Below are positions 1 to 42,355 of a DNA stretch of 42,355 nucleotides, piece after piece. This DNA comes from a virus: IMG/VR virus record IMGVR_UViG_3300032053_018310, positions 1 to 42,355 of that record; one strand, given 5' to 3'. Numbering within the stretch: position 1 is the first letter of the stretch; every line of letters begins with the position of its first letter. The position numbers were made by a program, and so were the translations under genes. The notes under the pieces were generated by a model. It was given only the letters and a program-made list of their open reading frames with translations, made no database searches and was not told the origin of the DNA.

Positions 1-153
1 ATGAGTAAACATATTAATATTATAGGTGATTTTTTAATGGAAGAAAACAACTATGAGTTGTTTTATGAGTTAACCGATGACGATGAAGATAAAATAAAAC
101 TGCTTAGAGAATATTCTATAAAACTAGCAGAGTATGTGGAGGATAATCTTTAA
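1..153 (+). CDS. Small acidic protein upstream of the methyltransferase
   Basis: A 50-residue reading frame opens with ATG at the first base of the window and ends in TAA, which shares one base with the ATG of the next gene (TAATG). The product is acidic, with a run of D and E near residues 25-31 and a predicted helical C-terminus. The tight coupling to the methyltransferase gene suggests one transcript. I do not recognise the family. Because the frame begins exactly at the window edge, the true start could lie upstream, so this may be a C-terminal fragment of a longer protein. Confidence 0.55.
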   Translation: MSKHINIIGDFLMEENNYELFYELTDDDEDKIKLLREYSIKLAEYVEDNL

Positions 154-1406
154 TGGCACAATCAGAAAGAATCTTGTGGATTGAAACAACTGTTAAGCTT
201 AAAGAGTTAAAAGATTACGACATTAACCCGCGTAGAATAAATACAGCAGACTTTAAAAGGTTAGTTAATGACATAAAACAAGACGGTTATCATCGACGTA
301 TTTTAGTGTCTTATGATAACGTTATCATAGGCGGTCATTCACGTAAAAAAGCCCTTCTTGCCGCAGGTTTTAGAGAACATGATGATATTCATATTTTAAA
401 GCCAAATAGACTGTTATCTGAAGAAGAACTCAAACGTTTAAATATTAGAGATAATCTAGGTTTTGGTGATTGGGATATGGATATGTTAGCTAATAACTTT
501 GATATGGACGATCTCAAAGAATGGGGAATGCCTGACACAATGTTTGATCCTGTAAGTCCTGAAATAGAAATAATATTTGAAGGCGAAGATGAAATTGTTG
601 AAGTTGATATTAATAATCAACCGATAACAAAACAAGGAGATATATGGTTACTAGGTGATCATAGATTGATGTGTGGTGATAGTACGGTTGCTACTACTGT
701 TGCAAGTTTAATGGATGGTATTAGTCCGATACTTATGGTTACAGATCCGCCTTATGGAGTTCAATATGATATTGCTTGGAGAAAAAAATTATTAAATAAA
801 GATAGTAAAGCTGACGGTAAAGTACTTAATGACGATCGTATTGATTGGTCGGAGGCATATTCTTTATTCAGCGGAGATGTAGCGTATATATGGCATGCAG
901 CTCTATATAGTCACTTAATAGTCTCACATTTAGAAACATGTGGCTATAAACTTATAAATCAAATTATATGGGCTAAACAACATTTTACAATGAGCAGAGG
1001 TAATTATCATTGGAAGCATGAGCCTTGTTTATACGTGGTCAAGAAAGGCAAGATGCATAATTGGCAAGGAGCACGAGATCAATCAACTGTCTGGGAAATT
1101 AAAAATAATAATGGTAATTACAGCGACAGAGAAGAAACTACGTGTCATTCAACTCAAAAACCTATTGAATGCATGCTAAGGCCTGTGTTGAATAATACTA
1201 AAGAAGAAGATTATGTTTATGACCCATTTGGTGGTTCAGGCACTACTCTTATCGCATGTGAAAAATCAAATCGCAAATGCTTAATGATAGAATTATCACC
1301 GCTTTATTGTGATGTAATTGTTAAGCGTTGGGAGAAGATGACCGGTAAAAAAGCAATATTAAGTAGCGAAACTAATTGTGAGTATGAAAACCAAAAAACC
1401 CCATAA
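153..1406 (+). CDS. ParB-domain / DNA adenine or cytosine-N4 methyltransferase fusion
   Basis: This 417-residue protein joins an N-terminal ParB/sulfiredoxin-like domain (about residues 10-110, with IIGGHSRKKAL near 58-68) to an amino-methyltransferase. Motif IV, DPPY, is at 198-201 and the SAM-binding motif I, DPFGGSGTT, at 357-365. This order, catalytic motif first, is that of beta-class N6-adenine or N4-cytosine enzymes. Such fusions are common just upstream of phage terminases and are thought to modify phage DNA, protecting it from restriction or marking it for packaging; the target site cannot be read from sequence. GGAGG lies about 10 bases before the ATG. The 3' end overlaps the terminase small-subunit gene. 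Confidence 0.9.
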   Translation: MAQSERILWIETTVKLKELKDYDINPRRINTADFKRLVNDIKQDGYHRRILVSYDNVIIGGHSRKKALLAAGFREHDDIHILKPNRLLSEEELKRLNIRDNLGFGDWDMDMLANNFDMDDLKEWGMPDTMFDPVSPEIEIIFEGEDEIVEVDINNQPITKQGDIWLLGDHRLMCGDSTVATTVASLMDGISPILMVTDPPYGVQYDIAWRKKLLNKDSKADGKVLNDDRIDWSEAYSLFSGDVAYIWHAALYSHLIVSHLETCGYKLINQIIWAKQHFTMSRGNYHWKHEPCLYVVKKGKMHNWQGARDQSTVWEIKNNNGNYSDREETTCHSTQKPIECMLRPVLNNTKEEDYVYDPFGGSGTTLIACEKSNRKCLMIELSPLYCDVIVKRWEKMTGKKAILSSETNCEYENQKTP

Positions 1407-1908
1407 AACCAATAAACCGTATAAAGATACAGACAAGTTTCTAGAAATATATAAAGCTCATGCAGGTCATATTCAGAAGTCATGTAATGTATACGGCATA
1501 AACAATAGTACTTATTATGATTGGTGCAAAAAGTATCCTGAGTTTAAACAAGCTACTTTAGATGTAAAAGAGGAACTTAGAGGCTTTTGGGATGATTGTG
1601 CTTTAAAAGAAATGGCTAAAGGCAATTCCGCTATACTACAACTAACTCATAAATCTTTAAAAGGAACTAATAAATTTCCGATCACTAATGCTTTAAATTA
1701 TGACTTTGGAGGCATTAAAACAATTGAGGACATAAAGACAACTCGTTTACGCTTATTAGAGGATCTGGGTAATGGAGTGGTAAGTATGGAAGGTGCTAAA
1801 TTTGCAACTGAAATGTTAGATAGTGTTGCTAATGATTTTCTTGCTTCTGATGGCTTTTCTAAATTAATGGAAATGGCAGAGAAAGTTAAGAAGTTAAAAA
1901 ATGAATAG
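1384..1908 (+). CDS. terS: Terminase small subunit-like DNA-binding protein
   Basis: The product is about 174 residues, with a basic N-terminus and a helix-turn-helix of the small-terminase type in the first third, around GHIQKSCNVYGINNSTYYDW. That segment resembles phage proteins that recognise packaging sites and recruit the large terminase subunit. Position supports the call: the large-subunit gene follows with an 8-base overlap. Two in-frame starts are possible, GTG at 1378 and ATG at 1384. I chose the ATG; neither has a strong Shine-Dalgarno, so translation is probably coupled to the methyltransferase, whose stop lies at 1406. The family assignment rests on the fold-like pattern plus context rather than a diagnostic motif. 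Confidence 0.75.
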   Translation: MKTKKPHKTNKPYKDTDKFLEIYKAHAGHIQKSCNVYGINNSTYYDWCKKYPEFKQATLDVKEELRGFWDDCALKEMAKGNSAILQLTHKSLKGTNKFPITNALNYDFGGIKTIEDIKTTRLRLLEDLGNGVVSMEGAKFATEMLDSVANDFLASDGFSKLMEMAEKVKKLKNE

Positions 1909-3544
1909 ATTAAGTTTTCACAAGAAAGTCTTAACATTAGAGCAGAAATTTGCCATTCTTGGTAGTACAAACTACGTGTCTGACTATGCATTGCAACAAC
2001 AAGCAAAATACAAAGCCAATTTTTATTTGTTTATTAAGGATGCTTGGACAGCCTTAGAGGGATTAAATGTCGCCTTTTATGATAACTGGCATATTCAAGC
2101 TATTGCAGAGCATTTAGAGGCATGTAATAGAGGTGATATTAACTTCTTGATAGTTAACATGCCTCCTCGTTGTATGAAGTCCTCTATCATCTCTATAATG
2201 TATCCTGCTTGGGTATGGGGGAGTGGTGATGCATGGAAGAAGTTCTTATGTGGTACTTACGCTGCTAAGCTTTCTAACGAGCATTCGCTTAAATGTAGAG
2301 ATCTGATTAATAGTCAGTGGTATCAAGAAATATTTGGAAATGTATTTAAACTTAGAGATGACAATAATGCCATCCAGAAATTCTCCAATAATAAAAAAGG
2401 ATATCGTATTGCTTGTTCTGTTGGAGGCGGTGTAGGTATGGGTGGAGATCAGATAATACTGGATGATCCGAATTCCATTGAAGATATGGACTCTGAGGCT
2501 AGAAGAACAGCGGTAAACAATTGGTATGATCGTACCATGAGTGATCGTCTTAATGACAAGCAAACAGGTTGTAAGATTATATTACAACATAGACCTCACA
2601 TGGAAGATTTAACCGGTCATATTTTAGAAAACCAGAAGAACATCGTACATTTAAGATTACCTATGGAATTTGAGAAAGCTCATCGTTGTTCAACTATTAT
2701 ATTGCCTTCAACTAATAATAAAAAATGGTCTGATCCAAGACATAATGAAGGCGATTTATTATGGCCTGATAAACATCCTAAGCATTATATTGAACAAGAA
2801 AAGAAAATTAAAGGGGCATTTGCATATGCTTCATTATATCAACAAAGACCGTCACCAATGCAAGGCGGTATCTTTACTAAAGATGATTTCATGATTTGGG
2901 ATGAGGAGCATGCTCCTGATTTTGAACGTATTATACAATCATGGGACACTGCTTTGGTTGGTAAGAAAGCTGATGAAAGTTCAGACCCTTGTATGTCAGT
3001 ATGTACTACTTGGGGAGTGTTTAAAAACTTCTATGGTCTTACCTGCATTATGTTATTAGAGCTTTATGCCGGTCATATAGAATTTCACGTAATGAGAGAG
3101 ATGGCTCAAAGAATGGCTCATAATTATAAAGATACTGATTATGATAATCCCATAAGTGGTAAGCGACCTGTGGATTATGTATTGATTGAGACTAAGACTC
3201 TAGGTGATCCGTTAATGAATGAATTATATATGGCAGGCATTCCTACCAGAGGGTTTAATCCTCAAGGGCATGGTGGTAAAGTTGCAAGAGCTAGGTCAAC
3301 TTTGCCTGAAATAGCTAGTGGAAGAGTTTATGTGCGAGAATCCTTTAAAAGTAAAAAATTATTTAAACATGCTAAAGAATTATTAGAGGCAGCCATAAAT
3401 TTCCCATCTCATTCAAGTAATGATATTATTGATACCATGAGTCAAGTTCTTATAACTCTCAAACGTGAAAAAATATTAATTCATGAAGATATTTATGAAG
3501 AACCAGAGAATGAACCCGATTTTAACATTTTCAACTATCAATAG
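1901..3544 (+). CDS. terL: Terminase large subunit (DNA-packaging ATPase and nuclease)
   Basis: This 547-residue motor protein would pump DNA into the prohead and cut the concatemer. The N-terminal ATPase shows a Walker A-like loop, MPPRCMKSS, at about 87-95 and a Walker B, IILDDP, at 185-190. The C-terminal RNase H-like nuclease begins with QSWDTA near 346-351 (D349 is a probable metal ligand), and a late acidic position is in SSNDIIDTMSQ. Length is typical of phage terminases. The gene overlaps the small-subunit gene by 8 bases and precedes the portal gene by 8 bases, the usual packaging order. No frame disruption is visible. Confidence 0.95.
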   Translation: MNRLSFHKKVLTLEQKFAILGSTNYVSDYALQQQAKYKANFYLFIKDAWTALEGLNVAFYDNWHIQAIAEHLEACNRGDINFLIVNMPPRCMKSSIISIMYPAWVWGSGDAWKKFLCGTYAAKLSNEHSLKCRDLINSQWYQEIFGNVFKLRDDNNAIQKFSNNKKGYRIACSVGGGVGMGGDQIILDDPNSIEDMDSEARRTAVNNWYDRTMSDRLNDKQTGCKIILQHRPHMEDLTGHILENQKNIVHLRLPMEFEKAHRCSTIILPSTNNKKWSDPRHNEGDLLWPDKHPKHYIEQEKKIKGAFAYASLYQQRPSPMQGGIFTKDDFMIWDEEHAPDFERIIQSWDTALVGKKADESSDPCMSVCTTWGVFKNFYGLTCIMLLELYAGHIEFHVMREMAQRMAHNYKDTDYDNPISGKRPVDYVLIETKTLGDPLMNELYMAGIPTRGFNPQGHGGKVARARSTLPEIASGRVYVRESFKSKKLFKHAKELLEAAINFPSHSSNDIIDTMSQVLITLKREKILIHEDIYEEPENEPDFNIFNYQ

Positions 3545-3552
3545 GCTTTAGT

Positions 3553-4215
3553 ATGAACCTACAAAATGTGTTTAACAAGATTCACCAAGAGAAATTAGTT
3601 AATAATATAGAGCAAAAAAATAAATCTTTAACACGAGAGTTAAACGGTGAAGAACGCGATATAACCGATGATTTATTTAATGCTAATCTTGAAATGAATC
3701 AAGGGGAAGAGCAAGAAGATGAGCTTGATAATGAAATACAACAAGGCAAAAAAGTAGTTGATGAAGATAATGAGGACATTAAAACTAATTTAATCTATGA
3801 ATTAAAGAATATAGCCGACTTAATTCCTGAACACACAAGACAATCTATTGCTAAAGATGTAATGGATAATCTTAATAATGATAAAAAATCTCGTGAACAA
3901 TGGTTAGATAATATTAGAGAAGGTAAAGAACAATTTAATATACGCACTAAAGATGATCCAAGAAGCTCTGATAACCAAACAACAGATGGACGTAAACAAA
4001 TGTCATCTGATAAATCTTATGCTTTAAACAACGCTATAATTAAAGCTACTTCAACTTTGTCATCTATCTTTTTAGGTGAAGAGATTGTTAATTTTTCAAT
4101 CACAGAAGGAACAAGTGAATTAAAAAATAAAGCTATTAAGCTTAAGAATTTTATTAATCAATATTTTAATTTAGCTATTCCTAATTACAAAGAAGATAAA
4201 AGAAATTCTTTGTAA
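3553..4215 (+). CDS. Portal protein, N-terminal fragment (gene interrupted)
   Basis: These 220 residues are the N-terminal part of a portal gene, starting ATG 8 bases after the terminase stop. Residues 1-80 are highly acidic and low in complexity; from about 85 the sequence becomes structured (LADLIPEHTRQSIAKD-like helices). The frame ends at TAA 4213-4215, inside a fold-back duplication. Removing the 127 extra bases between the two direct copies (4139-4211 and 4266-4338) joins this frame to the one ending at 6238, giving an intact protein of 852 residues. I therefore read it as a broken portal, or as a sequence artefact in an intact gene, not as a separate short protein. Confidence 0.8.
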   Translation: MNLQNVFNKIHQEKLVNNIEQKNKSLTRELNGEERDITDDLFNANLEMNQGEEQEDELDNEIQQGKKVVDEDNEDIKTNLIYELKNIADLIPEHTRQSIAKDVMDNLNNDKKSREQWLDNIREGKEQFNIRTKDDPRSSDNQTTDGRKQMSSDKSYALNNAIIKATSTLSSIFLGEEIVNFSITEGTSELKNKAIKLKNFINQYFNLAIPNYKEDKRNSL

Positions 4216-4338
4216 TTAGGAATAGCTAAATTAAAATATTGATTAATAAAATTCTTAAGCTTAATAGCTTAAGAATTTTATTAATCAATATTTTAATTTA
4301 GCTATTCCTAATTACAAAGAAGATAAAAGAAATTCTTT
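4133..4338. repeat. Fold-back (inverted plus direct) duplication inside the portal gene
   Basis: Bases 4133-4192 and 4208-4267 are perfect 60-base inverted copies separated by 15 bases, and 4139-4211 is repeated exactly in direct orientation at 4266-4338. The offset of 127 bases shifts the frame and brings in a stop. This copy, inverted copy, copy pattern is what a polymerase switching templates twice at short palindromes (CTTAAG) would leave. It can arise in vivo, or in vitro during amplification or assembly. It is the only disruption seen in the structural gene block. Confidence 0.95.
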
Positions 4339-4495
4339 TTATGATTTAGCTTTAGAAGGGAATGTTTATCAAAAAATCTATTATGATTCGGTAGAGAAAA
4401 AACTTGTTAATTATTATCTGCCTGCATTAGATATAGAAGTTAATCCTTATTCACGTAGTGCTGATGATGCTACTCGTATATCTCAACGTGTTCAT

Positions 4496-6238
4496 ATGAG
4501 TAAATTTGAGTTAGATGCTAAAATTGCTAATAAAGATTTTCTTGAATATAACTATCGTCCTATTGGATCTGGCTATGGTGAAGATGATGATGAGTACGAT
4601 GATGATATGGTTGATACTAGTGAAGATAGAGATGATAATGTTTATGAATTTTATCAAGTTAGAGTTAGATATAAATTAAATGATTTTGGAGATTTGGGGG
4701 ATTATAAGCCACCAGTTGAAAGAGATTTGCCATATTTAATTGACATTGATATCTCTTCAGGAAGAATTGCAGCTATTCATGAGTTCTGGGAGTCTAATGA
4801 TCCTAATTTTAAAACCATTCAAAATTTTGTAAAGAATTCATATTTTCCTAATTCTGAAAGTTGGAATTGGGGACTATTACACTTGGCTGCTCCTTTAGTT
4901 AAATCAGCTACTAATAAAATCAGAATGATTGCTAATGCCGGTGCTTATTCGAGTCATCCGACAGTATTAGTTAATAAAGCTATTAAAAACACCAATACCA
5001 CACAAGTGTTATTCCCAGGTAGTATGATACCGATTGATACAGGTGGGAATTTTAAACTATCCGAGCAAATTAGTCCGCTGCCCTTTCCACAAGCATCTCC
5101 TTCGTTATCTGAATTGATGCAATATTATGAACAAGGCGTAGATCAAATTACCCTGAGTTTAAATAATATAGGTGATATCGGTGCTAATACCCCTGCAAGT
5201 TCTATTATGATGATGATAGATGAAGCTTCTAAAATACCTAATTTTATTATTCGTGGTATTTATGACGCTTTAACTCGTGAATATAGAATATTTTTAACTC
5301 AACTTAAGAAATATGCTCATTTAATTGATCCTCAATATATGAGTTTTGAGTTTAGAGAGTTAATTAATGAGTTTGATTTTAATGACCCTAATGTAATTAT
5401 TACTCCGACGGCTAATAGTAAAGTTTCATCTCAATATATTGATATGATTAAGTATGAAAACTTACTTAATTTAGCAGATAAATATACTCAAATTAATGTA
5501 GATTATATATTACGTAATTATGTAACTAATTTAGATTTTAATCCTGATGAGATTTTAAAACCTGAAGCCCAAATACAACCGATGACTCCTTTGATGGAGA
5601 ATGCTTCTTTAATGGCAGGACAGCCGGTAAAAGCATTTAAAGAGCAAGATCAAGAAGCTTATATATTAGCATTACAAACATTCATAGATTCATTAAATGC
5701 AATGCAAGATTTAGCGCCTGAGACTAAGCAACCTATATTAAATAATGCTATGATGTTAATGGCACAAAGAAAATTCTTTGATGCTTTAAATAAACTTGAA
5801 GCTCAAATTAAAGAAAGTCTTGCACAAGAAGGTGCGTCAGAAGAGGAAATTGCAGAGTTTAAATTACCTGAAGACGTGGCTGAGCTTGATTCTTCAATCC
5901 TTAATCAGATTGCTCTTATGGAGGCACAAACTATTGCTCAAGATCAACAGCAACAACAACAAATTGCCCAGCAAACACCGCCCCCACTTGATCCTAATCA
6001 AGTTATGCAAAATCAAGTTGAAGTGGAGGCTCAAAAAGTTCAGGTTGATGCTCATGCGATTGAACAACGTGCGCAGACTGATAATATTAAAGCTCAAACT
6101 GAACTTCAAAAAGCGCAAATTGTTCAACAAACTACGCTTCAAAAAGCAATGATAGATCGTGAGAAAGAAATAGAGAAAGCAAATATTGCAGCAAAGATTA
6201 AATTGACTGAGATATCAAGTAAATTACAGCAGATTTAA
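4496..6238 (+). CDS. Portal protein, C-terminal fragment (gene interrupted)
   Basis: This is the main body of the portal protein, the dodecameric ring at the packaging vertex. The frame stays open from 4339, so the first ATG at 4496 is only the first available one, not the original start. Visible parts are an acidic D/E stretch, a mixed alpha/beta core with ITPTANSKVSSQ-like loops, and a long C-terminal helical segment rich in Q, A, K and E (last 110 residues), preceded by a poly-Q and proline run. This resembles the extended barrel of P22-type portals. Reassembled with the upstream piece the protein is 852 residues, long even for that family. If the interruption is real, the phage would be unable to package DNA. 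Confidence 0.8.
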   Translation: MSKFELDAKIANKDFLEYNYRPIGSGYGEDDDEYDDDMVDTSEDRDDNVYEFYQVRVRYKLNDFGDLGDYKPPVERDLPYLIDIDISSGRIAAIHEFWESNDPNFKTIQNFVKNSYFPNSESWNWGLLHLAAPLVKSATNKIRMIANAGAYSSHPTVLVNKAIKNTNTTQVLFPGSMIPIDTGGNFKLSEQISPLPFPQASPSLSELMQYYEQGVDQITLSLNNIGDIGANTPASSIMMMIDEASKIPNFIIRGIYDALTREYRIFLTQLKKYAHLIDPQYMSFEFRELINEFDFNDPNVIITPTANSKVSSQYIDMIKYENLLNLADKYTQINVDYILRNYVTNLDFNPDEILKPEAQIQPMTPLMENASLMAGQPVKAFKEQDQEAYILALQTFIDSLNAMQDLAPETKQPILNNAMMLMAQRKFFDALNKLEAQIKESLAQEGASEEEIAEFKLPEDVAELDSSILNQIALMEAQTIAQDQQQQQQIAQQTPPPLDPNQVMQNQVEVEAQKVQVDAHAIEQRAQTDNIKAQTELQKAQIVQQTTLQKAMIDREKEIEKANIAAKIKLTEISSKLQQI

Positions 6239-6293
6239 AGTTGGGTCGTTTATAAGCGATTTCTAATTTACTATGTATCACTTTTACATATTT

Positions 6294-6322
6294 TTGCAAA
6301 TTATATTAAATAATACTACACT
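6294..6322 (+). promoter_or_regulatory. Probable sigma70-like promoter for the 6.4-kb gene group
   Basis: TTGCAA at 6294-6299 and TACACT at 6317-6322 are separated by 17 bases, in the 124-base gap after the portal gene. The same TACACT -10 box recurs before the gene at 7315. AGGAGACAA precedes the ATG at 6363. Assigned by eye only. Confidence 0.45.
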
Positions 6323-6362
6323 TATGTAGTTAAGTTATTAACATTAAATTGAGGAGACAACA

Positions 6363-6686
6363 ATGTATTTAGAACACATAAAAAGTAAACTAGGTTCAAC
6401 CAATGCTAAAGTTCCTACTGGCAAGAGTGAATCAGTAACAAGATTAAAACGTAAAAAAGGTGGATGTATAAAAAGAACAAAGCATGCTATGGGTGGCATG
6501 GGTGGCATGGATGGTATTACTCCTTTTCATAGTGTGATGACTCCAGCTCCTTCTGCTGGTAAATTTGGCGGTCATAAAAAAGGTAAAAGAGTTAAACGTG
6601 AGCCTCATTTTATTGGAGCTATGTTAGGCGCTGCCTCAGCAATACCTGCTATTATAGATTTAGTTAATAGATTTAAAAAGAAATAA
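6363..6686 (+). CDS. Small basic virion-associated protein with glycine-rich centre
   Basis: The 107-residue product is strongly basic (KRKKGG and KKGKRVKRE clusters), has a Gly-Met-rich middle (MGGMGGMDG), and ends in a short hydrophobic helix (FIGAMLGAASAIPAIIDLV, about 82-100) followed by KKK. The REPHFIGAML segment matches REHHMIGQML and REHHFLGSLI in the next gene, so the two are related. A strong AGGAGACAACA ribosome site precedes the ATG. The position between portal and scaffold suggests a minor head or internal protein. The function is unknown; DNA binding or membrane interaction would fit but is inference. Confidence 0.7.
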   Translation: MYLEHIKSKLGSTNAKVPTGKSESVTRLKRKKGGCIKRTKHAMGGMGGMDGITPFHSVMTPAPSAGKFGGHKKGKRVKREPHFIGAMLGAASAIPAIIDLVNRFKKK

Positions 6687-6703
6687 TTAAATAGGATTAT
6701 AAA

Positions 6704-7210
6704 ATGCAAAATGTTAGAAAATCACATATTAAAAAAGCAATGCGAGAGCATCATATGATAGGACAAATGCTTTGCGGTAAAACTCTTGATACTCAAAATA
6801 TTGATAAAAAAACTCATAAAAAAGCAACGAGAGAGCATCATTTTTTAGGAAGTTTAATCGGTATGCTTGCTAAAGGTGCAGGTATGGCTGCTCCTTATTT
6901 AGCAAAAGGTCTTAGTTTAGGTACTAAAGCTGCTAGTTTAGGCGCAAAAGGTCTTGGTGCTGTTGGCGGTACTCTTGCTAGAAATGCCGGAAATATAGGA
7001 CATGCAGTTAATGCTGCCGGTACTGCAGCTCAAGCAGGTATGGCGTTTAATCAAATGCGTCAAGCAAATAAATCATCTGCAGCTCAAGAAAGAATGATGA
7101 ATGCACAAGCTCAAGGAGCTGAAGATCAAAACGCTTATGCTAAAAGGCAAATGGAAGCGGCACAAGGTCAAAAAAGAGGTGGTCGTACTAAATCTTATAG
7201 AAAGCATTAA
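6704..7210 (+). CDS. Small basic Ala/Gly-rich virion-associated protein
   Basis: This 168-residue protein carries two copies of a K-x-x-x-REHH-hydrophobic-G motif (near residues 12-22 and 44-54), then a long Gly/Ala-rich low-polarity region (about 55-105) resembling a glycine zipper, then a Q/A-rich helix and a basic tail (RGGRTKSYRKH). The motif is shared with the gene 17 bases upstream. Glycine-zipper regions often mark phage proteins that cross or perforate membranes during DNA ejection, so an internal virion role is plausible. No named family was recognised. Confidence 0.7.
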   Translation: MQNVRKSHIKKAMREHHMIGQMLCGKTLDTQNIDKKTHKKATREHHFLGSLIGMLAKGAGMAAPYLAKGLSLGTKAASLGAKGLGAVGGTLARNAGNIGHAVNAAGTAAQAGMAFNQMRQANKSSAAQERMMNAQAQGAEDQNAYAKRQMEAAQGQKRGGRTKSYRKH

Positions 7211-7248
7211 TAAATTTATAAAATATTACATTAATATTAAAAAAAACG

Positions 7249-7276
7249 TTGTATAAAAATTTTTTTCTATTACACT
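7249..7276 (+). promoter_or_regulatory. Possible promoter with TACACT -10 box
   Basis: TTGTAT at 7249-7254 and TACACT at 7271-7276 are 16 bases apart, in the gap before the gene at 7315. The -10 hexamer equals that of the promoter near 6317. The match is moderate and the AT-rich background makes chance matches easy. Confidence 0.35.
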
Positions 7277-7314
7277 ATTATTAATTAGTAATTGGCAACA
7301 ATATAATAATAATT

Positions 7315-7539
7315 ATGGATTTAGAAAGTTTTGTACAACGTTTAGAATATATGTATGGCGAATCTACACGTCAGCTGTTAGATAAAAGCTTTATTCAAGA
7401 CAATATTAATCAATATAATCGTATCTTTGAAAGAAGAGAAACAATCCAAGAAATATTAGAAGAACTAGGAAAATTCCAAAGTGAATCAGAAAGAGCTGCT
7501 GCATTAAAGATTAAATTTTCAGGAACAACTATAATATAA
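7315..7539 (+). CDS. Small hypothetical protein
   Basis: The 74-residue product is mostly helical in appearance and mixed in charge, with no recognisable motif. The start ATG has no good Shine-Dalgarno (AT-rich leader, CAACAATATAATAATAATT), unlike the genes around it. It is followed after 24 bases by the next gene, which has a strong ribosome site. Likely co-transcribed with the head genes; the function is not assigned. Confidence 0.6.
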   Translation: MDLESFVQRLEYMYGESTRQLLDKSFIQDNINQYNRIFERRETIQEILEELGKFQSESERAAALKIKFSGTTII

Positions 7540-7563
7540 ATTATCTATTCATAGGAGACAACA

Positions 7564-8031
7564 ATGAACGGAAAAAATTTTGTACAACATGAGAATAATT
7601 TTAATATCTCAAAAACATGGCACAAAGAATTCAAGAAAGAATGGACTGAAGAAGAAATCACAGCAAACATAATTAAAGAAATTAGTTATGACATAATTAG
7701 ACCGGAAAGAAATTATGTATATGGCAAGCTTTATAAAATGGATAATAAAGGCATGATTTGCCAATATGCTGAAGAAACTATTATTAAAGATGCTTTAGAA
7801 CAATCTGTCTTTAAGATTTTAGCCTTTGGTGAAGATTGTTTTAAAGATAAAGAATGTTTTCCTAATGGTCAGCGTTTTTATATAGGTCAATGGTATAAAT
7901 TTTCCAAATATGAATATGACAAATTCAAAGTTGGTGGTGAATATGTTGCTATGTTACCTGATATTACTCTAAAAGCACATGTATCTGATCCATATTATAT
8001 AGATCATTTATTTCTAACGCCTTATATTTAA
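7564..8031 (+). CDS. Hypothetical protein in head-gene cluster
   Basis: The 155-residue protein is rich in aromatic and charged residues (YVYGKLYKMDNKGM, QRFYIGQWYKFSKYEYDKF). It lacks a signal peptide or membrane segment and looks like a compact alpha/beta protein. An AGGAGACAACA ribosome site sits directly before the ATG. Its location, next to the scaffold-like gene, suggests a morphogenesis or minor virion role. I do not recognise the family. Confidence 0.65.
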   Translation: MNGKNFVQHENNFNISKTWHKEFKKEWTEEEITANIIKEISYDIIRPERNYVYGKLYKMDNKGMICQYAEETIIKDALEQSVFKILAFGEDCFKDKECFPNGQRFYIGQWYKFSKYEYDKFKVGGEYVAMLPDITLKAHVSDPYYIDHLFLTPYI

Positions 8032-8054
8032 TATCAACCTAGAGGAGACAATCA

Positions 8055-9113
8055 ATGGATGATAAAAATAAATTTTTAGATGATGAAGAAGAGGCAATTT
8101 TAGAGGGAAGAGTTCCAACTACCGAAAAAGATCTTCAAGAAATAGTAGATGAGCATATAGATGATGACGATACTAATGATTTTGATCTTGATGATCAAGA
8201 AGAAGAAATTGACGTAGATTCTTTTGATGAACGAAGTAGACGTGCTAAACAAGAAGAAATTGAGAATAATAGAAAGCTTGTAGAACGTTTAAATGCTTTA
8301 GAAGAACAAGTTAATCAAAATAATGAAGAAAAAATAGCTAAAGAATATGAAATAGCACAGCAACGTAAAGTTATTTATCAACAACAAGCAGAAAGAATGA
8401 CTGCTGAATATAAAAAAGTGCAAGATGATATTGAAACTGTTAAAGCTATTAAACGGGATGCGGAATTAAAAGAAGAAAAGACACGTATATTTCAAGCTGA
8501 GGACACTTTAGAGAAGCTAAATGAAGCGCGCTTTAATTTAGATCTAAAAATGAGAGAATTTGCTAAGCAAGCTCCTCAGGACTATTCTAGTGATGAAGAG
8601 TATGTTACTGATAATCGCCCTACTCCACGAAAACAATCTTCTAAATTTGATCTTAATAAATTAGACCCTGATTCTAGGAGTTTTGTTAAAACTAATCCTT
8701 ATATGAATCCATCTTCAGAACATTATGATCAAGGACTTGTTGATGAAACCATAGCAGTTATGGAAGATTTAAAGAAAAAATATGTGTTTAGCGGCAAAAA
8801 AACAAAAGTTTATTCTGAAGAGTTTTATAAAGAAGTAGAAAATGCTATGCATAATAAATATAGCACTCGCGATGAAAGAATGCGTAATTTAGTAAATAAT
8901 CCTATAACGGGAGTAAGAAGAAATGGAGATGTTATGAAAGATAGAAGAAGTGAAAGTGTAGCAAATAATATGGCTCGACAATTAATTAAAAAAATTGAAG
9001 TATTGGATAAAAACCGTAAACCTATAAATCTTGAACTCAAATCTAAGTTATATAATAAATATAATGACAAACATCAACAATCCAAAGCCCATGAAAGAGG
9101 AGACTACTCATGA
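8055..9113 (+). CDS. Scaffold-like coiled-coil protein
   Basis: The 352-residue protein is very acidic in its first 60 residues and then forms a long charged coiled coil (about 65-165: LVERLNALEEQ, QQAERMTAEYKK). A less regular basic C-terminal part follows, ending near KSKLYNKYNDKHQQSKAH. It lies between portal and capsid genes, the place where phages keep internal scaffolding proteins; acidic N-terminus, coiled core and basic C-terminus are their usual layout. No protease gene is obvious nearby, so P22-like release rather than cleavage would be expected. The assignment is by architecture and context only. Confidence 0.65.
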   Translation: MDDKNKFLDDEEEAILEGRVPTTEKDLQEIVDEHIDDDDTNDFDLDDQEEEIDVDSFDERSRRAKQEEIENNRKLVERLNALEEQVNQNNEEKIAKEYEIAQQRKVIYQQQAERMTAEYKKVQDDIETVKAIKRDAELKEEKTRIFQAEDTLEKLNEARFNLDLKMREFAKQAPQDYSSDEEYVTDNRPTPRKQSSKFDLNKLDPDSRSFVKTNPYMNPSSEHYDQGLVDETIAVMEDLKKKYVFSGKKTKVYSEEFYKEVENAMHNKYSTRDERMRNLVNNPITGVRRNGDVMKDRRSESVANNMARQLIKKIEVLDKNRKPINLELKSKLYNKYNDKHQQSKAHERGDYS

Positions 9114-9637
9114 TTAATCAGGAAAATAAAGAAGATGAAGTAAGTTTTAAAGCTAGTAAAACTCGTTCTGAGGATAAACGCAAAACTAAATTATCTTATG
9201 ATGAGTATAGAACGACTATGATGAATAGTCGTCTTGGTAAATTACATATTCCAAAAGAAATAATTCCATCTGATAAAAAATGGTTATTTGCAGATCTTAA
9301 TCCTGCTAGTAAACGTGATTATCAAATGGAACTTATGGAGAAAGGTTGGATACCTGTTAAAAAAAGTATGCATCCATATTTTAATATTATTACTGAAAAG
9401 AATAAAAATAATAATGAAGATGTGGTAATAAGACATGGACAGATATTGATGGAGATAGATAAATATATTTGGGAATATCATGAGAAAGCTCATTATGAAT
9501 TAGCACTTCAAGGTGCAGCTACTGCAGGCCGTAAGCCTAATTATTCTCCAACACGCCCAGGATTATTTGAAAGAGCTGAGGGTAAAGTAAAAGAATATCG
9601 TCACGAAAGACGTCCGGTTAGAGATGATGATTTTTAA
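9110..9637 (+). CDS. Hypothetical phage protein after scaffold gene
   Basis: The 175-residue protein overlaps the preceding stop by four bases (ATGA), implying coupled translation. It is basic at both ends, with a conserved-looking core (WLFADLNPASKRDYQMELMEKGWIPV in two parts, followed by an IRHGQILMEIDK strand-helix). The core reads like a small phage protein that often accompanies portal and capsid genes, of unknown role. The C-terminus is Arg-rich and probably disordered. It is the last gene before an intrinsic terminator. Confidence 0.65.
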   Translation: MINQENKEDEVSFKASKTRSEDKRKTKLSYDEYRTTMMNSRLGKLHIPKEIIPSDKKWLFADLNPASKRDYQMELMEKGWIPVKKSMHPYFNIITEKNKNNNEDVVIRHGQILMEIDKYIWEYHEKAHYELALQGAATAGRKPNYSPTRPGLFERAEGKVKEYRHERRPVRDDDF

Positions 9638-9639
9638 TT

Positions 9640-9685
9640 TAGGAAATTTTAACGGCGCATCCATTAAAATTTCCTATTTTTCTTT
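9640..9685 (+). terminator. Intrinsic terminator ending the early head-gene block
   Basis: A perfect 13-base inverted repeat (left arm TAGGAAATTTTAA at 9640-9652, right arm 9664-9676) encloses an 11-base GC-rich loop and is followed by TTTTCTTTAT. It lies three bases after the preceding stop codon. Confidence 0.75.
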
Positions 9686-9769
9686 ATAAACAAATTATAG
9701 TTTAAATCAAAACATTTTATTCTTTATTTTTTCTTTATTTCTCAAGAAATCAATCATTATTACAAATTT

Positions 9770-9798
9770 TTGACATCTCTTTGTTAGTTACCTACAAT
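9770..9798 (+). promoter_or_regulatory. Near-consensus promoter of the capsid/tail operon
   Basis: TTGACA (9770-9775) and TACAAT (9793-9798) are spaced by exactly 17 bases. The promoter follows the terminator at 9640 and precedes the capsid-cluster gene at 9846, whose ribosome site is AAAGGAGATAAC. It is one of the best sigma70-type matches in the window, as expected for high virion-protein expression. Confidence 0.75.
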
Positions 9799-9845
9799 AT
9801 TAATATAGGTCGGAAAACTTATATTAATTAAAGGAGATAACTAAC

Positions 9846-10448
9846 ATGGGAATTTATAATCAAAATCTAGGAATGAATCCAGTAAAATCTATGGCTTCTC
9901 ATCCTTATTCATCAACTTTCTTATGGTATGCTATAGCAAGTGGAACTGCTGCAAATATTTTTGTAGGAACTCCTGTTGCAATTACTGCCGGTCTTATAAC
10001 TGTTGCTACTTCAGGCAATCCACCATTTCTAGGTTCAGCAAGAGCATTTAAAGATTTTACAACCGGTGGTACAGGAATAGTTGCACCAAGTGCAAATCAA
10101 GGAGTTGTTCCATCAACGATCCAACAATATTGGGCAGCTAATACAGTAAAACCTACAGGTGTTCAAACATATGTAGCAGTAGAAGTAGATCGACACACAC
10201 TTTATGATATGCAAGCTGATGCAATACAATTACCTACCGGTTTTGCCCAAACTCAAATAGCAACTCTTAATAATTTTAGTACTTCAGTTGGTTTTAGAAC
10301 TGTCGATGGCAATACTTCAACAGGTTATTCAACAACAAAAATAGGAGCTGGCGGTGTTAATATGAAATTAGTAAATGTATCACCTAGTAACGCATGGAGT
10401 ACACCATTAAATAATGCTCTGTTTATACCTTATAGTTACATTTTATAA
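9846..10448 (+). CDS. Probable head decoration or minor capsid protein
   Basis: The 200-residue product has low charge and is rich in Thr, Ala, Gly and Pro, with repeated beta-type segments typical of virion surface proteins. It is the first gene after the strong promoter and lies 50 bases upstream of the capsid gene. A hydrophobic stretch near residues 26-55 (WYAIASGTAANIFVG, AITAGLITVA) is more likely beta structure than a membrane segment. No family recognised; decoration or head-completion role inferred from position and composition. Confidence 0.6.
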   Translation: MGIYNQNLGMNPVKSMASHPYSSTFLWYAIASGTAANIFVGTPVAITAGLITVATSGNPPFLGSARAFKDFTTGGTGIVAPSANQGVVPSTIQQYWAANTVKPTGVQTYVAVEVDRHTLYDMQADAIQLPTGFAQTQIATLNNFSTSVGFRTVDGNTSTGYSTTKIGAGGVNMKLVNVSPSNAWSTPLNNALFIPYSYIL

Positions 10449-10498
10449 TTACCTTTTACCATAATTAATTAATAAAACATTTAAGAGGAGATATTTAA

Positions 10499-11401
10499 AT
10501 GGCACAAGTAACAAGATCACAAATTATAAATTTTATGTGGCCTGGATTAAGCTTAGTATTATGTGATGCTAAGTATTATGAAAGTTTATATAAAAAATAT
10601 TTTAAATTAGTTCCAACTAAAAAAGCATTTGATATAGTTGTTGAATATGCACCAATGGGATATGCGAAAGCAATGAACGAAGGTGAAGCATATGAACTAC
10701 AAACTAACTTCATTATCAATAAAACGCAGTACGATCATACAAGCTTTTCGTCAGCTATAGAGTTTACTTTCGAATCAATCGACGATAATTTATATACCGA
10801 TGAATTTCCAAATGCCGGAGAGCAAATTAAAACTTCTTTAGTATTAACTCGTGACGTAAATGCTACTAACGTATTTAATTTTGCGTTTAATAATACTAAT
10901 CCGATTGGAGATGGGCAATCATTTGCATCAAATCAACATCCAACAGCAGTTGGTGTATATTCTAACGTTCTTTCTCCTGCTACTTTTAGCGAGACAGCTC
11001 TTACAGATATGATAACAATTGCTCAGACATTACCTGATGCCGCTGGTAAAGTATTGAATTATGAAGGTGATAAATTACTTTGTTCACCAACTCTTCAATA
11101 TGACGTGGCTCGAGTGTTATTTAGTGCTGAACGTCCTGGTACTGCTAATCGTGATATCGGTGTTATATATCATCAGGGATTTATAAAAGGTGGTTATGTG
11201 GTTAATCCTTACTTAACTAATGCTAACTCATTTTTCTTATTTACAACATGTCCTAATGGATTGCTTTTCTATGAGAAAAACATGGCTGAAGTATCTTCAT
11301 GGATGGATGAAAAGAATAGAACTGTTGGTATGGGTGGCTTTGACCGCTATTCAAGTGGCCCAAGTAATGCTAGATCAACTATTTGTTGCCAAGGTTTTTA
11401 A
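10499..11401 (+). CDS. Major capsid protein, HK97-type
   Basis: The 300-residue protein has the layout of Mu-F-like HK97-fold capsid proteins. It has an N-terminal arm, an E-loop region with YELQTNFIINKTQYDHTSF, a GDGQSFASNQHP turn (near 137-148; compare DGKPLFxxxHP in relatives), a DMITIAQTLPDAAGKVLN helix, and LLCSPTLQYDVARVL leading into the A-domain. The C-terminus ends in STICCQGF. It has a strong ribosome site (AAGAGGAGATATTTAA) behind the late promoter. No separate delta domain or protease motif is seen. I am confident that this is the shell subunit, less about the subfamily. Confidence 0.85.
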   Translation: MAQVTRSQIINFMWPGLSLVLCDAKYYESLYKKYFKLVPTKKAFDIVVEYAPMGYAKAMNEGEAYELQTNFIINKTQYDHTSFSSAIEFTFESIDDNLYTDEFPNAGEQIKTSLVLTRDVNATNVFNFAFNNTNPIGDGQSFASNQHPTAVGVYSNVLSPATFSETALTDMITIAQTLPDAAGKVLNYEGDKLLCSPTLQYDVARVLFSAERPGTANRDIGVIYHQGFIKGGYVVNPYLTNANSFFLFTTCPNGLLFYEKNMAEVSSWMDEKNRTVGMGGFDRYSSGPSNARSTICCQGF

Positions 11402-11416
11402 TTTAAAGAGGTTATA

Positions 11417-12223
11417 ATGGTTTTTTCATTAACTACGCAGAATCAATTTTATCAACCTAATAATGTTGGTAATTTAATTAGCATTGGTACAGTAAAAGCT
11501 AAAGCTTTAAATGGAAGTCAAGTAGGTGTTCCACAACCTCAACTTGGTTCTATTTCGGTTGCGCCATTGGCTGCAAGCGTTACTACATTAGCTAATGCAG
11601 TAGCTGCAACTACTAGTGCTTCTTATATACCTCTTACAGCTAGTGTTGGTGCGACAGCAGTACCTGGTATTTATAACAAATATACTAATACAACTGATAC
11701 AGTTTATTTTTTTGATACTCCACGTGCAGTATCTATTACTTTAGCTGCTGGTTCCACTACTACTACTTTTACTATATGGGGATTTGATGAAGATGATGTA
11801 TTTATGACTGAACAAATCCTTAATGTAGCTGCTAATACTACAGTTCCAGGCAAGAAAGCCTTCGCTGGAGTTACTAGAGTTTGGGCAGGGGGTGCTACTG
11901 TTGGCGCAATTTCAGTAGGTACAACTGCTATTATCGGTCTTCCTTATGTATTAGAGAATGTTAATAGAATTCTTGGTTCAGGTAATTTTGGATCAAACAA
12001 TATATTTGGTACAACTCTTGCAACTTTTTATACCGTAGCAAGTTTGTCTATTTTAGCAAATAGCGGTGATATTAGAGGTACTGTAAATTTATCAACTTTT
12101 ACTCTTAATGGAATAAATAGGCTTGTTGTGGCCTGGATTATGGCTGCAAGCACTAATGATGTAAATCAACAAAATTATAGAACTGTTTATGGAGTGGCTC
12201 AGTACGCAGTTCCTTATAATTAA
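11417..12223 (+). CDS. Beta-rich capsid decoration-like protein (copy 1)
   Basis: The 268-residue protein is rich in Thr, Ala and Val, with a segment FTIWGFDEDDVFMTEQILNV and downstream strands resembling a domain found in phage head-decoration and tail-accessory proteins (pattern: FT-x-x-G-x-D-x-x-G/D-x-x-x-TE). The next gene carries the same pattern (VTIVGKDVFGNIVTEVL), suggesting an ancient duplication. It follows the capsid gene by 15 bases with a moderate ribosome site. A structural surface protein is likely; the exact partner is unknown. Confidence 0.6.
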   Translation: MVFSLTTQNQFYQPNNVGNLISIGTVKAKALNGSQVGVPQPQLGSISVAPLAASVTTLANAVAATTSASYIPLTASVGATAVPGIYNKYTNTTDTVYFFDTPRAVSITLAAGSTTTTFTIWGFDEDDVFMTEQILNVAANTTVPGKKAFAGVTRVWAGGATVGAISVGTTAIIGLPYVLENVNRILGSGNFGSNNIFGTTLATFYTVASLSILANSGDIRGTVNLSTFTLNGINRLVVAWIMAASTNDVNQQNYRTVYGVAQYAVPYN

Positions 12224-12238
12224 AACGGAGATTTACTG

Positions 12239-12928
12239 ATGAAGATTCAAGTACTTAATAGCTATTTAGCTGCTAATACTAGCTTTTATGCTGCTGTTCA
12301 AAGTAGAACAGGCGCTGGAGCATTAGTACTTAATTATGCTGCTCTTAATGCAAATGCAAATATTGTAGTATCAACTCCACAGTGGAATCGACAAATTACT
12401 TTTACCTCAGTTGGAAATAACTCAGCAACTAATGTTACTATTGTTGGTAAAGATGTATTTGGAAATATCGTTACTGAAGTTCTAACTGGATCTAATAATA
12501 ATACAAAGTCTTCAGTTCAATATTATAGTACATTAATTTCTCTAACTACTAACGGAAATATTACTGCGATGAGCGTAGGTTTTGGTATCTTAGCTCAATC
12601 TGTACCTTTTAAAATGTCAATGAATGTTCAAAAATCTCAATGGGCAGTACAAATTGAAGTAGGAGGAACGATAAATTATGATTTGCAATATACATTGTTT
12701 CCTTTTGAGAATTACATTTCCCTACCAACATTTGATCCTACAGATAATTGGCTTAATGTTCCCATAATAGCACCTGGAGGGAATAGCGGCACAGGTACAG
12801 TAGTAGCTAATCTCTCGACTTCACAATATTTAAATTTTGCAGCACCTGTTTATGCAATTAGATTTGTGATTAATTCAGGGGTAGCTCCTACATTTCAAGC
12901 ATTTATGGCTCAACAAGGAACATTATAA
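12239..12928 (+). CDS. Beta-rich capsid decoration-like protein (copy 2)
   Basis: This 229-residue protein shares with the preceding gene the pattern of strand, G-x-D, G-x-x-V-TE and a Thr/Asn-rich strand pair in its central half (ITFTSVGNNSATNVTIVGKD). It has no signal peptide or membrane helix. The gene order capsid, decoration-like, decoration-like, gp4-like suggests that the pair builds or decorates the head shell or the head-tail junction. Family not identified by name. Confidence 0.6.
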   Translation: MKIQVLNSYLAANTSFYAAVQSRTGAGALVLNYAALNANANIVVSTPQWNRQITFTSVGNNSATNVTIVGKDVFGNIVTEVLTGSNNNTKSSVQYYSTLISLTTNGNITAMSVGFGILAQSVPFKMSMNVQKSQWAVQIEVGGTINYDLQYTLFPFENYISLPTFDPTDNWLNVPIIAPGGNSGTGTVVANLSTSQYLNFAAPVYAIRFVINSGVAPTFQAFMAQQGTL

Positions 12929-12939
12929 AGGAGGGTTAA

Positions 12940-14010
12940 ATGACAATTACCCTTAATCCTTTTATAAATATAACAGTAAATCAAATTGTTATAGAGTCTT
13001 TTGAACGCATTGGTTTAACTCTACCTGAATTAGTTGGAAATCCTCTTAGTAGCGCAATAAATTCTTTAAATATCTTACTTACTGATTGGGCACGATACAA
13101 TAATCTTTATAGTATTCAACCATTTATGACTAATTTGATAGGTAGCCAAAAAAACTATCAATTACCGATAGGCACTGCTGATATTCCTGAGCGTGAAGTA
13201 TCTGTTGCAAATATCACAAGACAACTTGGAGGAGCGGCGTCTTCTGATTCTGGTGTTGCTGAGAATGCATTTGACGGCAACCCTAATACTGCTTGTATTC
13301 AAAATTCGCCAAATGGGTGGATTGAGTTTCAATATGATAATGATGGTTTTGCTATAGATTATATAGGTATTCAGGCAAATGTTACTACTCAATATAATCT
13401 TATTATTGAATATGCGATAAATACTTATAATTATATTAATGACATTTGGACTACAGTAATTACGCCAGGATCTCAAACTTATACGCAAGGGCAACAAGTA
13501 TGGTTTGTAAACAAAGTTGCTCAATTGGCTGTTGCTTGGAGAATTAGAGAGACTGGCGGTGATATATTAAATATTCAAGAGATTTATTTTTGTACGCATA
13601 ATATCTCAAGACAAATTAGTTTACTTAGTCGCAGTCAATATTTAGGAATAGCAACTAAAGATCAATTAGGAAGTGTTTCAAGTTATTTATTTAATAGAGA
13701 TATTAATCCTTCAATTACTTTATGGCCTGTTCCTGATGGTAAACTTAATTATCCTTATCTTATTCTTAATTTAAAAATTCTAAATCCACAAATTAATAAT
13801 CTGACGGATATCATTAATATTCCTAATAGATTTTATGAAGCTTTATGTGCAAATTTAGCTCTTAAACTTGCTGAGAAAGATAAAATAATGGGTATCGAAG
13901 TATCACCTGATAAAATGGCTAATTTAATGCAATCAGCTGCAAAATCTATGGAAGATATCGAACAAGAAGATACTGAACATGCACCATATATTTTTCAGTT
14001 TAATTTATGA
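12940..14010 (+). CDS. P22 gp4-like head-tail connector with inserted carbohydrate-binding-like domain
   Basis: The 356-residue protein begins with the helical region of gp4-type packaged-DNA stabilisation proteins (INSLNILLTDWARYNNLYSI near 40-59) and resumes with ISLLSRSQYLGIATKDQLG and a C-terminal helical bundle (FYEALCANLALKLAEKDK). Between about 88 and 220 an extra beta-rich block is inserted. It contains GVAENAFDGNPNTACIQ and NGWIEFQYD, the signature of an F5/8 type C (discoidin) jelly-roll. gp4 proteins extend the portal and carry the tail; the insert may project outward to bind glycans or other virion proteins. A strong GGAGG site precedes the ATG. Confidence 0.75.
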   Translation: MTITLNPFINITVNQIVIESFERIGLTLPELVGNPLSSAINSLNILLTDWARYNNLYSIQPFMTNLIGSQKNYQLPIGTADIPEREVSVANITRQLGGAASSDSGVAENAFDGNPNTACIQNSPNGWIEFQYDNDGFAIDYIGIQANVTTQYNLIIEYAINTYNYINDIWTTVITPGSQTYTQGQQVWFVNKVAQLAVAWRIRETGGDILNIQEIYFCTHNISRQISLLSRSQYLGIATKDQLGSVSSYLFNRDINPSITLWPVPDGKLNYPYLILNLKILNPQINNLTDIINIPNRFYEALCANLALKLAEKDKIMGIEVSPDKMANLMQSAAKSMEDIEQEDTEHAPYIFQFNL

Positions 14011-14717
14011 AATATAAGAAAAATCGTCGTTATCAACCTTATTCTTTTAGGAATCATCATCCTACTGCTAAATGTGATATATCTGGCTTTAAGATTATGC
14101 ATTATGATTTAAGAAAACAATATGAGTGGTATGGCAATACTTTAACTTTTACCGGATTTTATGCTCATAAAGATTTTTCAACAGAGCCTAATCCTCAAGG
14201 AAAAGTTTTAGCATTACCTGGTGATCCATTTCCAGTTAACACTCCTCGTCCTTTTTATGTGCAACCTACTGAGGCTGTGACACTTAATAACACCGGTAAC
14301 ACAGTGATTTACACTATTGGTGGCTCACCAGTAATTATTAATCCTAACATTACTATATCCCAAGCAAACGGTGCTACAGATTTAAGTATGGGTATATTAC
14401 AAGTGCTTATCTATGATAATGTAACTTTAGAAGATAATTTAACTGTTATAAGCGGTGGGTCGGTAGTTGTTAGTGGAAACTATGTAATAGTTGGTGGAAT
14501 AAATATAGGAACTACTCGGGGTGGATTAAACGGAACACCACTTTATATAATATTACAACCAGGAGCTAATAATACTAACGCTTCTGCGATTTTGCAGAAC
14601 ATTAATTTTTCAACTTTTAATTCCCAAATAATTAATAAAAGTGTAAAATTCATAGTAATGAATAATGCAGGTATAAATAGTGACGGAGGTTACACTAATA
14701 TACTTTGCCAGGAATAG
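14007..14717 (+). CDS. Virion protein with conserved phage N-terminal domain and beta C-terminus
   Basis: The 236-residue product overlaps the gp4-like gene by four bases (ATGA). Its first 60 residues (AKCDISGFKIMHYDLRKQYEW, then WYGNTLTFTGF and STEPNPQGK) match a small protein family that sits between gp4 and gp10 homologues in many phages, in which a C-D-x-S/T-G-F-K motif and a WNGL-like motif precede HPQ. The rest is a Thr/Asn/Gly-rich beta region, probably fibrous. Its role in tail assembly is unknown. Confidence 0.6.
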   Translation: MKYKKNRRYQPYSFRNHHPTAKCDISGFKIMHYDLRKQYEWYGNTLTFTGFYAHKDFSTEPNPQGKVLALPGDPFPVNTPRPFYVQPTEAVTLNNTGNTVIYTIGGSPVIINPNITISQANGATDLSMGILQVLIYDNVTLEDNLTVISGGSVVVSGNYVIVGGINIGTTRGGLNGTPLYIILQPGANNTNASAILQNINFSTFNSQIINKSVKFIVMNNAGINSDGGYTNILCQE

Positions 14718-14737
14718 GAGGAAAGTAGGAGACAACT

Positions 14738-15391
14738 ATGCCACTAGCCCAAAATGATTATTTTGGATTGGTCAATGATATACAGCAATATATGCAGAAT
14801 TCTTCATTGTCCCTTTCCAATGAAATACCTAGATTTATATCTAATGCTCAACAAGCTATTGCGCTTGATTTAAAGTCTATTGAAGATCGAGTTACTAGGG
14901 ATTTTATTATATCTGCTGGTCAACCGATCTTTTCAAAGCCTATTGATTATAAAAATCTATCTACATTTTATATTTTTACTGCTAATCCTGCTACACCAAC
15001 CTTATTTAATGTTTTAACACCGCTAAAATCAGCATCATTAGATTATTGTTATAAATATGCGCCTAATCAATCAATATTAGCAACTCCTGAGTATATTGCC
15101 GAAGCAGATGTTTATAATTTTCTTATAGCACCAACTCCTAATCAAAATTATGCTGCTAGAATAATATATTATCAATTACCTTTAGCACTTAGTGAGCTAA
15201 CACCAACTAATACTCTTACTAACAACGCTTATAATTTATTACTTTATCGATGTTTACTTGAAGCTATTCCATATGAGAAAGCTGATGAGCGTACTAAATA
15301 CGATCAATTATATGCTGATACTTTAGGCAAATATCAACGAGAAGAACAAATGCGCAAAACCTCAGGATTCTTTACAAGGAGCTTACAATGA
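14738..15391 (+). CDS. Head-tail adaptor / tail-completion protein
   Basis: The 217-residue, mostly helical protein (IPRFISNAQQAIALDLKSIE near 28-47, then YNLLLYRCLLEAIPYEKADE near the C-terminus) has the pattern of phage adaptor proteins that dock to the portal or gp4 ring. The DRVTRDFIISAGQP motif is typical of this group. AGGAGACAACT supplies the ribosome site, and the stop overlaps the next ATG by four bases. Connector function is inferred from pattern and gene order. Confidence 0.65.
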   Translation: MPLAQNDYFGLVNDIQQYMQNSSLSLSNEIPRFISNAQQAIALDLKSIEDRVTRDFIISAGQPIFSKPIDYKNLSTFYIFTANPATPTLFNVLTPLKSASLDYCYKYAPNQSILATPEYIAEADVYNFLIAPTPNQNYAARIIYYQLPLALSELTPTNTLTNNAYNLLLYRCLLEAIPYEKADERTKYDQLYADTLGKYQREEQMRKTSGFFTRSLQ

Positions 15392-17184
15392 CCTTTAGTT
15401 TTAACAATCCCTATTCTTTATTTCCTACATCACCTAGTCAATATGGATATGAAGAAATTAATTTAATTGGAAATTCTATTTTTGCATGGCCTGAGAATAA
15501 TTCAGATTCACAATTTATAATTGCTCAGCAAATGTATGTAAGTACTAATAATATTGCTAATCAATTTATTTTTCCACCTGCTAATTTAGTAGGAACAGGT
15601 AGAACATTTCAGATATTTAATTTTGGAAGCCTTGAATTTACTATTTATGACAATGATGGCATTTCTTTAGCCACTATTGATCCCGGTCAACTTTATCAAT
15701 GTACCGTAACAGATAATAGCAGTGCTGCCGGTATATGGGGTGTATTATTATTAGGTGCTGGAACTTCGGGAGCAGATGCTAATGCTTTATCAGGTTACGG
15801 ACTTTCTTCGCTTACTAATTCTAAGATTAATACTAATCTTCCTGAAATAGTAATAACAAGTGCTTATACAGTTCAGCCTAGTGATCGTGGATCAATACTT
15901 AGTTATACCGGCGGCACTAATAATATTATTCTTCCTTCTCCTGTAGATGGATTTATAGTTGGCGTTATTAATAATAGTACAGTTGGTGGACTTGTAACTC
16001 TACAACCTCCCTTTGGTTATACTATTAATAATGCTTCTAATTTAAGTCTTGCTCCTGGTGATTCTACTTTTATTATTGGTGGTGCTAATTACAATGCTAT
16101 TGGAATTGGAAGACTAAATTTTGGTATTGATTCATTACTTGAATTAGATGTGTCTGCAAGTATTAATATAACTTTAACTACTGCTCAATCTAATAATAAT
16201 ATTATAATATTTTCTGGAAATTTATCTAATAATATTAATGTTTTTTTTACTCCTGTACAGGTAAATAAATATGATATTTATAATAATACTACCGGTGGTT
16301 TTAATATTACAGTTTCTACTTTTGGTGGAATAAATACTTATCTTTTAAAAGATCAGGAAAGATATGCTTATTTTACTGATACTTCTGAATTATATAACGT
16401 TCCAAGTAATGTAGGAGCTTCTAATTTAGCTAGTTTTTGGCTATCTAGTTCAAATTCTTCTTTACCTAATCAAGTAAATCTTGGAAATTTACAAAATGGG
16501 TTAGTTGGTATTAATGTGGCTTTATCAACAGCCACTCCCTACACTGTTCCTATTTATAATGATTTAAGTTCAAATAATTTCTTTCTTGGTACTAATTCAG
16601 TGCCTTCTCCGCTTCCTACTGGTACTAATAACACAGCAGTTGGTATTAATACTGGGAGTGTGATATCTATTGGGGTACAAAACACAGCTTTTGGATCTTA
16701 CGCACTTAATTCAAATACTACTGGTTCAGGTAATACAGCAGTTGGCGTTAATTCTGGAGCTTCTTATGACGATAACAATGAATGTATATTTATTGGTTTT
16801 AATTCTGATTCTAGTGTTGGAAATTTAATTAATGCTATTGCAATTGGTAGCGGTGCACAGGTTACAGCTTCTAATACTATGATACTTGGAGCACCAGGTA
16901 CAGCAGTAGCTGTTCATTCATTAGATAATTTAGTTGTGACTGCTAATAACGCTGTAAATGGAACTGTTGGAACAGTTCAATTAAATGGCACTACTAACGT
17001 AGTAGTAAATACCACTGCATGTAAAACAACTTCAAGGGTATTTCTTACTCCTATTACTAATGTGCTACCGCTTAATAATAGTCTTGCAACAGTGAATACT
17101 ATAGCTAATGGTAGCTTTAATGTTGTAGGTGCATTGGTAGCAGATGACTCTTTTGTTCAATGGTTTATAGTTAACCCGGTATAA
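15388..17184 (+). CDS. Tail fibre or needle protein with YadA-like head repeats
   Basis: The 598-residue protein is beta-rich with almost no Cys or Lys. Residues about 410-505 carry repeated NTAVG and NTAFG units (NNTAVGINTG, QNTAFGSYAL, GNTAVGVNSG, then AIGSGA), the left-handed parallel beta-roll of trimeric adhesins and of many tail fibres. The N-terminal third probably binds the tail hub and the C-terminus may be the host-contacting tip. No S74 intramolecular chaperone (Ser-Lys dyad) is apparent. Position before the gp10-like hub gene supports a tail role. Receptor unknown. Confidence 0.75.
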   Translation: MTFSFNNPYSLFPTSPSQYGYEEINLIGNSIFAWPENNSDSQFIIAQQMYVSTNNIANQFIFPPANLVGTGRTFQIFNFGSLEFTIYDNDGISLATIDPGQLYQCTVTDNSSAAGIWGVLLLGAGTSGADANALSGYGLSSLTNSKINTNLPEIVITSAYTVQPSDRGSILSYTGGTNNIILPSPVDGFIVGVINNSTVGGLVTLQPPFGYTINNASNLSLAPGDSTFIIGGANYNAIGIGRLNFGIDSLLELDVSASINITLTTAQSNNNIIIFSGNLSNNINVFFTPVQVNKYDIYNNTTGGFNITVSTFGGINTYLLKDQERYAYFTDTSELYNVPSNVGASNLASFWLSSSNSSLPNQVNLGNLQNGLVGINVALSTATPYTVPIYNDLSSNNFFLGTNSVPSPLPTGTNNTAVGINTGSVISIGVQNTAFGSYALNSNTTGSGNTAVGVNSGASYDDNNECIFIGFNSDSSVGNLINAIAIGSGAQVTASNTMILGAPGTAVAVHSLDNLVVTANNAVNGTVGTVQLNGTTNVVVNTTACKTTSRVFLTPITNVLPLNNSLATVNTIANGSFNVVGALVADDSFVQWFIVNPV

Positions 17185-17195
17185 AGGCATAAATT

Positions 17196-18788
17196 ATGAC
17201 GGATATAGTAATACCTTTAGATTCTAAGATAGGAATAAAAAGAGACAATACTAGTTATAATTCTGAATATTATACTGATGGACAATGGTGTAGATTTTAT
17301 GATAATAGCCCTAAAAAAATGGGTGGTTATAAATTAATATACTCTGGCACGTCTGAAGTTATAAGAACATTATATGAATTTAATAATTCAGCTACAGTAA
17401 ATGTTTATTTAGGAAGAGAAATAAGTGGTGTTAGTTTTCTTAATATTAATTCAAATGGAGTAGTAATTGGTGTTGAAATTATCAGAACTCCTTCTGGTTA
17501 TATTCCTGCTTCTGGTAATGTTTGGACATTTGATCAAATAAACTATCTAGATCAAGTTACCAACCTCCCGTTTTCAGTAATATTTGCTCAAGTTGCACCT
17601 AATGATATTAATACTAATAATACTATTGAAGGTAATATTTATTATGGAGGAGCATATGACACGGCTCTTTTTGAGCCGATAATGAATAATGCTCCTATTC
17701 CTCAACCAATTATTGCATCAGGAGGGATAATAGTAGCTACACCATTTGTTATTGCTTATGGAAATTTTGGCGTAATTCAATGGTCTGATCCCTCTGATCC
17801 TTTAGTATGGCCAAGTTGCAATACTGCTATTATTGCTAATACGCCTAAAATTATTACTGCTGCAACTATTCGGGATAATATAAATGTATCTCTTTTATTT
17901 TGGGGTGTAGATAAATTAATTCGCGCAACTTATGATGCTGTTTTATACACTTTTAGTTCAGTAATTCTTGATGATACTATTTCTATATTAAGCAATCATA
18001 GTTCTTGTGAATACAATAATATTTATTATTGGGTAGGTAATACACAATTTTATTTATATGATGGTATAGTAAAAAAACTTTCAAATAATTTAAGTACTGA
18101 TTATTTTTTTAATAATTTAAATAGAGCATATCAAGGTAGAATTTTTACTACAGTTATTAAGAAATATTCTGAAATTTGGTTTCATTGGCCTAGTGGAAAT
18201 TCTACAGAATGCAACGAAATATTAATATATAATACTGAATATAATACTTTTTATGACGCTTCTATATCCAGGACTTGTAGCCTTCCTCCTAGTGCTGTTT
18301 TACCTTATCCATTACTTGCAGCAGCAACGTCTTCAGTAGATCCTTTTATTCCTCCTGTAATGGGAGTCCCTGTGAAGACTTATGGGATATGGATGCATGA
18401 GTATGGAGTAAATCAAATCATATATAATGATGTTTACGCAATAAAATCACGTATTGTTACTAAATATTTTTCTTTTCCAAAAGATAATCCCAATACTGAT
18501 GTTTGTACTATCTTAAAACGTTTAGAAAATGATTTTGTTCAAACCGGTAATATTAAATTTAGAATACTCCGGAAAGCATGGCCTAATACTCCTCCTATTT
18601 ATTCAAAGTACTACATCATAACTCCTACTATTGAAAAGACTGACATTGATAATGAAGATAGAATGGCAAGAATATGGGCTATAGAATTTACATCTAATGA
18701 AGTTGATGGTGATTTTATATTAGGAAGAACTCAAGCAGTATTAGCTGCTGGAGATAAACGCCCTCAACCGACAGAGGTTACAGAATAA
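17196..18788 (+). CDS. P22 gp10-like tail hub / packaged-DNA stabilisation protein
   Basis: The 530-residue protein resembles the gp10 tail-hub family. It has an N-terminal segment binding the upstream ring (QWCRFYDNSPKKMGGYKLI), then beta-propeller-like repeats with GNFGVIQWSDPSDPLVWP, ISLF-type sheets, YWVGNTQFYLYDG and FHWPSGNSTECNEILIYN. The last pattern, WP-x-x-N-x-x-x-CNE-x-x-x-YN, is diagnostic for these hub proteins. It would plug the portal channel after packaging and hold the fibres. AAGG precedes the ATG at the normal distance. Length is near that of known family members. Confidence 0.8.
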   Translation: MTDIVIPLDSKIGIKRDNTSYNSEYYTDGQWCRFYDNSPKKMGGYKLIYSGTSEVIRTLYEFNNSATVNVYLGREISGVSFLNINSNGVVIGVEIIRTPSGYIPASGNVWTFDQINYLDQVTNLPFSVIFAQVAPNDINTNNTIEGNIYYGGAYDTALFEPIMNNAPIPQPIIASGGIIVATPFVIAYGNFGVIQWSDPSDPLVWPSCNTAIIANTPKIITAATIRDNINVSLLFWGVDKLIRATYDAVLYTFSSVILDDTISILSNHSSCEYNNIYYWVGNTQFYLYDGIVKKLSNNLSTDYFFNNLNRAYQGRIFTTVIKKYSEIWFHWPSGNSTECNEILIYNTEYNTFYDASISRTCSLPPSAVLPYPLLAAATSSVDPFIPPVMGVPVKTYGIWMHEYGVNQIIYNDVYAIKSRIVTKYFSFPKDNPNTDVCTILKRLENDFVQTGNIKFRILRKAWPNTPPIYSKYYIITPTIEKTDIDNEDRMARIWAIEFTSNEVDGDFILGRTQAVLAAGDKRPQPTEVTE

Positions 18789-18790
18789 AT

Positions 18791-19081
18791 ATGCCGAAAT
18801 TATTTTATATTCAGAATCCTACATTACCAACTTTTGAAAGTTGGGCTTCACAACTTCGTATAGATCTTCCTAATTATGATATTCCTAAAGTAAATGATAA
18901 AACTAACACTGTATATTATACAGTTGATAATTGGTGGGAATGGGCAAATCAATTTATTAAAAACAATAATTTAGATTTTGCTACTCCACTTCCTACTCGT
19001 CTTTCTTATCCGAATAAAGATGATTGGAAAAAATGGGTGTTATTTTTAGTAAGTTCAACTTCTTTTTTTGCAATAGCATAA
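18791..19081 (+). CDS. Small protein following the tail hub
   Basis: The 96-residue product starts two bases after the hub stop. It has aromatic-rich N-terminal and central parts (VDNWWEWANQFIKNN, DWKKWVLFLV) and a hydrophobic C-terminus (about 83-96: WVLFLVSSTSFFAIA) that could anchor in a membrane or pack in the virion. Not recognised as a family. A tail-tip or lysis-related role cannot be distinguished. Confidence 0.6.
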   Translation: MPKLFYIQNPTLPTFESWASQLRIDLPNYDIPKVNDKTNTVYYTVDNWWEWANQFIKNNNLDFATPLPTRLSYPNKDDWKKWVLFLVSSTSFFAIA

Positions 19082-19083
19082 AT

Positions 19084-19275
19084 ATGAAAAAAACAAACCT
19101 TACATTTATGGAAAAGCATTCCTTAATAGAGAGCAAAACTAATGAAGTTCTTTATCGCAATTCGGGAGTAAACAAAGCTTTTGTAAGAGTTATGTTTTCA
19201 AAAGATATTAACATAAAAAAAAGACACTTAATTGATTTAATTAAGAATATTGTATTGAAATTTCATTTATATTAA
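19084..19275 (+). CDS. Small paralogous protein 1
   Basis: The 63-residue product is read from ATG 19084, two bases after the previous stop; an earlier in-frame ATG at 19024 lies inside the upstream gene and is less likely. The C-terminal segment LIKNIVLKFHLY matches LVRDIIQKFHLYQ of the next gene, and both end close to the stop, so the two are tandem relatives. Basic, helical, no motif known. Confidence 0.55.
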   Translation: MKKTNLTFMEKHSLIESKTNEVLYRNSGVNKAFVRVMFSKDINIKKRHLIDLIKNIVLKFHLY

Positions 19276-19490
19276 TGAGTTTTGTAATGGCTAAATTAAA
19301 AATTATAACTATAGAAATTAACCTCGATAAAATAAAACACGATAAGATTATAGCTTATAGAGCTCAAAAAATCATAGAAGAAAATTGGGTGCAATTTTCT
19401 AAAGCATTATATGCCGATTTTGAGGATGTAGATAAGCATGTTTTTGCGTTGGTTAGAGATATCATACAGAAATTTCACTTATATCAATAA
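19275..19490 (+). CDS. Small paralogous protein 2
   Basis: The 71-residue product overlaps the previous stop by one base (TAATG); a second in-frame ATG at 19287 is a possible true start. It has a beta-alpha appearance with a shared C-terminal FHLYQ motif. The tandem pair lies between the tail hub and the ejection-protein block. Function unknown. Confidence 0.55.
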   Translation: MSFVMAKLKIITIEINLDKIKHDKIIAYRAQKIIEENWVQFSKALYADFEDVDKHVFALVRDIIQKFHLYQ

Positions 19491-19535
19491 ATAGATTAAA
19501 ATTAAAAGAATAAGGGAATAAAAAGGAGAGAAAAG

Positions 19536-21149
19536 ATGAGACAATCTATGAATTTAGATAATAATGATCATTTAAATATGATCAGACATTTTGGTCATCA
19601 AACCGGTTCTACTCCTGTGCATTTAGACAATGATTCTGTAAAAGGTCTTCGTAATTTACATCATTTAGTTCATAATGAAGATGTTGAGCATGATTTTTCA
19701 AAATTAAAAACATTATTTGCACAACCTAATATTGCTATTCATTTAAAAAGTCAATTAGAGAAAAAAAAAGCTAATGGCGGTGTCATTAATGATTATATTA
19801 ATACATTAAAACATAATGGTTCAGGAGAAAATTCCGAATTATCTTTAGTGCCTGATGAATTAGTTAAATTTTTAGATGATAGTTATTCTTTAGGCACAAC
19901 TAATGCTCATACAGGTCATAAAGAATATCATCTTGGTAATATGTTTGATGGTTTAAATAATGCATTTAGACCTATTAAAGATTCTATGAGAAAAGAATCA
20001 CAAACATCAACTCCTCCTCAAATGTTAAATGAAATGTCTACGCCACCTAGAGAAGGTCATGCTTATGGTGATATAGTTGGAGATCCTAGTCAATCTTCTG
20101 CTTGGGGACTTCCATCACTTTCAGGAGTAAAAAACGCAGCATATAATGCAGCTTCCGGTCTTGGAAATGCAGCTTATGGGGCTGCACAAGGGCTTGGAAA
20201 CGCAGCTTATAATGCAGCTTCATATGTAGCTCCAAAAGTTGGAAACGCAGCTTATAGTGTTGCAAATGATTTATATAAAGGCACAGGTAATGCATATGGT
20301 CTTGGAGATATATATAACGTTGGAAAAGCTGCTTATGGTGCTTTTAATAACGGAAATTCTTCTAGTATGCAAGGTAATGAAGCATCTAAACCAGGATTAA
20401 TACAAAATGTAATGCGAGGAATTGCAGCACCAATAGGCGGCGCGATTGGAGGATTAGGAGGACAGTTTGTCGGTCAAAAAGTCGGTCAAAATTTAGCTGC
20501 TGGAATTCCTCTTATAGGGCATCTTGCAGCTCCTATTGCAGGAAATATTGCAGGTAATATGGCATATAATGCTGCTGCTTCTAAAGGTAGAAACAAAGGA
20601 ATTGAATTAGCAGATAATTTTTATAATTATATAGGTGGTGGCGGTGGCAATGCACCTGGAATTAATCCTAATCCACAAAATCCTAATCAATCTTCTAATT
20701 CAAAATTCCCTTCATTTTCAGGAATAGGAAATAAAGCATATGATGCTGCATCTAACTTTGGAAATGCAGCATATAATGCAGCTTCCGGTCTTGGAAATGC
20801 AGCTTATGGGGCTGCACAAGGGCTTGGAAACGCAGCTTATGGCCTTGGAAAAAAAGTTTATGACACTACTTCAACTGCTGCATCTAATCTAGGAAATAAT
20901 ATTTATAGTGCTGGAAATGCAGCTTATAATAAACTTCCTACAATTCCTAGATTTAATAAAACACCGGATATGTCTTCTACTCCTCCCAATAATATTCAAG
21001 TAAATCCTCAAGAGTTTGCAGACATACCTTTTAGAAATATTAATTTACGAACTACTCCTACTCGTAATATCGGAAAAAATCCTTTTGACGATATATCTTC
21101 TAGTAATGTTGGACGTAATCCTTTTGCTAGTACTAATCCTTTTGATTAA
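19536..21149 (+). CDS. Internal virion (ejection) protein with GNAAY repeats
   Basis: The 537-residue protein has a structured N-terminus (about 1-140) and a long low-complexity body built from near-identical units of the form YNAASGLGNAAYGAAQGLGNAAY (cut here into GNAAY and GLG units), plus a glycine-zipper core near 290-330 (IGGAIGGLGGQFVGQKVGQN). Repeated Gly/Ala amphipathic stretches are characteristic of phage proteins injected with DNA that form a channel across the envelope. The C-terminus has two PFDD/NPF-type tails. A strong AAAGGAGAG site precedes the ATG. The specific role is inferred from composition and its place among other ejection genes. Confidence 0.6.
   Translation: MRQSMNLDNNDHLNMIRHFGHQTGSTPVHLDNDSVKGLRNLHHLVHNEDVEHDFSKLKTLFAQPNIAIHLKSQLEKKKANGGVINDYINTLKHNGSGENSELSLVPDELVKFLDDSYSLGTTNAHTGHKEYHLGNMFDGLNNAFRPIKDSMRKESQTSTPPQMLNEMSTPPREGHAYGDIVGDPSQSSAWGLPSLSGVKNAAYNAASGLGNAAYGAAQGLGNAAYNAASYVAPKVGNAAYSVANDLYKGTGNAYGLGDIYNVGKAAYGAFNNGNSSSMQGNEASKPGLIQNVMRGIAAPIGGAIGGLGGQFVGQKVGQNLAAGIPLIGHLAAPIAGNIAGNMAYNAAASKGRNKGIELADNFYNYIGGGGGNAPGINPNPQNPNQSSNSKFPSFSGIGNKAYDAASNFGNAAYNAASGLGNAAYGAAQGLGNAAYGLGKKVYDTTSTAASNLGNNIYSAGNAAYNKLPTIPRFNKTPDMSSTPPNNIQVNPQEFADIPFRNINLRTTPTRNIGKNPFDDISSSNVGRNPFASTNPFD
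20136..20210 (+). repeat. 75-bp exact direct repeat, first copy
   Basis: Bases 20136-20210 are repeated exactly at 20766-20840, 630 bases (210 codons) later, in frame. Identity at synonymous sites means a recent duplication or gene conversion rather than selection on protein sequence alone. Recombination between the copies would delete 210 codons without a frameshift. Confidence 0.9.
20766..20840 (+). repeat. 75-bp exact direct repeat, second copy
   Basis: This is the partner of the repeat at 20136-20210. Both encode the GNAAY-type motif of the ejection protein. Confidence 0.9.
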
Positions 21150-21170
21150 TATGAATTAGGAAAAATAATC

Positions 21171-21488
21171 ATGATAAATTATAAATGCAATATAAAAGCT
21201 AAAACTAGTAATTATGCTCATGGCGGACATGTTCATAATTTAATTGAAAAAGCTTATCAAGAACATAGTTTCGGTGGAGATATTTATGATTCTTCTAGTG
21301 CAGTTCTTAAAAAAATAAAAAATCATTTACCTTCTGTATCCTCTGAAGTTATTGGTAATCAAATTAGAAAAATTCCCGAATATATTCATTCCGGTGCTCA
21401 TCATATCGTAGAAGAAGCTCCTAAGTTAATTAATCATGGAACAAAACTTGCTCAAGAGTTAATAAAAAGACATTTGGGACACAATTAA
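21171..21488 (+). CDS. Small His/Gly-rich protein in ejection-gene block
   Basis: The 105-residue protein carries HGGHVHN near residue 18 and SFGGDIYDSSS near 33, with a helical C-terminal half that contains several His and Lys (EVIGNQIRKIPEYIHSGAHHIV). The N-terminal KAKTSNYAHGG start resembles the start-proximal GG motifs of neighbouring internal proteins, so it is probably a minor virion component. No family known to me. Confidence 0.55.
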   Translation: MINYKCNIKAKTSNYAHGGHVHNLIEKAYQEHSFGGDIYDSSSAVLKKIKNHLPSVSSEVIGNQIRKIPEYIHSGAHHIVEEAPKLINHGTKLAQELIKRHLGHN

Positions 21489-21508
21489 TAATAATTTAGA
21501 GGATAATA

Positions 21509-23110
21509 ATGCAAGAAGAGCTTTTAAGAGAGATTTTAACAAAACATAAATATCCCCAAATGGCTAAATCAGGTGGAGTTGTGCCTGAAGAAGCTCATTT
21601 TAATTTAAAAGAAGTAGAATTACTTAATTCTCTTCAAGGTAATGAAGTCCGTTTGCCTGAACATGGTAATATCCGTTCATTCATGCCTTTAGCGGAATTA
21701 TTTTCCGATCCTACTTATTTACGTTTAGTAAGACAGATTGTTGAGAATTTAAATGAACATCAAGTAGATGATAGTGAAGTAGAATACGCTTTAGATGAGT
21801 TTACAGAAGAAAACAAAGATAAAACAACTATCCAGCCAGAAAGTCCTCTAGCTACTGTAGAAGCGTCCCAGGGCGTTGGTGGTGATACTGAAATATGTTT
21901 ATGTCCCTCTAACATGTTAGATTTTTTTGATGAAGTACGAGGATTCTCAAGTGTTAATCCTAAAGACGGAAAACGGCAATATTTCCTTCCTCTAATCGGC
22001 GCTCTTTTAGGAGGTTTAGCCGGGCCAGCTCTTGGAGGGGCTTTAACCGGGTCTGCCTTAGGTGTGCTTGGTAGTGGACTTGCAACAGCAGCAGGGGCAG
22101 GACTTGGACATATGGCTTTCGGAGGAAAACCAAAAGATGCATTAAAAGCTGCTGCATTTGGTGGACTTGGGTCATTAGCCGCTCCTGCGCTCGGTAGTTT
22201 ATTTGGAGGTGCTGGAGGTGCTGCTGGTGCTACAACTGCAAATGCTAGTATTCAAGCACAAAATGCCGCTACAGCTGCTGCTCCTGCAGCTGCTTCAGGT
22301 TCATCAGGATTAATGGGTTCATTAGGATTAGGATCGATGCTTACACCGAAAGTAATGATTCCAACAGCTTTAATGGGAGGGATGTTATATAAAGCTAATC
22401 AAGATAATTTGAAATTGCAGAAACAATATACTCAACAGATGAATGATTATAATAAAAATGAACAAGAAAAGAAAAACCGAGTAAATGATTATTTTGCAAG
22501 TGCCAATAAGGTCGATGTAACTGCTCATAAAGAGCCGCAACGTGATTATCTTAATAGCCATCAAACCGAGATCGGTTCTTCTTATGGAATGAGTCCTATG
22601 TATGGATTTAAAACGGGACAATATTATGCTCAGGGCGGTAGAATTGAAGATAAAAGCGGTGGGATAATAGGAGATGGCAAAGGGCAACAAGATAATATAC
22701 ATGATGATTATGATGTTGGTGATTATATTATGCCTGCTGATGTTACTTCCGGTCTTGGAGATGGTCATACTGATGCCGGATATCAGGAATTAGATAATTT
22801 AAAAAACTATATTTATAAAAACAAAGATGTTCATGAAGCTTACGAGAAAGTTCCGGTACATATTAAAACCGAACTCACTAAAAAACAACCTGTAGCAGTA
22901 AGTCCAGGTGAATATAGATTTGATAAAAATATTACTGTTGCAATTGGTGACGGTAATTTAAAAAAAGCAGATAGGATATTTCAAGAATTTTATAAATTAG
23001 TTCGTAATGATAAAAGAACTAACGGCAATACTATCCCTAAAAAAGCAAAATCAGCTATTGAATATTTTAAAAATGCTCAAAGGAAAGTTGATAGGAAAAT
23101 GGGAGAATAG
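21509..23110 (+). CDS. Internal virion protein with glycine-zipper core
   Basis: The 533-residue protein has an acidic N-terminal region, a glycine/alanine-rich hydrophobic core (about 160-260, GALLGGLAGPALGGALTG and GLGSLAAPALGSLFGGAGG), and a C-terminal soluble part. The latter contains a motif seen in many phage structural proteins: GGIIGDGKGQQDNI, then DYIMPADVTSGLGDGHTDAG (near 385-420). The core looks built to enter membranes. The order with the next two large proteins matches the three-protein ejection sets of podoviruses. A clear AGAGGATAAT site precedes the ATG. Confidence 0.65.
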   Translation: MQEELLREILTKHKYPQMAKSGGVVPEEAHFNLKEVELLNSLQGNEVRLPEHGNIRSFMPLAELFSDPTYLRLVRQIVENLNEHQVDDSEVEYALDEFTEENKDKTTIQPESPLATVEASQGVGGDTEICLCPSNMLDFFDEVRGFSSVNPKDGKRQYFLPLIGALLGGLAGPALGGALTGSALGVLGSGLATAAGAGLGHMAFGGKPKDALKAAAFGGLGSLAAPALGSLFGGAGGAAGATTANASIQAQNAATAAAPAAASGSSGLMGSLGLGSMLTPKVMIPTALMGGMLYKANQDNLKLQKQYTQQMNDYNKNEQEKKNRVNDYFASANKVDVTAHKEPQRDYLNSHQTEIGSSYGMSPMYGFKTGQYYAQGGRIEDKSGGIIGDGKGQQDNIHDDYDVGDYIMPADVTSGLGDGHTDAGYQELDNLKNYIYKNKDVHEAYEKVPVHIKTELTKKQPVAVSPGEYRFDKNITVAIGDGNLKKADRIFQEFYKLVRNDKRTNGNTIPKKAKSAIEYFKNAQRKVDRKMGE

Positions 23111-23112
23111 TT

Positions 23113-26100
23113 ATGGCTAATTATAAAAATAATAATGAAGTTCTTTTTAATAAAGAGATAGAGCTTAGAAAATTAAATGAGCAATTAGAAGCTGCTAAAG
23201 ACAGATTAGGTGTGGTAAAAGATGTATTAAGAAACGAGCCATTGTTTAGTAGTTTCTTACAAGGAAAAAATACACATAAATATCAAACAAAATATGCAGG
23301 TCAAAAATTTATAGGGACTCAAGATCACGAAATAGATATTAATCCTGAAATTATAGATACTCTGACACAGACTCCTGGATCAACTGCTTTTTCATATAGA
23401 AATTCATACCAGGAATATAAAAATTTACAAAATCAAATTAATCAATTGTCAGGAACAATAAACGCTGAAAGAAAAAATTTAGAAAGTTTAAGACACGCTG
23501 AAACTGATCAGATGAAAGCTGAAACTATTAGATTAAAAGAGTTGAGCCGTATACAAGAAGAATTAATCACTGCAAAAGATGCGGCTAAAGAATTACAAGA
23601 AAAAAGTCAACAATATACTCAGACTTTAGATCCTAATTCGGAAGAATATCAAAATCTAGTAAGTACTCAAGAACAATTAGCGCAAAATATACAAACTCTT
23701 GTTGATGAACGTGAGCAAATAAAAGGCGCAGATCCTTTGCAAATATTAAATCAAAATAGTAAGCAAAATTCTAATACTCAAGTTCCTAATCAAGAAGGAA
23801 ATGTTAATTTTGATGCTAATAGAAGTACTTTAGAATATTATAATGATTCTGCTTCTATATTAGCAAAGCATCCTGATCTTGCTGCCCAATATAATAAAAA
23901 TAAAATTAATAATCCAAGAAAAGCATTAGAAACTCTTGTAGAAAATGCATATGAAAAAGATATAGCAAATGGCAATACTGATAATTTAATAGAATATCGA
24001 AATATTATAGATAAAATCGCTAAGGAAGATCTTGAACAAGATATAAAAGAAAGAAAAGCTAAGGCTAGAGAAGAAATAGAAAAAGCTAATACAAACCCCA
24101 ACACCGGCAAACAATACACTGAGGAAGAAAGAAAAGCAGCTTTAGAAGCTATGTTGAACAGTAAAGAAGGATATCCTACCGCTGACATGGATCATCTTAC
24201 ATTTGCCGGTAAGCCAATTTGGCATACTAATATAGCTAAAAATATAGCTGCCCGTACTGCACAAGCTACTAGTCCTGACAAACCATATCCTTATTATACA
24301 AAGCCTAGAATTGCTCAACCTTCTAAAGAAGAGACTATTGCTTACGATTTATTAAGTAAGAATTTACTTAAACCTGAATATGAACAAACTGTAAAAGAAA
24401 CTATTGATGACCTTAAAAAGCTTAAAGAAAAATCTCCTACTGAAAATTTAGGTGAAGCAGATGAAAGAGCTAAAGAAAAGACTACTAATGAAAATATAGA
24501 AGGTTATGTTAATCCCAAAACCAATAGTGTTTTAGATTTAATTCAAAAAAGGGCAATGCGTAATTTTAAAGAAAATATAATGCCTAAAGTATCTGCGCCA
24601 TTTATAGCTAGAGGCTCTTTTAATACCGGAGCCAGAGCAGAGGCGCAAGATCGTGCTCGTCGTGATTTAATGGAAAGTTTAATGGACAACGAAACACAAT
24701 TTTTAGCAAGTGCCTATGATAAAGCTCGTGCGACTGCTTCAGAAGATAAAAGAACTTATCTTAATTATCAATTGAATAAAGCTAATCTTCAAGGAGACGA
24801 AATTTTAAAGAAAGGTAAAATTGCTGAAGATATAAGTAAGTTAATGGATGTTAATCATAAGAATAAATTGCTTGATATGGAGGCTTTGCGCACTGTAGGA
24901 CAATCTCAAAGAGACGTAGAACAACGCAAACTTGATCTAGAGCATCAAGAGTTTGAAAATGAAGTTAATTATCCTATTCGTCAGATTGATATTTTAAATA
25001 AAATGCTTCATCAATTACCTGTTGGAAGTATTCTCGGCGAAACTTCTAATAAAGCAAGTCCTCCGACTCGAAATGAACAAGTAAGTCCATGGGCACAAGG
25101 GGCAAATATGGCTGGCTCAATACTGGCTGCAAATATGATGAGTAAAGCAGAAGGTGGAATGATTCAAAGACATGCTGATGGCGGTATGATTGATAAAATG
25201 AAGGATCAATATTTACAAGATTTAATGACTCGTGCACAAAATACCGGAGGAAATACACAAGATCCTTGGGCACATTATTTAATGGGATTATCTAGTAAGC
25301 TTGGAACTTCATCAGATGTAATGCAAGATTTAGTAAAAGGTAATTCTCAAGGACTAAGTCAATTCATGCATGCAAAAGAATATAATAACGGACTGGAAGA
25401 TCAAAATTTAGGATTTAAAAAATCTATTATCGATTATTTAGATCAAGCTGATGAGAGAAAAATGGTAAATAGGTTAAATGAAGCTAAAATAAATTATTAT
25501 AATAATAAAGGTAATGGATCTATTAAATCTGCTATTCCTGCAACTGTTCAACGTATTACAGCTCAAACATTAAAACAATTAGATAATGAAGCTCAAATAG
25601 CTAAAGAAGAAAATAAATTATTGCCTAAAAGTGAAGAATCTTTAGAGCAAATGAAAGAAGCTACTAGTACATTTACCAAACCTGGAACTTTAGCATCAAA
25701 ATTGGTTGATGAATATAAATTTTTAGAGAATATAATATATAATGAAGAAGCGCAAAAAGCTCGTCAAGAAATAGAAAAAAATAACTCATTACTTATCCAA
25801 AATAGAGCTGCTCCCGGAACTAATCCTACTGATGCATCAAGACAAATTATTGCTAGCGGCATGCCTAGAACTACTATTCAACCTGAAGCATCAGCTGAAA
25901 TATTTAGGTCTAAACGTGAACAAAATACTGATAAAGAATTACGTAGCAAATTTATTCATGAATGGGTTAAACAGGCTGGTGGAGATATAAATGGTGCACA
26001 AGATGCATATAACGAATTTATTAGAGATAAAGAATTATTGAAAAATGGCAAACCTAATTATGAAATAATGAAAGAAATTCCATCAGCAGTATATCATTAT

Positions 26101-26238
26101 ATTACTGAAACACCATTTAGTATAGAACAAGAAAGTAACATTACTTCTCATAATAATGAAGAGTATGGATTTGATCCTTCTGATTATGATGATATACCTG
26201 ATGAAGTAATTTTACATCGATTAGAGTCTGGACAATGA
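23113..26238 (+). CDS. Very large coiled-coil internal virion protein
   Basis: The 1041-residue protein is almost entirely helical, with long charged coiled-coil stretches (about 10-45, 95-210 and 265-350). A small Gly-rich motif (SKAEGGMIQRHADGGMIDKM, near 677-696) follows, then a further helical C-terminus. It starts two bases after the previous stop and overlaps the next gene by four bases, so the three genes are one translational unit. No lytic transglycosylase or peptidase signature was seen by eye. The large size and position fit an ejection protein that forms the trans-envelope tube. Confidence 0.6.
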   Translation: MANYKNNNEVLFNKEIELRKLNEQLEAAKDRLGVVKDVLRNEPLFSSFLQGKNTHKYQTKYAGQKFIGTQDHEIDINPEIIDTLTQTPGSTAFSYRNSYQEYKNLQNQINQLSGTINAERKNLESLRHAETDQMKAETIRLKELSRIQEELITAKDAAKELQEKSQQYTQTLDPNSEEYQNLVSTQEQLAQNIQTLVDEREQIKGADPLQILNQNSKQNSNTQVPNQEGNVNFDANRSTLEYYNDSASILAKHPDLAAQYNKNKINNPRKALETLVENAYEKDIANGNTDNLIEYRNIIDKIAKEDLEQDIKERKAKAREEIEKANTNPNTGKQYTEEERKAALEAMLNSKEGYPTADMDHLTFAGKPIWHTNIAKNIAARTAQATSPDKPYPYYTKPRIAQPSKEETIAYDLLSKNLLKPEYEQTVKETIDDLKKLKEKSPTENLGEADERAKEKTTNENIEGYVNPKTNSVLDLIQKRAMRNFKENIMPKVSAPFIARGSFNTGARAEAQDRARRDLMESLMDNETQFLASAYDKARATASEDKRTYLNYQLNKANLQGDEILKKGKIAEDISKLMDVNHKNKLLDMEALRTVGQSQRDVEQRKLDLEHQEFENEVNYPIRQIDILNKMLHQLPVGSILGETSNKASPPTRNEQVSPWAQGANMAGSILAANMMSKAEGGMIQRHADGGMIDKMKDQYLQDLMTRAQNTGGNTQDPWAHYLMGLSSKLGTSSDVMQDLVKGNSQGLSQFMHAKEYNNGLEDQNLGFKKSIIDYLDQADERKMVNRLNEAKINYYNNKGNGSIKSAIPATVQRITAQTLKQLDNEAQIAKEENKLLPKSEESLEQMKEATSTFTKPGTLASKLVDEYKFLENIIYNEEAQKARQEIEKNNSLLIQNRAAPGTNPTDASRQIIASGMPRTTIQPEASAEIFRSKREQNTDKELRSKFIHEWVKQAGGDINGAQDAYNEFIRDKELLKNGKPNYEIMKEIPSAVYHYITETPFSIEQESNITSHNNEEYGFDPSDYDDIPDEVILHRLESGQ

Positions 26239-28238
26239 AAAATAAACCATTAAATCAATTAAATTCGAATGAATTAAGAGAGATTTTGGCTTATAGAAAT
26301 AGTAAGCAAACACCTATTCCTCAAGGGGCTTTAGAAACTCCTGAAGTAACAACTCCTTTAAATCCTGATAAGACATTTAATCCTTTAGAATCTTTTTATC
26401 GAGGAGCAAGTAATGCTTTGACATTTGGTTTTATGCCTAAAGTAGTTGGAGCAGTAGGATCTCCTATAGCAAAATTATTAAATCCGGAGATGTCATGGAG
26501 TGAAGCTTATGCCCATGGAAGAGATAAAAGCAGAATGCATGATATAGAAAGTTCTAAGCAAAATCCTAAAAGTTATTTAGGGGGAGAGATCGCCGGTTCT
26601 TTAGCATTACCGTTTCCTGTAAAAACATTAAAAGGAGTTGCAGGTCTTAGTGGTGCATATGGTGCTGCTCATGGTCTTGGAAGTAATGATGAAGGACAAC
26701 CATTGTCTTTTAATAGTAATGATGTATTATCTGCTTTATATGGTGGAACAACAGGTGCTGCATTAGGTTCAAGTGCTCATTTAGCTACTAAACTTGCAAG
26801 TCCAATTATAGCTCCATTATTTCAAAAAGTTCCTGAAAAATACAAAGAATTAGTTATGCATTATAAAAAACCAGCTTCAAAAGAGATTCAGGAAGCTATA
26901 GAGATAGCTAAACAAAATAAAACTCCATTTACTGAAGGGCAATTAACTAGAAATAGAAATCAATTACTTGTAGAAGAAAATGCAGCTCAAGGATATTATG
27001 GAGATAATGATCAAAGGCGGATGTTAGATTTTTATAAAAGGCAAAAAGAAAGATTTCCTGAAAGAATAGAGGAAATCAAATCAGAACTCGGAGGTTCTTT
27101 GCCTAATAAAGGAGTTGCTGCCAGAGAATTAGTTGATGATATTACAACAACAGCCCTTAATGAAAGAAAAGTTATAAATCAAGCATATGATGAAGCAGCA
27201 AATCAGGTGGGTGCAATAAAAACTAATAAAGTAAAAGATATTCCAAACTTAATACGTAAAGATCTGGAATCCAATGTAATATATGAAGATGATATTCCAA
27301 AAGTAAAAACTATTTTAGGATCACTTGATAAAATGATTAATAAGAGTGATGAATTACCATTTCAACAAATTGAATCATGGAGACAAGGTCTTAATAGAAC
27401 TATTTATGAAAGTGAACAAGGTGGACAAACCAGATATGCGTTAAATGATATTAAAAACAGGTTTGATAATTATCTTGATGATGTTGTTGAAGAAGCTCTT
27501 AAAACTGGTGATGAACTAGTATTAAATAAATTTAAAACTGCAAGAAGTCTAAATGCCCAGTGGGCTAAAAAATATAATCCTCAGCATCCAAGTGAGTTCG
27601 GGAAAACTTTCTTGAAAAAAACCATTGATAATGCTCGTTATTCAGAAACGCCTTATACTGATGAAATGCTTGTAAATGAGATATTAGGTGTAAGTAAGCT
27701 TGGATTCTCACAACAATCAGCTGCTATAGTAAAAGAAGTTAAGTCCTTATTTCCTAAAGCTGATCAATTAATCAAAGCTGAAGTAACTCATAAGTTATTT
27801 GGTAACAATCCTGCTTCATTTAGTACAAATTTAGATAAATTCAAAAAAGATAATCCAACTTTAGCAAAAACAGTATATACGAAAGAAGATATGCAAGCAT
27901 TAGAAGACGCTGCAAAATATACTCATATGATGTTTTCAAAACCTATTTCAGGAACGAATCCTTCTGGTACAGCTGATCGTTGGTGGAGTATATTAAAATC
28001 TAAAATACCTTATTTAAAAGACACATCTTTCCTTTCTCCTATCAAAACTAATGAAGTTAAAATTCATAAAAGCTTAATGAAAGGAACGGCTGCTGATCAA
28101 TATGCACCTAAAATTCCGCAAGCTCTTTCGAATGTATATTCAAATAATATTATGGATAATATAATTAATAATGAAGATAGATTAGCAAATTTATCTAAAG
28201 AACAGTTAGAATCTATATTAAATAAAAGAAACTCTTGA
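26235..28238 (+). CDS. Large internal virion / ejection protein
   Basis: The 667-residue protein begins with a segment often seen in phage ejection proteins: ESFYRGASNALTFGFMPKVV near 50-69, then EIAGSLALPFPVKTL and a Gly-rich hydrophobic region (GLSGAYGAAHGLG, ALYGGTTGAALGSS) to about 185. The rest is helical and soluble. ATGA overlap with the preceding gene implies coupled translation. It is the last gene of the long late operon; the toxin-antitoxin genes begin 53 bases later. Confidence 0.6.
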   Translation: MKNKPLNQLNSNELREILAYRNSKQTPIPQGALETPEVTTPLNPDKTFNPLESFYRGASNALTFGFMPKVVGAVGSPIAKLLNPEMSWSEAYAHGRDKSRMHDIESSKQNPKSYLGGEIAGSLALPFPVKTLKGVAGLSGAYGAAHGLGSNDEGQPLSFNSNDVLSALYGGTTGAALGSSAHLATKLASPIIAPLFQKVPEKYKELVMHYKKPASKEIQEAIEIAKQNKTPFTEGQLTRNRNQLLVEENAAQGYYGDNDQRRMLDFYKRQKERFPERIEEIKSELGGSLPNKGVAARELVDDITTTALNERKVINQAYDEAANQVGAIKTNKVKDIPNLIRKDLESNVIYEDDIPKVKTILGSLDKMINKSDELPFQQIESWRQGLNRTIYESEQGGQTRYALNDIKNRFDNYLDDVVEEALKTGDELVLNKFKTARSLNAQWAKKYNPQHPSEFGKTFLKKTIDNARYSETPYTDEMLVNEILGVSKLGFSQQSAAIVKEVKSLFPKADQLIKAEVTHKLFGNNPASFSTNLDKFKKDNPTLAKTVYTKEDMQALEDAAKYTHMMFSKPISGTNPSGTADRWWSILKSKIPYLKDTSFLSPIKTNEVKIHKSLMKGTAADQYAPKIPQALSNVYSNNIMDNIINNEDRLANLSKEQLESILNKRNS

Positions 28239-28291
28239 TAAAGTGATGTAAAAGTGTTACTTATATCTTATATTAAATAAAGAGTAAGAAC

Positions 28292-28513
28292 ATGGTAATT
28301 AAAAATCCAAGAATCAATATTACATTTGCAGAATCTATAGCAAGCTTACTTGTGGATCTAGCACATCAGGAAAAAAAATCAGTAGCAAGTTTTGTTAGAG
28401 ATTTAACTATTGAAGGCCTAGAAATGCGTGAAGACTTTTATTTATCTAAAATAGCTGAAAAGTTGGATAAAAAAGGTGTTAAAAGATATACTCATGATGA
28501 AGCATGGAAGTAA
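28292..28513 (+). CDS. RelB-like ribbon-helix-helix antitoxin
   Basis: The 73-residue protein has a strand (RINITFAES) followed by two helices (IASLLVDLAHQEKKSVASFVRDLTIE in two parts), the ribbon-helix-helix fold that binds operator DNA. A C-terminal tail (YTHDEAWK) is the toxin-wrapping segment common to RelB and relatives. Its stop overlaps the toxin gene by 10 bases, the classic arrangement. It would repress its own promoter together with the toxin. The start is the first ATG; no strong ribosome site is seen. Confidence 0.75.
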   Translation: MVIKNPRINITFAESIASLLVDLAHQEKKSVASFVRDLTIEGLEMREDFYLSKIAEKLDKKGVKRYTHDEAWK

Positions 28514-28779
28514 AATACCAAATCATTTATTTAAAAGAAGTAATACGCAAGCATATTCCAAATCTTTCATCAAATAATAAAATATTAATTAAACGTATTA
28601 TTGAAGAACGTTTAATAGTAGATCCTATTATGTTTGGTAAGCCTTTACGTTATAGCTTAAAAGGTCATAGAAGATTACGTGTTAATGATTATCGAGTTAT
28701 TTATCGCATCGAAAATGAAACAAATATTGTTATTATTATTGCTATCAAGCATCGAAAAGATATTTACGAAAATTCTTGA
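28504..28779 (+). CDS. RelE/ParE-family toxin
   Basis: The 91-residue protein shows the family core: GKPLRYSLKGHRRLRVNDYRVIYRI (cut here into GKPLRYSLKG, RLRVNDYRV and IYRIE) followed by IIAIKHRKDIYE at the C-terminus. The conserved Arg residues and terminal basic/aromatic positions are those used for mRNA cleavage on the ribosome in RelE. Whether this member cleaves mRNA or targets gyrase (ParE) cannot be told. The ATG lies inside the antitoxin gene. Likely stabilises the phage or plasmid in its host. Confidence 0.8.
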   Translation: MEVKYQIIYLKEVIRKHIPNLSSNNKILIKRIIEERLIVDPIMFGKPLRYSLKGHRRLRVNDYRVIYRIENETNIVIIIAIKHRKDIYENS

Positions 28780-28793
28780 CACAAAATACATTT

Positions 28794-28832
28794 GACCTAT
28801 TCTAGACCTATAATGGACGTGTTAAGTAGGTC
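28794..28832 (+). promoter_or_regulatory. GACCTAT repeats upstream of parA (candidate operator/centromere)
   Basis: GACCTAT occurs at 28794-28800 and 28805-28811 (11 bases apart, one helical turn), and inverted as TAGGTC at 28827-28832, just before the parA ATG. A similar 11-base pair recurs after parA at 29499-29516. Such repeats are typical of sites bound by ribbon-helix-helix partition proteins. Confidence 0.6.
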
Positions 28833-28836
28833 ATAT

Positions 28837-29496
28837 ATGATAATAGTAGTCGGTGGAATAAAAGGCGGTTCGGGCAAAACTACAATTGCAACAAACATTG
28901 CTATTATGAGAAGTTATGAAAAGCCTAATATTCTATTAGTTGATGCAGACGATCAAGAAACATCATATGATTTTTCCATATTAAGAAATAGCAAAGAAGA
29001 AGAAAAACTTCCTCAATATACATGTATAAAGTTAACTGGAAAAGCTGTAAGGACTGAAATCTTAAAATTAAAAGCCAATTATAGCGACATCATCATTGAT
29101 ACTGGTGGTAGAGATACGGTAAGTCAACGTGCTGCTCTTTCAATAGCAGATATTTTATTAATTCCTTTTGTTCCAAGGAGTTTTGATTTATGGACTTTGG
29201 AAGCAGTATCTAATGTTATTGAAGAGATCAGACAAATTAATCCTAATATTCAACCATATGCTTTTTTAAATAGAGCAGATTCCAGAGGATTAGATAATAG
29301 TGAAGCACAAGAGTATATTAAAAATACAAAAAACATTATGATGTTAACAGAGTCAATTATATGTAACAGAAAAGTTTTTGGTAATGCTGCAGCAGAAGGA
29401 AAAGCAATAACCGAACTCAAACTTAAAGATCAAAAAGCAATTCTTGAGATAAAAACATTATATAATTATGTTTTTAATGAACAATTTGACATATAA
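28837..29496 (+). CDS. parA: ParA-type partition ATPase (short, type Ib-like)
   Basis: The product is 219 residues from ATG 28837; an upstream TTG at 28792 lies inside the operator repeats and is less likely. A deviant Walker A box KGGSGKTT at residues 9-16 begins right after the initiator strand, and the Walker A' region LLVDADDQETS is near 40-50. There is no N-terminal helix-turn-helix, which makes it a short ParA that needs a separate DNA-binding partner for regulation, as in type Ib systems. It would move copies of the replicon to daughter cells by ATP-driven gradients. AGG sits six bases before the ATG. The partner gene follows. Confidence 0.85.
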   Translation: MIIVVGGIKGGSGKTTIATNIAIMRSYEKPNILLVDADDQETSYDFSILRNSKEEEKLPQYTCIKLTGKAVRTEILKLKANYSDIIIDTGGRDTVSQRAALSIADILLIPFVPRSFDLWTLEAVSNVIEEIRQINPNIQPYAFLNRADSRGLDNSEAQEYIKNTKNIMMLTESIICNRKVFGNAAAEGKAITELKLKDQKAILEIKTLYNYVFNEQFDI

Positions 29497-29498
29497 AT

Positions 29499-29516
29499 GA
29501 CCTATAACAGACCTAT
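29499..29516 (+). promoter_or_regulatory. Second GACCTAT repeat pair between parA and its partner
   Basis: GACCTAT at 29499-29505 and 29510-29516 repeats the 11-base spacing seen upstream of parA; the two pairs share the wider pattern TGACCTATnnnAGACCTAT. Possible binding sites of the small partner protein. Confidence 0.55.
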
Positions 29517-29530
29517 TAGAAAGGCCAATT

Positions 29531-29794
29531 ATGACAATAACAAAGAAACCAACTATAAGAAACAACCAAACCCTAACAGGTCTAATAGATAATGTTATTA
29601 ATAAGGGGTTGGTAAAAACAGAACAAAACCTTGATAGTAAAAACGACAACATTAAAATTACGATTCGTATACCTGCCAAAATGTTAAATGCCATTGATAG
29701 TTATTTAGAAAACAGTATCTATACAAAAGCACGAAACATATGGATAAAAGAAGCCATAGAGAAAAAAATTAAGGAAGAAATAGAAATTTCTTAG
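29531..29794 (+). CDS. Ribbon-helix-helix partition partner (ParB/ParG-like)
   Basis: The 87-residue protein has a flexible, Asn/Thr-rich N-terminus (1-45) and a C-terminal ribbon-helix-helix: strand KITIRIPAKML (near 46-56), helix AIDSYLEN and helix KARNIWIKEAIEKKIK. This layout, mobile tail plus dimeric ribbon-helix-helix, is that of ParG/ParR-type centromere-binding proteins, whose N-terminal tail stimulates ParA. It directly follows parA and GACCTAT repeats flank that gene. A CopG-like repressor is the alternative. Confidence 0.65.
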   Translation: MTITKKPTIRNNQTLTGLIDNVINKGLVKTEQNLDSKNDNIKITIRIPAKMLNAIDSYLENSIYTKARNIWIKEAIEKKIKEEIEIS

Positions 29795-29832
29795 TTGACA
29801 TCTGTACCTAATGCTGTACTGTAAATGGTACA
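29795..29832 (+). promoter_or_regulatory. Promoter and phased operator half-sites of the YefM/YoeB pair
   Basis: TTGACA (29795-29800) and TACTGT (29817-29822) are 16 bases apart. Overlapping them are TGTACC (29803), TGTACT (29815) and GGTACA (29827), spaced exactly 12 bases. YefM/YoeB operators in other bacteria are built around TGTACA cores, so these are likely repressor contacts. Confidence 0.6.
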
Positions 29833-29856
29833 TTAATAAATGTTGAGGTAATTTAG

Positions 29857-30117
29857 ATGGAAATATATAATACAACCCAGGCAAGAGCAAATTTATTTAA
29901 GCTAATTGATTATACTGTAGACTCTCATGAACCGGTATATATTGTTGGAAAAAAGAATAAAGCAGTACTGATCTCAGAGGAAGACTATAACTCAATTCAA
30001 GAAACACTTTATCTTTTAAAAAGCCCTAAAAATGCAATTCTTTTATATAAAGCTATGGAAGAAGTAAAACAGAAAAAATTTATAAAAAAAGATTTAAAAG
30101 ATTTAATGAATGAGTGA
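29857..30117 (+). CDS. yefM: Phd/YefM-family antitoxin
   Basis: The 86-residue protein follows the YefM pattern: N-terminal YNTTQARANLFKLIDYTVD, then VYIVGKKNKAVLISEEDYNSI (central strand and helix), LLKSPKNAILLYKAMEE, and a disordered basic C-terminus (KQKKFIKKDLKDLM) that masks the toxin. It has GAGGT before the ATG and ends three bases before the YoeB gene. It should act as antitoxin and autorepressor at the phased sites just upstream. Confidence 0.88.
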   Translation: MEIYNTTQARANLFKLIDYTVDSHEPVYIVGKKNKAVLISEEDYNSIQETLYLLKSPKNAILLYKAMEEVKQKKFIKKDLKDLMNE

Positions 30118-30120
30118 AAA

Positions 30121-30375
30121 ATGAATCTTTTGTTTTCTAAAGAGGGATGGGAGCATCATTTATATTGGCAAGAAACTGATAAAAAAACATTAAAACGCAT
30201 AAACGAGCTTATAAAAGATTGTTTAAGAGATCCATTTGTTGGTATAGGAAAACCTGAACCATTAAGATTTGACATGGTAGGATATTGGTCGCGAAGGATA
30301 GATGCAGAACATAGATTAGTTTATAAAATAGAAAACAATAACTTAATAATAATTCAATGTAGATATCATTATTAA
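30121..30375 (+). CDS. yoeB: YoeB-type ribosome-dependent mRNA interferase
   Basis: The 84-residue protein has the same length as Escherichia coli YoeB, with GKPEPL near 43-48, GYWSRRIDAEHRLVY at 54-68 and the C-terminal CRYHY. The catalytic residues known in that family, E46, R65, H83 and Y84, fall at the same positions here. It cleaves mRNA in the ribosomal A site when the antitoxin is lost. No decay is visible, so the toxin is probably active. Confidence 0.93.
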   Translation: MNLLFSKEGWEHHLYWQETDKKTLKRINELIKDCLRDPFVGIGKPEPLRFDMVGYWSRRIDAEHRLVYKIENNNLIIIQCRYHY

Positions 30376-30434
30376 GGTTTAATTATTTAAGACTAATAGA
30401 AACATCTTACCTACCTTGAGTTATCACAAGATTA

Positions 30435-30659
30435 TTATAAAGAAGGATCTTCTTGAATCTCGCCTATTAAAGATGGATTTATAATATTATCATTAACCCA
30501 TGTTACTCCTTCATTATAACTACTAAAGCCAATTTGTACTATTTTTTGATTATCAAATGAAAATACAAAAGTACTACCACTTGTAGGTATTATCAAATTT
30601 ATTTTTTCTGGATTAAAAAAATAAATACTATCCCTATAAGAATATTGACGTAAAGACAT
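30435..30659 (-). CDS. Small beta-rich hypothetical protein downstream of the chaperonin
   Basis: The 74-residue product is aromatic and beta-rich (YFFNPEKINLIIPTSGSTFVF, then FSFDNQKIVQIGFSS and VTWVNDNIIN). AGAGG precedes the start. It lies at the end of the minus-strand chaperonin group and converges with yoeB. The pattern of strand, GSTFVFSFDNQK and helix is compact, but I know no family for it. Confidence 0.55.
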   Translation of the reverse strand: MSLRQYSYRDSIYFFNPEKINLIIPTSGSTFVFSFDNQKIVQIGFSSYNEGVTWVNDNIINPSLIGEIQEDPSL

Positions 30660-30753
30660 ATTAACCTCTTAAATTAAAGAAATGAGCAAAAAACCCGTCA
30701 CTCACAATAGGAGTTTTACTCTCTTTAAATTATGACATATAATTGCTTTATTA

Positions 30754-30906
30754 TCAAGTTTTAATGTTTGATATTTTATGCAAAGCAGCTTCTAAAGCTT
30801 TTCCTAAAGCAGTTTTATTTTCTTCTTTAGTTTCGCATTCTTTGTTTGCAATAGAATCAAATAAAACTTTAGCTATTTCTTTTTGTTTAATTTCTTCTTC
30901 TTCCAT
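30754..30906 (-). CDS. Small charged protein immediately downstream of groEL
   Basis: A 50-residue frame begins with ATG at 30906, 10 bases after the groEL stop, and has an AAGGAAAG ribosome site. The product is charged (EEEEIKQKEI) with a C-terminal amphipathic helix (GKALEAALHKISNI). It has no resemblance to GroES, which is about 95 residues and beta-rich. The opposite-strand frame across the same bases is judged a shadow. The gene is likely co-transcribed with groEL; its role is unknown. Confidence 0.55.
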   Translation of the reverse strand: MEEEEIKQKEIAKVLFDSIANKECETKEENKTALGKALEAALHKISNIKT

Positions 30907-30916
30907 TTTTCTTTCC

Positions 30917-32602
30917 TTAAACTACATTTCCAAGTAATAAATCACGCAAATTATCAGTTGCATCTTTACGAACATTAATTACGGCAGTATCTGTAGTCAG
31001 CCATATTCCTACAACAGCAGCCGCATCTAATACTGAATATTTTACTACTTCATATGGATCGATAATATTTGTATCTAACATATCGACTATACTAGAAGTA
31101 TTAGCGTCAAAGCCAAATATTGACATATTCTTATTATTTGATTGATTAATTTTATCTAAATATTCTGTAACATCTTCTAAACCTGTAGCATTGCTAATAA
31201 TTTTAGATATAGGGGCTCTTAAAGCGTTAATAAACACTAATATTCCGGCATTAAATCCATATGTATTGTCATCAAGTATTAATCTTTGCATAAAATTAGC
31301 AATTTTAAATAATATTGACCCTCCTCCAGCTACATAACCATAAGTAATAGCAGATTTAGTAGCATGCACAGCATCATCAACACGGTCTAACTTTTCAGAT
31401 AAATCGGTATCGGTCTGACCACATACTTTAATCATAGCTACTTGACCTAATAATTGGGCTTTACGTGCTAGATAATAAGTTCTTTGATACGCGGTTAATG
31501 TCCCTGAATCGATGTCAGTAGTAATGCTATCTACACGGTTTTGAATCATTATAGGGTCACCTTTCCCGCTTAAAATAGTAGTATGAGTACGTTCTACTAT
31601 TACTTTTTCAGCAGTTCCTAAAAATTCACGAACAATATCATCTCTAAATCTACCATCGGAAGTTTTATGATATTTAGCACCTGTATAAATACATATATCT
31701 TCTAATATTTGTGCTTTTTCTTCTCCTATAGAAGGGCTTTTAATACCGCATATTTTAACTGAGCCACGAGCATTATTTTCTACCATAGTTCTAACAGAAT
31801 CGCCGGTAAAATCATTAGCAATTATAAGTATAGGCTCTCCTTTGCTTGCACATTGCTCTACAATAGAATGAATCGGAGCAAAATTAGTGATGTCCATAGG
31901 TAATACTAAAATTTTACAGTCATTAGCCTCCCATCTATTATTACTATTTCCTAAAATAAATTGATTATGAATATAACCGCTTTCCACTCTAAATCCTTCA
32001 ATAAGATCTAAATGCATAGTTTTAGTTTTTTCTGAAGTTTGAATTTCTTTATCTACTACTATAACGCCGTTTTTACCTACCTTTTTAAAGGTATCACGTA
32101 AAGTAGAGGCTATATCTTCATCATAATTAGAAGAAATAGTAGCGATTTTATAAGCCATTTTTCCATCATTATTATCAGGTATAATATTTACATAACTTTC
32201 AAGGAGTGTAATAAAATTAGTCTTTGCATAATCTAATCCTTTTTTAAGTTCAACGGTATTTATACCTTGTTGAATATAATCATAACCTTCATTACACATA
32301 GCAGCAGCTAAAATAGTGCTAGAAGTAGTACCGTCTCCAATAAAATTAGCAGTTTTTTCAGTAACGGTTTTTACTAATTGTGCGCCTAAATTTTCTAATT
32401 CATCTTTAAAATAAATGCTTTTAGCAACGGTAACGCCATCTTTGGTTATTTGATGAAGTCCTTCTGTTCCTTTTTCAATGATTACATTTTTACCTTGTGA
32501 GCCGAGTGTTGAGCCCACAGCTTTTGCAAATTTATTAATACCTGCAAGCATTGGTTTTCGTGCTTCATCTCCGTGATAAATATTTACTGTTTTAATACTC
32601 AT
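30917..32602 (-). CDS. groEL: Phage-type GroEL/Hsp60 chaperonin
   Basis: The 561-residue protein aligns along the length of GroEL. The nucleotide pocket has GDGTTS at 89-94 (D90 corresponding to GroEL D87), and DRVDDAVHATKSA (D410 corresponding to the catalytic D398) runs into YGYVAGGGSI. IIDPYEVVKYSVLDAAAVVG is the C-terminal equatorial part. The apical segment SGYIHNQFI replaces the usual GYLSPYFI. The C-terminal GGM tail is absent; the protein ends LLLGNVV. No groES gene is seen in the window. Phage chaperonins of this type (such as that of phage EL) fold virion proteins without GroES; that is precedent, not proof here. AGGAGACAAA precedes the ATG. Confidence 0.93.
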   Translation of the reverse strand: MSIKTVNIYHGDEARKPMLAGINKFAKAVGSTLGSQGKNVIIEKGTEGLHQITKDGVTVAKSIYFKDELENLGAQLVKTVTEKTANFIGDGTTSSTILAAAMCNEGYDYIQQGINTVELKKGLDYAKTNFITLLESYVNIIPDNNDGKMAYKIATISSNYDEDIASTLRDTFKKVGKNGVIVVDKEIQTSEKTKTMHLDLIEGFRVESGYIHNQFILGNSNNRWEANDCKILVLPMDITNFAPIHSIVEQCASKGEPILIIANDFTGDSVRTMVENNARGSVKICGIKSPSIGEEKAQILEDICIYTGAKYHKTSDGRFRDDIVREFLGTAEKVIVERTHTTILSGKGDPIMIQNRVDSITTDIDSGTLTAYQRTYYLARKAQLLGQVAMIKVCGQTDTDLSEKLDRVDDAVHATKSAITYGYVAGGGSILFKIANFMQRLILDDNTYGFNAGILVFINALRAPISKIISNATGLEDVTEYLDKINQSNNKNMSIFGFDANTSSIVDMLDTNIIDPYEVVKYSVLDAAAVVGIWLTTDTAVINVRKDATDNLRDLLLGNVV

Positions 32603-32618
32603 TTTGTCTCCTTTGTTG

Positions 32619-33503
32619 TTAATAATTTATTTCAAAAAGTTTTAATATTTTATTAACTATTTCAATAGTTAATTGTGGATTTTTCCTTTGAAATTTTCTA
32701 AATGAACTAAAGTTAATGTCTGCGCGTTCTGCAACTTCATGTGAACTCCATCCTTTTTCTTCCATTTTTTTCTTTACTTCATCTATATAGTTAATCCATT
32801 TTGGAAGTTTATTATTGGGAGGTTCATTATCACTTTTTTTGTCGCTCTTTTCTTCAATCTTGCTCTTTTTATCGCCTTTTTTATTGCCTTTTTTTTGCCT
32901 TTTTTCCAGTTCATCTATTGCATTTGCAACAGCCTGTTGCAGTGAAGATATAACAGCCTCTTGCCTCGATTCTATCTTGTCTTTAAATTTATTCATTTCA
33001 TCAAAAAGCTCACTTTTAAGAGTTTGCGTAAGATAATTATACAGAGCTTTTTCAAAGCTCTGTACTTTTGCAATACACTCCTTAGTACTGTCTTCCGTTA
33101 TTTTTGAATTTTGTAGTAATTGGTATTCAAGATTAACTAAATCAGTATCAATTGCATTTATTTTAAAACTCAGTTGATCTAAACGATTAATAATAGCTAT
33201 GTCTTTTGTACTCTCACAATTATTAATTTTATCTATAGAATTAATTTGAATTTTAGCATCAACGTCAGTATCTAACTCTTTTAAAGCTTTTTGTAGTACT
33301 AGGTTGAATTTCTCTCTTTTATTGATAAATTGATTTTGAAATATAGTTAAAACTTCTTCTAAATTTAAGCATTTAGAGAGCCATGCTGCCTGATATATAT
33401 ATTCTGTTGGTGTTTCCTCTAATAAATTATCAATTGTATCTGATAGATATTTTAAATAAGTATATATATTTAGTAATTCGTTACGCATTGCACTATTATT
33501 CAT
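32619..33503 (-). CDS. Coiled-coil protein with C-terminal helix-turn-helix
   Basis: The 294-residue protein has an N-terminal helical region of long charged segments (about 10-195), then a Lys-rich disordered linker (KRQKKGNKKGDKKSK, near 198-225). A C-terminal XRE-type helix-turn-helix (about 238-294: SSHEVAERADINFSSFRKFQ) follows, with another helix LTIEIVNKILKLF. It overlaps the upstream gene by four bases and precedes groEL by 16, so the three form an operon. It could regulate that operon or bind DNA in a complex with the upstream product. No family known. Confidence 0.6.
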   Translation of the reverse strand: MNNSAMRNELLNIYTYLKYLSDTIDNLLEETPTEYIYQAAWLSKCLNLEEVLTIFQNQFINKREKFNLVLQKALKELDTDVDAKIQINSIDKINNCESTKDIAIINRLDQLSFKINAIDTDLVNLEYQLLQNSKITEDSTKECIAKVQSFEKALYNYLTQTLKSELFDEMNKFKDKIESRQEAVISSLQQAVANAIDELEKRQKKGNKKGDKKSKIEEKSDKKSDNEPPNNKLPKWINYIDEVKKKMEEKGWSSHEVAERADINFSSFRKFQRKNPQLTIEIVNKILKLFEINY

Positions 33504-33949
33504 TCAAGCCTCATACTTAAAGGGTTAAATAATTTTTCTAATTGTTGACATAAATTATCATAATCCGTCTCATTAAAGCCTTCTATATCATATATATTTA
33601 ATTTAGGAGCTAAGTCATAACGTGTTAGTCTTTCTATAACTTCAATGTTTTTATTTTTAACTAAATTAATAAATATAGGACGATATATTATTACTTCAGT
33701 AACTCCTTCTTTTTGAATAAAATTTCCTCTAAATTTACTAGTTTTAGTGCTATAGGCAACTTTTACAGTTCCTGACAGAAAGGCAAAGACTACATTGATT
33801 AAATTATCCTTATTTATATAGTCAAAACCAAAACTATTGGTTATAGCTTTTAAATTACCGTCATAGTCTTCTTTGGATTGTAACATTATAAAAGCATCAT
33901 AATCGGTTTTTAAATGTTTAACTAAAGCGTCTATAAGATCAATTGACAT
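33500..33949 (-). CDS. Hypothetical protein, first gene of the chaperonin operon
   Basis: The 149-residue alpha/beta protein has an N-terminal helical part (LIDALVKHLKTDYDAFIML) and several strands (VVFAFLSGTVKVAYS, VTEVIIYRPIFINLV). It opens the minus-strand operon. The four-base ATGA overlap with the next gene suggests that its product acts together with the coiled-coil/HTH protein. I see no motif naming it. Confidence 0.6.
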   Translation of the reverse strand: MSIDLIDALVKHLKTDYDAFIMLQSKEDYDGNLKAITNSFGFDYINKDNLINVVFAFLSGTVKVAYSTKTSKFRGNFIQKEGVTEVIIYRPIFINLVKNKNIEVIERLTRYDLAPKLNIYDIEGFNETDYDNLCQQLEKLFNPLSMRLE

Positions 33950-33983
33950 ATTATAATATAGTTATATTGTTATCTTCTTAGTT

Positions 33984-34010
33984 ATTATAATACAATAGTT
34001 AATTTGTAAA
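33984..34010 (-). promoter_or_regulatory. Possible promoter of the minus-strand chaperonin operon
   Basis: On the minus strand, TTTACA (34010-34005) and TATAAT (33989-33984) are separated by 15 bases, about 35 bases upstream of the first gene. The spacing is short for a sigma70 promoter, but the -10 box is perfect. Confidence 0.4.
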
Positions 34011-34021
34011 GCTATATAAAT

Positions 34022-34416
34022 ATGATATTAAGCTCGAGCGATATTAAAATATTAAGATGGTATAAGGCAATGGGTGTAGATGAGATCCATTCCAATAATA
34101 CTCGTACTTATATTAAAAAAATCCCACGGAAAATCCCACGGAAAATCCCACGGAAAATCCCTCTCCCGTAAAACCGTCTCTAAGACTTAGTTTCAGACAA
34201 AATAAAAAAAATTATGTAGAAAACAGAGAAACCTTAAGTCGGTTGGCTGTTCCATTGTTTTCCAAACCCCTTCCATGGCTCTCCAAGATGCAAAACGAAG
34301 TAGCAGTTAAAAATAGTCAAATACCTAATAATCTTTTATATGCAAATATTTTATTAGATATGACAGCTTCAGAAATATATTCATATGCTTACAAAATTAA
34401 AGATAGTTCAGGTTGA
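34022..34416 (+). pseudogene. Broken gene with 12-bp tandem repeats
   Basis: A frame starting ATG 34022 (MILSSSDIKILRWYKAMG) reads through a tandem 12-base unit AAAATCCCACGG (34118-34161, about 3.7 copies) and stops at 34169-34171. A second frame, one base off, runs open from the same A7 tract to a TGA at 34414-34416, encoding the repeat as (NPTE)n and then ordinary-looking protein. Adding one A to the A7 tract (34115-34121) would join them into about 131 residues. The N-terminus (LRWYKAMGVDEI) weakly recalls family-4 uracil-DNA glycosylases, but the rest does not match that family. I read it as a decayed or phase-variable gene of unknown function. Confidence 0.45.
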
Positions 34417-34446
34417 TTTTATATATAAAATATTATAATCTAATCC

Positions 34447-34479
34447 TAGATCGAGTTTTTTCATTATTTACTCGATCTA
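34447..34479. other. Hairpin with 9-bp stem
   Basis: TAGATCGAG (34447-34455) and CTCGATCTA (34471-34479) form a perfect inverted repeat around a 15-base AT-rich loop. It stands between the broken gene and a strong terminator. It could be a protein-binding site or part of an attachment region; nothing decides between these. Confidence 0.5.
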
Positions 34480-34511
34480 ACAACAACAAGTTCTCCAATA
34501 TTTGTTTACGT

Positions 34512-34549
34512 AATAAAAAAGACTGATGTAAAAATCAGTCTTTTTTATT
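34512..34549. terminator. Strong bidirectional intrinsic terminator
   Basis: A perfect 16-base stem (AATAAAAAAGACTGAT at 34512-34527, complement at 34534-34549) with a six-base loop carries A-runs on one side and T-runs on the other, so it can stop transcription from either direction. It isolates the integrase operon. Confidence 0.85.
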
Positions 34550-34630
34550 ATGAATCTCCCAAAATCCTCCTATTTGAAAATAATCAAAAAATAGTTTTCA
34601 GTATTATGCTTGGTTTTAAGCTAATATGTT

Positions 34631-34679
34631 ATGGGATTGCATATCCCATGTTGACATTATATTAGATTTATTATAAAAT
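34631..34679 (+). promoter_or_regulatory. Operator-like palindrome and promoter of the integrase operon
   Basis: ATGGGAT (34631-34637) and ATCCCAT (34643-34649) form a 7-base dyad around TGCAT. TTGACA (34651-34656) follows directly, with TAAAAT (34674-34679) 17 bases on. A repressor on the dyad would touch the -35 box. The gene at 34727 begins about 48 bases downstream with GAGAAAG before its ATG. Confidence 0.65.
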
Positions 34680-34726
34680 AACTTTGTTAATAGATTGAAC
34701 TATTAATATTAATAAAAGAGAAAGAT

Positions 34727-34912
34727 ATGAAAACATTATATCAAAAATTATCTGTATTATTAAATGAGATTAAATCTATTGAAGGTTTAGATCTAAAACA
34801 AGAAAAGACTGTTTATAATGAAGAAGAAATAAATGCTATGTTTAAAGGTAAAATAGATAATGAAACTAATGTAGAAGTTTTTATTAAGTTAAATCCTATT
34901 CCTAAATATTAA
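34727..34912 (+). CDS. Small protein preceding integrase
   Basis: The 61-residue product is acidic in its middle (YNEEEINAMFKGKIDNE) with a strand-like end. Its stop abuts the integrase ATG with no gap (TAA then ATG), so translation is coupled. The position is that of an excisionase or directionality factor, but it lacks the usual winged-helix basic pattern, so I leave it unnamed. Confidence 0.6.
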   Translation: MKTLYQKLSVLLNEIKSIEGLDLKQEKTVYNEEEINAMFKGKIDNETNVEVFIKLNPIPKY

Positions 34913-35986
34913 ATGGCAAGTATTGAAAAACGTCTTAAAAAAGACAAATCATTTTCTTATCGAGTTAGAATTGATATAAAAGGAGCTCCTTCTGTCAGTT
35001 GTACATTTGATAAATTAGCAGATGGCAAAAAATGGGCTTCCATTACCGAAGCTGCTATTAGAGAAAAAAGATATTTAAAAGTAATAAAAGAAAAACATAG
35101 TTTTGGGGATTTAATAAAACGTTATATAGATAATATTTTAATTAGAAAACCTAAATCTATTGATAAACAAAAATCTCAATTACTTTGGTGGAAGAAACAA
35201 TTAGGTAATTATAATTTAAATGAAATTACTGCTGCTATGATTGTAGAAGCCAGAGATAAATTAGCTCAATTAGAATTAGATATAAAAGAACAAAGATCTG
35301 CAAGCACTATTAACAGATATATGGCAGTACTTAATCATGCATTTAATATAGCTATTAAAGAATGGTGTTGGCTTGAAGTATCTCCAACAAGAAATATTAC
35401 TAAATTAAAAGAACCAAGAGGAAGAGTCAGGTATTTAACTGATACAGAACGTCAGCATTTACTTAATACTATACTTGATGTATGCAAAGAAGAAAAATAT
35501 CCTGATTTATATATTTTAGTAATACTTGCTCTTAGCACGGGAGCAAGAAAAATGGAGTTACTTACTTTAAAATGGAAAGATGTATATTTAGATAAAAATG
35601 CAATTATTTTACATGAGACTAAAAATAATGAGATTAGAAGATTGCCTTTAGTAGGGAAAGCTTTTGAATTATTACAATGGTTAGATGATTGTAAAAAAAG
35701 TAATGATAGTTATGTATTTGTAAGTAAAATTTCTACTAAACATATAACCATAGAATATAAATGGAGACAAGTTCTCAAAAAAGCTAATATAAAAGATTTT
35801 CGTTTTCATGATTTAAGACATTGTGCTGCTAGTTACCTGGCTATGAATGGCGCTACCGCTACAGAAATAGCTGAAATATTAGGTCATAAATCTTTGCAAA
35901 TGGTAAGTCGTTATAGTCATCTTTCCCAATCACATATAACTGATGTAGTAAGCAGTATGAATAAGAAAATATTCGGAGATAAATAA
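34913..35986 (+). CDS. int: Tyrosine-family phage integrase
   Basis: The 357-residue protein has an arm-binding N-terminus (1-60), a SAM-like core-binding domain (about 62-165) and the catalytic domain. Visible catalytic residues are R212 (STGARKMELL), a likely K237 in the beta-hairpin, H299 and R302 (FHDLRH), H325 (LGHKS) and Y334 (SRYSHLS). All are intact, so integration and excision activity is expected. No tRNA gene or clear attachment repeat was found beside it. It heads the rightward accessory operon from the 34651 promoter. Confidence 0.93.
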   Translation: MASIEKRLKKDKSFSYRVRIDIKGAPSVSCTFDKLADGKKWASITEAAIREKRYLKVIKEKHSFGDLIKRYIDNILIRKPKSIDKQKSQLLWWKKQLGNYNLNEITAAMIVEARDKLAQLELDIKEQRSASTINRYMAVLNHAFNIAIKEWCWLEVSPTRNITKLKEPRGRVRYLTDTERQHLLNTILDVCKEEKYPDLYILVILALSTGARKMELLTLKWKDVYLDKNAIILHETKNNEIRRLPLVGKAFELLQWLDDCKKSNDSYVFVSKISTKHITIEYKWRQVLKKANIKDFRFHDLRHCAASYLAMNGATATEIAEILGHKSLQMVSRYSHLSQSHITDVVSSMNKKIFGDK

Positions 35987-35987
35987 T

Positions 35988-36329
35988 ATGAATTTTATTT
36001 ATTATCCTAGTAATAATTTTCTTAAGAATCAAGAAAAAGGGGAAATAACTACTCAACAAGAAATTAGAGATTATGATAGATTACGGCGCTCTATTTGTAA
36101 TGAGCCTTATGTTATAAAAAACGAAGATGTCGTTGGATTTGAAAGTTATACTAAAAAATTACATACTGGTAGATCTGAATATATTATTAAAGTTAAGTTA
36201 AATAAAGTTAACCTCTCTACTGGTGATGACTATATTGAAGTATTTTATTCGAATGAAGAACAACGCGATAACTGTCTTAAAGAAGTACAGAATAATATAA
36301 AAAATGGAGATAAACAGTTTTATGGATAA
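35988..36329 (+). CDS. Hypothetical protein 1 in the post-integrase operon
   Basis: The 113-residue protein starts one base after the integrase stop. It ends KNGDKQFYG, almost the same as KNDRKQLYG of the next gene, and its 3' end overlaps that gene by 26 bases in another frame. The C-terminal half is beta-rich (SEYIIKVKLNKVNLS, DDYIEVFYS). Function unknown. Confidence 0.6.
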   Translation: MNFIYYPSNNFLKNQEKGEITTQQEIRDYDRLRRSICNEPYVIKNEDVVGFESYTKKLHTGRSEYIIKVKLNKVNLSTGDDYIEVFYSNEEQRDNCLKEVQNNIKNGDKQFYG

Positions 36330-36591
36330 TAAAGTAGCACCTATACTCAAGAAACTTTGTAAAGCAGTTGATACTGCTCTAGATATTAATGGATTAGTCT
36401 TTTTAAATTTACAAGAAATGGGCACAATAAAATCCTCTGAACATAAAGCTGAAATGAAATTTGTAGGTAGTTTAGATAGAGAAACAAACGTGAATGTTAC
36501 TATTATAGTTGCAGTAGATGATTCTCCATTTATAGATAAACTTAAATATAGTTATAAAGAAAAAAATGATAGAAAACAGCTTTATGGATAA
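36304..36591 (+). CDS. Hypothetical protein 2 with duplicated overlapping junction
   Basis: The 95-residue protein begins MEINSFMDNK, very like MIENSFMDNR of the next gene. Both ATGs overlap the preceding reading frame by 26 bases. An internal ATG at 36322 (MDNK) is an alternative start. The protein has a strand-rich centre (AEMKFVGSLDRETNVNVTI). No known family. Confidence 0.55.
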   Translation: MEINSFMDNKVAPILKKLCKAVDTALDINGLVFLNLQEMGTIKSSEHKAEMKFVGSLDRETNVNVTIIVAVDDSPFIDKLKYSYKEKNDRKQLYG

Positions 36592-36862
36592 CAGAGTTGT
36601 TATAACTCCTGAGCAATTTGATGACATGATTAATATGTTAACCGATCTCAAAGAAAAATACTTTAAAAGACTGGTATTTTATGCTACTAAATATGATGAG
36701 TTACAAAATAAAAAAGATAAAAGATTAGATAGCTATGAAAAAATGGCAATTGGTAAAAGAATCTTCTATCAAGAAGATATGCTAAAAAAAGCTGTATGGC
36801 AGGTAAATAATGCTATATGGGAAGTAGATAAACGTATTAAAGGGGATATTGCAAAGGAGTAG
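36566..36862 (+). CDS. Hypothetical helical protein 3 in the post-integrase operon
   Basis: The 98-residue basic, helical protein (TPEQFDDMINMLTDLKEKYFK, KKAVWQVNNAIWEVDK) shares its first ten residues with the upstream gene (MIENSFMDNR). An internal ATG at 36584 is an alternative start. The next gene begins three bases after the stop. Confidence 0.55.
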   Translation: MIENSFMDNRVVITPEQFDDMINMLTDLKEKYFKRLVFYATKYDELQNKKDKRLDSYEKMAIGKRIFYQEDMLKKAVWQVNNAIWEVDKRIKGDIAKE

Positions 36863-36865
36863 AAT

Positions 36866-37480
36866 ATGACTAATAAAAGTAAACTTAAGTTAGAAGGTAA
36901 TATAATTGGTTATATGTGTGAATCATCATTAGATGGATGGAATTATTGTATATATAATAAAAATATAAATACTATATTTATTGATACATATGAAGCACCC
37001 GGAGATTTTGTATTAAAATTAAATTCAGATGATAGTATGACGTATGCAGCTTTAACTTATGACACAAAAGAAGAATGTCTAGCCGATAGAGATAAATTGT
37101 TGGATTGGTTAAGAGGTGATAATAATGAAACTAATAACCTTAACAAGCCTGTATTAGAAGCAGAAGAAAAACTTAAAAAATTATTAGAAGAACCATTAAG
37201 TGAAGACGCTTTATATAATGTAGCAGATTATTTACTGGGATGGAAAAAGAATTCTGAGTTGTCAGTAAGAATTTTAAATTGTTTTTTAAATAAAGATGGA
37301 GACTATCCTCAGCCTAATAACTTCCGTGAGGTACTTATGATGACAGACGCTGAATTATTAAGATGGCCTAATTTTGGTAGAAAATCTTTAAATGAGTTTA
37401 AACAATGGTTAGATGATATAAATTTAAAAACAGGAATGACACAAGAACAAATAGAAAAATTCTTAATTAAGAGAAGCTAA
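36866..37480 (+). CDS. Protein with RNA polymerase alpha-CTD-like domain
   Basis: The 204-residue protein has an N-terminal beta-rich region (about 1-85) and a linker helix. Residues about 130-191 match the C-terminal domain of the RNA polymerase alpha subunit: ELSVRILNCF (compare ELTVRSANCL in E. coli), TDAELLRWPNFGRKSLNE (compare TEVELLKTPNLGKKSLTE), ending NLKTGM. The DNA-contact positions equal to R265, N268, G296, K298, S299 and E302 are all kept (R135, N138, G171, K173, S174, E177). It is not an alpha subunit, since the assembly domain is absent. It could bind UP elements or activators, redirecting host polymerase. Confidence 0.75.
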   Translation: MTNKSKLKLEGNIIGYMCESSLDGWNYCIYNKNINTIFIDTYEAPGDFVLKLNSDDSMTYAALTYDTKEECLADRDKLLDWLRGDNNETNNLNKPVLEAEEKLKKLLEEPLSEDALYNVADYLLGWKKNSELSVRILNCFLNKDGDYPQPNNFREVLMMTDAELLRWPNFGRKSLNEFKQWLDDINLKTGMTQEQIEKFLIKRS

Positions 37481-37495
37481 TACACAAATGTCGCT

Positions 37496-37738
37496 TTAAA
37501 GATCTTCATTAACTGTTTCTTTTAATAATCTTATAGTTGTTTCATATCCTTTTCTTTGTTCATCAGTTATATGATTGTTTTGAAGGATTCTTTCAATTAC
37601 TTTTATAGATGCATGAGTATGATTTTTTTCATATTCAGAACGAGACTCATATTTTTTATCATGTGCTAGAGCAGTTAATATTCCTATATAATCTTGAAGA
37701 TCAGGGTATGTTAAATGTCGATTGTAATAGTTTTGCAT
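37496..37738 (-). CDS. Small hypothetical protein
   Basis: The 80-residue, mostly helical product is rich in His, Tyr and Glu (YESRSEYEKNHTHASIKVIE). AAGGA lies upstream of the ATG at about twelve bases. It converges with the alpha-CTD-like gene and is followed upstream by two further minus-strand small genes. No family. Confidence 0.55.
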   Translation of the reverse strand: MQNYYNRHLTYPDLQDYIGILTALAHDKKYESRSEYEKNHTHASIKVIERILQNNHITDEQRKGYETTIRLLKETVNEDL

Positions 37739-37792
37739 TTTAGATTTGTTCCTTTATTGATTTGTTTATATTGCAGATTATTACACTCATTA

Positions 37793-38047
37793 TTAAAATC
37801 TTTCAAAAGACATCTTCATAATAGCATCGCATAAAAACTGTTGAGTATCTAATCCTAATCTATCTCTAAAAGAGGAGGCTATTGATACACCGTCATTGTC
37901 ATCAAAAATAACTATAACATTATTTGATTTATGTTCTTTTTTAATCAATTGCACTAATTCTATTTTATCTTTAGGTAATGATGCAGTTAAAACGTTACTT
38001 TTATTATTATTAGGGAAAATTAATACTTTTAGATCAGGGGTTGTCAT
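37793..38047 (-). CDS. Small hypothetical protein
   Basis: The 84-residue product is alpha/beta in appearance: strand LKVLIFPNN, helix KIELVQLIKKE, strand NNVIVIFDDNDG and a closing helix. The ATG shares one base with the TAA of the gene before it, so the two are translated together. No motif names the family. Confidence 0.55.
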   Translation of the reverse strand: MTTPDLKVLIFPNNNKSNVLTASLPKDKIELVQLIKKEHKSNNVIVIFDDNDGVSIASSFRDRLGLDTQQFLCDAIMKMSFERF

Positions 38048-38217
38048 TAAGTCACTCCTAATATTTTTTTAAGTCTTGGATTCTTATGCAATGCTTTTAT
38101 TCCAACTTTCCTTGCTGTTGCGGCCAAGATTGATCCTGCTTGTTCTCGTGACATTCCTTGTTTTTTAGCTATTTTTTCTTGAACTGTTTTAAATCCAGGA
38201 TTATTTTTTGTAACCAT
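38047..38217 (-). CDS. Small basic phage protein with RKAG-type motif
   Basis: This 56-residue product has a helical core (EKIAKKQGMSREQAGSILAA) and a basic tail (RKAGIKALHKNPRLKKI). Small proteins with a similar pattern occur in phages and are of unknown role. ATG is at 38217; the preceding plus-strand gap (38218-38319) holds only AT-rich sequence with the likely start of the rightward kinase genes. It heads the minus-strand pair ending at 37793. Confidence 0.6.
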   Translation of the reverse strand: MVTKNNPGFKTVQEKIAKKQGMSREQAGSILAATARKVGIKALHKNPRLKKILGVT

Positions 38218-38319
38218 TGACTAACTTCTTTTTTTATATATATATTATATAGTAATGTAACATAATAGTAAACAGGGACTTTATTAAAAAAAGAACAAAT
38301 TAGAAGAGAAAAAGTAGAT

Positions 38320-39492
38320 ATGCTTAAAAATATAAATAAATTTTTGAATGAAAAAAAATATGTACGATATTCTGAGTATGCACTTTTGCCCGCAATAGAA
38401 TATAGTGAAAAATTATTTCCTAGAGATCATCTTAAAAACGCCTATTTAATAGCATGCCACCATATCTTGCCTTCAGCACATATGATGATTCGTTCAATGA
38501 TAAATCTTGGTTTAGATGAGAATAATATTGCGTTGATAGGTAAATGTTATTCTAGCGATGAAAAGACTATGGAGAACATGATTAAAGAGGGGATATTTGT
38601 TTGTAAATCAAGTATAGAATTTGATTCTGATAAGTCATTTGATCAACAATTCAAAGAATCGGTTACCAGCCTCTTAAAAAATCAAATTCAAAGAATGCAA
38701 CCCCCTAAGGATGCAAAAATTATCATATTAGATGATGGTGGGGCATTAATTACTGCGGCTCAGTATTTAGCTGAGGATTATATTAATATTTGTGGGGTTG
38801 AATTTACATCTTCAGGATATCGCAGATTGGCTGCTATGTCATTAAAATTTCCAGTTATTGATGTGGCTCAGTCTAGGTCAAAATTACAATTTGAATCTCC
38901 TTTAATTGCAAAAGCTATAGCGGATAATCTTAAAGCAAAGCTTAACATTTCATCTATACCTCCTAAAGATATTTTAGTAGTTGGTTCAGGTGCAATCGGA
39001 AAGGCTGTTCAACTAATGCTAAAAAATGATTGTTCTCAGCATAAAATAAAAGGTTATGATTCTATTAAAGAGCTTAGTGAACTTGATCATTCTAATTTTA
39101 GTGAATTTGATATAATTATTGGTGCGACCGGTAATCAAGCAATGAATCATAATTACTATGACTCTTTAAGGGAAGAAGCTATTTTGGTAAGTGTGTCATC
39201 GTCTGATCGAGAATTTGATGGAGTGAAATTTAGACAATTATCAGGTAAAAAATGGAATACGCACGATGATGTTTATTATAATGGTTTATGCCTATTAAAT
39301 TGTGGCTTTCCAGTTAATTTTAGTGGTGGTAGCAGAGTTAGCGTGCCATTAAAGCAGTACCAATATTTTATGGCAATGTTGTTCGTTGGTGTTTGTGAGG
39401 CGGTGTTTTACAATAAAGATGATGGTCAAATAATTAAACTTAACAATAATTTTATGAGCGGAAATTTAAATAAAGTTAAAATGGTTGGATAA
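38320..39492 (+). CDS. S-adenosylhomocysteine hydrolase-like NAD-binding protein
   Basis: The 390-residue protein follows the SAHH plan. It has ACHHILPSAHMM (compare GCLHMTVQT), IILDDGGALI (compare MILDDGGDLT) and VEFTSSGYRRL (compare EETTTGVHRL). QSRSKLQFES keeps the lysine equivalent to K186, with E in place of D190. An NAD-binding GSGAIGK segment is present. The position of H301 is changed (SSSDREFDG) and the C-terminal Lys/Tyr tail of true SAHH is missing; the protein is also shorter. Classic SAH hydrolysis is therefore doubtful. It precedes a hybrid histidine kinase by three bases, suggesting a joint role in making, breaking or sensing a SAM-derived molecule. Confidence 0.75.
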   Translation: MLKNINKFLNEKKYVRYSEYALLPAIEYSEKLFPRDHLKNAYLIACHHILPSAHMMIRSMINLGLDENNIALIGKCYSSDEKTMENMIKEGIFVCKSSIEFDSDKSFDQQFKESVTSLLKNQIQRMQPPKDAKIIILDDGGALITAAQYLAEDYINICGVEFTSSGYRRLAAMSLKFPVIDVAQSRSKLQFESPLIAKAIADNLKAKLNISSIPPKDILVVGSGAIGKAVQLMLKNDCSQHKIKGYDSIKELSELDHSNFSEFDIIIGATGNQAMNHNYYDSLREEAILVSVSSSDREFDGVKFRQLSGKKWNTHDDVYYNGLCLLNCGFPVNFSGGSRVSVPLKQYQYFMAMLFVGVCEAVFYNKDDGQIIKLNNNFMSGNLNKVKMVG

Positions 39493-39495
39493 AGT

Positions 39496-41229
39496 ATGTT
39501 TAACAAAAAAATTACTCATTTCTTTGGCGAGATGTATGGGAGTATGTTAAAAGATACTAAAGATTTTGAGTCTTTATTTATTAAATTTGGTTATTCAATA
39601 ATTTTCTTTTATTTGTTCTTTTATATTTTTAATATAAATATAAATCATATCAATAATGAAAATTTAATTTTAAGAGGTGTAGCTGTTACAGTTGGTTTGG
39701 GATTGGTACTCAAGAATTTCTGGCCAGAATCAGCAAAACGATTTTTACCGATATATTGGTATTTTACTCTGACTTATTGTTTTCCATTTTTCTTTTCTTT
39801 CATGCTTTTTCAAAACCCAGAGTCAAATATATGGCAAATAAATGGATTGGTTGGAATAGTATCGTTAACGTTTTTTGTGGAGTGGTTTACTTATATTATT
39901 CTTTTGGTTATTGGAGTATCGCTAGCTTACTCAGCTTTCTACTTTACTAACGCCAACATAATTTTATCAAGTGATTTAATAGTTGTGTTTGGTAGTTATA
40001 CTGCTCCGCTATATTATTTACTAATAAGCTCTCACAAAAAAAAGAAAATATATGATAATGATCTCTTTCTAGAACAACAATTAATTAACATTGCTTTAAC
40101 AAAAAAGTCAGAAGATTTAGAAAAAGCTTTAAGTATAAAAACAGACTTTCTAAATAATATAAGTCATGAAATACGTACACCAATTAATGGGTTAGTAAAT
40201 TTATCAAGCTTATTGGCTGAGAATTGGAAAAAGTATTCTGACTCTGAGCATTATAAAATTATAAAAACCATTGCTGAATCAAGTAATCGTTTAATAAAAA
40301 TAATAAACAATGTTTTGGATATTTCAAAATTTACATCGGGGAAAATGAGTATGACAATGATAGAAGGTAATTTAGAACAGTTATTAAGAGCAATGATTAT
40401 AGAGCTTGAATCTATTTATCTCATTCAATATAAAGACATTGTTATTGAGACCAATATACAGATTGGAATAGACAGTGCTGTAAAGATGGATCCAGATAGG
40501 ATTAATCAAGTTTTACGTAATTTAATTGATAATGCTTTTAAATTTACTAAAGCAGGAAAAATTAAAATCTCTTTGAGAACTCAAAGTAAGAATCTAGAAG
40601 TTGTTATAGAAGATGAAGGGATTGGAATAGCAAAAGAAGAGTTGGAAGAAATATTTAATCCTTTTGTACAAAGTAATAAAACCAAAGATTTTGCAACTGG
40701 TACAGGGTTGGGCTTATCTATTTGCAAGGAGATTGTTGCTGCTCATAATGGAAAAATATGGGCAGAAAATAAAATTATAGGGTCATCTTTTCATTTTATT
40801 TTGCCTAGATTAGAGCTTCTAAAACTTGATCAAGAAGTAGGCTCTGATTCAATAAAGGGCACTGCTTTAATGATTGATGACGATGAACTTTCTCATACTG
40901 TAATGAGAATGATTTTAAACAATGATGGATATGAAATGATTAGTTTTTATAATGGAGTAGACGGATTAGAATATCTTAGCCAAAATGTAAATAAAATTGA
41001 TTTTATATTTTTAGATTTAATGATGCCTGGTATGCATGGTTTAGATGTCTTAAGAAAAATAAAATCGGATGAGTCTCTTGTTGCTATTCCGGTAATTATT
41101 CAAAGTGGTAGTAATCCTTTTGATGAAACTAATTATTCTCAAGCTATGAAACTTGGAGCTACAGGGTTTTTTAGAAAACCCTATAGTCATAAAGAGATAA
41201 GTGAATTTGTAAATAAAATCCTTCTATAA
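39496..41229 (+). CDS. CqsS-like hybrid histidine kinase
   Basis: The 577-residue membrane kinase has six likely membrane segments in the first 180 residues (approximately 34-46, 57-73, 84-105, 114-128, 131-150 and 158-176) and no large periplasmic domain. Next come the H-box NISHEIRTP (H224), N-box NLIDNAFKF (N346), G1 DEGIGI and G2 GTGLGLS, then a receiver with acidic pocket DDD (461-463), phosphoacceptor D507 and the lysine in RKPYS. This is the layout of CqsS/LqsS quorum-sensing kinases. All catalytic boxes are intact. It lies in tandem with the SAHH-like gene; no response regulator or phosphotransferase gene is adjacent, so output would use host partners. Confidence 0.85.
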   Translation: MFNKKITHFFGEMYGSMLKDTKDFESLFIKFGYSIIFFYLFFYIFNININHINNENLILRGVAVTVGLGLVLKNFWPESAKRFLPIYWYFTLTYCFPFFFSFMLFQNPESNIWQINGLVGIVSLTFFVEWFTYIILLVIGVSLAYSAFYFTNANIILSSDLIVVFGSYTAPLYYLLISSHKKKKIYDNDLFLEQQLINIALTKKSEDLEKALSIKTDFLNNISHEIRTPINGLVNLSSLLAENWKKYSDSEHYKIIKTIAESSNRLIKIINNVLDISKFTSGKMSMTMIEGNLEQLLRAMIIELESIYLIQYKDIVIETNIQIGIDSAVKMDPDRINQVLRNLIDNAFKFTKAGKIKISLRTQSKNLEVVIEDEGIGIAKEELEEIFNPFVQSNKTKDFATGTGLGLSICKEIVAAHNGKIWAENKIIGSSFHFILPRLELLKLDQEVGSDSIKGTALMIDDDELSHTVMRMILNNDGYEMISFYNGVDGLEYLSQNVNKIDFIFLDLMMPGMHGLDVLRKIKSDESLVAIPVIIQSGSNPFDETNYSQAMKLGATGFFRKPYSHKEISEFVNKILL

Positions 41230-41240
41230 AAAGGAAATCA

Positions 41241-41810
41241 TTAGAATGGTATTACGTCTTCTAAATCAAGATTATTGATATCTAATAATGGTTTTTTTTC
41301 AATTGACTCATTATAATTTAGTTTAGATTGTGGAATATTAGGAACAAATTCATTAATGCTCAATATTCTTGTAATTACATTTTTTTGCAAAGGTTTTCCT
41401 TCTGAGTTAATTTTAAAAGTGCCATTAATATCTTTATCATCAATTATTTTAATAGAAAGCTTAGCTTTTTTACCGATTAAATCAACTGGATAATCTGCTA
41501 ATTTTCCCATAACTGCCATACACACTTGACGGAGTTTATATTTAGCACGATCAACCACTTCAACGTTATCATGAGTTTGCATATAAATGTCATAGATAAT
41601 GCGGTTTTTATAAGCGTCAGGACTTAAGATGGTAAAAGCTATGCTAAGATAATTATCGCCTTTTTTTGATTGTTTAAGCTCAGAACCTGAAATTATAGCA
41701 TCGTAAATATTATTAGGTAGTAAAGCTTGTGATAACTGAGTTTTTTTAGCTTCTTCACTTCTCATAATATCTTCAATGTTAGTCCAGTCTAGTTTTTCAT
41801 TTGTATTCAT
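41241..41810 (-). CDS. DUF669-like single-strand DNA-binding protein
   Basis: The 189-residue protein carries the DUF669 core (NIYDAIISGSELKQSKKGDN, IAFTILSPDAYKNRIIYDIY, AKYKLRQVCMAV). It ends in an acidic tip, DLEDVIPF, like the DDDIPF tail that bacterial SSBs use to recruit partner proteins. AAAAGGA precedes the ATG. The upstream gene encodes a Sak4-like ATPase, the usual companion in phage recombination modules. Likely acts in phage replication or annealing. Confidence 0.75.
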   Translation of the reverse strand: MNTNEKLDWTNIEDIMRSEEAKKTQLSQALLPNNIYDAIISGSELKQSKKGDNYLSIAFTILSPDAYKNRIIYDIYMQTHDNVEVVDRAKYKLRQVCMAVMGKLADYPVDLIGKKAKLSIKIIDDKDINGTFKINSEGKPLQKNVITRILSINEFVPNIPQSKLNYNESIEKKPLLDINNLDLEDVIPF

Positions 41811-41836
41811 AATTTATTTTCCTTTTAAGTTATTAA

Positions 41837-42355
41837 TTAACCAGCTCCTAAATACGCTGTTACATCTCTTTCTTTAGATTCATTAGATTTTTTAAAATCA
41901 ACAATATTAGAATTGCTTGTATCGATATAATCTACAATCATCTCATGTAATAAATCATAAGCTTTATCAATATGATTTACAACCTTTGGTGGTAGTCTAA
42001 ATCTATTTTTAGCTCTTACTCTGCCATTATCTTCTGTTATTATTACTCTGTCATCAGTTGCCATACGTACTTTACCTTTTTTTGTTTCAGCAGCAGAAGA
42101 TATTGCATACATGTCTTTACATAAGAAAAACACACAATCAGCCCATTCAACTAAATGAGAGGTAACATCTTTATCAAGTTTAAGATCAAATTTCGTATAA
42201 GATCCATTAATAGGGTCTTGGATAACTTTTCCTTCAAAGTTACTATGAGCCAGTAATATTATGTTTAAATTACGTTTATTACGTAATGCATCTAAAGCAG
42301 ATGTTATCTTTGACCATTTGTCGAGAAATAAAATAGTACCTTTTCTATAGACTTT
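41837..42355 (-). CDS. Sak4-like (AAA_24) recombination ATPase, C-terminal part
   Basis: The frame is open to the window edge at 42355, so the N-terminal Walker A part lies outside; 172 codons are visible. The visible portion has ILFLDKWSK (Walker B-like strand), a strand and HS turn (LNIILLAHS), KFDLKLDKDV, EWADCVFFL, a beta hairpin with RMATDDRVI, and the C-terminal NRFRLPPKV. This sequence order is that of phage Sak4/AAA_24 RecA-like annealing ATPases. A GTG at 42133 is internal, not the true start. It precedes the SSB-like gene by 26 bases. Confidence 0.75.
   Translation of the reverse strand, partial: KVYRKGTILFLDKWSKITSALDALRNKRNLNIILLAHSNFEGKVIQDPINGSYTKFDLKLDKDVTSHLVEWADCVFFLCKDMYAISSAAETKKGKVRMATDDRVIITEDNGRVRAKNRFRLPPKVVNHIDKAYDLLHEMIVDYIDTSNSNIVDFKKSNESKERDVTAYLGAG

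What the first reader, a model, noticed from the sequence alone, without database searches (positions are those of the whole stretch)
38320..41229. Phage-borne SAHH-like enzyme paired with a CqsS-like hybrid kinase
A SAHH-like protein with altered catalytic positions sits three bases before a six-TM hybrid histidine kinase of quorum-sensing type. In Vibrio, CqsS listens to a signal made from SAM by CqsA; here the partner is a different, SAH-related enzyme. A phage could use such a pair to sense, make or destroy a methyl-cycle-derived signal and time its lysis. The pair appears to be a two-gene module not described for phages, to my knowledge.
Basis: partly seen in the sequence, partly recalled or inferred. 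Interest (0 to 1): 0.82.

Follow-up and report, generated by a model that had tools for sequence, protein, structure and literature searches.

The report
Phage signal-enzyme and quorum-receptor pair
This phage carries a two-gene unit, an unusual relative of S-adenosylhomocysteine hydrolase followed directly by a quorum-sensing-type receptor kinase, and the same unit sits on bacterial chromosomes, so it looks like a chemical-signalling cassette built around a new kind of signal-making enzyme.

Summary
A 390-aa SAHH-fold protein (38320-39492) ends three bases before a 577-aa hybrid histidine kinase (39496-41229) whose sensor is homologous to Vibrio CqsS. The pair recurs: in a second phage, and in the 4 of 262 sampled genomes of one bacterial order (that of a MAG titled Rickettsia) with a strong match to the enzyme (three seen on one contig, one inferred across an intron). 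In two an LqsR-type regulator follows, as in lqs clusters. None of the four has a CqsA-level autoinducer synthase; three other genomes of the order carry CqsA beside the same receptor type. Other receptors of this family lie beside methyltransferases, haem-oxygenase-like enzymes or, in single cases, KAS III or thiolase; receptor clades largely follow enzyme class. Most likely the SAHH-like enzyme makes (less likely alters) the receptor's ligand: a CqsA/CqsS-like cassette with other chemistry. Three sister phages carry only a lone receiver at the same site. Ligand, signalling direction and any effect on lysis are not shown; methyl-cycle metabolism is not excluded, since the four genomes show neither canonical SAHH nor MTA/SAH nucleosidase. 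New variant of a known kind.

The parts
38320..39492 (+). SAHH-fold enzyme with NAD glycine motif (SAHHL), proposed signal synthase
   Evidence: dN/dS 0.18 against the second phage and 0.19 against the bacterial copy G001
39496..41229 (+). CqsS/LqsS-type hybrid histidine kinase (proposed receptor)
   Evidence: dN/dS 0.27 against G001, 0.48 for aa 1-290 against the second phage
39496..40092 (+). membrane sensor domain (aa 1-199)
40138..40341 (+). HisKA domain (motif SHEIRTP at aa 223)
40489..40809 (+). HATPase_c domain
40867..41211 (+). receiver (REC) domain; in three sister phages a lone REC gene lies at this site
38217..38246 (+). promoter-like site before the enzyme gene (weak: 33 such sites in the region against 25.4 +/- 5.3 in shuffles)

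Best explanation
The two genes form a synthase-receptor cassette working like CqsA/CqsS or LqsA/LqsS, but with an SAHH-fold, NAD-motif enzyme in the synthase slot. The enzyme converts a small metabolite, plausibly SAH-related or a methyltransferase product, into a signal; the membrane sensor of the kinase binds it and switches kinase/phosphatase activity; phosphate moves from His to the kinase's own receiver and on to host or phage partners. The phage took the cassette from a bacterium of the order it probably infects and may use it to join, override or listen to that bacterium's signalling while lysogenic. Shown: gene pair, predicted fold, intact kinase motifs, homology of the sensor, recurrence of the pair, purifying selection (clear on the enzyme, weaker on the kinase), other enzymes in the same slot beside related sensors. 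Inferred: production of the ligand, its identity, the direction of signalling, the output, the phage's host.
For: Pair in 2 phages and beside each other on one contig in 3 of the 4 genomes with strong SAHHL among 262 of the order; in the fourth, G001, enzyme and kinase are at the ends of two contigs, the kinase contig beginning with a group II intron end (RF00029). In two genomes, SAHHL - kinase - LqsR-like regulator, full-length match to PDB 6sy9 at E 1.2e-55. CqsA at E below 1e-110 in only 3 of 262 genomes, each beside a CqsS-type sensor, and not in the four SAHHL genomes (that of L139 passes NCBI's cut-off). 22 of 67 bacterial sensor ORFs examined have a recognisable small-molecule enzyme beside them. 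Sensor clades largely follow enzyme class: 5 changes against a shuffled mean of 13.2. Residues at two CqsS ligand-specificity positions differ between CqsA-paired and SAHHL-paired sensors. In Ralstonia a methyltransferase, PhcB, makes the signal in the operon of sensor kinase PhcS (PMC10653808, passages).
Against: No ligand or activity is known. The four bacterial genomes have neither canonical SAHH nor a TIGR01704 nucleosidase, so SAHHL might simply dispose of SAH. SAHHL relatives in 13 of 147 genomes of the order of Simkania, in a Patescibacteria MAG and in L011 have no such kinase in the fetched flanks. 45 of 67 bacterial sensor ORFs show no identified enzyme neighbour, and the 67 were not a random sample. 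Residue differences follow receptor phylogeny and are not independent evidence. No output partner was found in the window. G001 and others are draft genomes, so absences are weak.
Confidence: 0.6

Rival explanations
1. SAHHL is a metabolic enzyme (SAH or related nucleoside hydrolase) that relieves product inhibition of methylation, and the kinase reads the same metabolite inside one cell; no cell-to-cell signal exists.
For: SAHH fold and NAD motif; the four bacteria lack canonical SAHH and MTA/SAH nucleosidase in these searches; in one cluster a SAM-methyltransferase-like gene lies between the two.
Against: His301-, Asn191- and Glu156-type residues are changed and the C-terminal tail of SAHH is absent; 201 of 262 genomes of the order show no match of either kind at E 1e-10, so the order often does without; linkage with a quorum-type receptor and, in two genomes, an LqsR-like regulator.
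Confidence: 0.18
2. SAHHL removes or modifies the ligand (resetting or quenching) rather than making it.
For: SAHH-type chemistry is reversible and degradative in cells (established knowledge); adjacency alone cannot tell making from breaking.
Against: CqsA occupies the same slot and is a maker; PhcB, a maker, lies in the operon of its sensor kinase (PMC10653808, passages); no other candidate maker in the cluster except the methyltransferase of L061.
Confidence: 0.12
3. Lysogenic conversion: the pair serves the bacterial host's physiology and is unrelated to phage timing.
For: The pair is found on large bacterial contigs; the phage also carries other cargo such as a GroEL-like gene.
Against: Sister phages keep a related receiver at the same site, suggesting phage interest in the pathway itself.
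Confidence: 0.07
4. Unrelated neighbours carried together by chance.
For: None beyond the general mobility of phage cargo.
Against: Recurrence in diverged genomes with about 40% protein identity in both genes.
Confidence: 0.03

Closest known systems
CqsA/CqsS (Vibrio) and LqsA/LqsS/LqsR (Legionella) alpha-hydroxyketone quorum sensing
   Same: receptor kinase with a sensor homologous to CqsS; enzyme gene beside it; LqsR-type regulator beside two bacterial copies
   Different: SAHH-fold enzyme instead of the PLP-dependent synthase; residue aligned to CqsS Ser107 is Asn and to Phe162 is Tyr; on a phage, without LqsR beside it
PhcB/PhcS/PhcR (Ralstonia)
   Same: enzyme of a different class (methyltransferase) with a sensor kinase in one operon; LqsR-family regulator nearby (PMC10653808, passages)
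   Different: no methyltransferase beside the pair in the window; whether PhcS shares the CqsS-type sensor was not tested
S-adenosylhomocysteine hydrolase (AhcY)
   Same: whole fold (predicted), NAD glycine motif, several active-site residues
   Different: about 18% identity, far below the family cut-off, several catalytic positions changed, no C-terminal tail; a separate clade
Phage-encoded quorum sensing: LuxI/LuxR of Phaeobacter prophages (PMC13345283, abstract and section list); quorum-sensing genes of phage phiCDHM1 (PMC3901668, search listing; agr type recalled)
   Same: a phage that may carry both signal enzyme and receptor
   Different: other receptor family, other enzyme; here no phenotype is known

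Membership tests
Adenosylhomocysteinase (TIGR00936) | score above curated cut-off | tested here: not met
   39.2 against 497.6 bits
Adenosylhomocysteinase (TIGR00936) | SAHH fold over the whole chain | tested here: met
   predicted model, Z 29.7 over 346 residues
Adenosylhomocysteinase (TIGR00936) | full set of catalytic residues | tested here: not met
   His301-, Asn191- and Glu156-type positions changed (numbering recalled)
Adenosylhomocysteinase (TIGR00936) | SAH hydrolysis | not testable with these tools
   needs enzyme assay
CqsS/LqsS-type receptor kinase | homologous N-terminal membrane sensor | tested here: met
CqsS/LqsS-type receptor kinase | six transmembrane helices | tested here: inconclusive
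   six peaks in a crude hydropathy scan, which gave five for the Vibrio protein
CqsS/LqsS-type receptor kinase | HisKA/HATPase motifs intact | tested here: met
CqsS/LqsS-type receptor kinase | binds alpha-hydroxyketone or enamine ligand | not testable with these tools
   two specificity positions differ from CqsA-paired receptors, W104 is kept
Cqs/Lqs quorum-sensing system | PLP-dependent CqsA/LqsA synthase in the cluster | tested here: not met
   SAHHL in its place; no CqsA-level match in the four bacterial genomes
Cqs/Lqs quorum-sensing system | LqsR-type regulator in the cluster | tested here: not met
   beside the pair in G022 and G043; no such ORF beside the pair in the window
Phage-encoded quorum-sensing module | phage makes and senses its own signal | tested here: inconclusive
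   genes for both roles proposed, no activity data

The most novel reading that the evidence does not exclude
CqsS-type receptors are a general chassis that bacteria of this order pair with interchangeable signal-making enzymes: CqsA, SAHH-like, class I and EgtD-like methyltransferases, haem-oxygenase-like enzymes, KAS III, thiolase. The SAHH-like enzyme is a new class of autoinducer synthase, and a phage clade contends over this signal, some members with the full cassette, sisters with only a receiver that taps or drains the host kinase.
Probability: 0.42. Interest if true: 0.92.

Novelty: new variant of a known kind. Interest (0 to 1): 0.78.

Why it matters
If right, it adds a signal synthase unlike the autoinducer synthases I know of, and suggests that many CqsS-type receptors in this bacterial order listen to still unknown molecules whose makers can be read from the neighbouring gene. 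It gives a concrete chemical hypothesis that can be tested in E. coli, and a phage that may take part in the chemical communication of its bacterial host.

Tried and rejected
Chance neighbours: rejected by recurrence. Assembly chimera: unlikely, two different virus records carry the pair; the ends of G005 overlap inside the kinase gene (kinase aa 1-290 at one end, 201-577 at the other), so its cassette looks complete. Canonical SAHH: rejected by score, residues and tree. A decayed enzyme: unlikely, 49 invariant columns in seven sequences, three of them close copies, and dN/dS 0.16-0.19. Searches without result: SAHHL in 50,697 phage records and in PHROGs; sensor in phage records. Further viral-contig scans with A2 and with the sensor alignment gave only the known contig; these scans rest on two and one exact peptide patterns, so they see little. 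The sensor profile in 147 genomes of the order of G003 gave nothing (the tool notes no positive control in that set). Host by terminase: 190 of 262 genomes match at E 1e-20 or better, many between 1e-40 and 1e-70, which I read as gene-transfer-agent background (inference); best are G075 (44%) and G198 (42%), suggestive only. The class I methyltransferase of L061 is not detectably related to those of L134 and L135. That the four SAHHL genomes are the four best sensor matches of the order is largely by construction: three of their sensors are rows of the profile A5. CqsS residue numbers come from PMC3376566 section 4.3 (read); I placed them on the fetched Vibrio protein by motif spacing. At other CqsS positions (160, 166) and at 162 in Methyltransf_33-paired sensors I saw no clean pattern. 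PDB 6sy9 is named 'Response regulator'; that it is Legionella LqsR is recalled, and the paper search did not show the code. NCBIfam names no CqsS model for the Vibrio kinase of L007; I call it CqsS from its CqsA neighbour and recall.

Full report
What is there. The window is a 42,355-base virus record with terminase, integrase and other phage genes. At 38320-39492 lies a 390-aa ORF; three bases after its stop codon a 577-aa ORF starts, 39496-41229.

The enzyme. Sequence libraries place it only remotely with adenosylhomocysteinase (39 bits against a 498-bit cut-off; best PDB E 7e-7). An AlphaFold model made from the window protein and six relatives (mean pLDDT 79.7, pTM 0.81) matches SAH hydrolases end to end (Z 29.7, rmsd 3.8 over 346 residues). 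Against four canonical SAHHs of the same bacterial order it keeps the His55-type, Asp131-type and Lys186-type residues and the NAD glycine motif, has Glu for Asp190, Ser for Asn191, Phe (Gln in most relatives) for Glu156 and Ser for His301, and lacks the C-terminal tail; human numbering is recalled. Conservation inside the family is strong (49 invariant columns in seven sequences, three of them close copies), and dN/dS is 0.18 to the second phage and 0.19 to the bacterial copy G001. I read this as a working enzyme with another substrate, not a dead SAHH.

The kinase. HisKA, HATPase_c and REC are above Pfam cut-offs and their motifs are intact. dN/dS is 0.27 against G001 but 0.48 for aa 1-290 against the second phage, so constraint on the sensor half is weaker. 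The first 200 residues show six hydrophobic peaks in a crude scan, which gave five for the Vibrio protein, and are homologous to a Vibrio CqsS: searching 72,556 plasmid records with this part alone gave four records, three from Vibrio and one Tistrella. I opened one Vibrio locus; beside the kinase gene, convergent, lies a CqsA that passes NCBI's cut-off for alpha-hydroxyketone autoinducer synthases (608 against 428 bits) and matches the CAI-1 synthase structures at E 8e-167. Direct comparison: 28% over 92 residues, E 6e-11; with the Tistrella protein 37% over 98, E 9e-17.

Recurrence. A scan of viral contigs found one more phage record (49,659 bases) with the same pair. A genome-contig scan gave four relatives of the enzyme: a MAG titled Rickettsia typhi (85% identity, L008), a Patescibacteria MAG, a Verrucomicrobia-titled MAG with two copies, and an alphaproteobacterial MAG (L011). 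In the order of the first (262 genomes drawn from a larger group) 61 match: 4 strongly (E 1e-119 or better), 12 in a middle band (E 5e-36 to 8e-68) and 45 at the level I take for canonical SAHH. In G011, G022 and G043 a CqsS-type kinase lies downstream of the enzyme: in G022 and G043 as the next gene, in G011 after a methyltransferase-like gene. In G001 the enzyme contig stops 125 bases after the gene, by eye in a group II intron start (Rfam found nothing there), and the contig with the best-matching kinase of that genome begins with a group II intron end (RF00029, L133:38-144), so I infer that the pair is there too, with an intron between; upstream of that enzyme lies another hybrid kinase without this sensor. 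Enzyme and sensor identities run in parallel over these six pairs (Pearson 0.84, pairs not independent). The paired enzymes group with good support (98/90) together with one unpaired member, L011, whose gene is cut at its start by the contig end. None of the 13 loci fetched from the Simkania order has such a kinase nearby; recurrent neighbours there are an EamA-type transporter (8 of 13, counting Simkania once) and a short-chain dehydrogenase (4 of 13).

Cluster context. In G022 and G043 the kinase is followed by a 329-330-aa regulator; that of G022 matches PDB 6sy9 over its length at E 1.2e-55, with the next chain at 2e-5; recalled as Legionella LqsR, whose gene clusters with lqsA and lqsS (PMC5289986 and PMC3376566, passages). 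So the gene set is lqs-like with SAHHL where LqsA would be. CqsA is found at E below 1e-110 in only 3 of 262 genomes (the next match is 9e-40), each beside a CqsS-type sensor; in the four SAHHL genomes the best matches are 5e-25 to 1e-33. Genomes are drafts of unstated completeness, so absences are weak.

The slot is swappable. CqsS-type sensors occur in 43 of 262 genomes. I mapped neighbours of 67 bacterial sensor ORFs in 63 fetched loci (plus the two phages), chosen for high score and mostly for not being fused to a transporter, so not a random sample. 22 of 67 have a recognisable small-molecule enzyme beside them (gap at most 160 bases): CqsA 3; SAHHL 3, one with a methyltransferase between; class I methyltransferase 2; EgtD-like Methyltransf_33 8 (two pairs of near-copies in single genomes); Haem_oxygenas_2 3; LCM methyltransferase, KAS III and thiolase 1 each. 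The other 45 are fused to or preceded by a transporter, cut by contig ends, or have other neighbours, not all of which were scanned. A Paraburkholderia plasmid gives a named KAS III case, 27 bases before a matching hybrid kinase; Dyella and Rhodanobacter plasmids have such kinases without an annotated enzyme beside them. In a sensor tree the clades largely follow enzyme class (5 changes against a shuffled mean of 13.2); methyltransferase-paired sensors fall inside the SAHHL-paired clade (87/77), and one Methyltransf_33-paired sensor, L188, stands apart. The residue aligned to CqsS Ser107 is Ser in 4 of 4 CqsA-paired sensors, Asn in 6 of 6 SAHHL-, 2 of 2 methyltransferase-, 8 of 8 Methyltransf_33- and 3 of 3 haem-oxygenase-paired ones; at Phe162 it is Phe in 4 of 4 CqsA-paired, Tyr in 6 of 6 SAHHL- and 2 of 2 methyltransferase-paired, Ile in 3 of 3 haem-oxygenase-paired and mixed in Methyltransf_33-paired ones; Trp104 is kept throughout. 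Since sensors group by class, this is one line of evidence with the tree, not two. In Ralstonia a methyltransferase (PhcB), in one operon with the sensor kinase PhcS, makes the signal (PMC10653808, passages), a precedent for a non-CqsA maker beside a sensor kinase.

The phage side. Nine virus records, the second phage among them, carry a terminase 86-100% identical. Of ten records searched (these nine and one remote, several of them fragments) only the second phage has SAHHL. In three that cover the site (L207, L209, L222) the place beside the DUF669 gene holds a lone receiver gene of 121-148 aa on the other strand; the two compared (L207, L209) are 67-69% identical to the receiver of the G001 partner kinase and 54-60% to that of the window kinase. 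So phages of this clade carry either the whole cassette or only a receiver resembling that of the bacterial kinase. This points to bacteria like G001 as hosts and suggests, without proof, that the phages act on this pathway.

Mechanism and doubts. I favour an enzyme that makes the receptor's ligand. Against: no activity is known; the four bacteria have neither canonical SAHH nor a TIGR01704 nucleosidase (0 of these 4; the model rang in 10 of 14 control genomes, over its cut-off in 7), so plain SAH disposal is possible; the enzyme family exists without the kinase elsewhere; no output partner was found. The lysis-timing idea remains a guess. No paper joining an SAHH-like protein with CqsS-type receptors appeared in the listings of searches (two found none; others were listed in part) of an open-licence library; subscription papers were not searched.

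Noticed in passing
L207:11200-11568, L209:11934-12380, L222:7253-7618: Sister phages carry a lone REC protein beside the DUF669 gene, related to the REC of the window kinase and inverted relative to it.
   Followed up: partly
L141, L152, L175, L176, L177, L181, L182, L188: EgtD-like Methyltransf_33 genes, six of the eight overlapping the start of a CqsS-type kinase ORF by 14-22 bases: a recurrent pair that may be another signalling cassette.
   Followed up: partly
L138, L146, L192: Haem_oxygenas_2 genes beside CqsS-type kinases (L146 divergent).
   Followed up: partly
window 30917-32602 (-): Phage-encoded GroEL-like chaperonin (Cpn60), with a gene with a weak C-terminal HTH match (below cut-off) next to it.
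   Followed up: no
window 36866-37480: Protein with an RNA polymerase alpha C-terminal-like domain, possibly a transcription modulator.
   Followed up: no
L003 and L065-L074: SAHHL genes of the Simkania order often sit near EamA-type transporters and short-chain dehydrogenases, also on the Simkania plasmid pSn; chlamydial EamA-type SAM/SAH exchangers are recalled, so a methyl-cycle link is possible.
   Followed up: partly
L008 end and L133:38-144: Group II intron apparently inserted between the enzyme and kinase genes of the MAG G001.
   Followed up: partly
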